Shown here: piece by piece, positions 1 to 64,000 of the stretch
Position numbering within the stretch: the stretch's first letter is position 1
Layout of the letters: every line of letters begins with the position of its first letter
Source: Tissierellales bacterium
Lineage (GTDB): Bacteria > Bacillota > Clostridia > Tissierellales > Sedimentibacteraceae
Assembly (NCBI GenBank): GCA_018433765.1
Contig: JAHDQO010000002.1
Coordinates: 215,874 to 279,873, forward strand
DNA: 64,000 bases
Direction of reading: 5' to 3'
Notes under the pieces: generated by a model
What the model was told of the DNA's origin: nothing
Databases searched by the model: none
What the model saw: only the letters and a program-made list of their open reading frames with translations
Position numbers and translations under genes: made by a program

Positions 1-168
1 ATCATCATCATCAAAAAAAGTTCGTTCATTACCATTAATATCAGTAGTAACAATGCTCATATTAAAAGGTACTTTAGCATCTATATAAGTATTATCTCCT
101 TGAACATCAATTACTGTACAAGATATAAACATTATAAAAGTTAAAAATAATGCAATTTTATTTTTCAT
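1..168 (-). CDS. Putative lipoprotein, N-terminal part only (cut by window edge)
   Basis: An open frame begins with ATG at 168, preceded by AGGAGTGAT at good spacing, and runs off the left edge after 56 codons. It starts MKNKIALFLTFIMFISC: a short positive N-terminus, a hydrophobic core and a Cys at residue 17 in a lipobox-like F-I-S-C. This suggests a secreted, lipid-anchored protein. It lies 78 bases downstream of the last minor prepilin on the same strand, so it may be the tail of the pilus operon. The visible mature part has no recognisable domain and is Asp-rich at the cut end. The function is unknown. Confidence 0.6.
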   Translation of the reverse strand, partial: MKNKIALFLTFIMFISCTVIDVQGDNTYIDAKVPFNMSIVTTDINGNERTFFDDDD

Positions 169-246
169 ATAATCACTCCTATAAATTTAGTATTTTAAAA
201 CGGCTGTCGATATAAAACCATTAAAATTTCTAATTTTATAATTATT

Positions 247-789
247 TCAATTACTAAAATTCCTAAAGTAAATTATTTGTTCAGTACTATAAGTTTGCTT
301 ACCTTTCTTAAAAATAAGCTCTAATTTTATACATTTTGCTAAAGAATAAGGATCTGTTTCAGGTATACTTGTTATTTTCATCTCACTTATATACTTACCT
401 ACATCTTCATTTGTTTTTTCAGATATATCATCTACATTTCGTTTTGAATAAAAGAATCTATTTATTAACTTCTTTTCAAATATAAGTTTTTTACTGCCAT
501 TTTCAACAATAATTTTTGTTATAGTGTTGTTACCACATTGATTTATTATAGACACTGGTTTATTATTTTCAACAGCATATACATCTTTAATACAATTTGA
601 TTCCATCATTTTATCAGCAATAAAATTTGATATAAATTGAGCTTGGTACTGAAGTTCCGTCTCGTTGTCAATTCTTTTATAACTATTAGCGTTATTTATA
701 AAAAATGATGAAATCAGTGAAATTAATATGCCAGATATTCCTAACACTATTAATAATTCAACTAATGTATAACCTCTCTTGTTTATCAT
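247..789 (-). CDS. Minor type IV prepilin / pseudopilin (PulG/PilW-like)
   Basis: This 180-aa protein has a class III prepilin signal: a short leader MINKRG, then YTLVELLIVLGISGILI. Cleavage is expected after Gly6, with Tyr as mature residue 1 and the conserved Glu at +5. The hydrophobic helix would anchor it in the membrane and then in the pilus core. The rest is a globular head with no specific family that I recognise. It is the last of three minor-pilin genes and starts 12 bases after the preceding gene, with GGAGATAAT in front of the ATG. It probably belongs to the priming or tip complex. The prepilin class is sure; the exact subunit is not. Confidence 0.85.
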   Translation of the reverse strand: MINKRGYTLVELLIVLGISGILISLISSFFINNANSYKRIDNETELQYQAQFISNFIADKMMESNCIKDVYAVENNKPVSIINQCGNNTITKIIVENGSKKLIFEKKLINRFFYSKRNVDDISEKTNEDVGKYISEMKITSIPETDPYSLAKCIKLELIFKKGKQTYSTEQIIYFRNFSN

Positions 790-801
790 ATATTATCTCC
801 A

Positions 802-2895
802 TTAATAAGAAATCTGCCAATTACTAAACTTTACTAACTCATTAGGTCTTATATTCATAGAGTCTGATTCATTACTACAAGTTGTCTCGTGTGTATAAAC
901 AGTATATTTTTCACTGTTATTTCTAAATTTGTTTTGAAGATTATGTTTATATATCATTTTTAAAACGTGGTTCTCATCATAAATTATATTTACTTTACTA
1001 TCAGCATCTATGTAAATATTTCCATCTGTTATTATTGTGCCGTATAATGTGAAATCACCAGATATATATACATCACCTTTGACAATAATTAATCCTTTAT
1101 ATATATCACTATTTTCAGTTAAGTTTATTTTCTTATATGGTCTAGGAATAGAAACATTTTTGTTCTTACCATGTAACCATACTTTTATATCTTCGCTATT
1201 TGATTGATAGCATATTTCATGCACTTTTATATCATTTATAGTTAATACTTCTTCTTTAAGCTTATCATTTTCCAAGCTAGTAAAATCTATTTGAGTAGAT
1301 ATATCATCTATATTGTCTTTAATTGATGAATCACCCATTTTTTCTGTCATTAAATCATATGTTTTACTGTAATTTCTTCGTTTTTGTTCATCTAATATTT
1401 TTAAATTTGTCATATCAATCTCATCATCATGTATTATAGCTCCTATAGCTTGAGCTGTACCATTTATTGTTATACCACCATTTCCTAAATTTAGTTCTCT
1501 TGATGTAGTCTCTTTATTATATAAATAAAAATAATCTCTTTTATCATATACATTAAGAGACATGTTATTATTAAATTTACTTACTAAAACTAGAGGATTC
1601 CAATACTCAAATTTAACTTTATCACTATTTAAATCTTCTTTTCCTTCTCTATTACCACAAGTTAATGGACAAGTATATGCAATATAATTTCCTTTTATAG
1701 AAACGGATTCTCCTGTTTGGTATCCACCTGCAAGAGTATCTATATATGAAGTACCATATATTATTGCTTGTCCACTTATGGTAAGACTTGTTCCATCTTT
1801 TCCTAAATCATCAGAATTAATAATAATTCCACTTGATTGGTTATGTTTTGCATTAATCTCAGAACCATCTGAAAATCCATAAAAATTTCCACCTATTAAT
1901 ACCTTTTGATTTAACCCATTAATTTCTAAATCATCAGGTACATAAACAGATCCAAATATATTTAATTTACTATTAGCAGCATTATCATTTAGAAGTATAT
2001 TGTTAGAATACACGTCTGTACCTAATTTATTTCTATCTCCTAAATTAACGGATAAGTTAGAATTATTGAAAACTATATTTCTTTTAGTTATAGTTTTGCC
2101 TTTAACTTGAAATTTATTTTCATTATTTTGTACAATAATTCCATTTGTATCAGTACCACTCGCATATATATCACCGCTTATAACAACATCACCACTATTA
2201 ATATAAATATTCTTATCAGCACATAAAGCTTTTGTCCACACGGGGTTATAAGGTATTTGAACTGATTTCTTTTCTACATAATATGGTTCATTATATTCTG
2301 GTACATTGATTGTTAATATTGCTTTAGTACTTCTTTTTACACCTTCTTTTACAAAAGTAGATTTAACATCTATATCCATTTTATCATCTTCAAATTCTGA
2401 AGGAATTGCAGCAATAGAAGGCTTTATTGAGTTTGATTCTATACTTGTATTTTCTAAGGTATTTTTTATGTTATCATCTATAGTTTTTTTAAAGGACGTT
2501 TTAAAAACATTGTTTATTTTTGAAGCTATAGCTTCTTCATCTACGATATATTTTATATTGTTTTCTTCATCTTTTATTTCCTTTATAAAATCACTGCCTT
2601 CACCTCTTACTTCTTTAAGTAGTTCTTCCTCATATGAAAAATTAGCCATTACTACTGCAGCAGAAGAAGTAGCTTGGGTACCGGCATCATTTACTAGATT
2701 ACATACATTGGCATATGCTTCTTCTAAACCTGCTTCGGACATATAAAAGCTTTGCTTTGCTTTAGAGTTTACAAGTTTCATTTTATAGTTTGTCATTGTT
2801 ATTCCCATTAAAGTTGTACCTAAAATAGACAGGATAGCAATAACAAATACTAATAATATTAATGTTGATCCTTTATTATTTTTTAAATTTTTCAT
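802..2895 (-). CDS. Large PilX-like minor pilin, 697 aa
   Basis: The N-terminus MKNLKNNKGSTLILLVF is a prepilin-type signal of the PilX_N kind, with cleavage expected after Gly9. Mature residue 5 is Leu rather than Glu, as in GspK/PilX-type subunits. A long exported domain follows. Around residues 225-480 and again near 595-650 it has repeating short beta-strand patterns (for example NIYINSGDVVISGDIYASG and GDVYISGDFTLYGTII) that suggest a beta-helix. A mostly helical, charged section lies around 60-160. It sits between two minor prepilin genes, so it probably caps or decorates the pilus. It is far larger than ordinary pilins. Whether it binds a surface or ligand is inference only. Confidence 0.8.
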   Translation of the reverse strand: MKNLKNNKGSTLILLVFVIAILSILGTTLMGITMTNYKMKLVNSKAKQSFYMSEAGLEEAYANVCNLVNDAGTQATSSAAVVMANFSYEEELLKEVRGEGSDFIKEIKDEENNIKYIVDEEAIASKINNVFKTSFKKTIDDNIKNTLENTSIESNSIKPSIAAIPSEFEDDKMDIDVKSTFVKEGVKRSTKAILTINVPEYNEPYYVEKKSVQIPYNPVWTKALCADKNIYINSGDVVISGDIYASGTDTNGIIVQNNENKFQVKGKTITKRNIVFNNSNLSVNLGDRNKLGTDVYSNNILLNDNAANSKLNIFGSVYVPDDLEINGLNQKVLIGGNFYGFSDGSEINAKHNQSSGIIINSDDLGKDGTSLTISGQAIIYGTSYIDTLAGGYQTGESVSIKGNYIAYTCPLTCGNREGKEDLNSDKVKFEYWNPLVLVSKFNNNMSLNVYDKRDYFYLYNKETTSRELNLGNGGITINGTAQAIGAIIHDDEIDMTNLKILDEQKRRNYSKTYDLMTEKMGDSSIKDNIDDISTQIDFTSLENDKLKEEVLTINDIKVHEICYQSNSEDIKVWLHGKNKNVSIPRPYKKINLTENSDIYKGLIIVKGDVYISGDFTLYGTIITDGNIYIDADSKVNIIYDENHVLKMIYKHNLQNKFRNNSEKYTVYTHETTCSNESDSMNIRPNELVKFSNWQISY

Positions 2896-2901
2896 TTTTT
2901 A

Positions 2902-3723
2902 TCACCTATATAAAGCTTTACATCCTTCAATCTTAGTTATAAGTTCATTGCTCTTAGATACTTTAACTATTACTTTATATAAATTATAATCTAAAGATAA
3001 TGTATCTTTATTGCTATCGTTACCAAAAAATATATTGGTATATTTTTTGACAGTTCCATCTATCACATTAAAATTATAATTTATATCACTATCTTTTTCT
3101 TTAACAAAGTAAAAAGTTAACGGTTTATTCTCTTTATTAGTAACATTAAAATTTATTCTATTCCTTAAATTTTCTTCTATACTTGAATCGGATGTACTTG
3201 AGATTAAATCAACCCTAATATTTGCACCGGACGTATTAAAAATAGGTATTGAAATATTTGCCTGCGTTATTTTAATATCATTATTGTAAACTATGTCTAA
3301 ATTCATACCTGCAACGGTAGCTTTGCTTCCATTACAAAATACCTCTGTATCATTATCTTTTTCATTCACTTCAATTAAAACATCGTATTTTATAGACTTA
3401 TTGTAATCAGTTATGTTTGGATTTTTAAATTTATCTTCAGGTTCTATATGTATGTTTATTTCATATCCTTTGTCTTCTAGAGATTGATTTATTGTTCCTC
3501 CAGAATAATTTTTAATTATCCAATCAAAGTTATCAGAAGCTTTAATTTTTTCCATATATTTTTGAGCTATTGTAATTGATTCAAACTCTTCATCTGATTT
3601 ATTACTTATCTTTTGAGAAGTAATGAACATACTGTATAAAGGTACAATAATTGATGATAGTATAGCTATACTAATTATTATTTCAAGAAGTGTAATTCCT
3701 TTATTATTTAATTTTTTTTTCAT
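2902..3723 (-). CDS. Minor type IV prepilin (PilV/GspI-like)
   Basis: This 273-aa protein begins MKKKLNNKGITLLEIIISIAIL: a basic leader, cleavage expected after Gly9, and Glu at mature position 5, followed by a hydrophobic helix to about residue 30. The remainder is a beta-rich globular domain without a motif I can name. It starts 10 bases after the PilO-like gene and ends 6 bases before the PilX-like gene, so the three are co-transcribed. PilV-type subunits join the minor-pilin complex that primes assembly. The subunit label rests on operon position and N-terminal type, not on a specific match. Confidence 0.85.
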   Translation of the reverse strand: MKKKLNNKGITLLEIIISIAILSSIIVPLYSMFITSQKISNKSDEEFESITIAQKYMEKIKASDNFDWIIKNYSGGTINQSLEDKGYEINIHIEPEDKFKNPNITDYNKSIKYDVLIEVNEKDNDTEVFCNGSKATVAGMNLDIVYNNDIKITQANISIPIFNTSGANIRVDLISSTSDSSIEENLRNRINFNVTNKENKPLTFYFVKEKDSDINYNFNVIDGTVKKYTNIFFGNDSNKDTLSLDYNLYKVIVKVSKSNELITKIEGCKALYR

Positions 3724-3733
3724 AGTATCACCA

Positions 3734-4912
3734 TTAATTTCTACTTATTACTACTTCACTGATATCTTCAAAGTAAACACGAGGATTTAATGTATCATCT
3801 TCAATTATGTTAATATATATCATATATTTTGTATCATTTATTATGTTAATTTTAATTCCAGACATATCTTCATCAGAATTTCTTGGCATTGAAAATATTT
3901 TTATACTTATAAATTCATTTTGTGGTGAAAATTTCTCCCACTGTCCATCTTGTGGATAGGAATCAGTTTCAGTATTATATTTGTAATAAAAATTACCATC
4001 TTCTTCTTTAAAATAAAGATCTGCATTCACAATGCTGTTACTATCTGCATAAACATAGCTCTTTGTTAGCATATCATTAGTTTTACCTAAAGTGATTGTA
4101 GGTAAATCTGAACATATAGGTTTAATATTAATCGCAAAGTCATATTTTGTTGTACCTATATTACTCTTATTAGTACCATCATTATAAAAAGGATTATTTC
4201 TTCCAAATTCAGTTAAATCATTCCATATCCACTCTACATTTTCGTGATCGTGTATCTTAGGAACTGAGTATAGTTTTAAAACCATTACACCTTGCAGTGT
4301 ATTATCTTCATTCCTAACAAAATTAATATTAGTGATACTAATATTAATAGTATTATTCTGCATGGAATCTATGAATTCTAGAATATCAGTATAAACAGCA
4401 TTGAATGTAACATTAATTGTAATAGATTCAACACTTGCACTTTCTACACCTAATTCATCCTTAGGTTCAGTTACTTGTTTTGTTTCATTATTTTCTATTT
4501 TGTTTTTAATATCCCTTAATAAATAAACTTCTTCTTCTTTGTTTCCTATAACATCTTTTTCAATAAAATCCATCTGTACATCTGAAAATCCTATAGATGA
4601 TGCTTTTATATTGTGTTTGTTTAAATATTTATTAATAAAAACGATAATTTTTTCCTGCTCAATTTGAGGTAGAAACTGAGTTGTAATTTTACTTACTTCA
4701 AAATTTGATTTCTTATATTCTGATGAATAATAGTTTTTCTTTTTAATTTTTTCAACCATTTCTTCATATTGTGCATTTTTTGTTTCAAGTTCTTTTTGCA
4801 GTTCATCTATTTTAGAATTATTTTTTACAAAAATAAATTTATAAAATACAAAACCAAATACCAATGCAAGGAAAATAGTTAATAAAATTTTCTCTCTTTT
4901 AGTTAATGTCAT
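3734..4912 (-). CDS. pilO: PilO-like type IV pilus inner-membrane assembly protein
   Basis: This protein of about 392 aa has a single N-terminal membrane segment (residues about 11-28), then a Lys/Glu-rich coiled coil (about 30-65) and a large extracytoplasmic domain. That is the architecture of PilO/GspM-type alignment proteins, which pair with PilN to connect the motor to the pilus. It directly follows the pilM-pilN fusion and overlaps its 3' end by 14 bases. Adjacent GTG (4915) and ATG (4912) starts are possible; ATG is used here. The protein is longer than typical PilO (about 200 aa), with about 170 extra C-terminal residues of unknown role. Confidence 0.7.
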   Translation of the reverse strand: MTLTKREKILLTIFLALVFGFVFYKFIFVKNNSKIDELQKELETKNAQYEEMVEKIKKKNYYSSEYKKSNFEVSKITTQFLPQIEQEKIIVFINKYLNKHNIKASSIGFSDVQMDFIEKDVIGNKEEEVYLLRDIKNKIENNETKQVTEPKDELGVESASVESITINVTFNAVYTDILEFIDSMQNNTINISITNINFVRNEDNTLQGVMVLKLYSVPKIHDHENVEWIWNDLTEFGRNNPFYNDGTNKSNIGTTKYDFAINIKPICSDLPTITLGKTNDMLTKSYVYADSNSIVNADLYFKEEDGNFYYKYNTETDSYPQDGQWEKFSPQNEFISIKIFSMPRNSDEDMSGIKINIINDTKYMIYINIIEDDTLNPRVYFEDISEVVISRN

Positions 4913-6539
4913 CACTATTCACATCCTTTACACTGCAAATAATAGAAAATGTGTAAGCTGAATCATTTCTTTCACCTGTGTTAACAGTTATTGCAGGTAT
5001 ATGTACATTACTTATAAATTCTATATCTTTTAGATTTTTTTCAAACTGTGCAATTGACTCTCTCGAATAAGATTCGCCTAATATTTGTATTGTGTTCTTG
5101 TCTATTACTAATGATCTTATAGTAGTATCAATAGGAACTGACGCAGCAGTTGCATCTAATACTTCTGTAGTAATAAAGTCTTCTTTGGCAATATTTAAAC
5201 TAATAAATAGTGCTGTATTTTTGTACTGATTAAGCAATTGTAGAGATTTTGTCATATCATCAACTTCGTTAGCACTTTTTATATAAGTTCCAGAAGTTAA
5301 ATACTTGTCCAATTCTTCTATTTCATTTTTCATACTTATAACTTTAGTATTATATTGATAAAAATAAAATAATATAAATGCTGTTACAGTCAGAACAAAA
5401 GAAAAAAATACAATAAATTTATTGAATTTTACTTTTTTGTTCTTTATATTATCAGATAAAAAGTTAATGTTTTTCTTGTCTAAATATAATCCAGAAATTG
5501 TATTTAAGAAAAATTTAATATCGAAATTTTCATCGTTTCTTAAGTTTTCTTGTATTTTAATATTTGTTATATTATCTAAGAGTTCAAATTTAATTCCTAG
5601 CTGACTGCTTAGATATTTATCTATATTAGGTATTAATGAACTGCCTCCATAAATGTAAGCTTTATTTATTAAAGTATCTTTATTTCTAGAAGTATAGTAC
5701 TGTATCAATCTCTTTATTTGTGAAATCCAATTATCTAGATTTCCCTTAACCATATTTTTCTTTAATATTTCATCTTGACTATCTTTTGCATCTTCTTCAA
5801 TAGTCTTTAGACTATGTTTAAATTTCACAGCAGACTCTTTATCAATATTAAAATAATCTTCAAAGCTGATATCAATATCTCTTCCACCTAAATTTATAAT
5901 TCTAGAAAATTCACTTACACCTTTATTTATAATATTAAATACAATAGTATCATGTCCTAAGTTTATCAATAGAACTACATCATCTTTTTCAATTTTTCTA
6001 TCATTTACTTGTATTTTAGGTTTAATTATATTATCTAGATTATTAAAAGATAAATCAATGGATGCAAGTTTTAATTTTAGTTTTTCGGCTATTTGTATAT
6101 AATCATTAAATAATTTATTTGAAAGAGCATATATAATATATTTACCTTTTTTTATTCCATCATCTTCATATTTATATATTATTTTATAAAGTAAATTATA
6201 CTCATTTAATGCTACAGGCATGTACTGTTCAAGTTCATATTTTATCATTGATAAAGTTTCAGCTTTAGTTTTTAAAATAGGTAAGTCTAAGTTTCTAGAT
6301 ATTAAAGAATTAGTGTTTATATTAAAAATAACTTTCTTAGTTTTTATTTTTTTATTTTTTAAGACAGTGTCAATAGATATTACTAAATCTTCTATATTTA
6401 TAATGTTTCCATCTTTAACAGCACTATATGGTGTTTTAATTAAAGATGTATTAGAAACAATAATATTGTTACCCTGTCTTTTTCCTTCTACAATTTTTAT
6501 GTTTTTGTTTCCAATTTCTATTGATAGATAATTATTCAA
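4899..6539 (-). CDS. pilM: Type IV pilus assembly PilM-PilN fusion protein
   Basis: Residues 1 to about 345 are a PilM-type actin-like ATPase domain: an early Ser-Ile-Glu-Ile-Gly segment, a LINLGHDT phosphate-loop-like stretch near the middle and YIYGGSSLIP later. Around residue 355 there is an INFL motif. In PilN this motif is the cytoplasmic peptide that docks on PilM. A single membrane helix (about 375-395), a short coiled coil and a PilN-like periplasmic-type domain follow. The two components are therefore one chain, as in the pilMN gene of Clostridioides difficile. The start is set at TTG 6539, which has AAGGTGG eight bases upstream; in-frame TTG 6560 and GTG 6551 lie inside the end of pilD and lack such spacing. 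Confidence 0.85.
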   Translation of the reverse strand: MNNYLSIEIGNKNIKIVEGKRQGNNIIVSNTSLIKTPYSAVKDGNIINIEDLVISIDTVLKNKKIKTKKVIFNINTNSLISRNLDLPILKTKAETLSMIKYELEQYMPVALNEYNLLYKIIYKYEDDGIKKGKYIIYALSNKLFNDYIQIAEKLKLKLASIDLSFNNLDNIIKPKIQVNDRKIEKDDVVLLINLGHDTIVFNIINKGVSEFSRIINLGGRDIDISFEDYFNIDKESAVKFKHSLKTIEEDAKDSQDEILKKNMVKGNLDNWISQIKRLIQYYTSRNKDTLINKAYIYGGSSLIPNIDKYLSSQLGIKFELLDNITNIKIQENLRNDENFDIKFFLNTISGLYLDKKNINFLSDNIKNKKVKFNKFIVFFSFVLTVTAFILFYFYQYNTKVISMKNEIEELDKYLTSGTYIKSANEVDDMTKSLQLLNQYKNTALFISLNIAKEDFITTEVLDATAASVPIDTTIRSLVIDKNTIQILGESYSRESIAQFEKNLKDIEFISNVHIPAITVNTGERNDSAYTFSIICSVKDVNSDDIN

Positions 6540-6552
6540 TTTTTTAACCACC

Positions 6553-7296
6553 TTAAGCAATATTTAATAAGTTACAATAAAAGCTAATAATTGTTTTTCC
6601 CAATAGTATATACGTTAAAGCAGATAATGAAATAAATGGTCCAAAAGAAATTTCATCTTTTCTGTTTTTAATTTTTAATATTAATAATATTATAGATATA
6701 ACTGCACCGTATATGAAGGCAATAACTGTTGTAAATAACACTCCTTCAACTCCAAATAATAACCCCAAAAGAGCCATAAGTTTTATATCACCGCCGCCCA
6801 TAGCATTTGTTAAAACAGCTATAAGCATAAATATACCAAAACCAATAAACATACCTAAGAGCTTATCATATATATTAATATTGATAATTATATTAAAAAG
6901 CACTGTACATATAAATCCAAATATAATAAGTCGGTCAGGAATAATTTTATATTTATAATCTATAAAGCTTATAACGATAAGTAAACTTGTTATTAATGAG
7001 TATAATACGGTTAGATAATTAATTCCATATTTAATCGCTATTGATAAATACAGGAATCCATTTAAAAGTTCAACTGCAGGATACTGTAGAGAATATTTTG
7101 CTCCACAATATCTGCATCTTCCAAAATTAATAACATAATTTAATACAGGAATCATATCAATATATCTTAATCTTGTCCTGCAGTTTCCACAAGAAGAAGG
7201 TGGGTTTATTATTGATTTACCCTCTGGTATTCTATAAATGCACACGTTTAAAAATGACCCTATTACTAGTCCTATAATAAAAATATATAAATTCAT
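6553..7296 (-). CDS. pilD: Prepilin peptidase / N-methyltransferase PilD
   Basis: This 247-aa polytopic membrane aspartyl protease removes prepilin leaders and methylates the new N-terminus. Visible marks are GSFLNVCIYRIP at the start, a zinc-type pair of CxxC motifs (CGNC near 36, CRYC near 61), an Asp in SFIDYKYKIIPD and the second catalytic Asp in GGGDIKLMA. About seven or eight hydrophobic segments follow the cytoplasmic zinc domain, the normal length and layout for the family. It follows the second pilin by 15 bases and should process all five prepilins in this operon. Confidence 0.95.
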   Translation of the reverse strand: MNLYIFIIGLVIGSFLNVCIYRIPEGKSIINPPSSCGNCRTRLRYIDMIPVLNYVINFGRCRYCGAKYSLQYPAVELLNGFLYLSIAIKYGINYLTVLYSLITSLLIVISFIDYKYKIIPDRLIIFGFICTVLFNIIININIYDKLLGMFIGFGIFMLIAVLTNAMGGGDIKLMALLGLLFGVEGVLFTTVIAFIYGAVISIILLILKIKNRKDEISFGPFISLSALTYILLGKTIISFYCNLLNIA

Positions 7297-7311
7297 ATTA
7301 ATACACTATAT

Positions 7312-7680
7312 TTATGGTTTTGGATAATATATATTTCCATCTGCATCTTTAACTGTAATATCATCATCTTTTAAGGTTATAGAAAAAGGAAGACTTGTAC
7401 TACTATGTTGTGCAACAGGGTCACTATCTAAATAATCACCTGATATTAAATCTGATACTTCAACAGAACTAGGATAATCATTTTGTGCTATATATACTTC
7501 AGTAGCTTTAGCTATATTAGCTGCTGTTGCATAGTCAGCATCCATTTTTGCTTGATCTTGAACTTTCATAAATCTGGGCACAGCGATTGCTGCTATTATT
7601 CCTAATACTGCTAATACGATTATTAATTCTACTAGTGTAAAACCCTTATTATCTTTAATTTTCTTTATTAATTTCAGCAT
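7312..7680 (-). CDS. Type IV pilin, second copy (PilA-like)
   Basis: This 122-aa pilin starts with ATG at 7680, behind GGAGGTATAT. Its prepilin signal ends KDNKG, and the mature protein begins FTLVELIIVLAVLGIIAA, with Glu at +5. The helix is nearly identical to that of the neighbouring pilin at 7706-8035, but the head differs and ends GNIYYPKP without cysteine. The codons for the shared helix are also very similar, so the two are products of a tandem duplication. Either could be the main fibre subunit; the other copy lies directly behind the promoter. Confidence 0.9.
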   Translation of the reverse strand: MLKLIKKIKDNKGFTLVELIIVLAVLGIIAAIAVPRFMKVQDQAKMDADYATAANIAKATEVYIAQNDYPSSVEVSDLISGDYLDSDPVAQHSSTSLPFSITLKDDDITVKDADGNIYYPKP

Positions 7681-7705
7681 ATATACCTCCAAATATTATA
7701 TTTCA

Positions 7706-8035
7706 TTAATAACTACAAGCTGCACCGGTTGTTGTTACATTTAAATCAAATTTTCCAGATGATTGGTGAATAGGTTTTGCGTCTAAATATCCATTATCAA
7801 CTAAATAATCAATGTCTATATTATTATGATCTGCTCCACTTGCTAAAGCAAGCTCAGCTGCATTTTGAATTACTTCTGCTGTTGCTTTATCAGCATCAAC
7901 TTTAGCTTGGCTTTGTACTCCCATAAATTTCGGTACAGCTATAGCTGCAATAATTCCTAATACTGCTAATACGATTATAAGTTCTACTAATGTGAAACCT
8001 TTTTTGTTTTTCATTTTGTTTATAAATTTTAACAT
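7706..8035 (-). CDS. pilA: Major type IV pilin (PilA-like)
   Basis: This 109-aa prepilin has leader MLKFINKMKNKKG and mature N-terminus FTLVELIIVLAVLGIIAAIAVP. The Glu5 that neutralises the neighbouring N-terminus during assembly is present. The small head domain ends GAACSY. AGGAGGAAATTT precedes the ATG. A good sigma-A promoter lies in the 116-base gap before it (8088-8116), so it can be made in excess over the assembly genes, as expected for the main fibre subunit. The name pilA is by role; no species-specific match is implied. Confidence 0.9.
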   Translation of the reverse strand: MLKFINKMKNKKGFTLVELIIVLAVLGIIAAIAVPKFMGVQSQAKVDADKATAEVIQNAAELALASGADHNNIDIDYLVDNGYLDAKPIHQSSGKFDLNVTTTGAACSY

Positions 8036-8087
8036 AAATTTCCTCCTATAAATAAAATTGTTATTAAATAATTACCCACAATTTAAT

Positions 8088-8116
8088 ATAATAAACAGTT
8101 TTCTCTTAAAAATCAA
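8088..8116 (-). promoter_or_regulatory. Internal sigma-A promoter for the pilin genes
   Basis: On the minus strand TTGATT (8116-8111) is followed after 17 bases by TATTAT (8093-8088), about 50 bases before the major pilin start. It lies between pilC and the pilin and would give the structural subunit its own transcript. This is a motif reading only. Confidence 0.6.
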
Positions 8117-8151
8117 CATATTTTTAACAATTTTTCATTTATTCTTTATTT

Positions 8152-9360
8152 TTACTGTATAGTACTTACCATGTCAAACATTGGCATTACCATTGCTATA
8201 ACTATAAATCCTATAATTAAAGCCATAAATACTATCATAATAGGTTCTAATACAGTGGTCAATTTTTGTACCGCTGAATCTACTTCTTCGTCATAAAAAT
8301 CAGCTGTCTTTGCAAGTATTTCTTCTATTGCTCCAGAATCTTCTCCTATCTTCATCATTGAAGTTACCATAGGTGGAAAAACTCTACTGTGTTTTAAAGG
8401 TTCAGATAATCCTATACCCTTTCTTACATCTTCTTTTGATTTTAGAATGACACTTCCTATATATTCATTTCCTGTTACTTTTGCAACTATTTCTAGAGCA
8501 TTTATTAATGGCACACCGCTTCCAAGTAATGTAGATAAAGTTCTAGTAAACCTTGAAGTTGCAATTTTTAAATTTACATTTTTTAAAATGGGAATTTCTA
8601 ATTTTAATTTATCTATTCCAATTTTAGTTGATTTGTTGCTGCTTAAGGTTTTAACTAAAACAATTATTAATGTAATGAAAATTATGATAATATACCATCT
8701 ATTCTGTATAAAATCACTCATGTTTAACATAGCAATAGTTGGAGCTGGAAGCTCTACTCCTGAACTTTCAAACATTCCTATAAAAGTAGGCATAACACTG
8801 GTTAATAGAAAGATAACAACTGCAGTGGCTACTATAGCAAGTACTATTGGATACGCCATTGCACCTTTAATTTTATTTTCAATTTTAAATTCTTTTTCAA
8901 AATGTATTGCAAGCCTGTCCATAATAACATCAAGATTTCCACTTACTTCTCCTGCTTCAACCATATTAATTAATATTTCTGGAAAAACATTATCATGTTT
9001 TCTCAAAGCTTCTGAAAAGGTAAATCCTTTTTGTAAATTTTCAAACAAATCGTTTATTATATTTCTCAGCCTTTTATTATCTGTCTGCTGCTTTATAATA
9101 TCTAAACAGTTAATTATAGGTACTCCAGCATTTAACATAGCTTGGAATTGTCTGCAAAAAACTGCTAAATCCTTTGATGTTACTCTTTGCAAGTTTGTAA
9201 ATAACGAAATAGAGGTTTTATTCTTAACTTCTTCAACATTTAATATAATGTATTCTCTTTCTTTAAGCATAAATGTAACTTCACTAGCTGTCTGAGCAGT
9301 GTAAGTATCCTTTATCCTTTTTCCATTTTGATTTAAGACTGTATATTCAAATAATGGCAT
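8152..9360 (-). CDS. pilC: Type IV pilus platform protein PilC
   Basis: This 402-aa polytopic membrane protein of the GspF/PilC family is the platform on which the PilB and PilT motors act. Two related GspF domains are visible, each with the pattern of an FxRQFxxMLxxGVP-type helix (FCRQFQAMLNAGVPI near 68; FTRTLSTLLGSGVPL near 270) followed by a GxxxSEAL/SEPL segment. Three strongly hydrophobic stretches lie near 165-190, 220-240 and 375-395. It starts 12 bases after pilT with GAGGTG before the ATG. Length and order agree with the family. Confidence 0.95.
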   Translation of the reverse strand: MPLFEYTVLNQNGKRIKDTYTAQTASEVTFMLKEREYIILNVEEVKNKTSISLFTNLQRVTSKDLAVFCRQFQAMLNAGVPIINCLDIIKQQTDNKRLRNIINDLFENLQKGFTFSEALRKHDNVFPEILINMVEAGEVSGNLDVIMDRLAIHFEKEFKIENKIKGAMAYPIVLAIVATAVVIFLLTSVMPTFIGMFESSGVELPAPTIAMLNMSDFIQNRWYIIIIFITLIIVLVKTLSSNKSTKIGIDKLKLEIPILKNVNLKIATSRFTRTLSTLLGSGVPLINALEIVAKVTGNEYIGSVILKSKEDVRKGIGLSEPLKHSRVFPPMVTSMMKIGEDSGAIEEILAKTADFYDEEVDSAVQKLTTVLEPIMIVFMALIIGFIVIAMVMPMFDMVSTIQ

Positions 9361-9372
9361 GTATTCACCTCT

Positions 9373-10431
9373 TTATATTGTTGTTAGTCTTTTTATATAA
9401 TCTATATCAATAGCACTCGATAATAATGTATCTTTAGATATAACATCTTTTCTATACAGTTCAAGAAGCTTACTGTCCATGGTATGCATACCAAATTTAG
9501 CACCAGTTTGTATGGAATTTTGTATTTGATGTGTTTTCTTTTCTCTAATTAAGTTTCTTAGAGCGGGAGTTGATGTCATTACTTCCGTTGCTACTACTCT
9601 ACTATTTCCATTCTTTTTAACTAATAGCTGTTGTGAAACTACTGCTTCTAGTACATTAGCTAATTGGATTGATACTTGCTGCTGCTGATATGGTGGAAAT
9701 ATATCAATTATCCTATCTATTGTACTTGCTGCACCAATAGTATGAAGTGTTGAAAATACCAAGTGTCCAGTTTCAGCTGCTGTTAAAGCTATTGATATGG
9801 TTTCTAAATCTCTCATTTCACCAAGCAGTATTACATCAGGATCTTGCCTGAGAGAGGCTCTTAATCCGCTTGCAAAATTCTTAAAATCTGCACCCAGCTC
9901 TCTTTGATTTACAATGCTTCTATTATGTTTGTGCAAATATTCTATAGGATCTTCTAAAGTTAGGATATGACATTTACGCTCATTATTTATTCTATTTATC
10001 ATAGAAGCTAATGTGGTAGATTTACCACTTCCTGTAGGGCCTGTAACTAATATCAAACCTCTTTTTTTCCTTATGAGTTCTTTTAGTACAGGTGGAAGAT
10101 GTAATTCTTCTATAGTTGGAATTGAAAGAGCTACAGAACGAATTGCCATGCCGTAAGTTCCTCTTTGCTTAAATATGTTTATTCTGAATCTTCCTATATT
10201 CTTTAGTGATAATGATAAGTCAATATCTCCATTTTCTTTAAGTATCTCATATTGCTCTTCTGTAACTATCTGTTTTACTAATTCCAGTGTATCATTAGGT
10301 TGTAATTTTTCGTCTCCAAATTTTTCTAGTCTTCCGTTAATTCTTATAGAAGGATAATAAGCAACAGTTATGTGTAAATCTGAAGCTTTTAACTCAACTG
10401 TTTTTTGTAGTAATTCCATAATGTTATACAT
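9373..10431 (-). CDS. pilT: Type IV pilus retraction ATPase PilT
   Basis: This 352-aa hexameric cytoplasmic ATPase disassembles the pilus and powers retraction and twitching. An N-terminal PAS-like domain (SDLHITVAYYPSIRING) precedes the RecA-like core with Walker A GPTGSGKST (near 130), a Walker B region DPDVILLGEMRD, the His box HLVFSTLHT, and the C-terminal AIRS-like segment near ALRNLIREKK. There is no zinc motif, which separates it from PilB. It sits 48 bases after pilB. Its presence means the pili are probably retractable. The start could be ATG 10431 or ATG 10419; neither has a strong ribosome site. Confidence 0.95.
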   Translation of the reverse strand: MYNIMELLQKTVELKASDLHITVAYYPSIRINGRLEKFGDEKLQPNDTLELVKQIVTEEQYEILKENGDIDLSLSLKNIGRFRINIFKQRGTYGMAIRSVALSIPTIEELHLPPVLKELIRKKRGLILVTGPTGSGKSTTLASMINRINNERKCHILTLEDPIEYLHKHNRSIVNQRELGADFKNFASGLRASLRQDPDVILLGEMRDLETISIALTAAETGHLVFSTLHTIGAASTIDRIIDIFPPYQQQQVSIQLANVLEAVVSQQLLVKKNGNSRVVATEVMTSTPALRNLIREKKTHQIQNSIQTGAKFGMHTMDSKLLELYRKDVISKDTLLSSAIDIDYIKRLTTI

Positions 10432-10479
10432 ATTTTATACCAACTTTCATTTGACAATTTATTCATAATTTTTTTGTCG

Positions 10480-12171
10480 TCACTCTTCTAATGTATATGT
10501 TGCTCGCAATAGTTCATCAACTGTAGTTATGCCATTTAAAACTAACTCTTTACAATTTTGCTGTAAAGTAATCATGCCATCATTTATTGCTGATTCTCTT
10601 ATTTTGTCTACTGAACAGTCTTTATTTATAAAGTCACGTATTTCTCCAGTTATTTTCATAACTTCATGTATAGCGGTTCTGCCTTTATAACCTGTATTAT
10701 AGCAGCTAGAGCATCCAGTTCCTGTATACAATACTACATCATCTTCTATATTAAGTATTTCTTTTTCATGCTGAGTAATTTTATATGATGTTTTACAATT
10801 ATCACAGATTTTTCTTACAAGCCTTTGAGCAATTATTCCTTTTACAGAAGTAGATATGAGATAATCTTGTATATTCATATCAGCAAGACGCATTATAGTT
10901 GAAGGAGCATCATTTGTATGCATTGTACTGATAACTATATGACCAGTAATAGCTGCTCTAACTGCAATTTGAGCTGTTTCAGCATCTCTTATTTCACCTA
11001 TCATTATTATATCAGGGTCTTGTCTTAATATTGATCTTAGTCCATTTGAAAATGTTAGCCCAGCTTTATTATTTACTTGAACTTGGTTAATACCATCTAG
11101 TCTATACTCAACAGGATCTTCTACAGTAATTATATTTGTATCTATTTTATTAAAATCGTTAAGTACAGTATATAATGTTGTTGTTTTACCACTTCCAGTA
11201 GGTCCTGTAACTAGTAATATACCATTGGGTATTGATAGTAAACTGTTAAATTTTTTCAAATTTTCATTAGTAAATCCTAATTCTTTCTTAGACTTAAGAA
11301 AGTTTTTCCTATCTAATAGCCTAATAACAACTTTTTCTCCATATACTGTAGGAAGAACTGATACACGAAGATCTAGTACTCCTCCATCTATATTCATTTC
11401 AACTCTACCATCTTGAGGTAATCTTTTCTCTGCAATATTTAGACCAGCTATTATTTTTATTCTTGTAATTATAGCTGAATGTGTTTTTTTAGAAGGAGTC
11501 ATTATTTCTTGAAGTTTTCCATCTATTCTAAATCTTATTCTAATAATATTGTCATATGGTTCTATATGTATATCACTTGCTCTTGATTTAAGAGCTTGTC
11601 TTATTAATGAGTTTATGAGTCTTACTACAGGTGCATTTTTTATATCATTACTTATTTCTTCGTTCTCTTCTGTTAGTGCATATTCATTTGAATACTGCTT
11701 AGTAAAATCTTCTATCGCTTTTTCTGCACTTTGTTTTCCAAAATATTGGTCTATTGCATTTATTATGTCTTGTTTAGAAGTTAAAACAGGTTCTACTTTC
11801 ATTTCAGTAGCCATTTCTATATCATCAATTGCAAAAATATTAAGTGGATCGTTCATTGCTACAGTTAATTTATTACCCTCAACTCTAACAGGTATAGCAA
11901 AATATCTTCTAGCTAAATTCTCAGATATTAGCCTAGGGATATCTGGATCCACTACATATTTCTGAATATCAAATTGTGTTATACCCATTTGCTGTTCTAA
12001 GACATTAATAATATCTCTTTCATTTATGTATTCTCTTTCTACTAGTATTTCTCCTAGTTTTTGTCCTGTAAGCTCTTGCTGATTTAAAGCTTCATTAAGC
12101 TGCCTTTTAGTTATTTTGCCAGAAAGAATAAGTAAATCACCTAATCTCATTATTTTTTTCTTATATTCCAA
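10480..12171 (-). CDS. pilB: Type IV pilus extension ATPase PilB
   Basis: This is a GspE/PilB-family motor that drives pilus polymerisation. An N-terminal MshEN (GspE_N) domain (residues about 5-145), of a type that in other species can bind c-di-GMP, is followed by the ATPase core with Walker A GPTGSGKTT, an Asp-box/Walker B region QDPDIIMIGEIRD, the His-box HIVISTMHT and a zinc pair CDNC...CSSC near the C-terminus. The start chosen is TTG 12171 (AGGTG six bases before). GTG 12180 and ATG 12150 are alternatives. The 5' end overlaps aroE by 11 bases, so the pilus operon is translated as a continuation of aroE. Confidence 0.93.
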   Translation of the reverse strand: MEYKKKIMRLGDLLILSGKITKRQLNEALNQQELTGQKLGEILVEREYINERDIINVLEQQMGITQFDIQKYVVDPDIPRLISENLARRYFAIPVRVEGNKLTVAMNDPLNIFAIDDIEMATEMKVEPVLTSKQDIINAIDQYFGKQSAEKAIEDFTKQYSNEYALTEENEEISNDIKNAPVVRLINSLIRQALKSRASDIHIEPYDNIIRIRFRIDGKLQEIMTPSKKTHSAIITRIKIIAGLNIAEKRLPQDGRVEMNIDGGVLDLRVSVLPTVYGEKVVIRLLDRKNFLKSKKELGFTNENLKKFNSLLSIPNGILLVTGPTGSGKTTTLYTVLNDFNKIDTNIITVEDPVEYRLDGINQVQVNNKAGLTFSNGLRSILRQDPDIIMIGEIRDAETAQIAVRAAITGHIVISTMHTNDAPSTIMRLADMNIQDYLISTSVKGIIAQRLVRKICDNCKTSYKITQHEKEILNIEDDVVLYTGTGCSSCYNTGYKGRTAIHEVMKITGEIRDFINKDCSVDKIRESAINDGMITLQQNCKELVLNGITTVDELLRATYTLEE

Positions 12172-13000
12172 TTTTATCACCTACTAACAAGTATTTTTTT
12201 ATATCACTAATCTTTAGTTTTTTATTCAACCATATTTCCTCACTAAGTAACGCTTGATATATAAGCATATCTATTCCATTAATAGTCTGACATCCAAATA
12301 AACTAGCATCTAACAGGAACTTAGTTTTTCTTGGTTTGTATATAATATCATAAAATGTTGAACTACAATTAGCCTTTTTTATTTCAATTGGTGATATATT
12401 GGTATTAGGTTCCATACCTACAGAAGTACAATTTATTATTAGTTTATATTTTTCAAAATTGGTAATATCATTATTTGTATATATATCAACATTTATATTT
12501 TTAAATTTTTCATTAATCTCAATTTTAAGAATTTCTGCTCTTTTTCTAGTTCTATTTAATATGGTTATTTTTTTGGGCTCCATATTTGCGCAAGCAAAAG
12601 CTATAGCTTTTGATGCTCCTCCAGAACCTATAATGCATACATCTTCATTTTTAATTTTTATATTTCTTTCATTTAAGGTATAAATAAAGCCTAAATAGTC
12701 TGTATTATAACCTGTTAACTCACCGTTTATAATTTTAACAGTATTAACAGCATTTACATTAACTGCTGACTCATCAACTTTATTTAGATATTTAAATATT
12801 TTTTCTTTAAAAGGAATAGTAACATTAAATCCTTTATAATCTAATGCAACAAGACTGCTTATTGCTTCTTCTAATTTTTCTTCATTTACTTCAAATGCTG
12901 TATAAATGCCTTCAATTTTATTATATATGAAACTTGAGTTGTGTATGTTAGGAGATAAAGATTTAGAGATTGGTTTTCCAATAAGGCAAAAGTTTTTCAA
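12161..13000 (-). CDS. aroE: Shikimate dehydrogenase (NADP+)
   Basis: AroE reduces 3-dehydroshikimate to shikimate in aromatic amino-acid synthesis. This 279-aa protein shows the substrate loop SKSLSPNIHN (near 14), the catalytic Lys in NVTIPFKEKIF, the nucleotide-binding GSGGASKAIA, NCTSVGM and the C-terminal GIDMLIYQA. It uses a TTG start with AGAGGATAA upstream. It overlaps pilB and follows sigK by 48 bases. It has no obvious link to pilus function, so it is probably a positional hitchhiker that heads the transcript. Confidence 0.95.
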   Translation of the reverse strand: MKNFCLIGKPISKSLSPNIHNSSFIYNKIEGIYTAFEVNEEKLEEAISSLVALDYKGFNVTIPFKEKIFKYLNKVDESAVNVNAVNTVKIINGELTGYNTDYLGFIYTLNERNIKIKNEDVCIIGSGGASKAIAFACANMEPKKITILNRTRKRAEILKIEINEKFKNINVDIYTNNDITNFEKYKLIINCTSVGMEPNTNISPIEIKKANCSSTFYDIIYKPRKTKFLLDASLFGCQTINGIDMLIYQALLSEEIWLNKKLKISDIKKYLLVGDKIGI

Positions 13001-13048
13001 TTTAATTATCCTCTTTCGTAAGAATTTTTTTAAGTTTAATTAGCTAAT

Positions 13049-13765
13049 TTAAATTAATAAACATTTATTCATATTTTTTGCTACAAATGAGTTATATAAT
13101 TTTTTCAATGCTTTTTTTTCTATTCTAGAAACATATGACCTTGAAATACCTAGTGATTTTGCTATTTCTCTCTGAGTTTTATTTTCATTTTGCTTTATAC
13201 CATACCTCATTTCAATGATTTTCTTTTCTCTATCAAGTAAAGAATTTTCTAAAACTTCTTTTAGAACTTTAATTTTTTGCTCTTTATCTAATTTATCGAT
13301 TACTTCTTCGCATTCATATTTTATTATATCTATTAAGTATATACTATTGCCTTCTTTATCAGTACCTAAAGGTTCATGTAATGATATTTCACTTTTTAAT
13401 TTTTTATCGCTACGCAGTGTCATTAAGATTTCATTATCAATACATTTTGCCGCATAAGTAGCTAATCTAGTTCCCTTACTATTGTCATAAGTTGTTACTG
13501 CTTTAATCAACCCTATTGTTCCTATAGAAATCAAATCTTCTTGATCTATTCCAACATTTTTGTATTTTTTCACCACGTGAGCAACTAGTCTTAAATTTCT
13601 TTCTATTAGAATGTTTCTTGATTTAATGTCGCCGGTATTGGCTTTTTCTATAAGAATAAATTCTTCTTCTTTGTTCAAAGGTTGTGGAAAAGAACTACCA
13701 TTAGTAATATACCCAAAAATAAAAATACTTAACGGAAAAATCATATCAATTATTGTTTCTAACAA
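13049..13765 (-). CDS. sigK: RNA polymerase sporulation sigma factor SigK (with pro-sequence)
   Basis: This 238-aa late mother-cell sigma factor drives spore-coat and maturation genes. Visible parts are an N-terminal hydrophobic pro-sequence (about residues 1-20), then FPQPLNKEEEF, region 2 (IERNLRLVAHVVKKY; EDLISIGTIGLIKAV; RLATYAAKCIDNEI) and region 4 with a helix-turn-helix (TQREIAKSLGISRSYVSRIEKKALKKL). The TTG start has GGAGGTG six bases ahead. The frame is unbroken, so no skin-type element interrupts it here. The pro-sequence implies proteolytic activation, as in Bacillus, and unlike C. difficile, whose SigK lacks it. Confidence 0.95.
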   Translation of the reverse strand: MLETIIDMIFPLSIFIFGYITNGSSFPQPLNKEEEFILIEKANTGDIKSRNILIERNLRLVAHVVKKYKNVGIDQEDLISIGTIGLIKAVTTYDNSKGTRLATYAAKCIDNEILMTLRSDKKLKSEISLHEPLGTDKEGNSIYLIDIIKYECEEVIDKLDKEQKIKVLKEVLENSLLDREKKIIEMRYGIKQNENKTQREIAKSLGISRSYVSRIEKKALKKLYNSFVAKNMNKCLLI

Positions 13766-13789
13766 AAAAACACCTCCAAAGCTACCTTA

Positions 13790-13816
13790 TAGTATATGCA
13801 GGAAACTTTGAAGTGT
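13790..13816 (-). promoter_or_regulatory. Possible mother-cell sigma (SigK/SigE-type) promoter of sigK
   Basis: On the minus strand CATATACTA (13798-13790) fits the CATANNNTA -10 shared by SigK-type promoters, and AC (13816-13815) lies exactly 16 bases upstream, the SigK -35. The site is 24 bases before the sigK start. It would allow autoregulation. The motif has low information content, so it is a suggestion only. Confidence 0.4.
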
Positions 13817-13825
13817 GTATGTACA

Positions 13826-14446
13826 TTATTTATTTATTAAAGATTTTATTTTTGTTACCATTATATCTATTGCAACTAGATTGTGTCCACCTTCTGGAAT
13901 AATTATATCTGCATATTTTTTTGTTGGTTCTATAAATTGTTCATGTGCTGGTCTCACAGTGTTAATATATTGTGCTAAAACAGAATCAAGTGTTCTCCCT
14001 CTTTCATTTATATCTCTAATTATTCTTCTCATAAGTCTTATATCTGAGTCAGTATCAACAAATATTTTTATATCAAGTCTATTTCTAAGTCTTTCATCAT
14101 AAAAAATCAAAATACCTTCAACAATAATTATTTCTTTTGGTTTAACCTCTACTGTTTCTTTTTTTCTATTGTGTATTTCATAATCATAAAGAGGTTTGTT
14201 GATTGCCTGTCCTTTTTTTAATTTATCAATATGTTTTATCAATAAATCATTGTCAAAAGCAAAGGGATGATCATAATTAGTCTTGCATCTTTCTTCATAA
14301 GTTAGATTACTTTGATCTTTATAATATGAATCCTGTTCTATCATAGTTATACTTTTCTCAGGTACTTCAGAAAATATTTTATTTACTATTGTAGTTTTAC
14401 CAGAACCGCTTCCTCCAGTAATTCCGATGAAAATAGGAGTATTCAT
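13826..14446 (-). CDS. udk: Uridine kinase
   Basis: Udk phosphorylates uridine and cytidine to UMP and CMP in pyrimidine salvage. The 206-aa protein has Walker [10 protein letters not shown] at the start, [17 protein letters not shown], the Glu in IIVEGILIF, and [11 protein letters not shown]. The start is set at ATG 14446, which has GAGAGG seven bases ahead and leads straight into the P-loop; an upstream in-frame start at 14482 would add 12 basic residues from inside the preceding gene. It begins just after the trhP stop, as in the Bacillus yrrMNO-udk order. Confidence 0.95.
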
Positions 14447-14448
14447 AC

Positions 14449-15678
14449 TTATACCTCTCTTTTTTTTCTTAAAATATACCAAGAATTTACATCTATATCT
14501 TTTTCAATTTTAAGTTTTATTATCTGCTGTGGATGAGGAGCAGATGATATGTTTTCTCCTTTTTCATTTTTCATATGAGTAACTACTATTTCATTATGCT
14601 TACCTTTAGGGCCAAAAACTTCTAAAACATCTCCAACTGAAAACTTATTTCTCTGTTCCACTAAAGCATATTTAGTTTCTTTATTAAATTCTTTAATCAA
14701 ACCAACAAAGTCATATGTTCTAATATAACTGCTTGAGGTATATAATTGTCCTGTTTCATAAGGATTGCCAAAATAAAAGCCGTATGTGAAATCTCTATGT
14801 GATGCTTTCTCAAGTTCACTCTTCCAATAGTCAATATCTTCTATGGTTCCTGATTTCAACAATTCTTCTAAAGCATTTTTATATGCTTTAGTAACTGTTG
14901 CAGCATAATAAGAACTTTTCATTCTACCTTCTATTTTAAAGCTTCTAACTCCAATATTTATTAATTTTGACAAATGCTCAACAATACATAAATCTTTAGA
15001 ATTAAAAATAAACGTACCGGTTTCATCCTCTAATACTGGATAGTACTCTCCAGGTCTTTGCTCTTCAACTACATTATATTTCCACCTACACGGATGAGCA
15101 CATTGACCTTTATTAGAATATCTACCTGTCATAAAGCTACTTAAAAGGCATCTGCCAGAATATGATATGCACATAGCACCATGAACAAATGCTTCAAATT
15201 CTAATTCTTTAGGTGAATTACTTATTATTTCTTCTATTTCTTTAAAAGAAAGTTCTCTTGCTAAAACTATCCTCTTAACTCCTTGCTTATACCAAAAATT
15301 AGCTGTATGCGAATTTGTAGTATTAGCTTGTGTGCTTAAATGTATTTCCATTTCAGGAACTGTATTTTTTATTATTTCTATTACTCCTGGGTCTGATGCT
15401 ATAAGGGCATCTGCACCAATTTTACTCAAATATTTAACATATTCTTCAAATCCTATCAAGTCTTCATTATGTGGTACTATATTAACAGTTATATATGCTT
15501 TTTTACCTCTTTTATGACAATATTCAATCCCATCTTCTAAGTCTTTATGATCAAAATTTTTGGAACCCGCTCTCAATCCCATTGTTTTGCCTGCAAAGTA
15601 TACAGCATCTGCTCCATATTCAACTGCCATTATTAATTTCTCTAAGTTACCTGCTGGAGCTAATATTTCAGGAATCAT
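14449..15678 (-). CDS. trhP: U32-family tRNA hydroxylation protein (TrhP/YrrO-like)
   Basis: This 409-aa U32 peptidase-family protein carries the family signature around [18 protein letters not shown], and further cysteines in [12 protein letters not shown] that fit an Fe-S site. In Bacillus the relatives TrhP1/TrhP2 (YrrN/YrrO), named as peptidases, act with prephenate in forming 5-hydroxyuridine at the tRNA wobble position. The gene here starts one base after trmR, which methylates that product. Only one trhP gene is present where Bacillus has two. A sister role in rRNA hydroxylation (RlhA type) cannot be excluded from sequence alone, but the neighbour favours tRNA. Confidence 0.85.
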
Positions 15679-15679
15679 A

Positions 15680-16333
15680 TTATTTTTCCTCCTTAATTAA
15701 AGTAATAGCTACTCCATCTCCTAATGGTAGAACTGAAGTATCATATTTTTCATTATTACATATAAAATTCAAATAATTTCTCATTCTTTTAACTATAGTT
15801 TTTTTTCTTCTTATTACTAAATCATCACTTGCTATCATACCTTTATATAAGACATTATCTGATACTATTATTCCACCTGGTCTTATTAATCTGGTACATT
15901 GTTCGAAAAATTCTTCATAATGTCCTTTAGCAGCATCCATAAATATTAAATCAAACATTTTATCTAATTCACCTAAAATTTCTAAAGCGTCACCTTTAAT
16001 AGGTTTTATATTTAATTTTAAATTGAACTCACTTATATTTTGTAAAGCTTCATTATAAAAGTCTTCTCTTCTTTCTATAGTTACTATTTTTCCTTTATTA
16101 TTCATTGCTTGTGACATAAAAATTGATGAAAAACCTACATTAGTTCCTATTTCTAAAATATTCTGTGCATTTGTTATTTTTATTAATATTTTTAATAATT
16201 GTCCTACTTCTTTATGAATAATAGGAAGCTTCCTATGTTCACATTCTCTCCTAAGTCTCTCAATATTGATGTCTTCATCCTTCACTAGTTCCCTAATATA
16301 TGTCTCAATATAGTCTTTATTAATTAGTTCCAT
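15680..16333 (-). CDS. trmR: tRNA 5-hydroxyuridine O-methyltransferase (YrrM-like)
   Basis: This 217-aa SAM-dependent class I methyltransferase of the caffeoyl-CoA/catechol O-methyltransferase fold shows the SAM loop EIGTNVGFSSIFM (near 61), the acidic residue in VTIERREDF, and the metal-site segment DLIFMDAAKGHY with a later VSDNVLYKG. In Bacillus YrrM (TrmR) converts wobble 5-hydroxyuridine to 5-methoxyuridine. The adjacent trhP gene supplies that substrate. GGAGAAAAT precedes the ATG. Confidence 0.9.
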   Translation of the reverse strand: MELINKDYIETYIRELVKDEDINIERLRRECEHRKLPIIHKEVGQLLKILIKITNAQNILEIGTNVGFSSIFMSQAMNNKGKIVTIERREDFYNEALQNISEFNLKLNIKPIKGDALEILGELDKMFDLIFMDAAKGHYEEFFEQCTRLIRPGGIIVSDNVLYKGMIASDDLVIRRKKTIVKRMRNYLNFICNNEKYDTSVLPLGDGVAITLIKEEK

Positions 16334-16381
16334 ATTTTCTCCTTGCTATACAGTTAGTTGCTATTTGGTGATTAAGTAAGT

Positions 16382-17425
16382 TTATTGTTCATTATAAATA
16401 TATTTATCTTTAGCATCTAAAAAATCATCATAATTGTTAGTAAAATAATGTGTTCCATCTCCCTTTGATAAGAAAAATAAATAATCAACATCAGAAGGGT
16501 TAAGAGCAGCCAATATAGAAGATTTACTTGGAGAACAAATTGCATTTGGTGGAAGGCCAAAAATTTTATATGTATTGTATTCAGAATCTACTTCTAAGTC
16601 TTCAAATGTTAATCTTTTTTTCCACTCTCCTAAAGCATATTGTACTGTAGCACAAGATTCTAGTCTCCATCCTAAATCTAATCTGTTTAAGAAAACTGCT
16701 GCTACATCATCTCTTTCATCATTTAACATAGCTTCTTTTTCAATTATTGAAGAAAGTATTATTATATCCTTAAAGCTAAGTGAACTATTTCTTAATTTTT
16801 CTTTTATTTGTGAATTGTAGAAATCATCAAATTGCTTAAGTATTTTTCTTACAACATCTTCTTCATTTGATGTAATATAAATATTATATGTTTCTGGAAA
16901 CAAAAAACCCTCTAGCGAAGTGATATTACTATTCTCCTTTAAAAAAGAAAAATCATCTGTAAAAGCATCTACATTATTTAAAAGATTAATCAACACTTCA
17001 TTATTTAAATTAGCTTGTTCTGATATCGACTTAGCTGTTTCTTCTAAAGATAGTCCTTCAACAATAGTTATATTAATAGTATTAGAAGAAAAACCTCCTT
17101 TTATTAATAAATGTAATATTTCATCTACCGTCATATCTTTTCTAAGAATAAATATGCCCGCTTTTAGTTTACTATCTTGTCCATTTCTCCTAACGTAATA
17201 TTTAAAAACTAATTTATTTCTTATAATTCCATTATCATAAAGAATTTTAGCTATATTGGTCGTAGAACTTCCACTTGGTATTTCTATAGTATAGTCTTTA
17301 CTATCATCAGGGTCTATAGATTGTAAAGAATAATCTACATATTTGTTTACTGCCATGTAGATAGCAGCAATTATTATAAATATAATAATCAATACAATTA
17401 TTTTTTTATTTATAGGTTTTGTCAT
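16382..17425 (-). CDS. mltG: Endolytic murein transglycosylase MltG
   Basis: This 347-aa protein has one N-terminal membrane helix (about 8-26), a LysM-like region (VEGLSLEETAKSISEQ) and a YceG/MltG catalytic domain with the catalytic Glu in SSIIEKEAMLNDE, then AAVFLNRLDLGWRLESCATVQY and FGLPPNAICSPSKSSILAAL. MltG cuts nascent glycan strands at the membrane and limits chain length. It is the yrrL equivalent and heads the trmR-trhP-udk run. A promoter lies at 17498-17526. Confidence 0.95.
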   Translation of the reverse strand: MTKPINKKIIVLIIIFIIIAAIYMAVNKYVDYSLQSIDPDDSKDYTIEIPSGSSTTNIAKILYDNGIIRNKLVFKYYVRRNGQDSKLKAGIFILRKDMTVDEILHLLIKGGFSSNTINITIVEGLSLEETAKSISEQANLNNEVLINLLNNVDAFTDDFSFLKENSNITSLEGFLFPETYNIYITSNEEDVVRKILKQFDDFYNSQIKEKLRNSSLSFKDIIILSSIIEKEAMLNDERDDVAAVFLNRLDLGWRLESCATVQYALGEWKKRLTFEDLEVDSEYNTYKIFGLPPNAICSPSKSSILAALNPSDVDYLFFLSKGDGTHYFTNNYDDFLDAKDKYIYNEQ

Positions 17426-17497
17426 AATAACCTCCTATTGAGTTAATAATATATGTTAGCTTTATTTGATGATACAAATTTTTGAAAGCATATTTAA

Positions 17498-17526
17498 ATT
17501 ATACAGTTTTAAAAATATATTTACAA
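17498..17526 (-). promoter_or_regulatory. Sigma-A promoter for mltG-trmR-trhP-udk
   Basis: On the minus strand TTGTAA (17526-17521), a 17-base spacer and a perfect TATAAT (17503-17498) lie 73 bases before mltG and downstream of the RNase J terminator. The -35 is weak. Confidence 0.55.
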
Positions 17527-17565
17527 TATTATTATTATGTTAAAATTCTAAAAATAAGATTACTA

Positions 17566-17596
17566 AACAAAAAAGGCTTTTTAGCCTTTTTGTTTT
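17566..17596 (-). terminator. Terminator after rnj
   Basis: The inverted repeat AAAAGGCT-TTTT-AGCCTTTT (17571-17590) has a T-run on the minus strand, 50 bases past the rnj stop. It separates rnj from mltG. Confidence 0.8.
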
Positions 17597-17647
17597 AATA
17601 TCACTTATATCTATCGCTATATTATTAACTCTTTATTATATGGTTGT

Positions 17648-19315
17648 TTAAACTTCCATAATAATAGGTAATATCATAGGATTTCTTTCTATTTTACCAT
17701 ATACAAAGCTGTTTAAATCTTCTTTAATCATACTCTTCATAGATGCCCAATCTTTTATATTAGCTTCTCTACACTTAGTCAAAGCACCATTTACTATTTC
17801 TTTAGATGCCTCAATTAGATCTTCATTTTCTCTAACATATATAAAACCTCTTGATATAATATCAGGTCCAGCTATTATTTCTCCAGTTTTTCTTTCAATA
17901 GTAACAACGGATATTATCAATCCATTTTCAGACAAATGTTTTCTATCTCTTAAAACTATATTTCCAACGTCTCCTACACCTAAGCCGTCAACTAATATAT
18001 TACCAGATTGTACAGTTCCAGAAATACTTGCTGATTTAGGTGTAAACTCTATTACATCTCCGTTTTTAGCAATAATGGTATTCTTTTCTTTTGTCCCTAA
18101 TTGTATTGCAATTTCTGCATGATGTTTTAAATGTCTATATTCTCCATGTACAGGTATAAAAAACTTAGGTTTAAGAAGAGTCAGCATAAGTTTAAGTTCT
18201 TCTTGTTTTGCGTGTCCTGAAACATGTATATCTTCTAAAGCATCATAAACTACTTCTGCACCCTTTTCATATAATAAATTTATTACTCGTGCAACAGTTT
18301 TCTCATTTCCTGGTATAGGGCTTGCTGAAATAATTACAACATCACCTTTTTTTAATTCAATTTTTCTATGATCATTAGATGCCATTCTTGATAATGCAGA
18401 CATTGGTTCGCCTTGACTTCCTGTAGTCAATATAACAATTTCATCATCTTTATATTTTTTTAATTCGTTTACATGAACCAAAGTATTATCAGGAACATCT
18501 AAATATCCTAATTCTTTTCCTACCCTAACAACATTTACCATACTTCTGCCAGAAGTAACAACTTTTCTATTATATTTAACTGCTGCATTTATAACCTGCT
18601 GAATTCTATGAATGTTAGATGCAAATGTTGCAACTAATATTCTGTTCTTGCAGTCTTTAAATATATCAAATATCTTATTTCCTACAGATCTTTCTGACAT
18701 AGTATAACCTGGTCTTTCTACATTAGTACTATCGGCTAATGCAACAAGTATTCCTTTTCTTCCAAACTCAGCTAATGTATTTAAATCTATAGGTTCTCCG
18801 TTAATTGGTGTGTAATCTATCTTAAAATCACCAGTATGCAGTACAGTCCCTACAGGTGTCTCAATTGCTAATGCTACAGTATCTGGTATACTATGATTAC
18901 TTCTAATAAAAGTTATATTAAAACATCCTAGTTTTAAATTATCTCCTGCCTTAATAACATTTAATTTTGCATCTTCTATTTTATGTTCGTTTAATTTGTT
19001 TTCAACTAGCCCTAATGTTAGTCTAGTCCCATAAATTGGTATATTTAATTTTTTTAGTACATACGGTATACCACCTATGTGGTCTTCATGTCCATGAGTT
19101 ATTACCATACCTTTTACTTTATCTTTATTTTTTAATATGTATGTTATATCAGGTATTACAATATCTATACCTAACATTTCATCTTCTGGAAAAGCAAGGC
19201 CGCAATCTATTATAATAATATCTTTATTATATTCTATTACTGTTATATTTTTGCCTATCTCTCCTAATCCCCCTAAAGGAATTATTTTAAGTTTATGCTT
19301 ATTTTTTTGTGCCAT
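17648..19315 (-). CDS. rnj: Ribonuclease J
   Basis: This 555-aa metallo-beta-lactamase/beta-CASP RNase has 5'-3' exo- and endonuclease activity and takes part in mRNA turnover and rRNA maturation. Marks are the metal motif HGHEDHIGG (near 74), HTGDFKID, the beta-CASP region (VATFASNIHRIQQV; TGSQGEPMSALSRM; SASPIPGNEK) and HVSGHAKQEELKLML, then FIPVHGEYRHL. The C-terminal domain has the usual length. Only one copy is in the window, so J1 and J2 cannot be told apart. It starts 12 bases after a Fur-family gene. Confidence 0.95.
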   Translation of the reverse strand: MAQKNKHKLKIIPLGGLGEIGKNITVIEYNKDIIIIDCGLAFPEDEMLGIDIVIPDITYILKNKDKVKGMVITHGHEDHIGGIPYVLKKLNIPIYGTRLTLGLVENKLNEHKIEDAKLNVIKAGDNLKLGCFNITFIRSNHSIPDTVALAIETPVGTVLHTGDFKIDYTPINGEPIDLNTLAEFGRKGILVALADSTNVERPGYTMSERSVGNKIFDIFKDCKNRILVATFASNIHRIQQVINAAVKYNRKVVTSGRSMVNVVRVGKELGYLDVPDNTLVHVNELKKYKDDEIVILTTGSQGEPMSALSRMASNDHRKIELKKGDVVIISASPIPGNEKTVARVINLLYEKGAEVVYDALEDIHVSGHAKQEELKLMLTLLKPKFFIPVHGEYRHLKHHAEIAIQLGTKEKNTIIAKNGDVIEFTPKSASISGTVQSGNILVDGLGVGDVGNIVLRDRKHLSENGLIISVVTIERKTGEIIAGPDIISRGFIYVRENEDLIEASKEIVNGALTKCREANIKDWASMKSMIKEDLNSFVYGKIERNPMILPIIMEV

Positions 19316-19327
19316 CTCAACATCTCC

Positions 19328-19768
19328 TTATTTCTTACAATTACTACAAACACCAGTAAATTTTAAACTGTGATTGTGTATTTTAAAGTCGTACTGTTCT
19401 TCAATTATTTTTTTTAAAGGATTTAATAAATCTTCTTTAACCTCTATTATTTCCCCGCATTTTTCACAAATTAAATGATGATGTTTATTATTTTGGATTT
19501 TATCTTTAATATTTAATTCATATTTATGATATCCATCATTAAAATTTATTTTATAGACTATTCCTATTTCTTCAAAAATCTGCAGTGTTCTGTTAATAGT
19601 AGCTAATCCTATTTCAGAATATTCGTTAATGACTAATTTGGAAATTTCCTTTGGACTTAAATGGTTGTTTTTTTGTCGGATTAGTATTTCAAAGATATTT
19701 TGTCTCTGAGAAGTAAGTTTATAACCCTTTTTTGTTAATTTTGTTTTCAAAAAATTAACATTACTCAT
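19328..19768 (-). CDS. Fur-family metalloregulator
   Basis: This 146-aa protein has an N-terminal winged helix (KLTSQRQNIFEILI; SPKEISKLVI; LATINRTLQIFEEIGIVYKI) and a dimerisation/metal domain with KHHHLICEKCGEII and a terminal CSNC. The two CxxC pairs make the structural zinc site, and the HHH cluster belongs to the regulatory site. Fur, Zur and PerR cannot be separated safely here; a gene in this position also occurs next to ruvX-yrzB in other Clostridia. It probably binds a palindromic box near its own promoter, but I could not pick one. Confidence 0.85.
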   Translation of the reverse strand: MSNVNFLKTKLTKKGYKLTSQRQNIFEILIRQKNNHLSPKEISKLVINEYSEIGLATINRTLQIFEEIGIVYKINFNDGYHKYELNIKDKIQNNKHHHLICEKCGEIIEVKEDLLNPLKKIIEEQYDFKIHNHSLKFTGVCSNCKK

Positions 19769-19852
19769 TTAAACACCTACTTTATATCATTTAATAACCG
19801 TTTTATTTTGAGTAATTTATTAGTGTATAGTAATACAAACTAGCAAAATTTT

Positions 19853-20101
19853 TTATATAATATCGTCAGCTATCCCTTCATAAATTTCAATAACTTCCTT
19901 CAATTCTTCCGGATCATCAACTATATTAAATATCAATTCATTATTTTGATTTTCTACAACAGAATATACCATTCCTTCGTCAGAATTCTCTTTAGTTAAT
20001 ATAGCATACTTAGTATCATCTATATGAAAAGAAGCTTCTATTATTAATTTTTCCATTTCACCCAGATCATTAATTAATTCAACATATTTTCTATTATCCA
20101 T
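19853..20101 (-). CDS. DUF1292 family protein (YrzB-like)
   Basis: This 82-aa small acidic protein reads like YrzB: EKLIIEASFHIDDTKYAIL and DPEELKEVIEIYEGIADDII are the family's usual beginning and end. Its molecular role is unknown. It overlaps the end of ruvX by 8 bases, and the ireB-ruvX-yrzB order is conserved in Firmicutes; here an oxidoreductase gene separates ireB from the pair. Confidence 0.85.
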   Translation of the reverse strand: MDNRKYVELINDLGEMEKLIIEASFHIDDTKYAILTKENSDEGMVYSVVENQNNELIFNIVDDPEELKEVIEIYEGIADDII

Positions 20102-20519
20102 TTTCCCTCCTATTTTTATCTATATATGTTGTTAATATTTGCACAGCTGCTAACTTATCAATAACCATTTTTCTTTTTTTTCTTTTAACATCTGCATTTA
20201 TTAATATTTTTTCAGATAAACTTGTTGTAAACCTTTCATCTTGATATTCAATTGGCAAATCAAGGTCTAATTTTAATCTATCTGCAAATTTCATTACCTT
20301 TTCACTTTGTATACCTATTGTTCCATCTAGCCGTTTAGGCAGCCCCACAATAATTTTACTTACTTCGTACAAATTAATTATAGACTTTATTTCTTCTAAG
20401 TCTTTATTATAATTTTTCCTTCTAATAGTCTTTACACCTTGAGCAGTAATCATTAAAGGATCACTTACAGCAACTCCAATTGTCCTATCTCCAACATCCA
20501 ATCCCATTAATCTTTTCAT
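20094..20519 (-). CDS. ruvX: RuvX/YqgF Holliday-junction resolvase-like nuclease
   Basis: This 141-aa RNase H-fold protein (YrrK/YqgF) shows the first acidic motif GLDVGDRTIGVAV, IIVGLPKRLDG, and the later acidic DERFTT with the terminal AAVQILTTYID. Members are linked to pre-16S rRNA 5'-end processing and to resolution of branched DNA. AGGTGATAT precedes the ATG, and the end overlaps the DUF1292 gene. Confidence 0.93.
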   Translation of the reverse strand: MKRLMGLDVGDRTIGVAVSDPLMITAQGVKTIRRKNYNKDLEEIKSIINLYEVSKIIVGLPKRLDGTIGIQSEKVMKFADRLKLDLDLPIEYQDERFTTSLSEKILINADVKRKKRKMVIDKLAAVQILTTYIDKNRRENG

Positions 20520-20527
20520 ATATCACC

Positions 20528-21475
20528 TCAAATAATTTTAATGCAAAATTCATCACATACATCCGCACAATAGCTACAAAGTACACATTTATTCATATCT
20601 ACATGGCATTTATTATCCTTTATTGACAATGCATTCTGAGTACATCTTTCAACACATTTGCCGCATCCTTTACACCAATATGATACTAATAATTTTCTTT
20701 GCTGAGTATTTAATTTCTCCGTAATTTCTGATGGAATTTTTTTACCTTCCAAATATAATAAATTAGCATCTATTTCTTCTTTTGTTCTCATTCCTACAGC
20801 AATTGAATCAACTTCTTTTATATTCTTTACATAGTTAAATGCTTTTTTTGTATCATTTATCAAATGTCCACCTCCATAAGGCTTCATAGATAAAATGAAC
20901 TTATTATTATTTTTAGCTAATTTTATATTTTTAATCATTTCATCAACGGTTCCATCTTGTATACCTATTCCTTTAATATTTAGTATAGGAAATAATATTT
21001 CAATTTCTTTATATTTAATGCAGTCATTTACAGCTTTTATTCTATGCGTAGAAATACCAAAATGTTTTATGATTCCCTTTTGCTTATATTCTAAAAATCT
21101 TTCTACAGCTTTGTAATGGCCAAGAAAGTTATTTCCATTATCTAATTCATGAAGCATAAATATATCTATATACTCTGTATTCATTTCTTTTAAAGCTTTA
21201 TTTATACTATAGTCTGCTGTTTTTTTATCATATGCATAACTTTTTGATGATATAAATATATCTTCTCTTTTTTTATCCTTTAAAAATTCTCTTAGTAAAC
21301 TATAATTATCATATAATTCTGCTGTGTCTAGAAAATTAACTCCTTTTTGATAAGCATAATTAAGAAGTTTTACATTGTTAGCTACAGTATTATCATTTTG
21401 TAATTTACTTAACGATAAAGTTCCATAACAAATTCTTGATACTTTACCAGTATCAAATAAATCTATGTATTCCAT
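20528..21475 (-). CDS. Aldo/keto reductase fused to a 2[4Fe-4S] ferredoxin domain
   Basis: This 315-aa protein has an aldo/keto reductase barrel (residues 1 to about 255: DTAELYDNYSLL with the Tyr, ISSKSY with the Lys, MLHELDNG, GISTHRIKAV) and a C-terminal ferredoxin domain with two CxxCxxCxxxC sets (CKGCGKCVERC; CVLCSYCADVC). Such fusions are common in anaerobes, where the electron donor is probably ferredoxin rather than NADPH; the substrate is unknown. The gene sits between ireB and ruvX, interrupting a normally tight cluster, with an inverted repeat between it and ireB. Confidence 0.85.
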   Translation of the reverse strand: MEYIDLFDTGKVSRICYGTLSLSKLQNDNTVANNVKLLNYAYQKGVNFLDTAELYDNYSLLREFLKDKKREDIFISSKSYAYDKKTADYSINKALKEMNTEYIDIFMLHELDNGNNFLGHYKAVERFLEYKQKGIIKHFGISTHRIKAVNDCIKYKEIEILFPILNIKGIGIQDGTVDEMIKNIKLAKNNNKFILSMKPYGGGHLINDTKKAFNYVKNIKEVDSIAVGMRTKEEIDANLLYLEGKKIPSEITEKLNTQQRKLLVSYWCKGCGKCVERCTQNALSIKDNKCHVDMNKCVLCSYCADVCDEFCIKII

Positions 21476-21535
21476 ATTAATTTTACATTCCTTTTTAAGA
21501 TAAATAATATTTCGTTTTGGTTATCTACCACAAAT

Positions 21536-21564
21536 TAAGCAGTATATTTTCTATATACTGCTTA
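21536..21564 (-). terminator. Inverted repeat between ireB and the reductase gene (weak terminator)
   Basis: A 12-base-pair inverted repeat, TAAGCAGTATAT with a 5-base loop, overlaps the ireB stop. On the minus strand it is followed only by ATTTG, a poor T-run. It may attenuate or protect the transcript rather than stop it fully. Confidence 0.45.
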
Positions 21565-21825
21565 TAACTCTATCACATCTAGATAAACATTTAAAATTTC
21601 TTCTAGTAGTTCGTCTCTTTCAACTTTCCGAATCAAACTTCTTGCATTATTGTGACTTGTTATGTATGTAGGGTCTCCCGATAATATATATCCTATAAGC
21701 TGATTGTTTGGATTATATCCTTTCTCTCGTAGAGCAAGGTAAACTTGTGAGAGTATTTCTCTTGCTTCATTGAGCTTTTGCATATCATAATTAAATTTTG
21801 CAGTATTATTTTCACCTTTTCCCAT
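21562..21825 (-). CDS. ireB: IreB family regulatory phosphoprotein (UPF0297/YrzL)
   Basis: This 87-aa protein carries the strongly conserved family core [43 protein letters not shown], seen here from about residue 36. In Enterococcus IreB is a substrate of the Ser/Thr kinase IreK at N-terminal threonines; a Thr is present in NTAKFNYD. It follows alaS by 76 bases as in other Firmicutes. The start is placed at ATG 21825, with AGAGGTG six bases before it; a GTG three codons earlier lies within that ribosome site. Confidence 0.92.
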
Positions 21826-21901
21826 TATTAACACCTCTTATTCTATTATATGTTAAAATTATCGTAAAATCAAACATTTTAACATAGGCGTTAGGCTAAA
21901 A

Positions 21902-24529
21902 CTATTGTTTTCCTATTATTTCTTTTACTTTAATAAAAGCTTCTTCTATTTTTTTAGGATCTTTTCCTCCTGCTTGAGCAAAATTAGGTCTTCCGCCGCC
22001 GCCACCGCCAGTGATTTTAGCCGCTTCTTTAACAATATTTCCTGCATGCATACCTTTTTCTATTAAATCATTTGTAACAGAAGAAACAAATAGCACTTTA
22101 TTATTATTGTCAGAAGCTAGAAGAATTACACAACTTTTATTTTTATTTTTTATACTATCAGCTGTTTCTCTTAAAGAATTTGCATCCATACCATTGAATT
22201 TATGTAAAAACAACCTTATTCCATTAACATTTTCATATGCTTCTGTTAGATTGTTTAGCTCATCTTTAATCAGTTTATTTTTTAATATTTGAATTTCTTT
22301 TTCTTTTTGTTTCAATTCACTTTTAATTGTATCTAGTTTTGCTATAATATCTTCTCTTCCTGCTTTCATATTATGCATAAGATTCTCAACAATCTTATTT
22401 GAATCATTTAAAAATTCATAAGCATCAATACCTGTAACAGCTTCTATTCTTCGTACACCTGAAGCTATGCCTCCTTCAGATATAATTTTAAATAAACCTA
22501 TTTTAGAAGTACTATCAATATGAGTACCGCCGCAAAATTCTTTGCTTTCATCTCCTATTTTTACTATTCTTACAGAATCACCGTACTTCTCATCAAATAA
22601 AGCTGTTGCACCAGATTTCTTTGCCTCTTCTAATGGCAGTATACTTGTTTCTACTTGTATATCTTTAAATATTATTTCATTTACTCTTTTTTCTATTTCT
22701 TCAAGCGTTTTTCGTTTTATTGATTCAAAATGTGTAAAATCAAATCTCAATCTAGAAATATCTACAAGTGATCCTGCTTGATTAACATGTTCTCCTAATA
22801 CATCTTTAAGAACTTTATGCAAAATATGTGTTGCAGTATGGTTCTTAGAATATTTTAATCTTTTTTGTAAATCAACAGAAGCTGTAATTATGTCACCCTT
22901 TTTTAGTTTACCTTTTTTTACGCGCACTTTATGAATAAATATATTATTATTTCCTTTTATTGTATCTATAACTTCAGCTTCTACTTCACTATTGGTTAAG
23001 TAACCAGCATCACCTTTTTGACCACCGCATTCTGCGTAAAAAGGTGTTTTCTCTAAAATTACTATACCCTCTTCTGATTCATTTATTATTCCATTTTCCT
23101 CGTTTGAAACTATGATATTTAAAATCTCTGATTTACATGATATTTCATCGTAACCAACAAATAATGTACTCTGCTCATTTAATATAATATTGCTACCAGT
23201 CCATGTGCTAGAACCAACATTTTCTCTTGCAACTCTAGCTCTTTGTCTCTGTTCTTCCATAAGTTGATAAAATTCTTTTTTATCAAACACTATATTTTTT
23301 TCTGACAATATTTCTTCAGTTAATTCTACTGGAAATCCATATGTATCATATAGTTTAAAAACAATTTCTGATTTTAAAATGCTCGTATTCTTTTCAGAAT
23401 TATTTTTAATTTCTTTATTTAATATTTCTAACCCTTGATCAATAGTCTTTTTAAATCTGTCTTCTTCTAAATTTATAATTTTTTCTATATAGCTTTCTTT
23501 TTCTATTAGCTCAGGATAGGTTTTTTTCCAATACTTTATTACCAATTTTGATAACGTATTTATAAAGTTATCATTAACACCTAATAATTTTCCATGTCTA
23601 GAAGCTCTTCTTAATAAACGTCTTAAAACATATCCTCTGCCTTCATTTGAAGGAATAATACCATCACAAATCATAAAAGTTACAGCTCTTACATGATCAC
23701 ATATTATTCGAATAGAAATATCATTTTGTGAATCAGCATTATATTTAGCACCAGTTATTTTTTCTATTTCTTTTATAATATCACTCATTGGAGCTATATC
23801 AAATATACTTTCTTTTCCCTGCAATACTGTAGCTATTCTTTCTAGTCCCATACCTGTATCAATATTAGGATTAGGAAGTGGATTATAATTACCGTTTTTA
23901 TCTTTGTTATATTGTGTAAATACTAGATTCCACACTTCAACATATCTATCACAATCACAACCCGGCTTACATTCAGGATTAGAACAGCCATACTTATCTC
24001 CACGATCGTAATAAATTTCAGAACATGGTCCACTTGGTCCAACTTCAAGTTCCCAAAAATTATCTTCTTTTCCTAATTTTACAATCCTGCTTTTATCAAT
24101 ACCTATCTTTTCTTTCCATAATGTATATGCTTCATCATCATCTTTATAAACTGATACCCATAATTTTTCCTCAGGTATTTCCATTACTTCGGTTAAAAAC
24201 TCCCATGCCCAACTTATAGCTTGTTCTTTGAAATAGTCTCCAAATGAAAAATTACCAAGCATCTCAAAAAAAGTTGCATGTCTTGAAGTGTATCCTACAT
24301 TTTCAATGTCTCCTGTCCTAACACACTTTTGACACGTTGTCATTCTTTTTTTTGGTGGTTTTTCCACTCCTGTGAAAAATTTCTTTAAAGGTGCCATACC
24401 TGCATTAATTATAAGTAAACTCTTATCATCTTTAGGAACAAGAGAAAAACTGTGCTCTATTAAATGATCTTTAGTTTCAAAAAATTTCAAAAATTCTTTT
24501 CTTATATTATCAACCGAATATTTATTCAT
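21902..24529 (-). CDS. alaS: Alanyl-tRNA synthetase
   Basis: This 875-aa AlaRS is of full normal length. The class II catalytic core (RHATFFEMLGNFSFGDYFK, GMGLERIA) is followed by the tRNA-recognition domain, the editing domain with the zinc motifs HTATHILH and CGGTHIDS, a coiled coil (about 710-760) and the C-Ala domain with the glycine-rich GGGGGGRPNFAQAGGKDP. It charges tRNA-Ala and clears Ser/Gly errors. GGAGGATAAC precedes the ATG. It has its own strong promoter (24625-24654). No T-box is seen in the short leader. Confidence 0.97.
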   Translation of the reverse strand: MNKYSVDNIRKEFLKFFETKDHLIEHSFSLVPKDDKSLLIINAGMAPLKKFFTGVEKPPKKRMTTCQKCVRTGDIENVGYTSRHATFFEMLGNFSFGDYFKEQAISWAWEFLTEVMEIPEEKLWVSVYKDDDEAYTLWKEKIGIDKSRIVKLGKEDNFWELEVGPSGPCSEIYYDRGDKYGCSNPECKPGCDCDRYVEVWNLVFTQYNKDKNGNYNPLPNPNIDTGMGLERIATVLQGKESIFDIAPMSDIIKEIEKITGAKYNADSQNDISIRIICDHVRAVTFMICDGIIPSNEGRGYVLRRLLRRASRHGKLLGVNDNFINTLSKLVIKYWKKTYPELIEKESYIEKIINLEEDRFKKTIDQGLEILNKEIKNNSEKNTSILKSEIVFKLYDTYGFPVELTEEILSEKNIVFDKKEFYQLMEEQRQRARVARENVGSSTWTGSNIILNEQSTLFVGYDEISCKSEILNIIVSNEENGIINESEEGIVILEKTPFYAECGGQKGDAGYLTNSEVEAEVIDTIKGNNNIFIHKVRVKKGKLKKGDIITASVDLQKRLKYSKNHTATHILHKVLKDVLGEHVNQAGSLVDISRLRFDFTHFESIKRKTLEEIEKRVNEIIFKDIQVETSILPLEEAKKSGATALFDEKYGDSVRIVKIGDESKEFCGGTHIDSTSKIGLFKIISEGGIASGVRRIEAVTGIDAYEFLNDSNKIVENLMHNMKAGREDIIAKLDTIKSELKQKEKEIQILKNKLIKDELNNLTEAYENVNGIRLFLHKFNGMDANSLRETADSIKNKNKSCVILLASDNNNKVLFVSSVTNDLIEKGMHAGNIVKEAAKITGGGGGGRPNFAQAGGKDPKKIEEAFIKVKEIIGKQ

Positions 24530-24593
24530 GTTATCCTCCGTTTAAAATTCACTACAATTTATAATTTTACGCCCCAAGTATTTTCAAATACAT

Positions 24594-24620
24594 CCAATTA
24601 AACCAATTAAACCAATTAAG
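24594..24620. repeat. Three tandem 9-bp repeats in the alaS leader
   Basis: CCAATTAAA occurs three times head to tail (24594, 24603, 24612; the last ends in G). The array starts about 5 bases downstream of the alaS -10 box, so it covers the predicted transcription start. It may be a regulator site or a slippage product. Confidence 0.8.
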
Positions 24621-24624
24621 TTAA

Positions 24625-24654
24625 ATTATACGGCAATAATTCAATAATTGTCAA
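24625..24654 (-). promoter_or_regulatory. Sigma-A promoter for alaS
   Basis: On the minus strand TTGACA (24654-24649) and TATAAT (24630-24625) are both perfect matches, with an 18-base spacer, in the 141-base gap between mnmA and alaS. The leader to the ATG is about 90 bases. Confidence 0.8.
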
Positions 24655-24670
24655 CCTAGAACTTAATTAT

Positions 24671-25708
24671 TTAATCTATTATTCCTCCACCTACTAGCAT
24701 ATCACCCTTATAAAAGACTATTGATTGTCCTTTTGCAATTGCTCTAACAGGATTTTTGAATTTAACATGAATATGATTATCTTTCTTTTTAAGATTAACT
24801 TCTTCTTCATCGGCACCATATCTAATTTTTGCTGTTAACACAATATTTTCAAACTCAAATTCATTATCAATAAAATTGTAATCAGAAATATACAATGAAT
24901 CTTTAAATAAATCTTGATTTTCTCCAAGCGTTACAGTGTTATTTTTTACATTAATGTCTATCACATAAGTAGGTTTTCCTAAAGCTATTCCTAAACCTTT
25001 TCTTTGACCTATAGTATAATTAATTACTCCGTTATGATTTCCTAGGACATTGCCTTTTTTGTCTATAAAATTTCCTTTTTTGATATTTATTTTGCTATAA
25101 TCTGTTATAAAATCAAAATACTTGTTGTCTTTTATAAAACATATTTCTTGACTTTCCTTTTTTTTATATATCTCAATATTTGATTTCTTAACTATTTCTC
25201 TTGTTAAATCTTTTGATTCGATATCTCCAAGAGGAAATATTACTCTACTTAATATTTTCTGATTTAATTTATATAAAAAGTATGTTTGATCTTTATTTCT
25301 ATTAGCAGGCTTCAGTATATAGTATTTGCCGTTTTTTTCTTTCAATTTTGCATATGTTCCAGTTGCTACATATTCAATTCCTAAATCATCAGCTGTATTT
25401 AAAAACTTTCCAAATTTAACCATTTTATTGCATAAAATACATGGATTTGGAGTTCGTCCTTTAAGATACTCATTCACAAAATAATCTATTATTTCATTTT
25501 TGAATTCTTTTCTATAATCTAAAACTATGTGGTTTATCCCTATTTTTTTGGCAGCTTTTATTGAATCATCTACACTTCTTTTAAAGTTAGGTTCATCTGA
25601 TAATATAAATGTTGCACCTGTAACTTCGTAGCCCTTTTCTTTTAAGATAATTGCAGATGCAGTACTATCAACTCCACCGCTCATACCTAATAACACACTA
25701 TTTCCCAA
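24671..25708 (-). CDS. mnmA: tRNA-specific 2-thiouridylase MnmA
   Basis: MnmA adenylates and thiolates wobble U34 of tRNA-Lys, -Glu and -Gln to 2-thiouridine. The 345-aa protein shows the PP-loop GMSGGVDST at residue 8, TPNPCILCNKMVKFG with the catalytic Cys, the second Cys in ESQEICFI, TIGQRKGLGIALG and a C-terminal beta-barrel. It starts with TTG (GAGGTG ahead). It ends a run iscR-nifS-iscU-mnmA: the desulfurase next door is the likely sulfur source. Confidence 0.95.
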   Translation of the reverse strand: MGNSVLLGMSGGVDSTASAIILKEKGYEVTGATFILSDEPNFKRSVDDSIKAAKKIGINHIVLDYRKEFKNEIIDYFVNEYLKGRTPNPCILCNKMVKFGKFLNTADDLGIEYVATGTYAKLKEKNGKYYILKPANRNKDQTYFLYKLNQKILSRVIFPLGDIESKDLTREIVKKSNIEIYKKKESQEICFIKDNKYFDFITDYSKINIKKGNFIDKKGNVLGNHNGVINYTIGQRKGLGIALGKPTYVIDINVKNNTVTLGENQDLFKDSLYISDYNFIDNEFEFENIVLTAKIRYGADEEEVNLKKKDNHIHVKFKNPVRAIAKGQSIVFYKGDMLVGGGIID

Positions 25709-25729
25709 TTATTTCACCTCAGTTTAATT

Positions 25730-26152
25730 TTAATGCTCGTGTACATCTTCGTCTGGATTAAAATCTTCAAGCCCTTTTACTACTAAATTATTCTTTTGAG
25801 CATAGTCATATAAAGCAGATTTCACAGCTTGTTCGGCAAGAACTGAACAATGAACTTTTACTTTTGGAAGTCCACCAAGAGCTTCTACAACCGCTTTATT
25901 TGTTAGCTCAACTGCTTCGTCTACACTTTTTCCTTTTATTAATTCAGTAGCCATGCTTGATGACGCTATAGCTGAGCCACATCCAAATGTTTGAAATTTA
26001 ACATCATCTATAATACCGTTATTAATCTTCATATAAATCTTCATTATATCACCGCATTTAGCATTACCAACCATACCTATACCATCTGCGTCTTTAATTT
26101 CTCCAACATTTCTTGGGTTTCTAAAATGTTCCATAACTTTTTCAGTATACAT
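25730..26152 (-). CDS. iscU: Fe-S cluster assembly scaffold IscU/NifU
   Basis: This 140-aa scaffold builds [2Fe-2S]/[4Fe-4S] clusters from sulfide supplied by NifS. The three cluster cysteines are visible in VGNAKCGD, TFGCGSAIASSS and KVHCSVLAEQAV, and the Asp of the first motif follows its Cys directly. The C-terminal HEH-type tail (DEDVHEH) is common in clostridial NifU-like scaffolds. It starts 50 bases after nifS and ends 21 bases before mnmA. Confidence 0.95.
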   Translation of the reverse strand: MYTEKVMEHFRNPRNVGEIKDADGIGMVGNAKCGDIMKIYMKINNGIIDDVKFQTFGCGSAIASSSMATELIKGKSVDEAVELTNKAVVEALGGLPKVKVHCSVLAEQAVKSALYDYAQKNNLVVKGLEDFNPDEDVHEH

Positions 26153-26202
26153 ATTGCCCTCCTTAAAATTTCTTTCGTATTATTTTATATACTACCTATA
26201 TT

Positions 26203-27363
26203 TTACCCTTTTAACGGCGAGATTACTCTTAGTCTGTTTACTACATCTACTAGCTTTTGTACTACATAATCAACTTCTTCTTCTGTATTAGAATCACTTA
26301 ACGTTAATCTTAGTGACCCATGTGCTATTTCATGTTTTAAACCTATAGCCATAAGAACATGTGAAGGATCTAATGAACCCGATGTACAAGCAGATCCACT
26401 TGATGCTGATATACCTTCCATATCTAAGTAAAGCAGCAATGATTCTCCTTCTATATAATTAAAAGAAAAGTTAACATTGTTTGCAAGTCTATTTACTGGA
26501 TGACCGTTCAATTTAATATCTGCTATATTATCTTTTATTCCTTTTATCAATCTATCTCTTAATTTAGTTATTTTTTCTATGTGCTCATCAAAATTTTCTT
26601 CAAGGATTTCTACAGCCTTACCAAATCCGACTATATTTTGTACACTTTCTGTACCTGCTCTTTTTTTGCTCTCTTGTGCTCCCCCGTGCATGAAATTGTC
26701 AAGTTTTGTTCCTTTTTTTACATACAATGCACCAATACCTTTAGGTCCATTAATTTTATGAGCAGACATTGAAAGCAAATCAATATTTAAGTCTTTTACA
26801 TCAATTCTTAAACCCCCAACTGCTTGAACAGCGTCTGTGTGGAATAATATTCCCTTTTCTTTTGCAATTTTACCTATTTCTTTTATTGGTTGTATTGTTC
26901 CTATTTCATTATTAGCAAACATTATTGTTATTAATATAGTATTGTCTTTTATACTTTCTTTTAGTTGTTCAATATTAACAACACCATTTTCATCAACATC
27001 TAAATACGTTACTTCATAACCTTGTTTCTCTAAATATTCGCATGTGTGTAAAATTGCATGATGTTCTATTTTACTAGTTATTATATGATTACCTTTACTC
27101 TTATTTGCATTTGCTACTCCTTTTAAAGCCCAATTATCTGATTCTGTACCTCCTGATGTAAAATATATTTCATCTTCATCTGCATTAATAAATTTAGCTA
27201 CACTAGTTCTTGCTTTATTTATTGCTCTTTTTGAAGTACGTCCTAAATCATATATACTTGAAGGATTTCCATACATTTCATTGAAATACTTAATCATTTC
27301 ATTAATTACTTCCTGCTTTGTTTGTGTTGTTGCGGCATTATCCATATATACTTTTTTTCCCAT
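26203..27363 (-). CDS. nifS: Cysteine desulfurase (IscS/NifS)
   Basis: This PLP enzyme converts cysteine to alanine and passes persulfide sulfur to IscU and MnmA. In the 386-aa protein the PLP Lys is in MSAHKINGPKG, the catalytic Cys in SSGSACTSGSLDPSH, and substrate/PLP contacts lie in NNEIGTIQP and HTDAVQAVG. The start is set at ATG 27363, giving MGKKVYMDNAATT, the usual N-terminus; ATG 27375 would put an AGGA directly against the start codon. It follows iscR by 64 bases. Confidence 0.95.
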   Translation of the reverse strand: MGKKVYMDNAATTQTKQEVINEMIKYFNEMYGNPSSIYDLGRTSKRAINKARTSVAKFINADEDEIYFTSGGTESDNWALKGVANANKSKGNHIITSKIEHHAILHTCEYLEKQGYEVTYLDVDENGVVNIEQLKESIKDNTILITIMFANNEIGTIQPIKEIGKIAKEKGILFHTDAVQAVGGLRIDVKDLNIDLLSMSAHKINGPKGIGALYVKKGTKLDNFMHGGAQESKKRAGTESVQNIVGFGKAVEILEENFDEHIEKITKLRDRLIKGIKDNIADIKLNGHPVNRLANNVNFSFNYIEGESLLLYLDMEGISASSGSACTSGSLDPSHVLMAIGLKHEIAHGSLRLTLSDSNTEEEVDYVVQKLVDVVNRLRVISPLKG

Positions 27364-27427
27364 ATTAATCCACATTCCTTTCGCTTTATTTTAAAAGTGC
27401 TAAAATTTTTTAGAAGTTTAAGATATT

Positions 27428-27856
27428 TTACTTTTTGCCTTCACCATGTATTTCTTTATTTTCATTATACATGTCAGCTAAAGTAATATTATCAATTACA
27501 TCATTGATACTGTTTTCTATTTTTTCCCAAATTATTCGAGTAGCGCATTCGGATTCTCTTGAACAGAAATCGCCGCTTAAACATTCAGATGGTGTCATTT
27601 CTCCTTCTAATGTTCTAAGTATCATACCTACAGTAATCTCTTCAGGTGATTTTGATAAAAGATATCCTCCTTGAGCTCCTCTAATTGTCTTAATAAAACC
27701 TTTTTTTTTCAATTTAGCTAAAATTTGTTCTAAGTAATTTTCTGATATACTATACTTTTCTGAAATTTTTTTTAATGAAACAGGTCCCTTTCCGTAATTA
27801 ACTGCAAGTTCAAATATTGCTTTAAGACCGTATCTACCTTTAGTAGATAATATCAT
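27428..27856 (-). CDS. iscR: Rrf2-family [2Fe-2S] regulator IscR
   Basis: This 142-aa regulator has an N-terminal winged helix (LSTKGRYGLKAIFELA; SLKKISEKYSISENYLEQIL; RGAQGGYLL) and three cluster cysteines spaced C-x5-C-x5-C in ECLSGDFCSRESEC. With ATG 27856 as start these are Cys92, Cys98 and Cys104, the E. coli IscR positions. It probably represses its own operon (nifS-iscU-mnmA) when loaded with a cluster. The start is chosen because AGAGGTG lies at good spacing; a GTG at 27865 falls within that site. Confidence 0.93.
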   Translation of the reverse strand: MILSTKGRYGLKAIFELAVNYGKGPVSLKKISEKYSISENYLEQILAKLKKKGFIKTIRGAQGGYLLSKSPEEITVGMILRTLEGEMTPSECLSGDFCSRESECATRIIWEKIENSINDVIDNITLADMYNENKEIHGEGKK

Positions 27857-27884
27857 ATTTTTCACCTCTCAATCCCAACTTGTT

Positions 27885-27930
27885 TAGTAGGAATTCAATA
27901 TATTATAGTATACCCTACTATTTTTGTCAA
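27885..27930 (-). promoter_or_regulatory. iscR operon promoter with overlapping operator-like inverted repeat
   Basis: On the minus strand TTGACA (27930-27925), a 17-base spacer and TATAAT (27907-27902) are perfect sigma-A boxes. TAGTAGG/CCTACTA arms (27914-27920 and 27885-27891) flank the -10, and TAGTA-N5-TACTA lies within the spacer. The overlap fits autorepression by IscR; that binding is inferred. Confidence 0.7.
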
Positions 27931-27979
27931 CATTATTTTCTTGTTAATTTTAATACTAAATGCTTGTACATTTTGTTAT

Positions 27980-28004
27980 AAAAAAATAAAGCTGGATACC
28001 CAGC
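27980..28004 (-). terminator. Terminator after the spore-coat-like gene
   Basis: The hairpin GCTGG-GTAT-CCAGC, followed by TTTATTTTTTT on the minus strand, lies 8 bases past the stop of the gene at 28012-28641. Confidence 0.8.
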
Positions 28005-28011
28005 CCTATTT

Positions 28012-28641
28012 TTATTCTCTAAATATATCATCTTTTTGTGGCGGGAAAAATTGAGGGAATGGTAATTTGTCAAATTTCTTACATATGTTTTCTTCTGGTC
28101 TATATTCTTCGCAAATTGGTGGCTCTGGACAATATCCTAAAGTAGGTATATATAATTGGACTTTTCCAACTACTTTTATAATAATGAATACACCTACAGC
28201 AAAATTAATGATACCATCACATTGGTATACATCTCCTAGTACTCTTGAACTAGTTTCTACCACTATCTTAAACTCAAATTCATCTCTTTTATCATCAGGT
28301 ATGAATAGAATAACATCCTTTTCTATGTCAGGTAAGTACTCTTCAAAGGTTTTTCCACATTTAGTTATTATTTCATATGGAATCCTTAAAGTAAATTTAA
28401 CTCTTTTAAAATTTTTTCTGCCTTTTAAATCTGCAACCATTAATGTACCAGGAACTATAAATCCTGCTTTAAATTTTATTGATTCAAACTCTTGCCCGTC
28501 TATACAATTCTCTATGTCTGGAAAACATTCTCTTTGCTGACAGTCTGAAAATACTTTGTCAGTTATGATACAATCCATTTTTATACATCTATCCAGTCCT
28601 GATTTTAATGTATCCCCTAGACTATTGTTAATTTCGGTCAC
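28012..28641 (-). CDS. Probable spore-coat-type protein (SPOCS/DUF3794-like)
   Basis: This 209-aa cysteine-containing protein has an N-terminal segment CIITDKVFSDCQQREC (near 24-39) of the sort found in clostridial spore-surface proteins. A beta-rich middle follows (VPGTLMVADL; FTLRIPYEII; FKIVVETSSRVLGDVYQCDG; VGVFIIIKVVGKVQLYIPTLGYCPEPP) and a proline-rich, charged tail. It has no signal peptide or membrane helix. GTG is the start, with AAGGAGG ahead. It is a single-gene unit with its own terminator. The family assignment rests on memory of similar clostridial proteins and is not certain; a cytoplasmic role is possible. Confidence 0.45.
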   Translation of the reverse strand: MTEINNSLGDTLKSGLDRCIKMDCIITDKVFSDCQQRECFPDIENCIDGQEFESIKFKAGFIVPGTLMVADLKGRKNFKRVKFTLRIPYEIITKCGKTFEEYLPDIEKDVILFIPDDKRDEFEFKIVVETSSRVLGDVYQCDGIINFAVGVFIIIKVVGKVQLYIPTLGYCPEPPICEEYRPEENICKKFDKLPFPQFFPPQKDDIFRE

Positions 28642-28753
28642 TGTATTACCTCCTTAATAAAAATTTGCCTATTTTACAATAAACGTCTAATATAATTGAT
28701 TTTAATACATATTATGAATTATAGATATTTGTGTGATTATTTGGAGGGATAAT

Positions 28754-29839
28754 ATGTTATATATTTTAGGTGAGGATAATAATTTTCATATATATTTGTT
28801 GAAAAATAATGATTTAATCAAAACTGAAGCTACTTCGAATAACTTATATAATAAATCAAAAGTAATAAAAACTATACACAATAAAATAGATAATTATATT
28901 TTTTTTAAAGTAAAAACAGAAAATTGTTTTTTATACAATTCTCGAAATAAAATAATAGTAAATAAATTTAATATACCTAGTGAAAACATAATTTATGACT
29001 CAACTGACAATATAATTAATGTTGAGTACTATATTAAAAATAATGCTGTATATATTTTGTCTTTAGAAAATAATAAATTTAATTCGTCTCTTTATTGCAT
29101 TAAAATTTTATGTTTAACATCTTCACTAGATATAATTAATGAGTTCAAATTTAATTCAGAACAAATTCCTAGTTATTTATCTTTTGTTGTTAGTGATTTT
29201 AATGATGTATTCATAGCATATTATGATACAACTTTAAAATTCTTATCGTTTAACACACTAATTAATAGATGGTCTAAATTAACTGAGATTAGTAAAAGTT
29301 TAGAAACAAGAGTAATATCAAGAATTAATTTACTAGATAATAACTTGCATATTTCAGTCTTTTCTAACAACACTATTAATTTGTATACTAATAATTATTT
29401 TAAGAACAGTGAATGGAATTTAACAAATAGTTTCTCACTAGAATTTCCTATTACATCAATTTACTTTATTAAAAGTACAAAACCTTTAGTTTATATCATA
29501 GATAATCTGTCAAAAACTTTTTTAATTGATTTTCAAGATTTTATGAATGTATCATCACTAGATAATACAGTAAACAATTTAATTTGCTGTCATGACAATG
29601 ATTATTATTTGATAAGAAATTTTTTTTATATTTCTGAAAAGGAAGTATTCAAAGAAGCAAAAACAACCAATACAATTAAACTAATAAAAAAAGAAGACAG
29701 TCAAGATTTACAAGTTCTAGATTTAAATAAGATACTTACTACCGTGTCAAAATTAGAGCAAAAAATTGATTTACTTAATAATAAAATTGATAATTTATAT
29801 GATCGCAGTATATTTAATCTATTCAGACGTAAATCTTAA
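28754..29839 (+). CDS. Uncharacterised protein, repeated beta pattern plus C-terminal coiled coil
   Basis: This 361-aa protein starts at ATG 28754, with GGAGGG just upstream (an earlier start at 28733 lies before that site). It has no signal peptide and no membrane helix. Residues about 1-305 show a regular alternation of beta strands and loops with Asn-rich turns, as in a beta-propeller (for example NAVYILSLENNKF, DVFIAYYDTTLKFLSF, NLHISVFSNNTINLY, KPLVYIIDNLSKTF). Residues about 320-355 form a heptad coiled coil (ILTTVSKLEQKIDLLNNKIDNL) ending in a basic FRRKS. It is one of only two plus-strand genes, divergent from the spore-coat-like gene. I do not recognise the family; a role in sporulation is only suggested by position. 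Confidence 0.6.
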   Translation: MLYILGEDNNFHIYLLKNNDLIKTEATSNNLYNKSKVIKTIHNKIDNYIFFKVKTENCFLYNSRNKIIVNKFNIPSENIIYDSTDNIINVEYYIKNNAVYILSLENNKFNSSLYCIKILCLTSSLDIINEFKFNSEQIPSYLSFVVSDFNDVFIAYYDTTLKFLSFNTLINRWSKLTEISKSLETRVISRINLLDNNLHISVFSNNTINLYTNNYFKNSEWNLTNSFSLEFPITSIYFIKSTKPLVYIIDNLSKTFLIDFQDFMNVSSLDNTVNNLICCHDNDYYLIRNFFYISEKEVFKEAKTTNTIKLIKKEDSQDLQVLDLNKILTTVSKLEQKIDLLNNKIDNLYDRSIFNLFRRKS

Positions 29840-30094
29840 TGCTTTATAAAAAATTACACCATTTTCTTTTTGACCATGATATATTTTATCTATTTCATAT
29901 TTTTCATGATAATTTCTAATTATTATATTTACAGTTTCTATACTAGATGTTTTTAAGCACAAATCACAACCACTTTTTATTCTACAAGGAAGTGAAGCCA
30001 ACTTTGTATTATAAATTCTATCATCATCATTCAATAAATTATGAACTATAACAGCATGATTCCTATATTTAAACGTTATTAAATAAAAATCCAT
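29819..30094 (-). CDS. DUF3343 protein (putative Se/S carrier-like)
   Basis: This 91-aa small protein matches the DUF3343 pattern: FYLITFKYRNHAVIVHNLL at the start, then LASLPCRIKSGCDLCLKTSS with a Cys cluster (Cys near 37, 43 and 46) in the position used by the family. Relatives are found near selenium/sulfur and cysteine-handling genes in Clostridia and are thought to carry sulfur or selenium; this is not proven. AAGGAGG precedes the ATG. Its last 21 bases overlap the 3' end of the convergent orphan gene. Confidence 0.75.
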   Translation of the reverse strand: MDFYLITFKYRNHAVIVHNLLNDDDRIYNTKLASLPCRIKSGCDLCLKTSSIETVNIIIRNYHEKYEIDKIYHGQKENGVIFYKALRFTSE

Positions 30095-30177
30095 AAATAA
30101 CCTCCTTATTTTAGAATATAATTTTTTTAGTGTATTGTTACAAATTAGTAATCTATTTTTAAAAACTAAATTATGTT

Positions 30178-30224
30178 ATAAAAAAAGTTGCTAATGCAAC
30201 TTCGGCCAGGAAGAAAACTTTCCT
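30178..30224 (-). terminator. Second terminator hairpin preceded by another hairpin
   Basis: Reading the minus strand, a short hairpin with arms AGGAA/TTCCT (30224-30208) is followed by GGCCG and then AAGTTGC-ATTA-GCAACTT (30202-30185) with a run of Ts. It lies just downstream of the terminator at 30236-30266 and upstream of the DUF3343 gene. It is either a tandem terminator or a small structured leader. Confidence 0.55.
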
Positions 30225-30235
30225 AAGTATATAAA

Positions 30236-30266
30236 AAAATTAGAATCAGGATTACCTGATTCTAAT
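30236..30266 (-). terminator. Terminator at the end of the aspS operon
   Basis: The repeat AATTAGAATCAGG-TAAT-CCTGATTCTAATT, followed by TTTTT on the minus strand, overlaps the stop codon of the last gene (30262-30765). It probably ends the seven-gene transcript that begins at the aspS T-box. Confidence 0.85.
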
Positions 30267-30765
30267 TAATATATCCAAGTTCTTCTTCAGCCTCATAAAT
30301 TCCAAATTCATCTTGAAGAATTTCTAAATTTTTATTATATTCATCTATAGATATTTGATTGCTATCTAGCATATTATCTAGTACTTTTTTGCTTCCATCA
30401 TAAAGAAAAATTTCTTTACACGGCCAAATAATATTTTCTTTTTGTTTATCTTTAGCATAATTAAATGATATTACTATTTCTTCTTTTTCTAAATTTGAAA
30501 CAGTTCCTAATAGATAAACATTATTTATATTCATTTTATGATTTTCACATATATTTCTAAAAAGCTTGAGGAATCTATAATGTTCTGCTTTCATTTCAAA
30601 CATAATGTCTTCATTAAGTTTCTCATCTATTATATCTTCATTATAATATTCTATAGAAACATCATACTCTTTATCAATATCATATTCTTCAACTTTAATC
30701 TTATCATAAATTTTTTGTTTTATATCTAAGTCTGTTATTTTAGAATGCCGTAATTTGAATTCCAT
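30262..30765 (-). CDS. Uncharacterised acidic protein
   Basis: This 167-aa acidic protein has no signal peptide or membrane segment. The first 50 residues are helical and Asp/Glu/Tyr-rich. The middle has beta strands around NVYLLGTVSNLEKEEIVISFNY. The C-terminus LDSNQISIDEYNKNLEILQDEFGI resembles the short helical hairpin of SHOCT-type domains, which often mediates oligomer formation. It starts immediately next to the rarA stop (AGGAGG before the ATG lies within rarA), so it is translationally coupled. I do not recognise the family. Confidence 0.7.
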   Translation of the reverse strand: MEFKLRHSKITDLDIKQKIYDKIKVEEYDIDKEYDVSIEYYNEDIIDEKLNEDIMFEMKAEHYRFLKLFRNICENHKMNINNVYLLGTVSNLEKEEIVISFNYAKDKQKENIIWPCKEIFLYDGSKKVLDNMLDSNQISIDEYNKNLEILQDEFGIYEAEEELGYIN

Positions 30766-32094
30766 CTAATCCTCCTGTTTATCAGTTTTTAAATAAATTA
30801 GAAATCTTCTAATTTTAGCTTCATAACCTGATTCCTTTGGTATATAATATTTTTTACCTATGCAATCATCAGGCAAATACTGTTGTGAAACATAACTTTT
30901 AGTATAATCATGAGGATATTGATAACTATTCCCCCTATTTAATTTTTTAGCTCCTTTATAACTGCTGTCTTTTAAATGATTAGGAACACTTAATTTAGAT
31001 TTTTCAACATCAGCCATAGCTTGATTTATTGCTTTATAAGATGCATTGCTTTTGGGGGCACAGGCTACGTATACTGCTGCCTGTGCTAAAGTAATCCTAC
31101 CTTCTGGCATACCTATGATTTCTATCGCTCTGAAGGCATTTACTGCTACCTGTAAAGCTCTTGGATCTGCATTTCCTACATCTTCAGAAGCACATATAAT
31201 TATTCTTCTAGCAATAAATTTAGGGTCTTCACCAGATTTTATCATTTTAGCTAGCCAAAAAACAGCTGCATCAGGATCTGAACCTCTCATGCTCTTAATA
31301 AAAGCTGATACTGTATCATAATGGTTGTCACCATTTTTATCATAATTAATTTGCTTTTTCTGTATACATTCTTCAGCAATATTTATTGTGAAATTAATTA
31401 CATTATCTTCATCTTTTTCTATTGTAGATATTCCTAATTCTATAGCACTTAAAGCTTTTCTTATATCTCCGTTTGCATTATTTACTATATGCTCCAAAGC
31501 ATCTTTATGCAAATTAATTTTTAAGTTTCCATAACCTTTTTCTTTATCTTTTAATGCCTTATCTATAACTTTTTCTATATCTTCACTCGATATTTTTTTA
31601 AACTCAAAAATTAAAGACCTAGATAATAATGCATTATTCACTTCAAAATATGGATTTTCTGTAGTAGCACCAATTAATATTACTGTACCATTTTCAACAT
31701 AAGGTAACAATGCATCTTGCTGTGTTTTATTAAATCTATGAATTTCATCTATGAATAAAATTGTTCTCTTATTGTACATTGAAATTTTTTCAACTGCAAT
31801 ATTAATTTTTCCCTTAATATCCTTAATACCACTAGTAACAGCATTTAATGTTGTAAAATCATTATTAGTTTTTTGAGCAATTATCTTAGCTAATGTTGTC
31901 TTACCTGTTCCAGGAGGTCCGTAAAATATGGCAGATGTCAATTTATCTGCTTCAATAGCTCTTGTTAGTATTTTACCTTTACCAACAATATGTTCTTGAC
32001 CAACAAAATCCACAAGACTTAGTGGTCTCATTCGTTCGGCTAAAGGGCTATTCTTTTTTATAGAATTTTTGTACTGCATATCAAATAAATTCAT
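30766..32094 (-). CDS. rarA: Replication-associated recombination ATPase RarA/MgsA
   Basis: This 442-aa AAA+ ATPase is related to clamp loaders and acts at stalled replication forks. It shows RPLSLVDFVGQEHIVG, Walker A FYGPPGTGKTT (near 55), Walker [12 protein letters not shown], sensor 1 LIGATTENPYFEVN, LLSRS with the arginine finger, and the C-terminal tetramer domain (SMRGSDPDAAVFWLAKMI; GMPEGRITLAQAAVYVA). It is 28 bases after glyA, with no own promoter seen. Confidence 0.95.
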   Translation of the reverse strand: MNLFDMQYKNSIKKNSPLAERMRPLSLVDFVGQEHIVGKGKILTRAIEADKLTSAIFYGPPGTGKTTLAKIIAQKTNNDFTTLNAVTSGIKDIKGKINIAVEKISMYNKRTILFIDEIHRFNKTQQDALLPYVENGTVILIGATTENPYFEVNNALLSRSLIFEFKKISSEDIEKVIDKALKDKEKGYGNLKINLHKDALEHIVNNANGDIRKALSAIELGISTIEKDEDNVINFTINIAEECIQKKQINYDKNGDNHYDTVSAFIKSMRGSDPDAAVFWLAKMIKSGEDPKFIARRIIICASEDVGNADPRALQVAVNAFRAIEIIGMPEGRITLAQAAVYVACAPKSNASYKAINQAMADVEKSKLSVPNHLKDSSYKGAKKLNRGNSYQYPHDYTKSYVSQQYLPDDCIGKKYYIPKESGYEAKIRRFLIYLKTDKQED

Positions 32095-32122
32095 TTATAA
32101 ACATCCTAATATATTAAAATGA

Positions 32123-33346
32123 TTAGCTAAATCTCTTAGTTATTTCTAATACTCTATTTTTTAAATGTTGCAATTCTTCTTTTTTAGATATAGCTAAGTC
32201 AATAATTTCAGCCAATTCTACCATTTCTTTTGATTTCATACCTTTAGATGTAACAGCAGGTGTTCCAATTCTAAGTCCACTAGTTACAAAAGGACTTTGA
32301 GGATCAAAAGGAATTGTATTCTTATTAGTTGTTATGTTAATTTCATCTAGAATATGTTCTGCTTCTTTTCCTGTAATATCTTTATTTCTTAAATCTATAA
32401 GTACTAAATGATTGTCTGTTCCGTTAGAAACTAGTCTAAATCCTCTCTCTTTTAATGCTTGAGCTAGTGTTTGAGCATTACTTATAATTTGTTTCTGATA
32501 ATTTTTAAAGTCATCACTAGATGCTTCCTTAAAACATACTGCTTTAGCAGCAATTATATGCATTAGTGGTCCACCTTGTATACCCGGAAAAATTGCTTTA
32601 TCAACTTTCTTTGCATGTTCTTTTTTACAAAGTATTGCTCCACCTCTAGGTCCTCTTAAAGTTTTATGAGTAGTTGTAGTTACAAAATCAGCATATTCAA
32701 CAGGGTTTGGATGAAGACCCGCAGCTACTAATCCAGCAATATGAGCCATATCAACCATAAAATATGCTTCAACCTCATCTGCTATTTGCTTAAAAATATT
32801 AAAGTCTATTATTCTTGAATAAGCACTAGCTCCGGCTACTATTAATTTTGGCCTTTCTTGTTTTGCTATTTCTCTAACTTCATCGTAATCTATTAATTCT
32901 GTTTCTTTATTCACACCATAAAATTTAACATCAAAATATTTACCTGAAAGATTAACTGGACTACCATGAGTTAAATGACCGCCATGAGTTAAGTCCATAC
33001 CTAGTATTTTATCTCCAGGTTTTAATATAGAAAAATATACACCAAAATTAGCATTTGATCCAGAGTGGGGCTGTACATTTGCATGGTCAGCCTTAAAAAG
33101 ATCCTTAAGCCTAGCTATAGCTAAATCTTCAACCTTATCTACAAATTCACAACCACCGTAATATCTCCTTCTTGGATATCCTTCAGCGTATTTATTTGTT
33201 AAGTGACTTCCCATAACTTCAAGAACTCTATCTGAAACAAAATTTTCAGAAGCTATAAGTTCTATATTGTTTTTTTGTCTGTCCTTTTCTTCAATAAGTG
33301 CATCATAAAGTTCTTTGTCATAATCTTTTGTTAAATTAAAATCCAT
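32123..33346 (-). CDS. glyA: Serine hydroxymethyltransferase
   Basis: This PLP enzyme interconverts serine and glycine with tetrahydrofolate and is the main one-carbon entry. The 407-aa protein has [44 protein letters not shown], the substrate/[13 protein letters not shown] and the PLP Lys in [14 protein letters not shown], and is of standard length. GGAGGAC precedes the ATG, 9 bases after the CsoR-family gene. It is co-transcribed with aspS, an uncommon pairing. Confidence 0.97.
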
Positions 33347-33355
33347 TTTGTCCTC

Positions 33356-33619
33356 CTATTTTGTATATTTTATTATAATATCTATTAATTCATCTAAAGC
33401 TTCTTCTGGCTCTGATGATTGCATCTTACTTTTTATACATTCACATGTATATTTTTCAAGAATTATTCCTCCAACTTTATTTAATGCTGATTTAGCAGCT
33501 GAAATTTGAATTAATACATCTCCACAAAATTTTTCTTCCTCTACCATCTTTTCTATACCTTTTATCTGTCCTTCAATACGCCTAAGTCTATTAATGATAC
33601 CTTTTTTATTATCTTCCAT
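33356..33619 (-). CDS. CsoR-family regulator lacking the copper-ligand histidine (CstR-like)
   Basis: This 87-aa all-helical DUF156 repressor has INRLRRIEGQIKGIEKMVEE, FCGDVLIQISAAKSALNKVG and YTCECIKSKM. Copper sensors of the family use Cys-x24-His-x3-Cys. Here Cys32 and Cys61 are kept at the right distance but the His position is Tyr57; an additional Cys59 is present. Two cysteines without the His is the arrangement of the persulfide sensor CstR. The target genes are unknown; the RseC-like gene beside it also carries a cysteine cluster. Confidence 0.85.
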   Translation of the reverse strand: MEDNKKGIINRLRRIEGQIKGIEKMVEEEKFCGDVLIQISAAKSALNKVGGIILEKYTCECIKSKMQSSEPEEALDELIDIIIKYTK

Positions 33620-33629
33620 AATTCACCTC

Positions 33630-34046
33630 TTATAATACTCTCTTTATAAAATAACTTATTTCTTCAGATTTTTCAATTCTTTTGTCAAACCCTTTTAAAA
33701 TAAGTGATGAAATTATTAATGATAGTAAGCCAATGATAACAGCTATTATTTCTCTGTGCGTATAATTTTTTAAAACTTGCATTGCAAATAATAGTGAAAA
33801 TATCATTATTATTAATGGTATACCATAAGCTATAAAAGCAAATTTAAGAATACTCTTTGTTTCAGTTTGTATTTCAACATAATCTCCTACACTTAATTTG
33901 TAATCTGATTTTATTTTAACCCTTAATCCTTCTATATTACAAGTACCTTTACATGTATGACAATTATCTCCACAAGCAGATGTACGTCTTACAAATACAG
34001 TAGCAATATTATCTTCAATTCTTTCAACTAATCCAATTTGATTCAT
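33630..34046 (-). CDS. SoxR-reducing system RseC family membrane protein
   Basis: This 138-aa protein has an N-terminal beta domain with the cysteine cluster ACGDNCHTCKGTC (about 24-36), then two membrane helices (about 74-96 and 103-122). RseC/RnfE-linked proteins of this type are tied to electron-transfer complexes, and the cysteines could bind an Fe-S cluster. No rnf genes are in the window. It is 11 bases after the TcdA-like gene and 10 bases before the CsoR-family gene, in one operon. Confidence 0.85.
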   Translation of the reverse strand: MNQIGLVERIEDNIATVFVRRTSACGDNCHTCKGTCNIEGLRVKIKSDYKLSVGDYVEIQTETKSILKFAFIAYGIPLIIMIFSLLFAMQVLKNYTHREIIAVIIGLLSLIISSLILKGFDKRIEKSEEISYFIKRVL

Positions 34047-34057
34047 TTACAATACCT

Positions 34058-34738
34058 TCATTCTATAATTCTATTAATAACATAAGAAGCTAATAATAAT
34101 CCTGCTGTAGCTGGAACAAAAGGACTACTGCCTACAGTTGTAGTTAATTGTCTTTTTATTACTTCTTCAGTAGAATAAACTACATCAAGCTTTTTTATAT
34201 TTCTATTTCTTAATTCCTTTCTTATTTTCCTAGCTAAAGGACACACTTTAGTTTTATAGATATCACTATATTGCAATTTTTCAGGTTTTATTTTGTTACC
34301 AGTACCCATACAACTTATAATATTTATATCATTTTTATAGCAATGTTCTATTAAATCAACTTTAGCCTCAAAATCATCTATTGCGTCAATAACAAAATTT
34401 ATATCCTTAGATACAAGCAAAGGTATATTATCTTTATTTAGTTTTTTCTTTAAATCAATTATATTAGCATGTTTGTTTATCTTTTCTATGTTTTCTTTAA
34501 TAATATCTACTTTATATCTACCTATAGTCAATAAATTCGAATGTAATTGTCTGTTCAGATTTGTTATATCATATTTATCATAATCTATCAATACAATATT
34601 ATTTACAAAACATCTCGTAATTGCTTCGGCAGCATAGCTCCCTACACCGCCTAGACCTGCAATTAGTATTTTACTTTCTTTAATTTTTTTTAAATTATCT
34701 TTTTCATAAATAATCTCTAACCTTGATAATTCTGTCAA
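34058..34738 (-). CDS. tcdA: ThiF/HesA-family protein (TcdA-like tRNA t6A dehydratase)
   Basis: This 226-aa E1-like ATP-dependent enzyme shows the nucleotide loop IAGLGGVGSYAAEAITR (near 27), LIDYDKYDITNLNRQ, the Arg/Lys contacts after it, VIDAIDDFEAKVDLI and SCMGTGNKIKP. The DPTK-like region is replaced by YSDIYKTKVCPLARKIRKEL, and it ends GSSPFVPATAGLLLASYV, as in TcdA, which cyclises N6-threonylcarbamoyladenosine at tRNA position 37. TTG start with AAGGTG ahead. A MoeB/ThiF role in cofactor synthesis is less likely given the short length. Confidence 0.85.
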   Translation of the reverse strand: MTELSRLEIIYEKDNLKKIKESKILIAGLGGVGSYAAEAITRCFVNNIVLIDYDKYDITNLNRQLHSNLLTIGRYKVDIIKENIEKINKHANIIDLKKKLNKDNIPLLVSKDINFVIDAIDDFEAKVDLIEHCYKNDINIISCMGTGNKIKPEKLQYSDIYKTKVCPLARKIRKELRNRNIKKLDVVYSTEEVIKRQLTTTVGSSPFVPATAGLLLASYVINRIIE

Positions 34739-34756
34739 ATTATCACCTTCTTCTAT

Positions 34757-36541
34757 TTAACTTTCTTTTTCAGGTTTAATTTCTAATCCTAACTCATCTA
34801 ATTGGCTTAGTTTAACTTCTGATGGAGCTTCTGTCATTAAGCATGAAGCACTTTGTGTTTTTGGAAATGCTATAACATCTCTCATATTATCACTATTTGT
34901 AAGCATCATTAACAATCTATCAAATCCATATGCCATACCTCCATGAGGTGGTACACCGTATTTAAATGCCTCCAATAAATAACCGAATTGAGCATTAGCC
35001 TCTTCTTCTGTAAATCCTAATGCATTAAACATTCTATTTTGTATTTCAGAATTTGTAATACGTATACTTCCTCCACCAATTTCGTCTCCATTAATTACAA
35101 GATCATACGCCTTAGCTCTTGCGTTTTTAGGATCAGTATCAAATGTAGCAATGTCTTCATCTACAGGCGATGTAAACGGATGGTGCTTAGCTACATATCT
35201 ATTCTCTTCTTCTGAATATTCAAATAGTGGAAACTCAGTTACCCAAACCATTTCGTATATGTTTTTGTCTATAAGATTTTTTTTGATTGCTATTTCGAGC
35301 CTTAATGCTCCTAAGGCATTGTTTACTACACTTTCCTTATCTGCTACAACAAAAACAATATCACCATTTTTCATTACTAAAAGTTCGTCAATATTTTTAA
35401 TTTCTTCTTCTGATAAAAATTTAGCTATAGGTGATTCTAAATTATCATTAACTTTCTTAAACCAAGCTAAACCTTTTGCACCATAAGTTTTCGCAAATTT
35501 TTCTAATTTAGATATGCCTTTTCTAGAAAATTCTTCTGCACTTCCATCTATTTTTATACATTTAATTTTACCTTTATTATCTATAGTATTCTTAAATGCA
35601 TTAAATTCAGAATTATTAAATATTTTTGATATATCTTTTAATTCATATCCAAATCTAAGATCAGGTTTATCTGATCCATACCTTTCCATAGCTTCTTTAT
35701 ATGTCATTCTTTTTATTGGCAGCTGTATTTCAATATCTTTTATTTCTTTAAAGACATTATATATCAATCTTTCATTCATATATATTACATCTTCTATATC
35801 TACAAATGACATTTCTAGGTCTATTTGCGTAAATTCAGGTTGCCTATTAGCCCTTAAATCTTCATCTCTAAAACATTTTACTATTTGATAATATTTATTA
35901 TAGCCTGCTACCATTAAAAGCTGCTTAAAGAGCTGTGGAGACTGTGGAAGAGCATAAAACTTACCTTGGCTAACTCTACTTGGCACTAAATAGTCCCTTG
36001 CTCCTTCTGGTGAAGATTTTATAAGCATAGGAGTTTCAACTTCTATAAATTCATTATCATATAAAAAGTCCCTTACAATTTTTGCAGTTTTACTTCTTGT
36101 TATTAAATTATTCTGCATAAATGGTTTTCTTAAATCTAAAAACCTATATTTAAGTCTCATTTGCTCGGAAATATTATCATCATCTTTTATATATATAGGA
36201 GGTGTAATTGCAGTATCTAGTATTCTTAATTCTTCAGCATAAACTTCAATTTCTCCAGTTGCTAATTCTAAGTTTTTTGATTTTCTTTCACAAACTTTTC
36301 CTCTTATTGCTATGACAAATTCACTTCTCAGTTTTTCTGCCTTTTCAAATGCTTCCTTATTTATGTCTTCATCAAAGACTACTTGAACTAATCCTTTTAT
36401 ATCTCTTAAGTCTGCAAATATTAAACCACCTAAACTTCTTCTCTTTTGAACCCAGCCCATTAATATTACTTCTTTACCAATATGCTTTAGATTTAATTCT
36501 CCACACATATTTGTTCTTCTTAGTGAACCCATCGTTTCCAT
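34757..36541 (-). CDS. aspS: Aspartyl-tRNA synthetase
   Basis: This 594-aa bacterial-type AspRS has an N-terminal OB anticodon domain (GWVQKRRSLGGLIFADLRD), class II motif 1 and 2 (FLDLRKPFMQ; FRDEDLRANRQPEFTQIDLEMSF), the bacterial insertion domain in the middle and motif 3 (GMAYGFDRLLMMLT). GGAGGTAAC precedes the ATG. A T-box with an Asp (GAC) specifier precedes it. In many Clostridia hisS lies just upstream; here hemZ directly precedes the leader. Whether the enzyme is discriminating or also charges tRNA-Asn is not visible. Confidence 0.97.
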   Translation of the reverse strand: METMGSLRRTNMCGELNLKHIGKEVILMGWVQKRRSLGGLIFADLRDIKGLVQVVFDEDINKEAFEKAEKLRSEFVIAIRGKVCERKSKNLELATGEIEVYAEELRILDTAITPPIYIKDDDNISEQMRLKYRFLDLRKPFMQNNLITRSKTAKIVRDFLYDNEFIEVETPMLIKSSPEGARDYLVPSRVSQGKFYALPQSPQLFKQLLMVAGYNKYYQIVKCFRDEDLRANRQPEFTQIDLEMSFVDIEDVIYMNERLIYNVFKEIKDIEIQLPIKRMTYKEAMERYGSDKPDLRFGYELKDISKIFNNSEFNAFKNTIDNKGKIKCIKIDGSAEEFSRKGISKLEKFAKTYGAKGLAWFKKVNDNLESPIAKFLSEEEIKNIDELLVMKNGDIVFVVADKESVVNNALGALRLEIAIKKNLIDKNIYEMVWVTEFPLFEYSEEENRYVAKHHPFTSPVDEDIATFDTDPKNARAKAYDLVINGDEIGGGSIRITNSEIQNRMFNALGFTEEEANAQFGYLLEAFKYGVPPHGGMAYGFDRLLMMLTNSDNMRDVIAFPKTQSASCLMTEAPSEVKLSQLDELGLEIKPEKES

Positions 36542-36559
36542 CTTGTTACCTCCTCAAAA

Positions 36560-36745
36560 AATAAAAAATCATCCCTATATATAGGGACGAGATTAACCCG
36601 CGGTGCCACCCTATTTGGATATGCTATCCCACTCATTTTAATGCACTCATAAAGGTGTCTTTCACTAAGATACATCTATTAGGCTCTCATCATCCCTAAT
36701 TTGCTGAATATGTAGTTTCTTAATTACTCTTCCTTTTTGCATTAT
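36560..36745 (-). promoter_or_regulatory. T-box leader, tRNA-Asp specific
   Basis: On the minus strand the T-box sequence AGGGTGGCACCGCGGGTT is at 36612-36595. A terminator hairpin TCGTCCCTA-TATA-TAGGGATGA with a T-run follows (36590-36560); its 5' side continues from the T-box, so antiterminator and terminator exclude each other. In stem I, AGTGAAA-GAC-ACCTTT places the specifier GAC (Asp) at 36659-36657. Uncharged tRNA-Asp should therefore turn on aspS and the six genes behind it. Confidence 0.92.
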
Positions 36746-36753
36746 TTTTTTCA

Positions 36754-36782
36754 AAATTATCATATATTTTAATGTTTGTCAA
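36754..36782 (-). promoter_or_regulatory. Promoter of the aspS T-box transcript
   Basis: On the minus strand a perfect TTGACA (36782-36777) overlaps the last codons of hemZ. TAATTT (36759-36754) follows after 17 bases, with GATAAT two bases earlier as an alternative -10. The T-box starts just downstream. Confidence 0.6.
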
Positions 36783-38259
36783 CACTATTTAAAATATTTA
36801 ATTTTTTTCCAATAATTTTGGTATTTCTTATCTCATAGTCTGCTAAATTTTTAAAACCTGGTATTCTTATTATTCTATTATTTTTTTTATCAATAATTTT
36901 ACTTGTTGCACCTACACCACATCCTAGTATAGTTTCTTTTTCTTCAATTATCATAATATTATAGATACATTCTTTATTTTTTATTGAATATCCTATATTT
37001 TCTAAGTTTCCCTTTATATTCTTTTGTCTATACATATAATAAGGGTAATAATTAAATTTTGTACAGTATTCCAAGATTATTTCATGCATTCTTTTTACTT
37101 TCTCACTATCTCTGTCCATATTATATTTTTTAAATAAACTAGAACCTTTTTTGAAAGCAAGTGTATGCACTGTTAAATTTTCTGGTCTTAATTGCATAAT
37201 TGATTTTATTGTGTATTGTATTTGTTCTTTATCTTCTTTTGGAAGTCCTACTATAACATCCATATTAACTATTTCAAATTGCTCTTCTTTTGCCATATTA
37301 AATTTATTTATAATTTCTTCAGGAGTATGATTTCTTCCTATTAAGTTAAGTGTCTTTTTATTCATTGTTTGCGGATTAATGCTTATTCTGTTAACATTAT
37401 TTTCTCTTATACATCTTAACTTTTCTCTATTTATAGTATCTGGTCTTCCTGCTTCCACAGTTATTTCTTTTATTTCATTTAAGTTATAGTATCTTTTAAT
37501 AACATTAAAAACTTTAATAAAATGTTTTACATTTAAAACTGTAGGTGTACCTCCACCAAAATATATAGTATTAAGTTTTAAATTATTCTTGATTGCAATT
37601 TCGACTGTTTGACATATATCACTAATCAAATTATTAACATACAAATCTAAAATTTCGTCATTGTATTTAGTAAAAGATGTAAAGGAACAATAACTGCATT
37701 TAGTAGGACAAAAAGGTATACCTATATACAAACTGTAGCTTTTTCTATTCATATTTTCTTGAATGTATTTTTTTTCAATATCAGCTACTTTGAACATTAG
37801 TTCAATTTTTTTATTATCAACCCTATACGTTTCTTTTAATATATTTTTTATTTGATTATCATTTTTTCCATTTATTCTTGACTCTGTAATGATTTTAACT
37901 GGCCTTACACCTGTTAAAATACCATAGTCAGCTTTAGTATTATAATACTTTGATAAAATTTGGTATAAAGCTAATTTAGTTATAGTTTTTGATACTTTTT
38001 TAAAATCATCTTTTTCTATTTCTATATCACTGCTGTTTTTTTTATTTTGTAAAGTTAATTTATTTCCATCAAATAACTTAACTTTACTTACAAATATAGA
38101 GTTTTCTTTTATTAATGTACTTATTATATTAATATCATTTTGCTTAAATATATTAGGGTATTTATAATATATTTCTATTTCTGTGTTTAAATCAAATACT
38201 CTTATTACATTTTTAAGTTCATATTCATAATCATGTCCTATTAAATATAAATTAATCAT
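36769..38259 (-). CDS. hemZ: Coproporphyrinogen III oxidase-like radical SAM protein HemZ
   Basis: This 496-aa radical SAM protein has the cluster motif GIPFCPTKCSYCSF (near 180) after a long N-terminal extension with GILTGVRPVKI, then IYFGGGTPTVL, ITVEAGRPDTI, RISINPQTMN and MDVIVGLPKED. HemZ is the clostridial/Bacillus relative of HemN, tied to anaerobic porphyrin synthesis, although many hosts lack a full haem pathway, so the true substrate may differ. It stands 37 bases after an MBL hydrolase gene, in the usual relA-dtd-MBL-hemZ order. Confidence 0.9.
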   Translation of the reverse strand: MINLYLIGHDYEYELKNVIRVFDLNTEIEIYYKYPNIFKQNDINIISTLIKENSIFVSKVKLFDGNKLTLQNKKNSSDIEIEKDDFKKVSKTITKLALYQILSKYYNTKADYGILTGVRPVKIITESRINGKNDNQIKNILKETYRVDNKKIELMFKVADIEKKYIQENMNRKSYSLYIGIPFCPTKCSYCSFTSFTKYNDEILDLYVNNLISDICQTVEIAIKNNLKLNTIYFGGGTPTVLNVKHFIKVFNVIKRYYNLNEIKEITVEAGRPDTINREKLRCIRENNVNRISINPQTMNKKTLNLIGRNHTPEEIINKFNMAKEEQFEIVNMDVIVGLPKEDKEQIQYTIKSIMQLRPENLTVHTLAFKKGSSLFKKYNMDRDSEKVKRMHEIILEYCTKFNYYPYYMYRQKNIKGNLENIGYSIKNKECIYNIMIIEEKETILGCGVGATSKIIDKKNNRIIRIPGFKNLADYEIRNTKIIGKKLNILNSVDKH

Positions 38260-38296
38260 ATAATCAGCTATCCTTTTTATTTATATTTTGTATGAA

Positions 38297-38917
38297 TTAA
38301 ATCACAAAAGGATTTGTTTTTCTCTCATTTCCAATTGTTGTAGGAGAATTATGTCCAGGATAAACAATTACTTCATCATCATATTTAAATATTTTAGTTT
38401 TAATTGAACTGATTATATCTTCAAAAGATCCTCCTAAAAAGTCTGTCCTTCCTATCGATCCATTAAATAAAGTATCCCCTGTCAGAATAATATTTTCAAC
38501 TTTTATAGAAATGCTGCCTTTTGTGTGTCCCGGCGTATGTATTATCTCCATTTCTAAGTTTCCTAATTCTATTATTTCTCCATCTTTTAATAATTTTTGT
38601 GGTTCTACCTTTATTTCTTTTCTAAACATCATCCTAGAAAGATTTTTATTTGCATCTTGTAACATATCTACTTCATCTTCATGTACATAAACAGGTACAT
38701 TATATTTTTTAATAACTTCATTTAATGCTCCAATATGGTCTCCGTGAGCATGTGTTAAAATTACAAATTTTATTTTAACATTAAGTTCTTCAATTGTTTC
38801 ATAAATTTTTTTAAAATCAGCTCCCGGATCTATTACTGCTGCTTCCTTTGTTTCTTCGCAACCTACAATATAACAATTTGACATATAACTTCCTACTGTT
38901 ATTTTTTCAAGTATCAT
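38297..38917 (-). CDS. MBL-fold metallo-hydrolase (YcbL/glyoxalase II-like)
   Basis: This 206-aa metallo-beta-lactamase-fold hydrolase has all metal ligands visible: THAHGDHIGAL, HTPGHTKGSI, LTGDTLFNGSIGRTD and a terminal VYPGHNSPTTIG. Short proteins of this type lack the helical domain of glyoxalase II; some hydrolyse hydroxyacyl-glutathione or similar thioesters. The substrate is unknown. The location behind dtd and relA is conserved in Clostridia. TAGGAGG precedes the ATG. Confidence 0.9.
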   Translation of the reverse strand: MILEKITVGSYMSNCYIVGCEETKEAAVIDPGADFKKIYETIEELNVKIKFVILTHAHGDHIGALNEVIKKYNVPVYVHEDEVDMLQDANKNLSRMMFRKEIKVEPQKLLKDGEIIELGNLEMEIIHTPGHTKGSISIKVENIILTGDTLFNGSIGRTDFLGGSFEDIISSIKTKIFKYDDEVIVYPGHNSPTTIGNERKTNPFVI

Positions 38918-38926
38918 TTTTACCTC

Positions 38927-39376
38927 CTAAAAAGTTTTATTACTATCTAATAGTATTGTAACTGGCCCGTCATTGCATAGCTCTACTTGCATATGTGCTC
39001 CAAAAACTCCAGTCTTAGTTTCAATATTATTTTCCTTACATTTAGCAATAAATTTATGGTAATAATCAACTGCTTTTTCTGGGCGAGCTGCATTTATAAA
39101 GCTTGGTCGTCTACCTTTTCTAGCATCACCTTGCAGTGTAAATTGAGAAACTACTAATATAGATCCACCCACATCTAGCAAACTCTTATTCATTTTTCCT
39201 TCTTCATCTTCAAATATTCTTAAATTTATAACTTTATCAAATATATAATTTAAATCTTTATCCTCATCTTCTTTTGAAATTCCTAGTAAAAGCATTATGC
39301 CTTTATTAATGTGACCTTTTAATTCGTTATCAACTGCAACTTTTGCACAGCTTACTCTTTGTACAACTCCTCGCAT
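38927..39376 (-). CDS. dtd: D-aminoacyl-tRNA deacylase
   Basis: This 149-aa Dtd removes D-amino acids (and glycine from tRNA-Ala) mischarged onto tRNA. The family marks are MRGVVQRVSCAKV at the start, SILVVSQFTLQGDARKGRRPSF with the substrate-pocket SQFTL motif, and the cross-subunit GVFGAHMQVELCNDGPVTI with the conserved GAxM-type segment. The length is normal. It starts 14 bases after relA. Confidence 0.97.
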   Translation of the reverse strand: MRGVVQRVSCAKVAVDNELKGHINKGIMLLLGISKEDEDKDLNYIFDKVINLRIFEDEEGKMNKSLLDVGGSILVVSQFTLQGDARKGRRPSFINAARPEKAVDYYHKFIAKCKENNIETKTGVFGAHMQVELCNDGPVTILLDSNKTF

Positions 39377-39390
39377 TTTAACATTGCCTC

Positions 39391-41547
39391 CTATTTTTTA
39401 GTTCTATACACGTCGATTACTCCGTCTACTTTTTTTATTTTTTTAATAAGCTCTACTAATTGTTTAGTTTCATTTATTTCTAAGGTTATATCAATAATAG
39501 CAATCTTTTCTTTATTAATACGTAAGTTAAGTGATGTTGCACTTAATTCAGCTGATGCATATAAATCTGTTATCTGCTGTAATAGTCTAGGTTTATCAAG
39601 TGCTTTTATTTGTATTTCACTAGAAAAAGAGATCTTTTTGCTTACATCCCATTGAGCCTCGATAAATCTTCCTTCTGTCCCTAAGTTATTTATATTGGTG
39701 CAGTCTAATCTATGAATAGAAACACCTCTACCTCTTGTTATATAGCCAATTATTTCATCACCCGGAACAGGATTGCAGCATTTTGATAGTCTTACCTTTA
39801 TATTGTCAATACCTTTAATTATTACTCCTGAAATAGGTTTATTTACATTTTTTTCTGTATTTATTTCGCTTTTTATCTCAGTAACAATTTTATCTTTATT
39901 TTTTTCTTGATATAAATTCTTAAGCCTACCAACAACCTGAACTTCAGTTATTCCACCATGACCAACTGCGGCATATAAATTTTCTAATGTATTAAAGTTG
40001 AATTTTACAGCTATTGTTTTTAACCATTCTTCTTTTAGCAATTCAGTTAATTGATAACCTTGTCGCTTAACTTCTCTTTCAATTAAATCTTTGCCTTTTT
40101 CTATATTATAATCTTTATCTCTATCTTTAAAAAACTTTCGTATCTTTGCTCGTGCTTGATTACTTTTAGCTATTTTCAACCAATCTGTACTAGGACCATT
40201 GCTATTAGCAGATGTTAAAACTTCAACTTGATTTCCATTTTTTAATTTGAAATCAAGTGGTACTATTCTTCCGTTTACCTTAGCTCCTACACATCTATTT
40301 CCAACTGCACTATGTACTCTATATGCAAAATCTATTGGAGTAGACCCTGATGGTAAATTGACTACATCACCTTTAGGTGTAAATACAAAAACTTCATCTG
40401 TATACAAATCTATCTTTAAAGCTTCCATGAATTCTTTTGGATCACTTGTTTCTTTCTGCCATTCAAGCATCTGTCTTAGCCAATTAAGCTTTTCATCAAA
40501 ATTAGTATTTTTACTAATACCTTCTTTATATTTCCAATGAGCAGCAATACCATACTCAGCCGTTCTATGCATTTCCCAAGTACGTATTTGTATTTCAAAA
40601 GGTTCTCCATTAAAACCTATTACAGTTGTGTGTAGTGATTGATACATATTAGGCTTAGGCATTGCAATATAATCTTTGAATCTTCCAGGTATTGGTTTCC
40701 ACAATGTATGAACAATTCCTAGAACACCATAACAATCTTTAACATTGTCTACAATAATACGTATAGCCGTTACATCATAAATTTCTTCAAAAGGCTTATT
40801 TTTATAATACATCTTCTTGTATATACTATAAAAACTCTTAGGTCTACCCTTTATTTCTGCTTTTATATTAGATTCTTTTAAATTAACTTTTATTCTCTCT
40901 ATAATCTCTTTTATATAATCTTCTCGTTCTTTTCTTTTTTTACTTACTCTCTCTACTAAATCCTCATATCCATCAGGGTCAAGATATTTTAAAGACAAGT
41001 CTTCTAATTCCCATTTTATGGATGCAATACCTAATCTGTTAGCTATAGGTGCATATATTTCTATAGTCTCCAATGATTTTGCTTTTTGCTTTTCTTCCTT
41101 CATATATTCTAGAGTTCTAATGTTATGCAGCCTATCAGCTAATTTAATAATTACTACTCTTATGTCCTTTGACATTGCTATAATCATTTTTCTTAGGCTT
41201 TCTGCTTGTCGTTCTTCTTTATTGCTATACTTGACTTTACTAAGTTTAGTTACTCCATCTACTAGATTAGCTATTTCTTCTCCAAATTCTTTTTTTATAT
41301 CTTCATAAGTCGTATCAGTATCTTCAATTACATCATGAAGAAAACCTGCTGCAATTGTAGATACATCCATATTTAAATCCGCTAAAATCATAGCCACATT
41401 ATATGGATGAATAAAAAACTTTTCGCCGGAAAATCTTAAGGGGGCATTTGAATGTGCTTTTTCTGAATAGTAGTAAGCTTTTATAATAATATCAACGTCA
41501 GCATTTGGATTATATGATTCTATTTTGTTAATTATGTTCTCAAGCAT
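39391..41547 (-). CDS. relA: Bifunctional (p)ppGpp synthetase/hydrolase (RelA/SpoT, Rel)
   Basis: The protein of about 718 aa is the only long RSH in the window. An HD hydrolase domain (AAGFLHDVIEDTDTTYE; KLADRLHNIRTLEYM) is intact, so hydrolysis is expected. The synthetase domain (KGRPKSFYSIYKKM; YQSLHTTVIGFNGEPFEIQIRT; AAHWKYKEG), TGS (FVFTPKGDVVNLPSGSTPIDFAY) and ACT domains follow. ATG 41547 is chosen, six bases from AAGGTG; a GTG three codons upstream lies in that site. A hairpin just upstream separates it from apt. Confidence 0.95.
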   Translation of the reverse strand: MLENIINKIESYNPNADVDIIIKAYYYSEKAHSNAPLRFSGEKFFIHPYNVAMILADLNMDVSTIAAGFLHDVIEDTDTTYEDIKKEFGEEIANLVDGVTKLSKVKYSNKEERQAESLRKMIIAMSKDIRVVIIKLADRLHNIRTLEYMKEEKQKAKSLETIEIYAPIANRLGIASIKWELEDLSLKYLDPDGYEDLVERVSKKRKEREDYIKEIIERIKVNLKESNIKAEIKGRPKSFYSIYKKMYYKNKPFEEIYDVTAIRIIVDNVKDCYGVLGIVHTLWKPIPGRFKDYIAMPKPNMYQSLHTTVIGFNGEPFEIQIRTWEMHRTAEYGIAAHWKYKEGISKNTNFDEKLNWLRQMLEWQKETSDPKEFMEALKIDLYTDEVFVFTPKGDVVNLPSGSTPIDFAYRVHSAVGNRCVGAKVNGRIVPLDFKLKNGNQVEVLTSANSNGPSTDWLKIAKSNQARAKIRKFFKDRDKDYNIEKGKDLIEREVKRQGYQLTELLKEEWLKTIAVKFNFNTLENLYAAVGHGGITEVQVVGRLKNLYQEKNKDKIVTEIKSEINTEKNVNKPISGVIIKGIDNIKVRLSKCCNPVPGDEIIGYITRGRGVSIHRLDCTNINNLGTEGRFIEAQWDVSKKISFSSEIQIKALDKPRLLQQITDLYASAELSATSLNLRINKEKIAIIDITLEINETKQLVELIKKIKKVDGVIDVYRTKK

Positions 41548-41572
41548 TTTTATCACCTTATTTTTATGTCTA

Positions 41573-41598
41573 TTTTAAAAGGCTGGAAACATCCAACC
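41573..41598 (-). terminator. Terminator/attenuator between apt and relA
   Basis: On the minus strand GGTTGGA-TGTT-TCCAGCC (41598-41581) is followed by TTTTAAAATA. The imperfect T-run suggests partial termination, letting some transcripts reach relA. Confidence 0.65.
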
Positions 41599-41599
41599 C

Positions 41600-42112
41600 T
41601 TAATAAACAACTAATGATTCTACATCATAATTACTTAGTTTTTTTCTTCCATTTAATTCGGCAAGTTCAATGAAAAATCCTATTCCAACTACTTGCCCTC
41701 CTAACTCTTCAATCAAACTTGCTGTAGCACTTATTGTACCTCCAGTTGCTAGCAAATCATCTACTATTAGAATTTTCTGTCCTGGTTTTATTGAATCTTT
41801 ATGAATTTCAAGAGAATCTTTTCCATATTCTAGGTCATATTCATATTTAAGAGTTTCAGCAGGTAATTTTCCTGGTTTACGTACGGGTACAAATCCTGCA
41901 TTGAGTTTATAGGCTAATGGTGTAGCAAATATAAAACCTCTAGACTCAGGACCTACAATAATATCTATATCTAGACCTTTGAATTTATTTGCTAACTCAT
42001 CAATACATGATTTAAGTGATTTTGGATTTTTAAGTACTGTAGTTATATCTTTAAAACTAATACCTTCTTCTGGGAAATCTTCAATTACCCTTATTTCCTT
42101 TTTAAAATCCAT
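41600..42112 (-). CDS. apt: Adenine phosphoribosyltransferase
   Basis: Apt converts adenine and PRPP to AMP. This 170-aa protein has IRVIEDFPEEGISFKDITT at the start, IVGPESRGFIFATPLAYKL, and the PRPP loop ILIVDDLLATGGTI. It is of the standard length. GGAGGGC precedes the ATG, 10 bases after recJ; the recJ-apt-relA order is conserved in Clostridia. Confidence 0.97.
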   Translation of the reverse strand: MDFKKEIRVIEDFPEEGISFKDITTVLKNPKSLKSCIDELANKFKGLDIDIIVGPESRGFIFATPLAYKLNAGFVPVRKPGKLPAETLKYEYDLEYGKDSLEIHKDSIKPGQKILIVDDLLATGGTISATASLIEELGGQVVGIGFFIELAELNGRKKLSNYDVESLVVY

Positions 42113-42122
42113 TTTGCCCTCC

Positions 42123-44072
42123 TTATTCTTTTTTTATGTATAAAATATCATTTTTCAATGCATATTGAATATTTGTGACTTTAGAAATCTCATAAAAAAT
42201 AGTTATTACTTCTTTTACAGTTACATTGATATTATATATATTATTTAATTTTTCTACAAGAGAAAAAATTTCAGTTTTAAATATTTTAGAATTAGTATTC
42301 TCTATTATTTTAGTTATAGCTTCTTTTTTAACATCATTATTAGTAACTTGCCTGTATTTAATATCTTGTGAAGATTTAATTTCTTGCAAGATTATTTGCA
42401 TTTCTTCTCTTCCATTAAAAACATTTTTATTAAGATTTACAACTAGTGTTTCAGGGGAAACTAATAAATATTCTAACATATTTATTTTATTAAAAGCAAC
42501 TGCATTTATTTTAGCAGTCTTCTTATCATTACATACTAAAAATTTAATATGATTTCTATTTTTACCTATTTTTTTTATATTGCATATATCAAAATTTCTT
42601 ATTGCAAAAGATGGCTTTGGATTACCACAGCCAAATGGTTCTAACTTATTTAATTCAGTACTTAAATTTTCAGTTATATCATTTATTTCTATAAAAGCAT
42701 CAGCTTGTACTTTTTTTAATAAATTCAAATTTCTTATTTTATCGTCTGCGTATTTATTTACTTCATATGCAAATATTTCTATATTTTCCTCTTTAATAGT
42801 TAATCCTGCTGCAAGTTTATGTCCTCCATATTTCATTAATAATTTTTCTACATTGTTTAAAGTTTCATACATATCTAAATACGAAAGACTTCTTGCTGAA
42901 GCTTTACCTATGCTTTTTTTTATAGATATTACTATTGAAGGTTTATTATATTTTTCTGTTATTCTCGAAGCCACTATCCCTATAACGCCTTCATGCCAGT
43001 TTTGACCTGACACTATTATAATATTGTTTTTATAGAGTCTATTCTTTTCTATATTTTTAACTGCTTCTTCAAATATTTCTACTTCTATTTCTTTTCTATT
43101 ATTATTTAAACAGTTAAGTTCTTCAGCTATTTTATCAGCTATTTTCATATTATTTGTTGTTAAAAGCTCTACTGCTTTTTCAGCATTACTCATTCTACCA
43201 GCTGCATTTATCCTTGGTGCAATAATAAACCCAATATGAAAAGATTCAATTTCATCTATATTTAACTGTGCTTTTTCTATAAGTTTCTTTAAACCTATGT
43301 TTTTTGTACTTCTTATTGATTTAAGTCCATTATACGCTATTATCCTATTATCATTCTTAAGTTCTACTATATCAGCAATAGTTCCTAAACTAGCTAATTC
43401 TAGTAATTTATCTTCAATATGTTCTAAATTGATTTTCTTGCTAAGTTCTCTCAAGAATTTAAAAGTTAGCCCAGCTGCACATAAGTTTTTATTTCTTGAC
43501 TTACATTCTTTCTGCTTTGGATTAATTACGGCAACCGCTTCTGGTATTACCTCTGGACATTTGTGATGATCAATTATTATTACATCCACTCCATATTTAT
43601 TAATTTCATTTATAGCTTCATAGTTTGAAATACCACAATCAACTGTTATAAGTAATGAAAAATCTTGATTCTTTAAATTTTTAACAAATTTATCACTAAT
43701 ACCATACCCTTCTGTTTCTCTATCTGGTATGTAATATGTTATATTAGCATTAATTTCCCTTAAAAAAATAACGAACTGACTAATTGAAGTAACACCATCA
43801 ACATCATAATCTCCATATACTATAATGTTTTCATTATTTTTAATTGCGTCTTTCAATCTTTCAGTTCCTTTAACTAAATCTTTATAATTAGTACTTTTTT
43901 CAAAATTATTAAAGTTAGGATTTAAGAAAGCTGTCACGTCCTCTATTTTAGATAATTCTCTATTAAGTATGACCTTGGCAGCTATTTCAGAAATGTTAAA
44001 ATGATTGCTTATCTCACTAATTTTATATTTGTCATAATTGTTTACTGTAAGTTGTATATTATTCTTTCTCAT
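42123..44072 (-). CDS. recJ: Single-stranded-DNA-specific exonuclease RecJ
   Basis: This 5'-3' ssDNA exonuclease of the DHH phosphoesterase family has the metal motifs IVYGDYDVDGVTS (near 93), LITVDCGISN, VIIIDHHKCPE and AINPKQ-type context, then DHHA1 (HEGVIGIVASRITEKY; YGGHKLAAGLTI) and an OB-fold plus C-terminal region, with about 649 aa in all. The start is ambiguous: ATG 44072 is used, but GTG 44087 inside the end of the lapA-like gene is possible. It acts in repair and recombination. Confidence 0.93.
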   Translation of the reverse strand: MRKNNIQLTVNNYDKYKISEISNHFNISEIAAKVILNRELSKIEDVTAFLNPNFNNFEKSTNYKDLVKGTERLKDAIKNNENIIVYGDYDVDGVTSISQFVIFLREINANITYYIPDRETEGYGISDKFVKNLKNQDFSLLITVDCGISNYEAINEINKYGVDVIIIDHHKCPEVIPEAVAVINPKQKECKSRNKNLCAAGLTFKFLRELSKKINLEHIEDKLLELASLGTIADIVELKNDNRIIAYNGLKSIRSTKNIGLKKLIEKAQLNIDEIESFHIGFIIAPRINAAGRMSNAEKAVELLTTNNMKIADKIAEELNCLNNNRKEIEVEIFEEAVKNIEKNRLYKNNIIIVSGQNWHEGVIGIVASRITEKYNKPSIVISIKKSIGKASARSLSYLDMYETLNNVEKLLMKYGGHKLAAGLTIKEENIEIFAYEVNKYADDKIRNLNLLKKVQADAFIEINDITENLSTELNKLEPFGCGNPKPSFAIRNFDICNIKKIGKNRNHIKFLVCNDKKTAKINAVAFNKINMLEYLLVSPETLVVNLNKNVFNGREEMQIILQEIKSSQDIKYRQVTNNDVKKEAITKIIENTNSKIFKTEIFSLVEKLNNIYNINVTVKEVITIFYEISKVTNIQYALKNDILYIKKE

Positions 44073-44538
44073 CTTCTTCTTCAGCACCTGTCTCGTCGCT
44101 ATTATCTATTATGTTATTATCTGAATATTCATTAATCTTCTCTATATTACTTTTTATATCTTCTTGTTCCTTTGGAAGCTGTTCTATCTCATCCTCTAGT
44201 TTCTCAATTTCTGATTTTAAATCTGTATTAAACGTTTCAAGTTTCTTATTCTCTTGTTCTAGTTTCTTAATATTTTCTACAAAAGTTTCTTTTTCTTCTT
44301 CTAAGAAACTAATTTTTTTATTTAAATCTTTTATATTCATAGCTCTCTTAAAACGTCTAAATAATCCCAAAGCTCCTGCTATTATTGCACCTAATCCAAC
44401 AGAAATTAATATAACTAATGCTTGTGATACTTTATAACTAGCAAAAAATAAATCAACTGAAACTATATCTCCGTTCTGTATTGCAAATATCGCAATAAAT
44501 ACTGATAATAATAATACTAATATAAAACCTAATTGCAT
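44059..44538 (-). CDS. LapA-domain membrane protein with coiled-coil tail
   Basis: This 159-aa protein has two N-terminal membrane helices (about 3-20 and 38-58) of the DUF1049/LapA type, a basic loop RRFKRAMNIKD, then a long coiled coil (about 70-135: KKISFLEEEKETFVENIKKLEQENKKL) and a strongly acidic tail. LapA-type proteins sit in the membrane; no precise role is known for the Gram-positive ones. It precedes recJ and overlaps it by 14 bases. AAGGAGTGAG precedes the ATG. Confidence 0.85.
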   Translation of the reverse strand: MQLGFILVLLLSVFIAIFAIQNGDIVSVDLFFASYKVSQALVILISVGLGAIIAGALGLFRRFKRAMNIKDLNKKISFLEEEKETFVENIKKLEQENKKLETFNTDLKSEIEKLEDEIEQLPKEQEDIKSNIEKINEYSDNNIIDNSDETGAEEEDEKE

Positions 44539-44620
44539 AGTCTCACTCCTTATATTTTTTCTCTATGTGCCTTGTCTTATTTATTATACTATATTTTAAG
44601 GATAAACTTCTACAAATCAT

Positions 44621-44656
44621 AAAAAATTAATTGCAGAATACTGCAATTAATTTTTT
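44621..44656 (-). terminator. Terminator after secF
   Basis: A 16-base-pair perfect repeat (AATTAATTGCAG core with A/T ends) around loop TATT ends in TTTTTT on the minus strand. Its 5' arm lies in the last secF codons. Confidence 0.85.
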
Positions 44657-45546
44657 GTTCTATTTGGATTATAATAATTAACCTTTCCATTTCTAGTAGT
44701 TAAAAAATACCAAACAGGACTTGCAATAAATACTGAAGAATAAGTACCTGCAACAACACCAACTATTAACGGTAATGCAAAATCTCTTATTGTTTCAACT
44801 CCAAAGATATATAAAGAAGTTATAGCAAGCAATGTGGTAATTGAAGTATTAATTGACCTTATTATTGTTTGACTAATACTTTTGTTAACTATATCTTCAT
44901 AAGTTTCTTTTCTCATTAATTTTATATTTTCTCTTATTCTATCAAATACTACTATTGTATCGTTTATAGAGTATCCAACTATTGTTAACATAGCAGCTAC
45001 AAAAGAACTAGTAACAGGAATTCTTAATATAGCATATACGGCCAATCCAATTAGAACATCATGTATTAAAGCAGTAATTGCAGCAATACCAAACTTAAAT
45101 TCAAATCTATATGTTATATAGAGCAGCATTCCTAAAGTTGCTATTATTACAGAAATAAAGGCTTTATTTCTAATTTCATCTCCCATAGACGGACCAAATT
45201 TTCTTTGATTAATTAATGACTCATCAGTTAGATTAAATTTCTCTTTAAATTCATTAAACAAATTTAACCTCTCTTCATTAGTCATATTTACTGTAGTTTT
45301 AATAATAATCTGGGTCTGAGTTTCTCCAGCATGTACTATGCTAGCATTTGTATCTATTTCATCCATTACTTCTCTTATGTCTTCAACCGTCATTTTTTGT
45401 CCAAATTCTATTTGCAATAATGTTCCACCAGTAAAATCTATTCCTAAATTTAAACCTTTAGTAGCAGCAAATATTAATCCTAATACTATTATAACAATTG
45501 AAATCATTGAAAATATTTTAACGTTTTTTATTATATTTAATTTCAT
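44647..45546 (-). CDS. secF: Protein-export membrane protein SecF
   Basis: This 299-aa RND-type subunit works with SecD to use the ion gradient during protein export. It shows the first helix (about 11-28), NLGIDFTGGTLLQIEF, the extracytoplasmic P4-like domain, and the five C-terminal helices with IVGYSINDTIVVFDRIREN and RSINTSITTLLAI. It starts 12 bases after secD, with AAGGAGGCGG ahead. Confidence 0.97.
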   Translation of the reverse strand: MKLNIIKNVKIFSMISIVIIVLGLIFAATKGLNLGIDFTGGTLLQIEFGQKMTVEDIREVMDEIDTNASIVHAGETQTQIIIKTTVNMTNEERLNLFNEFKEKFNLTDESLINQRKFGPSMGDEIRNKAFISVIIATLGMLLYITYRFEFKFGIAAITALIHDVLIGLAVYAILRIPVTSSFVAAMLTIVGYSINDTIVVFDRIRENIKLMRKETYEDIVNKSISQTIIRSINTSITTLLAITSLYIFGVETIRDFALPLIVGVVAGTYSSVFIASPVWYFLTTRNGKVNYYNPNRTKN

Positions 45547-45558
45547 ATTGCCGCCTCC

Positions 45559-46809
45559 TTAAACACCGAAAAACTTTTTATTTTTAGTTAACTGCATATC
45601 TATCAACAGTTTTAATATAAACCTTGTAATAAAAACAGCAGTTATAAATGATACTACCAAACCTATTAATAAAGTTACAGCAAAACCTTTTATTGAACCG
45701 GTTCCAAAGAAAAATAAAACTAAACCTGCAATAAAAGTTGTTACATTTGCATCAATTATTGTGGTTAATGCTCGTTTAAATCCAGAATTAGCAGCAACTC
45801 GTATAGATTTCCCTAGTTTCAATTCTTCTTTAATTCTTTCAAATATTACAACATTTGCATCTACTGCCATACCTATAGATAATATTAATCCTGCAATACC
45901 TGGTAAAGTAAGTTTTGCATTAAGATATATCATTACTCCTAACACTATTAATATGTAAATTGTTAGAGCGATATCTGCTGCAATACCAGGTATTCTATAT
46001 AATAGTATCATAAAAATGAAAATTAAAACTAGACCAATTAAAGCAGCCTTAATACTTCTATCTAAAGATTCAATACCCAAAGTAGGTCCAATAACTGAAA
46101 TTTCTAATTCTTCTAATTCCATTGGTAAAGCACCAGCTCTAATAAGGTTAGCTAAATTGCTTGCTTCATCTACAGTAAAATTACCTTCTATTATACTTTT
46201 ACCATCTCTAATAATTGCATTTACAACAGGATATGATATTGTTTCGCCGTCTAAAACTATATAAATAATCTTATCTTCATCTTTTGTTTTTGGAAATAAT
46301 TCTTCTGTTTTTTGTTCGAATTTCTTAGCACCTTCGCTATCAAACTCTAATGAAACTACAAGTTCATTGTTACTATATTGTACTTCTGAATTTTTTACGT
46401 TTTCACCTGTTAACACAACATTTCCATCAGGATCAATAAATTCAAGTTGTGCAGTTTTTCCAATCATATCAATTGCTGATTGTGGATCATTAAGACCAGC
46501 TAATTCAATTCTTATTCTGTCTTTGTCTTCTAATGTAATATTAGGTTCAGAAACTCCAAGCCCATTAACTCTTTGTTCAATAATAGCTTTTGTTTCCTGC
46601 ATTTTTTTATCTAATTCTTCTCCTGTAACATCAGTTTTTGCTTCAAGTACTACATATACTCCACCAGCTAAGTCAAGACCTAAATCAAGTTCATCTCTTA
46701 TAGGCATAAATTCATATGCACCAATATCAAGTCCAAAAACAGCTGTATATGAAATTAATATTACTATGAAAAGAAGTAAAATAAATTTGATAACACTTCT
46801 GTTCTTCAT
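45559..46809 (-). CDS. secD: Protein-export membrane protein SecD
   Basis: This 416-aa protein has an N-terminal helix, LDLGLDLAGGVYVVLEA, the P1-type domain (AIIEQRVNGLGVSEPNI; RIRIELAGLNDPQSAI), and six C-terminal helices with AGLILSIGMAVDANVVIFERIKEEL and the RND-conserved segment FKRALTTIIDANVTTFIAGL. It is shorter than the E. coli protein, as is normal for Firmicutes. It has its own promoter (46839-46867) and is transcribed with secF. Confidence 0.97.
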   Translation of the reverse strand: MKNRSVIKFILLLFIVILISYTAVFGLDIGAYEFMPIRDELDLGLDLAGGVYVVLEAKTDVTGEELDKKMQETKAIIEQRVNGLGVSEPNITLEDKDRIRIELAGLNDPQSAIDMIGKTAQLEFIDPDGNVVLTGENVKNSEVQYSNNELVVSLEFDSEGAKKFEQKTEELFPKTKDEDKIIYIVLDGETISYPVVNAIIRDGKSIIEGNFTVDEASNLANLIRAGALPMELEELEISVIGPTLGIESLDRSIKAALIGLVLIFIFMILLYRIPGIAADIALTIYILIVLGVMIYLNAKLTLPGIAGLILSIGMAVDANVVIFERIKEELKLGKSIRVAANSGFKRALTTIIDANVTTFIAGLVLFFFGTGSIKGFAVTLLIGLVVSFITAVFITRFILKLLIDMQLTKNKKFFGV

Positions 46810-46838
46810 AAATCTTTCCTCCTTAATTTGTCATAAAT

Positions 46839-46867
46839 ATTATATACTTTATAGTTATTTGAGTCAA
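46839..46867 (-). promoter_or_regulatory. Sigma-A promoter for secDF
   Basis: On the minus strand TTGACT (46867-46862), a 17-base spacer and a perfect TATAAT (46844-46839) lie at the stop of the preceding carbonic anhydrase gene, 30 bases before secD. Confidence 0.75.
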
Positions 46868-47373
46868 TTATTAGTGTATAATAATGGATATTTTTCTGCA
46901 TATTTTTTTCCAGACTTTATTGCATCTTCTATATCAGCATCTGTTATTTCTCTTACAATTTTATATGGATTTCCCATAACCAAAACATTTTCAGGTATTT
47001 TTTTGCCCGGAGGTATTAAAGTTCCAGCTGCTATCCAAGAATTTTTACCGATCTCTGCTCCATCCATTATTATTGATCCCATTCCAACGAGAACATTATC
47101 ATTAATTTTGCATCCATGTAATATAGCACTATGTCCAACAGTTACATAATTACCTATCATTATTTCATCTGATTCAGATACATGCAGAACACTAGAGTCC
47201 TGAATATTTGAATATTTGCCAACTGTTATTTTATTAATGTCTCCTCTTAAAACTGCATTAAACCAAATGGTACTTTTCTCTAATAATTCTACATTGCCTA
47301 TTAATGATGCATTTTCAGCTACATAACAAGTTTTGTGTATTTGGGGTTTTTTATCTCCAATTTTAATTATCAT
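46864..47373 (-). CDS. Gamma-class carbonic anhydrase family protein
   Basis: This 169-aa left-handed beta-helix protein has hexapeptide repeats from about residue 13 to 125. The three zinc histidines of the gamma class are in DSSVLHVSES, VTVGHSAILHGC, spaced as expected (H..H....H). The short YrdA/Cam-like type lacks the acidic loop of the classical archaeal enzyme, so activity is not certain. It overlaps the end of the SCIFF maturase gene by 11 bases, a neighbourhood seen in other Clostridia. Confidence 0.88.
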   Translation of the reverse strand: MIIKIGDKKPQIHKTCYVAENASLIGNVELLEKSTIWFNAVLRGDINKITVGKYSNIQDSSVLHVSESDEIMIGNYVTVGHSAILHGCKINDNVLVGMGSIIMDGAEIGKNSWIAAGTLIPPGKKIPENVLVMGNPYKIVREITDADIEDAIKSGKKYAEKYPLLYTNN

Positions 47374-48712
47374 TCATACACTCCTCTTTTGCTTTTATCA
47401 TTATTGAGCATTCTATTCTTTTCTTTTCTAGTTCACATGCAATATCAAATGGCTCATTTATATCATGATTAAAATTATAGGCATTTGCATGACATCCACC
47501 ACTACAATAATATTTTGCCCAACAATTTTTACATTTTTCTTTACTATTTACACTTACACCACTAAACATATTATATATCTTTGGGTCAATAATCCCTTCG
47601 TCTACATCTCCCATAATAAAATCTTCATTTCCTACAAATTGATGGCAAGGATATATGTGACCTTCTGGTGTTACTGCAATATACTCTGTTCCTGCACCAC
47701 AACCTACAGACTTTTTATATAAACATGGTCCATCATTTAAATCAATATTGAAATGAAAGAAACTAAATCTCTTATCTTCTTTTTTTCTAGATTTAAGATA
47801 TTCTAAAGCTAATTTTTCATATTCCTTTTTAATTACTTCAATATGCTCTTCTCTAAGTGCATATTCTTCTTGAGGATCTGTTACTACAGGCTCGATTGAT
47901 ATACTCTTAAATCCTAAATCTCTCATATGCTTAACATCATTTGTAAAATCCAAGTTTTTGTTTGTAAATGTACCTCTTGCAAAATATGTTTCACCATTTC
48001 TTTTATTAACAATATTCTGAAAATTTTTAACAATTATATCGTAGCTTCCTTGATTATTTACTGTCTTTCTCATATTATCATTAATTTCTTTTCTTCCATC
48101 TAAGCTCAACACAACATTAACAAAGTTCTTATTAATATAATCTATTTTATCATCATCAAGAAGTACGCCATTTGTAGTTATAGTAAATCTAAAATTCTTA
48201 TTTTTTTCTTTTTCAATTTTTCTTCCATATTCCACTAGTCTTTTAACTGTATCAAAATTCATAAGCGGTTCACCACCAAAAAAATCAACTTCTAGATTTC
48301 TTCTATTCCCTGAATTTTGAATTAAAAAGTCAAAAGCTTTTTTCCCAACTTCAAAAGGCATTAAACACCTTTTACCCCCAAAGTCGCCTTGTGAAGCAAA
48401 GCAGTAATCACACTTTAAATTGCAATCATGAGCAACATTCAAGCATAGAGCTTTAAAAACAGGTTTTATTTTATTTTTTAAAATAACTTCCTCACTATAA
48501 AGCATCTTGTTATCTATAAGATATTGAATTTCTTTTAATGCTTCATTTATATTTTCTTTAGTATATTTATCACTTAACTTTTCTAATTTATATTTGTCTT
48601 TAAAGCTATCTTCTTTTAATAAATCATACGTAATATCGTCAAGTATATGTACTGAACCACTATTAGTGTCTACTGCTGCATTAACATCATTAAGTTTGAA
48701 AACATGTACCAT
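47363..48712 (-). CDS. scfB: SCIFF ranthipeptide thioether maturase (radical SAM/SPASM)
   Basis: This 449-aa enzyme installs thioether bonds from Cys to carbons of neighbouring residues in the SCIFF peptide encoded at 48897-49037. An N-terminal peptide-binding (RRE/PqqD-like) domain (about 1-75) precedes the radical SAM cluster CNLKCDYC (Cys97, 101, 104), FFGGEPLMNF, and the SPASM auxiliary cluster region (GCGAGTEYIAVTPEGHIYPC near 325-350 and CKNCWAKYYCSGGCHANAYN near 393-415). It has its own promoter (48776-48803) in addition to any read-through from the peptide gene. Confidence 0.95.
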   Translation of the reverse strand: MVHVFKLNDVNAAVDTNSGSVHILDDITYDLLKEDSFKDKYKLEKLSDKYTKENINEALKEIQYLIDNKMLYSEEVILKNKIKPVFKALCLNVAHDCNLKCDYCFASQGDFGGKRCLMPFEVGKKAFDFLIQNSGNRRNLEVDFFGGEPLMNFDTVKRLVEYGRKIEKEKNKNFRFTITTNGVLLDDDKIDYINKNFVNVVLSLDGRKEINDNMRKTVNNQGSYDIIVKNFQNIVNKRNGETYFARGTFTNKNLDFTNDVKHMRDLGFKSISIEPVVTDPQEEYALREEHIEVIKKEYEKLALEYLKSRKKEDKRFSFFHFNIDLNDGPCLYKKSVGCGAGTEYIAVTPEGHIYPCHQFVGNEDFIMGDVDEGIIDPKIYNMFSGVSVNSKEKCKNCWAKYYCSGGCHANAYNFNHDINEPFDIACELEKKRIECSIMIKAKEECMNDN

Positions 48713-48775
48713 ACAATTTTACCTCCTTAAGTCTTTATTTCACTTGCTTAAAAGTTTACAAATGTACGCTTTGAT

Positions 48776-48803
48776 ATTATATCATTCTTTAGTTAAATAT
48801 CAA
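48776..48803 (-). promoter_or_regulatory. Sigma-A promoter for the SCIFF maturase
   Basis: On the minus strand TTGATA (48803-48798), a 16-base spacer and TATAAT (48781-48776) lie between the SCIFF terminator and the maturase ATG, so the enzyme can be made independently of its peptide. Confidence 0.65.
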
Positions 48804-48863
48804 GATAAAATTTATATATATATTACTATCACTTTTCATAAGAATAATTAACATTTCTTACAA

Positions 48864-48891
48864 TAAAAAAAGTAGTGGTGAGTACCACTAC
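48864..48891 (-). terminator. Terminator after the SCIFF peptide gene
   Basis: The repeat GTAGTGGT-ACTC-ACCACTAC with a run of Ts on the minus strand lies 5 bases past the SCIFF stop codon. It would keep peptide transcripts far more abundant than maturase transcripts. Confidence 0.9.
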
Positions 48892-48896
48892 AGCTA

Positions 48897-49037
48897 TTAG
48901 TTATTTTCACATTTTTGGTTGCCTACAGTACATGATGTTTTGCATGCTGACTGGCAAGATGTTTGACATTCACCACAGCCTTTATTATTTAAATTATCTG
49001 TTAATTTTGATTTAGTTAAAGTTTTTATATGTTTCAT
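48897..49037 (-). CDS. scfA: SCIFF family ranthipeptide precursor (six Cys in forty-five)
   Basis: This 46-aa precursor starts at ATG 49037, with GGGAGGAT upstream. A basic leader (MKHIKTLTKSKLTDNLNNKG) is followed by a core CGECQTSCQSACKTSC and a last Cys at 43: six cysteines at 21, 24, 28, 32, 36 and 43. This is the hallmark of SCIFF, the near-universal clostridial ranthipeptide. The maturase gene lies 184 bases downstream. The modified product and its role are not fully settled; signalling roles have been proposed in other Clostridia. Confidence 0.95.
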   Translation of the reverse strand: MKHIKTLTKSKLTDNLNNKGCGECQTSCQSACKTSCTVGNQKCENN

Positions 49038-49150
49038 AATATCCTCCCTTGTCATCTTTTAAATTTTCAAATAGCTAAATATACTTAAGTACTTACTTTA
49101 AATATTTATAACTTATAAATTATATCATAAATATATTTCTTTTAAAAGTA

Positions 49151-49498
49151 CTATTTAGTATTTACTCCAAGAATACCTCCTAATAAACATACAGGAATAT
49201 AAATAAATGACTTATATATACTATCCATTAATTCAACACCCATAATATATTTCATTAAATTTAGAATTACAAAATATGCAACCCACATTTCAACTCCTCT
49301 AATCCATCCATTGCTTTCTACTTTTCTTGCATATAAGAATGAAATTATAATTAATATAATAGGCGTGAAAAATTTATATATTTTATCAAGATTTGCATTC
49401 CCTATTTCAAAATAATTGTATAAACTTATAAAAAACGCTGTAATTAAAACTACTAAACAAAAAATTACAACATACTTTAATAATATAGAAATTTTCAT
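49151..49498 (-). CDS. TIGR04086 family membrane protein
   Basis: This 115-aa protein has four predicted membrane helices (about 8-28, 42-60, 69-88 and 97-113), with little loop sequence. Proteins of the TIGR04086 type occur in Clostridia between yajC and the SCIFF gene, exactly the position here, and their function is unknown. AAAGGGGGATAT precedes the ATG. Context suggests a link to SCIFF export or to the Sec accessory yajC, but nothing in the sequence proves it. Confidence 0.75.
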   Translation of the reverse strand: MKISILLKYVVIFCLVVLITAFFISLYNYFEIGNANLDKIYKFFTPIILIIISFLYARKVESNGWIRGVEMWVAYFVILNLMKYIMGVELMDSIYKSFIYIPVCLLGGILGVNTK

Positions 49499-49545
49499 AA
49501 ATATCCCCCTTTATTTAATAATATTTCTATATTAATTTTTTATAC

Positions 49546-49576
49546 GAAAAAAGAGCCTTTTTTAGCTCTTTTTTTA
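49546..49576 (-). terminator. Terminator after yajC
   Basis: An AAAAAAGAGC stem with an 8-base loop and a GCTCTTTTTT arm follows the yajC stop by 4 bases. It can work on both strands. Confidence 0.8.
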
Positions 49577-49579
49577 GTA

Positions 49580-49920
49580 TCACTCATCTTTTTTTTCATC
49601 TTTTTCAGGCTTTTCTTCTGTTTTTTCTTCTGTTTTCTCTTCTACTTTTTTATTAGCTTTTTTAGAAACACTACCTATTGCCCATTTTCCAAGAGTGATT
49701 CTTTGTTTAGCATGGCTTAATTCAATTACAACAATTTCATCATTTACTTTGACAATTTTACCATGAATTCCACCAATCGTAATTATTTCATCTCCGATTG
49801 TTAAGTTTTGCCTCATAGTGCTAATTTCTTTATCTCTTTTTCTTTGCGGCCTAATAAGCATAAAGTAAAAGACTACAAATATAAGCACCATAAATACTAT
49901 ACTTGTTGTTTGTGGACCCA

Positions 49921-49921
<1 letters not shown>
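49580..49921 (-). CDS. yajC: Preprotein translocase subunit YajC
   Basis: This 113-aa protein has a single N-terminal membrane helix (about 7-23), then the family core LIRPQRKRDKEISTMRQNL, GDEIITIGGIHGKIVKVNDE and ELSHAKQRITLGKWAIGSV. The tail of about 30 Lys/Glu residues, with EEKTEEKTEEK-type repeats, is low complexity. YajC associates with SecDF. Its start overlaps the tgt stop by one base, and the queA-tgt-yajC order is the standard one. Confidence 0.95.
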
Positions 49922-52099
<2,178 letters not shown>

Positions 52100-52103
<4 letters not shown>

Positions 52104-53758
52104 TTTATTTCAACTCCTGAATAATAGTGCTTTAAAATTTCATCATATGTAAATCCTTCTATAGCCATTTGCTTAGCTCCATATTGGCTTAAGCCAATAC
52201 CATGCCCCCAGCCTCTGCCATTAAAATAATATTCTGAAGGATAAGTTAGTGTTTCTTCTTTAGTTTTATCAGATATGAGTGAAGCATTTTCTGATTTTAT
52301 TTCTTTTATACCATCAGCTGAAATTGCTTTTTTACCATAAATTTTGTCTTCAGATTTTTGTTCTACAGTTTTTAGCATTTCCTTATCTTCTTCATTATTA
52401 TCAACATTAACATCGCATGTTGATACAAATGTCTTTTTATTATTATAATCAACATCAAACCATGTACTTAATAAAAAATCATATCCTAAAACTTTTCTAA
52501 TTGTTTCTTTTTGATATTCGATATTTTCACAATCAGTCTCAATTAATGTTTTTAATATTCTATTGTTTTCTGATATCTCTGTCAGTTTAATATCATATAT
52601 CTTATTTGCTTCATTATCATCTTCTTTTAATTTTTCAATGATTTTATCAGTATTCATTATTTTGTTCCATGTTGAATAAGGAGAAATATTTGAATATTCA
52701 TCATCAACACCTCTTACATATGGTAACGAATAGGTCCAAACATTTTCACTGTTTTCAGTTTTGCCTCCACTCGTTGAATGAAAGTATGCATTTATTAAGC
52801 TGCCTGAGTGATATATCATTTCTCCTGCCGTTTCATCAACTGCTTGATTAGAGTTGATTTGTTCACTTTCAAAGCCTCTATAAACTTGACTATTTTGATT
52901 GTCTACCATATCATATCCATAGCTAGCATTTGGATTAATATTTGAAATTGCATAAGTTCTGGCCGCTAATACTTGCGCTTTCAGAGCTTCTATTGGCCAG
53001 CTTGGACTCATTTCATTTGGAATAACACCATAAAGATAACTTTCAACATCTAATCTATTTATTGTAACCAATTTATAGTCTTCAATTATAAAGAAACCAA
53101 TCATTCCTCTGTATTTTTTTCCATCTACATTAACTGCATTCTTTTCCAAATCGTTATCAAAAGAACTTATAAAAATATTATAATCATTATTGTAAGCAAA
53201 TATTACATTATTTAAATCATCATAAATAATTATTCTATCATTATCATCTTTAATTATGTCTGTTTTTATACCTTCACTTTTTAATTGTCTCTTCTTTTCT
53301 GAAGCTTCACTTTCATTTACAAACATTCCTATCCATACTTCAAAATCTTGACTGTTGTAATAAGGGTAAGCTCTTATTCCTTGTTCACTTAATTCTTCAA
53401 TTCTATTTAAAACATCAGCATAAGAATTATAATTATAATCATCTACTTTCAAATGATACGGTCCAATATCTACTTTATTAGAATATGCATTAAAGTATTG
53501 AAAATTATTGTCTTGATCATAGTAAGAGTCAATTCTCACTGCTATTTCTTTTCCTTCAAAATAACAAAGTTCTTCCTCTAAACTATTTTTAAAGTTAAGT
53601 ACTTTGAAATTATTACCTCCAATTTTAACTTGCTCGTTTTCTTGTCTAGGTTTTCTTACTCTAATTCGTACTATATAATCATTTTCTAAACCGTATATTA
53701 CATTAATATTTGTAATAATTATAATTAAAGTTACTAAAGCTATTATTACTTTCCTCAT
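52100..53758 (-). CDS. SpoIID/LytB-domain exported protein
   Basis: This protein of about 552 aa begins with a signal/anchor segment [28 protein letters not shown]-like stretch (about 110-155) precedes the SpoIID domain: [32 protein letters not shown] with the catalytic-type Glu, YHSTSGG-like [14 protein letters not shown], and a terminal [19 protein letters not shown]. The class cleaves denuded glycan strands, in SpoIID during engulfment. The gene is embedded between ruvB and queA; it may be a vegetative paralogue (YxcA/LytB type) rather than spoIID itself. ATG 53758 with GGGTG is chosen over an upstream start inside ruvB. Confidence 0.85.
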
Positions 53759-53762
53759 TTTC

Positions 53763-54797
53763 TCACCCTTTACTAATCTTAATTTGTTTACCTTCATTAT
53801 TATTTATATTTAAGTGGCTGTATGCTTTTTCTGTTACTATTCGCCCTCTAGACGTTCTATTTAAAAATCCTATTTGAAGTAAATATGGTTCATAAACATC
53901 TTCTATTGTTCCTCTTTCTTCTCCTATTGATGCTGCTAATGTATCTACACCTACTGGTCCGCCTTTATAAAAATTTATTATAGTAGCTAATATTTTTCTA
54001 TCAAGTTTATCTAATCCTAATGCATCTACCTCTAGCATATCAAGAGCTTTGTTTGCAGTTAAATTATCAACTTTACCTTCACATTTAACTATTGCATAAT
54101 CTCTTACTCTTTTTAGTAGTCTATTAGCTATTCTTGGTGTCCCTCTTGAACGTTTAGCTATTTCTATAGCTCCTTTTTCTTCAATTTCTATATCTAATAT
54201 TCCTGCTGACCGAACTACAATTTCTTTTAAGTCGTAGACATTATAAAAATCAAGATTACATATTACCCCAAACCTATCTCTTAAAGGAGAAGTTAGTAAC
54301 CCTGCTCTTGTTGTTGCTCCTATTAATGTGAACTTTGGTAAATCTAATCTTATTGATCTTGCTGATGGACCTTTTCCAATAATTATATCTAGTGCATAAT
54401 CCTCCATTGCTGGATATAATATCTCTTCTACACTTCTGTTTAATCTATGTATCTCATCTATGAATAAAACATCATTTTCATTCAAATTTGTTAAAATAGC
54501 AGCTAAATCACCCGGTCTTTCTATAGCAGGTCCAGAAGTTATTCTAATGTTAACATTCATTTCGTTAGATATAATATTTGCCATTGTAGTCTTTCCTAAT
54601 CCCGGAGGTCCTGATAATAATACATGGTCCAGAGGTTCATTTCTTAATTTTGCAGCCTCAATAAAAATACTCAATTTTTCTTTTACTTTATGCTGTCCTA
54701 TATATTGCTTAAGCTTTTGAGGTCTAAGAGTAAGTTCTAAATCCTCTTCACCAGTTTTTATAGTACTTGCAATAATCTCATTTTCTCTTTCAACCAT
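53763..54797 (-). CDS. ruvB: Holliday junction branch-migration helicase RuvB
   Basis: This 344-aa AAA+ motor shows [19 protein letters not shown], Walker [13 protein letters not shown] (near 63), Walker [19 protein letters not shown], sensor 1 [20 protein letters not shown] with the Arg finger, and the winged-helix C-terminus ([33 protein letters not shown]). It pumps DNA through the RuvA tetramer. It starts 36 bases after ruvA in the ruvC-ruvA-ruvB order. Confidence 0.97.
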
Positions 54798-54833
54798 CTA
54801 ACTATCATTCCTTTTTACATTTAATATGAATAA

Positions 54834-55418
54834 TTAATTATTCAAATTTCTTAATGCCTCTTTTATTATTTCATTTTCGTTTTTATCTTGTAGATTAATA
54901 TTTTTTAACGATTTTTTTGCTTCATTTTGAGTAAATCCTAACGTCATTAACACTTTAATTAATTCACTTGTTTCATTTTCAACCACTTTAGAACTCTCAA
55001 TAACATCTTCTATATCTACTTTTTCTATTTTATCTTTTAATTCTAAAACAATTTTACTTGCTGTTTTTTTACCTATACCCGATGCTTTTGATATTTTTTG
55101 TATATCATTAGTTGATATAGCTACTTTTAATGAAACTGTATCTAAAATTGATAGAATTGATAGACCAGCTTTAGGCCCTACACCGTTAACAGAAATTAGC
55201 TTTTTAAACATTTCTAATTCATCGTTATCTGCAAAACCAAATAAAGAAAGTATATCTTCTCTAACATGCAAATAAGTAAAAATAACAGTTTCAGAGCCAG
55301 ACTGTATTTTATTTAATGTGTTTTGTGAAGTATTGATATGATATCCTATACCTCCATTTTCAATCACTAAAAAATCCAGTCCTTTCTTTGTTATCTCACC
55401 TTTAATATAATTTATCAT
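54834..55418 (-). CDS. ruvA: Holliday junction protein RuvA
   Basis: This protein of about 194 aa has an N-terminal OB domain (MINYIKGEI; VIENGGIGYHI), the two helix-hairpin-helix motifs (LISVNGVGPKAGLSIL; ISKASGIGKKTASKIVLELKDK) and the C-terminal RuvB-binding domain (LMTLGFTQNEAKKSL). It binds four-way junctions. ATG 55418 is used, after GTGGTG; an earlier in-frame start at 55430 overlaps ruvC. Confidence 0.96.
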   Translation of the reverse strand: MINYIKGEITKKGLDFLVIENGGIGYHINTSQNTLNKIQSGSETVIFTYLHVREDILSLFGFADNDELEMFKKLISVNGVGPKAGLSILSILDTVSLKVAISTNDIQKISKASGIGKKTASKIVLELKDKIEKVDIEDVIESSKVVENETSELIKVLMTLGFTQNEAKKSLKNINLQDKNENEIIKEALRNLNN

Positions 55419-55430
55419 TTTATTCACCAC

Positions 55431-55922
55431 TCATAGTTTAAAATTTTTAGCATATTTTAAAGAATGCGCATGACATATTGCAACTGCAAGACCATCAGCA
55501 GCATCATCAGGTTTAGGAATTTTATCAAGTTTTAAAATAATTTTAACCATCTCTTGTATCTGTCTTTTTTGTGCTCGTCCATAACCTACTATTCCTTGTT
55601 TTATCTGCAGTGGAGTATATTCATATATAGGTATTTGACTATTTACTGCTGCAAGTATATGAACTCCTCTAGCTTGTCCTACACTTATTGCTGTTTTAAC
55701 ATTTTTATTAAAAAATAATTCTTCAATTGATACAGCATCAGGTTTATATTTTTCAAAAAGTTTTATATATGAGTCATATATAATTTTTAACCTAGTTGGA
55801 AAATCAATATCACTCTCTGTTTCAACAGTACCGTATTCTAGCATTTTAAATTTATTACCTACATAATCTATTACTCCATACCCAGATATAGCCAATCCTG
55901 GATCCATTCCAAATATTAACAT
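55431..55922 (-). CDS. ruvC: Holliday junction resolvase RuvC
   Basis: RuvC cuts four-way junctions. The 163-aa RNase H-fold nuclease has its acidic residues in FGMDPGLAISGYG, SIEELFFNKN and DDAADGLAVAICH, with the GRAQKRQIQEMV helix between. AAGGTG precedes the ATG. The three ruv genes are contiguous, with yebC upstream, as in many bacteria. Confidence 0.96.
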   Translation of the reverse strand: MLIFGMDPGLAISGYGVIDYVGNKFKMLEYGTVETESDIDFPTRLKIIYDSYIKLFEKYKPDAVSIEELFFNKNVKTAISVGQARGVHILAAVNSQIPIYEYTPLQIKQGIVGYGRAQKRQIQEMVKIILKLDKIPKPDDAADGLAVAICHAHSLKYAKNFKL

Positions 55923-55990
55923 TGCAACACCTTAAAACTATTTCTTTAATTATATTTATAGTTTATTTCCTTTTTTAATGTTTACTTTAG

Positions 55991-56012
55991 AAAAAAATCC
56001 CTCTTGATAGAG
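55991..56012 (-). terminator. Terminator downstream of the inserted element (yebC transcript)
   Basis: On the minus strand CCCTCT-ATCA-AGAGGG is followed by ATTTTTTT. This copy retains the T-run. The upstream copy at 56169-56184 has the same stem but no T-run, consistent with one terminator split by an insertion. Confidence 0.8.
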
Positions 56013-56185
56013 GGTCAGATTGTTGACAAAGTCAACAAGATGATAGGCTTTTGAGAAACTTGAAGTTCGAGGCGTACCGAAAGCGAGTAAGCGGAGCGTA
56101 TATAAAAATACGTGAGCATTCTCGATTGAGGCAACAACGATGAAATTCGGGTTTGTCAATAGCCTAATCCCTCTTGATAGAGGGT
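55996..56185 (-). repeat. Structured element inserted in the yebC terminator, flanked by 20-bp direct repeats
   Basis: The identical 20-mer AATCCCTCTTGATAGAGGGT is at 55996-56015 and 56166-56185; each copy is itself a hairpin (CCCTCT-TGAT-AGAGGG). Between them is about 150 bp: a TTGTTGAC-AAA-GTCAACAA hairpin (56020-56038 region), then imperfect terminal inverted repeats (56045-56069 with 56141-56165, both ends reading AGGCTnTTGAnAAAC inward) around a CGTAT/ATACG hairpin. The copy at 55996 has the T-run of a normal terminator on the minus strand. The arrangement looks like a small mobile element with a long target duplication. The middle is visibly richer in GC than the surroundings. Confidence 0.75.
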
Positions 56186-56187
56186 GT

Positions 56188-56931
56188 TTATATATCAAAA
56201 TCATCCGGTATTTCCCAATTGTGATAAATTTCTTGCACATCATCATTATCTTCTAAAGCATCTATAAGTTTAGCTATAGTTTTCGTATCTTCTTCATTAT
56301 CAATTTTTGTTGTAGTTTGAGGTATATATAATACTTCTCCATTTACATTATTATATCCTGAACTTTTAATTCCTTTTAATACTGCCATAAAGTTTTCAGG
56401 TGGAGTAATTACTTCAAATATATCCTCTTCATTTTTTAAATCATCAGCTCCAACTTCAAGTACTGTTAGCATTAAATCTTCTTCATTAATTTGACCATCA
56501 TTTTTAATAGCAATAACACCTTTTCTTTCAAATAAGTAAGATACACATCCTGTTGATCCTAAATTACCGTTATACTTTGAAAAGTAGTGTCTTATATCAG
56601 CAGCAGTTCTATTTTTATTGTCAGTAAGACATTGAACCATAAATGCCGTTCCACAAGGTCCATATCCCTCATATGTAATAGATTCAAAATTATTTTCAGA
56701 AGCAGAGCCTGCTCCCTTTTTAATTGCTCTATCTATATTATCATTTGGCATGTTTTCAGCTTTTGCTTTTTCTATTGCATTAGCTAGCGATGCATTGTAT
56801 TCAGGATCTGTTCCACCCTCTTTTACTGCAACTGTTATTGCCCTAGCTAATTTTGTAAATATTTTAGCTTTTTTTGCGTCTTGTCTTCCTTTCCTATGTT
56901 TAGTATTAGCCCATTTTGAATGTCCAGCCAT
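56188..56931 (-). CDS. yebC: YebC/PmpR family protein
   Basis: This 247-aa protein begins with the family signature MAGHSKWANTKHRKGRQDAKK and has YEGYGPCGTAFMVQCLTDNKNRTAADIRH and GCVSYLFERKGV. YebC proteins were named as transcription regulators; recent work on relatives links some to translation of proline-rich stretches. AGGAGG precedes the ATG. The 3' end runs into a terminator that has been interrupted by a structured insertion. Confidence 0.96.
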   Translation of the reverse strand: MAGHSKWANTKHRKGRQDAKKAKIFTKLARAITVAVKEGGTDPEYNASLANAIEKAKAENMPNDNIDRAIKKGAGSASENNFESITYEGYGPCGTAFMVQCLTDNKNRTAADIRHYFSKYNGNLGSTGCVSYLFERKGVIAIKNDGQINEEDLMLTVLEVGADDLKNEEDIFEVITPPENFMAVLKGIKSSGYNNVNGEVLYIPQTTTKIDNEEDTKTIAKLIDALEDNDDVQEIYHNWEIPDDFDI

Positions 56932-57001
56932 ATTTTACCTCCTAACATTGTTTCTATTTCATTCTACCACACTTACTCTTTTTATATCAAGATATAATGA
57001 T

Positions 57002-57646
57002 TTAATCTAACAGCTTACCATTCTTGACTGATAAATAACTTGTATTTCCTTCAGTTATATTTGCTTTTCCATTACTCAAATCATTCAAAATATTTTTCAA
57101 CTTATGAACATCTTTGTTTTCTACAAGTATTATTAATGTGATTTTCTGTTCGAATATTTTTTGCTTTATTATATAATTATTTTTAGTAAGTTCGTTCTCT
57201 AGCTTGCCTAAAAGTGTATAATCTATTTCAGCTTTAATTTCTTGAAATAATATTTTATCTACTATTTGAGCATTTTCCAATCCAACTTTTGAACCTTTAA
57301 TATACGCTCTTACTAATCCACCAGCTCCTAATTTTACACCTCCAAAATACCTTGTTACAACTACAGCTACATTTCTTAAATTTTCTTGTTTTAATACATT
57401 TAGCACAGGAATTCCCGCAGTACCAGAGGGCTCTCCATCATCACTATATCTTTGTATATTACTGTTTTCTCCAAGTACATATGCATATACATTATGTGTA
57501 GCATTATAGTACCTTTTTTTATTTTTTTCTATAAATTTTAGTGCGTCTTCTTCACTTTCAATCGGACAGGCATGTCCGATAAATTTTGATTTATTAATTA
57601 TTATTTCTCCACTGCCAACACGGTGTACAGTTTTAAAACTATCCAA
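57002..57646 (-). CDS. YigZ/IMPACT family protein
   Basis: This 214-aa UPF0029 protein has KSKFIGHACPIESEEDALKF, ATHNVYAYVLGE, RYSDDGEPSGTAGIPVL, VVVTRYFGGVKLGAGGLVRAY and a C-terminal DUF1949 domain. IMPACT relatives affect translation control in eukaryotes; the bacterial role is unclear. It starts with TTG, and GGAGG lies in the last hflX codons, which it overlaps by 8 bases. Confidence 0.92.
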   Translation of the reverse strand: MDSFKTVHRVGSGEIIINKSKFIGHACPIESEEDALKFIEKNKKRYYNATHNVYAYVLGENSNIQRYSDDGEPSGTAGIPVLNVLKQENLRNVAVVVTRYFGGVKLGAGGLVRAYIKGSKVGLENAQIVDKILFQEIKAEIDYTLLGKLENELTKNNYIIKQKIFEQKITLIILVENKDVHKLKNILNDLSNGKANITEGNTSYLSVKNGKLLD

Positions 57647-58919
57647 TTTGTTCTACCTCCGAAATATATTGTGTGTATTTCTCTCGTTCAGATTCATATA
57701 TTATAGCATCAATATATATTTTTTGTTCTTCATGTTTTGTTTGCCAAATTTTTCTATTATTTATTAACTCATGATATATTTCTAATTTATCATATGGTAT
57801 TTTCATTTTACATTTCAGTTTATTACCATTTAATTTATTATCTACTTTTTCCAATAATTCATGAATGTTTATCTTGTTTTTAGCTGATATATATATATTA
57901 TCTGAGTTTAATTCACTTTTCTCATATAATAGATTTGATTTATCAATTTTATTATAAACATTAATTATTGGTATTTCTTTGCAGATTATATTATTTATAA
58001 TATCAATAGTTGTTTTTTTATTAATTAACAAATTTTCATCATTAATATCAATTACATGTAATATTATGTCTGCATATTTTATTTCTTCTAAAGTTCCTTT
58101 AAATGCCTCTATTAAATGTGTTGGAAGTCTTTTAACAAATCCAACTGTATCAGAAAAAATCGCTTCTTTACCACCTGGCAGTTTAATTTTTCTTAATTCA
58201 GTCTCAAGTGTAGCAAACAGCATGTTATGACAAAATACTTTTTTATCATCTTTATTATCCTCACCATCTAATAAAGCATTTAGTAAAGTAGATTTTCCTG
58301 CGTTAGTGTAACCTATGATTGACACTATTGATATTTCATCTCTTAACCTATGTTTTCTTTTTGTTTCTCTTATTTTTTCAACTTTTCTCAACTGTAACTC
58401 AATATCTTTTATTCTTTTTAAGATGTGTCTTCTATCTATCTCAATTTTTTTCTCACCTGGGCCTCTAGTACCAATACCACCGCCTTGACGTGATAAAGTT
58501 GTACCTAATCCCTTAAGTCTTGGAAGTCTATATTTTAATTGAGCAAGCTCTACTTGTAATTTTCCTTCTTTTGTTAATGCTCTTTTCGCAAATATATCTA
58601 AAATAATCATAGTTCTATCTACAACTTTTACACCAACAACTTCTTCAATATTATTGATTTGTGACCCAGTTAACTCATCATTAATTACAATAGTATCTAT
58701 TTCTAGTTCATCGGTATATACTGCTATTTCTTCTAATTTACCTTTTCCAACATAATACTTAGAATCTTGTTTATATCTTTTTTGTATAACAGATGATATA
58801 ACAACACCCTCATCAGCTTTAACAAGTTCAGATAATTCATTAATATCATTAATTAATTCATCATTTAGGTTATTATTATATATATCCAATCCAACGAGTA
58901 AACATCTTTCTTTATCCAA
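57639..58919 (-). CDS. hflX: Ribosome-associated GTPase HflX
   Basis: This 426-aa protein has an N-terminal HflX nucleotide-binding domain (about 1-180: DEGVVISSVIQKRYKQDSKYYVGKGKLEE; LKYRLPRLKGLGTTLSRQGGGIGTRGPGE), the G domain with G1 IIGYTNAGKSTLLN, G3 FSDTVGFVKRLP and G4 NVYNKIDKSN, and a C-terminal domain. HflX rescues and splits stalled 70S ribosomes under heat or antibiotic stress. TTG start with GGAGGC. A promoter lies at 58962-58990. Confidence 0.95.
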   Translation of the reverse strand: MDKERCLLVGLDIYNNNLNDELINDINELSELVKADEGVVISSVIQKRYKQDSKYYVGKGKLEEIAVYTDELEIDTIVINDELTGSQINNIEEVVGVKVVDRTMIILDIFAKRALTKEGKLQVELAQLKYRLPRLKGLGTTLSRQGGGIGTRGPGEKKIEIDRRHILKRIKDIELQLRKVEKIRETKRKHRLRDEISIVSIIGYTNAGKSTLLNALLDGEDNKDDKKVFCHNMLFATLETELRKIKLPGGKEAIFSDTVGFVKRLPTHLIEAFKGTLEEIKYADIILHVIDINDENLLINKKTTIDIINNIICKEIPIINVYNKIDKSNLLYEKSELNSDNIYISAKNKINIHELLEKVDNKLNGNKLKCKMKIPYDKLEIYHELINNRKIWQTKHEEQKIYIDAIIYESEREKYTQYISEVEQIG

Positions 58920-58961
58920 ATTTTGCCTCCGATTTTGAAATAGTAATTATTACTTTATATT

Positions 58962-58990
58962 ATTATACTCAAAATAATTAATAAACACAA
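58962..58990 (-). promoter_or_regulatory. Sigma-A promoter for hflX
   Basis: On the minus strand TTGTGT (58990-58985), a 17-base spacer and a perfect TATAAT (58967-58962) lie in the 141-base gap between yunB and hflX. The -35 is weak. Confidence 0.5.
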
Positions 58991-59060
58991 AATAATTAGT
59001 TAGTTTTTATAATATCTTAATCTTGAACCACTTTCCATACATTTTTATAAGCAGCATATT

Positions 59061-59699
59061 CTAATTATTTACCTCTGGTATCTCCATATAACTTTCCGGA
59101 ACATCACCTACAATAACTACCTCTGCAATGGGTACATTATTAGTAACTTTTGTATCTGTTGTTATTAAAGGTATAATAATTTTTATATCAACGCTTACAA
59201 CTATAAATATTTTATATCTAGTTTGATTTATTCCAGATTCTTCAAATTCAGTAGCGTAATTAACTAAAACACTTCCTTGAGGAACTAAATCAAAATATAA
59301 TTGTGGACCGTATTGTGATAATATTTGACTATTCAATGCTGAACCTAAGGGTATAATAAACGATTTATTAGTTACTTCTTTTATATTTTCTTGTACTTTA
59401 ATAGCAATGTTTGTTGCAAGGTTATTCATAATCAAAGTATTAGTTTTAAGCATAGCTATCTTTCCATTTTCATCATAATCAACCATAATTAAATCTTCCC
59501 TCATATTATTTTTTTCTAATTCACTTTTTATGGCTTCATTGATAGCTTGAGTTGCAATGACTTTTGCTTTAACTTCGCAAATTGATGTAACAGTAGGTTT
59601 TATATTTTTTTCAATAAAAACGTAAATATTAGTAACAATAAATAGTACTACAATTATTATTATGTATATTTTAATTTTCTTTTTACTTTTATGTTTCAC
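59061..59699 (-). CDS. yunB: Sporulation protein YunB
   Basis: This 212-aa protein has one N-terminal membrane helix (about 9-27) and an extracytoplasmic domain with the YunB features AKVIATQAINEAI, YDENGKIAMLKTNTLIMN, IIPLGSALNSQILSQYGPQLYFDLVPQGSVLVNYATEFEESGINQTRY. In Bacillus YunB is a mother-cell protein needed for full sporulation. It has a GTG start with AAGGTG ahead and is divergent from the penicillin-binding protein gene. Confidence 0.9.
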   Translation of the reverse strand: MKHKSKKKIKIYIIIIVVLFIVTNIYVFIEKNIKPTVTSICEVKAKVIATQAINEAIKSELEKNNMREDLIMVDYDENGKIAMLKTNTLIMNNLATNIAIKVQENIKEVTNKSFIIPLGSALNSQILSQYGPQLYFDLVPQGSVLVNYATEFEESGINQTRYKIFIVVSVDIKIIIPLITTDTKVTNNVPIAEVVIVGDVPESYMEIPEVNN

Positions 59700-59753
59700 T
59701 TTTAATTCACCTTTTATTTGACTTATTATATAATATGATTAAATTTAATTAAT

Positions 59754-59783
59754 TTGACTTTTTTTACTCATTTTATGTATAAT
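59754..59783 (+). promoter_or_regulatory. Sigma-A promoter for the penicillin-binding protein
   Basis: TTGACT (59754-59759), an 18-base spacer and TATAAT (59778-59783) lie 30 bases before the ATG, with AGGAGG at 59801-59806. Five of six and six of six matches make it one of the strongest promoters here. Confidence 0.8.
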
Positions 59784-59812
59784 AGACAAGAAATCTTTAC
59801 AGGAGGTTTGAA

Positions 59813-62800
59813 ATGGCTAAGAAAAACAATAAAACTAAGAATAAAAGAAAATTTAGTTTAATAAGATTTTTACTACTGTTGATACTTATCGCTATCTTTG
59901 TAGCCGGTGGAGCTGTAATAGGTATAGTAGCAGCTTCTATAAAGAGTGCTCCTAAAATAGATCCAACAAAAATATTAACTATTTTAAATGAAAGTTCTGT
60001 TATAGTTGATGAAAATGGTAATGTTATCGAACAAATACAAAATAAAGATGGAAATAGAGAAATTGTTGAACTAGATAAAATACCCGATTACCTAGAAAAT
60101 GCCTTCATAGCTATAGAAGACCAACGTTTTAAAACACATATTGGAATTGATCCTAAAAGAATTATCGGGTCTTTATTCCACAATATAAAAGTTGGTGATT
60201 TAACAGCTCAAGGTGGTAGTACTATAACCCAACAGCTTGTCAAAAATTTATATTTGACTGGTTCAAAAGATTTTGATAGGAAGATAAAAGAGGCTTATTT
60301 AGCTATTCAGATGGAAAGGACATTGACTAAAGACCAAATTTTGGAATACTACCTTAATACAATCTCATTTGGAGGATCGTATAAAGGAGTTCAAACAGCA
60401 GCTTTTACGTATTTCTCAAAAGATGTTAGTGAACTAACATTAGCTGAAAGTGCATTAATTGCTGGTATACCTAAAGCTACTTCTACATATAAACCGTATA
60501 AGCAGATAAAAAGTAGTGAAGATGGCAATATAATTGAAGAAGATATAGTTGGATATGTTTATATTTCAGGAACAAAGTATACATGCGTATTTAATGAAGC
60601 TTCTGTAGAACGTCAGAAATTAGTCTTAGCAAAAATGTTAGAATTAGGATATATAAATGAAAATGAATACAATGACGCTTTAAGTGAAGACATTAAATCT
60701 AATTTAAAACCAGGTCAGAGAAAAATAGAAGGTATATCTTCACATTTTACTGATTATGTTAAGCAACAAGTTATTAAAGATTTAATGGATGAATATAATT
60801 ATTCTTATGATGATGCTGAAAAATATCTATATACTGGTGGTTTAAAAATATATACTACTATGGATGTTAACATCCAGCAAACACTTGAAGATTCATATGA
60901 TAATTTTGGTGAACTATTAACAGGTAAAGATTTATCTAATGTAAAAGATCCTATTGTTCAAGAATGGAAATCTTTTAGATGGACTTATAATGGTTCATCT
61001 GGTAATTTAGATAATAATTACAATATTTTAAACGAGACAGGTCACGTTTTATATTTTAAGAAAGAAAACATACTAGATGAAAATAATAATATTTATTTAA
61101 CCAAAGATGAATATGAATACGATGATCTTGGAAATTTAACTATAGACTCAAAGAAATTTAGTATATATTCGGATTTTATAGATGTGATAGATTGCTATAC
61201 AATTGATGAAAATAAAAACTTAATTTCACATAGTTTAAAAGCACTTAATATTGGTGAAAATTTTGAACCAGTATCTGTAAAAGGTACAAAAGGTAGTTTT
61301 AAGATTAGCAAAGATTACTTACAAACAAAAGATGATTTAATATTCGATTCTGAAAATGGTATTCTCATTAATAAAGATTATTTTTATTATGATGAAAAAG
61401 GCGTTACTCAACCACAATCAGCAGCTATTATCATGGATTACCGTACAGGTGAGATTAAAGCACTTATTGGTGGAAGAAATATTGATGAAAGCATGTCATT
61501 TAATAGAGCTATAAATGCTACAAGACAGCCAGGTTCTACTATTAAACCTTTAACTGTATATTTACCTGCACTAGATAATGGTTATACAGCTGCATCAATT
61601 ATTGATGATATTCCGAGGTATAATAAAGATGGTAATAGATGGCCAAAGAATTGGTACGAAGGCAGAGCTGTTAAATATAGAGGTCTTACAACATTAAGAG
61701 AATCTGTAGAACAATCGGTAAATACAAATGCTGTAAATATGCTTGATATGATAGGAATTCCGCTTTCACAAGAATATTTAGCTAAATTTCATTTTATTGA
61801 TACAACAAATCCTGAAAATGATAATTTTGTAACTAGAGAAGAAAATAGAGCTTATAATGACGTTAATCTAGCATCATTAGCACTTGGAGGATTAACCAAA
61901 GGATTTACTCCTATAAATATGACTGCAGCATATGGTGCTATAGCTAACAATGGAGTTTATGTTGAACCTATTTGCTACACTAAAGTCGTTAATCCTGATG
62001 GAAAAACAATTTTAGATAAAACTCCTGAGAAGAATATTGTTGTTTCACCACAAGTTGCTTTCATAATGAAAGATATACTTAGGACTACAGTTACTCAAGG
62101 ATTGTCACATAATGCTAAACTTCCTTCTAATATGAAAATTGAAGTAGCTGGTAAAACTGGTACTACTCAAGATAATGGAGACATTTGGTTCATGGGATTT
62201 TCTCCTTATTATGTTGGAGGTATTTGGATAGGTAACGATAATTCGCAATTAAGGTTATCCGAAGGTAGTGGATCAACTGCAAGATTGTGGGGTGAAATCA
62301 TGAAGGTTGTTCACGAAGGATTGCCTCCAGCTAATTTTGAACAAGTTGATGGAATTGTCAAAATACCTGTATGTGTCCAATCTGGTAAATTACCAACCGA
62401 ACTTTGTAAGTTAGATCCTAGAGGCAGCCAAATTAGACAAGAGTATTTTGTTGCAGGAACCGAACCTACAGAACATTGCGAGACACATGTAAAAGCAGAA
62501 ATTTGTACCGGATCAAACTTATTAAGGAATCCTTATTGTCCTCTTGATCAAGTTGAAGAAAGAGTGTTTATCAATAGAAAGGTTCCATATGACCCAGCAA
62601 ATTATCCAAATGTAAGAAATAGCAGCTATGAAGCAAAAAAACAAGCTAAAGCTTTATACGATCAAATATTAGAAGAAATAAGTATGTCACCCGGAAATAT
62701 ATCTGAATCTGATATTAAACAAGTATATGGTAATAAAATTCAATTTGAAAATGGTAAAATTGTAAAAGTTAATGGTATTTCAGTTAACGACTTAAGTTAT

Positions 62801-63055
62801 ACTCAAATGGTACCTGAAGATTATCAATACCAACTTCCTACACAAATTTGTACTTGGCATAATCAATACCATTGGTATCAATGGTTAAATGAGCAGGATT
62901 CTACTACTGATCAAGGAATAGGTGATGATGATCCAGATGATGATTCAACAAATGAAAATGATAATAATAATGAAGATGAAGATAATGATGAAGAAGACGA
63001 TAGTAATACAATAGAAAATGAAGATGATGAAGATCTTGAAATGATTACAAATTAG
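59813..63055 (+). CDS. Class A penicillin-binding protein (PBP1-type transglycosylase/transpeptidase)
   Basis: This 1080-aa bifunctional peptidoglycan synthase has a basic cytoplasmic tail, a membrane helix (about 16-42), a GT51 glycosyltransferase domain with catalytic Glu102 in AIEDQRF, then GGSTITQQLVKN and ERTLTKDQILEYYLN, and a transpeptidase domain with SxxK Ser575 (GSTIKP), SxN Ser635 (SVNTNA) and KTGT Lys781. The linker between the domains (about 355-535) is unusually long and Asp/Asn-rich. The last 120 residues hold four Cys, Tyr/Trp-rich WHNQYHWYQW and a tail of about 60 acidic residues. It has its own plus-strand promoter and terminator. Confidence 0.95.
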   Translation: MAKKNNKTKNKRKFSLIRFLLLLILIAIFVAGGAVIGIVAASIKSAPKIDPTKILTILNESSVIVDENGNVIEQIQNKDGNREIVELDKIPDYLENAFIAIEDQRFKTHIGIDPKRIIGSLFHNIKVGDLTAQGGSTITQQLVKNLYLTGSKDFDRKIKEAYLAIQMERTLTKDQILEYYLNTISFGGSYKGVQTAAFTYFSKDVSELTLAESALIAGIPKATSTYKPYKQIKSSEDGNIIEEDIVGYVYISGTKYTCVFNEASVERQKLVLAKMLELGYINENEYNDALSEDIKSNLKPGQRKIEGISSHFTDYVKQQVIKDLMDEYNYSYDDAEKYLYTGGLKIYTTMDVNIQQTLEDSYDNFGELLTGKDLSNVKDPIVQEWKSFRWTYNGSSGNLDNNYNILNETGHVLYFKKENILDENNNIYLTKDEYEYDDLGNLTIDSKKFSIYSDFIDVIDCYTIDENKNLISHSLKALNIGENFEPVSVKGTKGSFKISKDYLQTKDDLIFDSENGILINKDYFYYDEKGVTQPQSAAIIMDYRTGEIKALIGGRNIDESMSFNRAINATRQPGSTIKPLTVYLPALDNGYTAASIIDDIPRYNKDGNRWPKNWYEGRAVKYRGLTTLRESVEQSVNTNAVNMLDMIGIPLSQEYLAKFHFIDTTNPENDNFVTREENRAYNDVNLASLALGGLTKGFTPINMTAAYGAIANNGVYVEPICYTKVVNPDGKTILDKTPEKNIVVSPQVAFIMKDILRTTVTQGLSHNAKLPSNMKIEVAGKTGTTQDNGDIWFMGFSPYYVGGIWIGNDNSQLRLSEGSGSTARLWGEIMKVVHEGLPPANFEQVDGIVKIPVCVQSGKLPTELCKLDPRGSQIRQEYFVAGTEPTEHCETHVKAEICTGSNLLRNPYCPLDQVEERVFINRKVPYDPANYPNVRNSSYEAKKQAKALYDQILEEISMSPGNISESDIKQVYGNKIQFENGKIVKVNGISVNDLSYTQMVPEDYQYQLPTQICTWHNQYHWYQWLNEQDSTTDQGIGDDDPDDDSTNENDNNNEDEDNDEEDDSNTIENEDDEDLEMITN

Positions 63056-63060
63056 AATTT

Positions 63061-63096
63061 AAAAAATCCTCTTTAATTATAAGGAGGATTTTTTTT
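63061..63096. terminator. Bidirectional terminator between the PBP and spoVAE
   Basis: AAAAAATCCTC-N12-GAGGATTTTTTTT forms a stem with A and T runs on either side, so it can serve both converging genes. Confidence 0.85.
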
Positions 63097-63450
63097 CTAT
63101 TTCATTTTTGGCTTAAAAACCATAGCTACTATGTATCCAAATAATATTGCTGCACCAACTCCTGCAGAAGTTTTCTTAATTCCACCAGTAAGAGCTCCTA
63201 TTAGTCCACTTTTAGCTGCTTCTTCAACTGCACCTTTTGCTAAAGTATTACCAAACCCAACTAGTGGAATAGTAGCTCCTGAATAACCGATTTCAACAAC
63301 TTTTTCATATATACCTAAATAAGATAATATTACTCCAGATACAACAAATGATACTAAAATATGTGCATTATTGAGTTTTGTTTTATCAATAAGTATTTGC
63401 CCAACCACACAAATTAGACCACCAATGATAAAACTCATTATATAATTCAT
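63097..63450 (-). CDS. spoVAE: Stage V sporulation protein AE (SpoVAE)
   Basis: This 117-aa membrane protein has three or four helices (about 4-20, 31-46, 55-75 and 96-113), with the family segments GGLICVVGQILIDKTKL, GYSGATIPLVGFGNTLAKG and GVGAAILFGYIVA. SpoVA proteins form the forespore membrane channel for dipicolinic acid uptake and release. It starts 14 bases after spoVAD; the spoVAC-spoVAD-spoVAE order would continue beyond the window. Confidence 0.95.
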   Translation of the reverse strand: MNYIMSFIIGGLICVVGQILIDKTKLNNAHILVSFVVSGVILSYLGIYEKVVEIGYSGATIPLVGFGNTLAKGAVEEAAKSGLIGALTGGIKKTSAGVGAAILFGYIVAMVFKPKMK

Positions 63451-63464
63451 ACTTCATCTCCTTT

Positions 63465-64000
63465 TTATGAAGAAATTCCAACAGCATGTGATATGCCAGG
63501 TATCGTTTCACCTTGCTGACATATGGTAGGTGAATGTAAAGCACCTGTAGCAGCAAAAAGTAAATTTCTAAGCTTCTTCTCTTTAAGAAGCTTATAATAA
63601 TATGAGCTGAACACAACTGCTGAACAGCCACATCCACTACCACCTGCATGAACATCTTGCTTTTCTATATCATATATCAGCATTCCACAATCTTTATGCC
63701 TTTGATCAATATTTATTTTTTCTTTTTGGAGTATCTCATCAGATATTTTTTTACCAATACTTCCTAAATCGCCAGTTACAATTTCATTATATTCTACAAG
63801 ATTCATTGTATCTATAAGATTCTGCTTAATAGTATCTGCTGCTGCCGGAGCCATTGCAGCACCCATATTATTTACATCAGACACACCTAAATCAATTATT
63901 TTTCCAAATGTAACATTTTTTATTTTTGGCCCATTACCATGATTGCTAAGTAAAACAGCACCTGAGCCTGTAACAGTCCATTGTGAAGAAAGTGGTCTCT
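63465..64000 (-). CDS. spoVAD: Stage V sporulation protein AD (SpoVAD), C-terminal part
   Basis: The frame enters from the right edge and ends at 63465, giving about 178 C-terminal residues of a thiolase-fold protein. Recognisable parts are SSQWTVTGSGAVLL at the edge, VNNMGAAMAPAAADTIKQN, TGDLGSIGKKISDEI, DVHAGGSGCGCSA and GALHSPTICQQGETIPGISHAV. SpoVAD is the soluble dipicolinate-binding subunit of the SpoVA complex. The N-terminal half lies outside the window; an internal ATG at 63884 is not the true start. Confidence 0.95.
   Translation of the reverse strand, partial: RPLSSQWTVTGSGAVLLSNHGNGPKIKNVTFGKIIDLGVSDVNNMGAAMAPAAADTIKQNLIDTMNLVEYNEIVTGDLGSIGKKISDEILQKEKINIDQRHKDCGMLIYDIEKQDVHAGGSGCGCSAVVFSSYYYKLLKEKKLRNLLFAATGALHSPTICQQGETIPGISHAVGISS

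Follow-up and report, generated by a model that had tools for sequence, protein, structure and literature searches.

Described hairpin-directed elements and the yebC-ruvC locus

Hairpin targeting has been described for IS1272 and TnSha1, two elements of the IS1182 family that insert at hairpins, often terminators, without sequence consensus, show tandem duplication of the left end and remove the stem-loop on insertion (PMC5678879, PMC4923244). The model put forward for IS1272 has three pathways: (a) replacement, (b) duplication of the whole stem-loop and (c) duplication of the loop (PMC5678879). As far as the account in PMC7648426 goes, a precedent for the duplication of inverted repeats is IS1630, a member of the IS30 family from Mycoplasma fermentans (Calcutt, Lavrrar and Wise 1999). 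Bacterial MITEs, including RUP, BOX, ERIC and MITEAba12, are short, non-coding and intergenic, have TIRs and a stable fold, and generally make short duplications (PMC10969869); duplication of a whole terminator was not found in the open-access literature examined.

The window analysed here is a stretch of 64,000 nucleotides from a Tissierellales bacterium, and the element under study lies in it between yebC and ruvC (Table 1). It shares with the bacterial MITEs the short non-coding sequence, the intergenic position, the TIRs and the stable fold, and is shorter than 500 bp, with a high copy number and a target duplication that is unusual in covering a whole hairpin and in its variable length. 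With IS1272 and TnSha1 it shares the use of hairpins, often terminators, with no sequence consensus, as well as the tandem left end. However, the stem-loop is lost without any duplication when IS1272 inserts, whereas here it is duplicated whole. Judging from the sequences compared, the element is very probably a non-autonomous transposon (MITE) that targets terminator-type DNA stem-loops whatever their sequence and is moved by an IS that recognises structure. What was directly observed comprises the copy number, the duplication of whole hairpins, junctions at the stem base, the TIRs, a fold found across genera and, in a larger IS, ends and junctions that match.

Table 1. Features of the yebC-ruvC region, in positions of the window
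Feature	Position	Strand	Remarks
Mobile element (very probably a MITE)	56016-56166	+	151 bp, CAGATTG...AGCCTA; ends set by aligning about 40 genome copies
Left target duplication ATCCCTCTTGATAGAGGGT	55997-56015		Whole terminator stem-loop; bounds from the comparison of about 40 copies
Right target duplication ATCCCTCTTGATAGAGGGT	56167-56185		Identical to the left copy
Left-end module	56016-56043	+	TIR CAGATTGTTGACAAA inside a 28-bp palindromic unit
Stem-loop TTGTTGACAAAGTCAACAA of the left-end module	56020-56038	+	
Inner second left end TAGGCTTTTGAGAAACTTGAAGTTC	56044-56068	+	Arm of the long inner inverted repeat (pair 80% complementary)
Central small hairpin GCGTAT...ATACGT	56096-56113	+	Tip of the long stem
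Right end	56142-56166	-	Reads inward YAGGCTATTGACAAACCCG; matches the right end of the Sedimentibacter IS (CAGGTTATTGACAAACCCG)
yebC (YebC/PmpR family)	56188-56931	-	Gene with the split terminator; ORF, name from the first-pass annotation and sequence
ruvC	55431-55922	-	Next gene downstream, same strand as yebC; ORF, name from the first-pass annotation and sequence

The first-pass annotation had described an element of roughly 150 bp with a 20-bp duplication and identical 20-mers at both ends. These 20-mers are present at 55996-56015 and 56166-56185, each with a 6-bp GC-rich stem, and the aligned copies correct the lengths to 151 bp for the element and 19 bp for the target duplication at the yebC site. 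Aligned in register, the copies start with CAGATTGTTGACAAAGTC and end with TTTGTCAATAGCCTR. The TIR read from the right end is YAGGCTATTGACAAA, with 11-12 of 15 bases in common with the left one. The outer inverted repeats reported earlier (AGGCTnTTGAnAAAC) are a real repeat, but the right end pairs with the inner second left end, and the outermost left end is separate. The absence of a plausible coding ORF, also noted before, was corroborated: the sole ORF spanning the element is a 96-aa frame on the minus strand that is common to the terminators.

The terminator scan gave two calls in opposite directions, with 0.1 expected in shuffled sequence. One is a minus-strand terminator at 56014-55999 followed by ATTTTTTT, a strong T-run, and the other a plus-strand terminator at 56169-56184 with a weak T-run. 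The earlier claim that only one terminator carries a T-run holds on the strand of yebC, where a good T-run is found only at the left copy. Because the T-run on the minus strand is only at the left copy, the yebC transcript meets a right stem-loop devoid of T-run, the element, and then a stem-loop with T-run. This left copy should be the working yebC terminator.

Copies of the element and their duplicated stem-loops

The search of the same genome returned 42 matches, of which 40 were long and had 94-99% identity over the core, the query itself aside; the 151-bp element is present in about 40 copies. The stem-loop flanking a copy is the same on both sides and differs from locus to locus. By score, a locus-specific flanking duplication was detected in 28 of the 31 copies with both flanks and in none of the 930 mismatched left/right flank pairs, and in this respect the target duplication works like that of IS1630, within what the source says of the latter. 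Including L021, which has a small indel and was recognised by eye, the whole stem-loop is duplicated in 29 of the 31 copies. The other two, L026 and L036, have no matching hairpin pair, and L036 is truncated at the left. At L121/L026 (G000:C13:214181) the hairpins on the two sides are different, as recombination between two copies would give. The number of independent insertions was inferred from the distinct hairpins.

The duplications are 18-27 bp long (one further case of 14 bp was truncated by the score), start with A in 25 of 28 and end with T in 27 of 28. Stem pairing begins at the duplication ends, with a stem of at least 6 bp in 89% of cases versus 2% of shuffles. Since the duplications stop at the stem base, their length follows the hairpin, and since the hairpin duplicated on each side is whole and specific to its locus, the target seems to be a shape rather than a sequence. 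A gene 3' end adjoins 28 of the 31 copies, often at 16-60 bp, and there are 9 convergent versus 3 divergent insertion sites among them. With respect to the upstream gene, copies are found in either orientation. Moreover, four pairs of contig breaks of this genome could be joined by their hairpins (C29-C32, C1-C33, C28-C11 and C34-C18).

Could the double terminator be a segmental duplication or an assembly error, with no transposition at all? Some contigs do end inside copies. Against this, a different hairpin is duplicated at about 30 loci around the same 151-bp element, and the same is seen in other assemblies, including the single-contig genome G054, which leaves this explanation with practically no weight.

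The proposal of a terminator-targeting mobile element, made in the first-pass annotation together with a genome search to check it, was borne out by the numerous copies found at hairpins of terminators, each flanked by a matching repeat of its own. Of the two labels then offered, MITE-like suits an element that is short and non-coding, with TIRs, a target duplication and ends in common with a larger IS, while REP-like is contradicted by the true TIRs and the duplication. REP/BIME units moved by a Y1 transposase (IS200/IS605 type), which have neither TIR nor target duplication, were discarded for the presence of both. A group IIC intron, which is terminator-associated, carries ribozyme domains and inserts 3' of the stem without duplication, was also rejected, with no Rfam match and a duplication present.

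In the mechanism proposed, a related IS would supply the transposase in trans, and this enzyme would recognise the hairpin as DNA, either cruciform or single-stranded. The 3' ends of the element would be joined to the extruded stem at its opposite feet, where the cuts are presumed to fall. Repair of the gapped strands would give a complete hairpin copy on each side and a duplication of hairpin length (18-27 bp). The A-rich flank of the former bidirectional terminator would stay with one copy and its T-rich flank with the other; a terminator would thus be left for each direction, and the insertion would be nearly harmless.

Other forms of the element were also found in this genome. A 224-bp variant with about 74 extra bases lies between duplicated hairpins (L113, G000:C13:349054-349277). 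Elsewhere, hairpins are followed by only a short piece of an element end, 4 to 28 bp long (L114 and L115 at about 300-560, L045 at 1501), and such pieces occur at the right flanks of L011 and L014 and, in S. hydroxybenzoicus (G012), at those of L055, L059 and L065. Among them there is one tandem pair of left-end modules, at L114. The pieces look like remnants of decay or excision and suggest repeated use of the hairpins.

Similarly built elements of 149-151 bp, between duplicated hairpins, were found in S. hydroxybenzoicus DSM 7310 (G012), in G005, in a Sedimentibacter MAG (G018) and in G054, which belongs to another family. Hairpin-duplicating junctions were recognised in 19 of the 21 pairs assessed in these four genomes, one locus being counted twice. 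In G054, L124 and L133 form an array of hairpin-element-hairpin-element-hairpin in which one stem-loop is present three times (G054:C1:3428560-3428890). S. saalensis (G021; L159, L161-L166) has a different MITE family beside hairpins, with YAGACTATTGACAAA ends and a GTCATCCTGAACGATAGTGAAGGATCTCAT core. The central motif GCGGAGCGTATAnnnnATACGTGAGCATTG is also found in repeats whose ends are different, at about 1501 in L125, L129 and L132 (G106); such a repeat lies once upstream of a 16S rRNA gene, and there is no Rfam family for these repeats. No match to the element or its ends was obtained in viral contigs, plasmids or phages.

Fold of the element and the structured RNA alternative

The folding of a 201-nt stretch was 6.8 sd (minus strand) and 8.8 sd (plus strand) below that of shuffles. 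The central hairpin shows compensatory changes between genera, and a comparison of 12 copies from five genomes shows changes on both sides at 17 of 44 pairs, versus 9.3 in shuffled data. The covariation score was 0.322 versus 0.149 for shuffled data, with at most 0.093 in slid controls. By this comparison the fold is kept across genera, and either DNA or RNA may be the form under selection.

A structured RNA between two terminators had been offered earlier as the alternative to a mobile element. In its full form, the element would be a conserved non-coding RNA (3'-UTR or sRNA), selected for its fold and spread by transposition or duplication. The strong covariation, with its 17 two-sided changes, agrees with this part of the claim, although it may be an added property of a mobile element. 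Where the copies of the own genome depart from Watson-Crick pairing, 10 distinct pair states are G-U and 2 are A-C, which hints weakly at plus-strand selection; nevertheless, an alignment free of RNA-pairing bias gave 42 G-U versus 29 A-C, and this strand test was suggestive within copies and not between species. What an RNA leaves unexplained are the locus-specific hairpin duplications, the dispersed copies and their two orientations relative to the upstream gene. Palindromic ends are, besides, expected of MITEs anyway. A known Rfam family was set aside: no covariance model matched at gathering scores, and the only weak matches were at chance level. Altogether, the RNA alternative is quite improbable, and the element is discussed below as a MITE.

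Probable parent IS and candidate transposase families

On twelve contigs of S. hydroxybenzoicus, an element starting with CAGACTGCTGACAAAGTCAG is cut off by a contig break after about 75 bp, each time behind a different complete stem-loop. Right ends on other contigs read ...AACCCGCTAATTTTTAGCGGGTTTGTCAATAACCTGA and are followed by a stem-loop matching one left end, which gives the hairpin pairs C6-C15, C15-C32, C34-C38, C32-C16 and C29-C3. In the Sedimentibacter MAG, two left ends continue via a leader hairpin and a promoter-like stretch to AGGAG and ATG, and both IS right ends bear matching hairpins. Over both genomes, 14 left ends abut a hairpin and 7 right ends carry a matching one. With left and right ends paired by their hairpins and an apparent gene start, this seems to be an IS-like element that makes the same whole-hairpin duplications. 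Its ends agree with those of the MITE, including the difference between left and right (the left TIR is followed by GTCA and the right TIR by CCCG), and the left-end module of the yebC copy matches its left end. The Sedimentibacter IS is, on the evidence of these ends, the probable parent of the MITE.

The transposase gene of this IS is absent from the readable Sedimentibacter assemblies, where the interior of the IS is missing, and from the assembly of the own genome. TIR pair searches in G012, G054 and G021 returned MITEs and collapsed IS ends with no complete IS. The left-end pattern, searched across the genome contigs, hit only Sedimentibacter contig ends, with no transposase, and a class-wide search with the end pattern gave three matches, none with a transposase. 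In the sequences examined, no intact transposase was bounded by MITE-type ends.

The IS1182 family (IS1272-like) is a serious candidate for the mobilising transposase, if not quite a probable one; it would act by duplication of the whole stem-loop, that is, pathway b of PMC5678879. The S. hydroxybenzoicus MITE has a right TIR (AGGCTGCTGAAAAAGTC) that is identical to 17 bp of the one on the right of an IS1182 element from G032, and hairpin targeting and tandem copies of the left end are known from IS1272 (PMC5678879, PMC4923244). Furthermore, terminator hairpins harbour IS1182 elements in Clostridia, in Bacilli and on viral contigs, and those of Clostridia and Bacilli (L134, L136, L269-L272 and others) have a similar TIR (GAGGCYRCTGAAAAAGTC). 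However, the own MITE end (TTGACAAAC) differs from the IS1182-type TIR shared by the G012 MITE and the G032 element, IS1272 deletes its target, and no IS1182 gene was found between MITE-like ends in the sequences examined. The geometry is also different, since the IS1182 copies insert in the apical loop and not at the stem base. Nearly all of the 16 copies studied, from several genomes, plasmids and viral contigs, have a duplication of 8-10 bp that covers the loop of a palindrome, terminator-like or other (L134, L136, L137, L139, L140, L141, L143, L144, L145, L262, L265 and L269-L272), L135 having only a weak hairpin; pathway c of PMC5678879, the loop duplication, fits these 16 copies. An IS1182 of the L078 type was rejected as parent for the same difference in geometry (loop duplication of 8-9 bp).

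As for partners within the own genome, IS1182 was rejected with its transposase (DDE_Tnp_1_6/DUF772) present only as an 80-aa remnant, and IS30 with none. The remnant frame lies at L071 (G000:C13:421139-421294), near GAGACTGTGTCAAAA repeats whose ends are other than those of the MITE.

A transposase of the IS30 family, like that of IS1630, is unlikely. The duplications of IS1630 are reportedly 19-26 bp, near the range of those of the MITE. Nevertheless, IS1630 is an autonomous IS with an IS30 transposase, whereas the element here is a 151-bp non-coding clostridial MITE with other termini. The IS30-type HTH_38 domain (PF13936) was found neither in the own genome (G000) nor in G012, although collapsed IS copies could hide one, and the IS30-like loci examined in relatives had no such ends or hairpin flanks.

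There is some small chance, too, that two things hold together: that the parent IS would represent a transposase group not yet described, one that reads the secondary structure of DNA and cuts at both stem feet, with a distance set by the hairpin, and that the MITE would have a selected function at the RNA level, as the compensatory changes between genera may indicate.

Hairpin targeting (IS1272) and inverted-repeat duplication (IS1630) were already known. Within the limited open-access literature consulted, what is new is a MITE family that duplicates hairpins at about 40 sites of one genome, a duplication that follows hairpin length over many sites, a fold conserved across genera and a clostridial IS as probable parent. 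In about 30 natural insertions whose two junctions are intact, the duplication length tracks that of the hairpin, so this is not the work of a fixed-stagger transposase, and structure-directed target choice becomes directly testable. For the mobile element, terminators would be a near-neutral niche, as either side retains a working terminator. These data and the IS1182 copies inserted in loops together suggest that the reading of hairpin shape is widespread among these elements and has at least three outcomes: the whole stem-loop is duplicated, the loop is duplicated or the stem-loop is removed.
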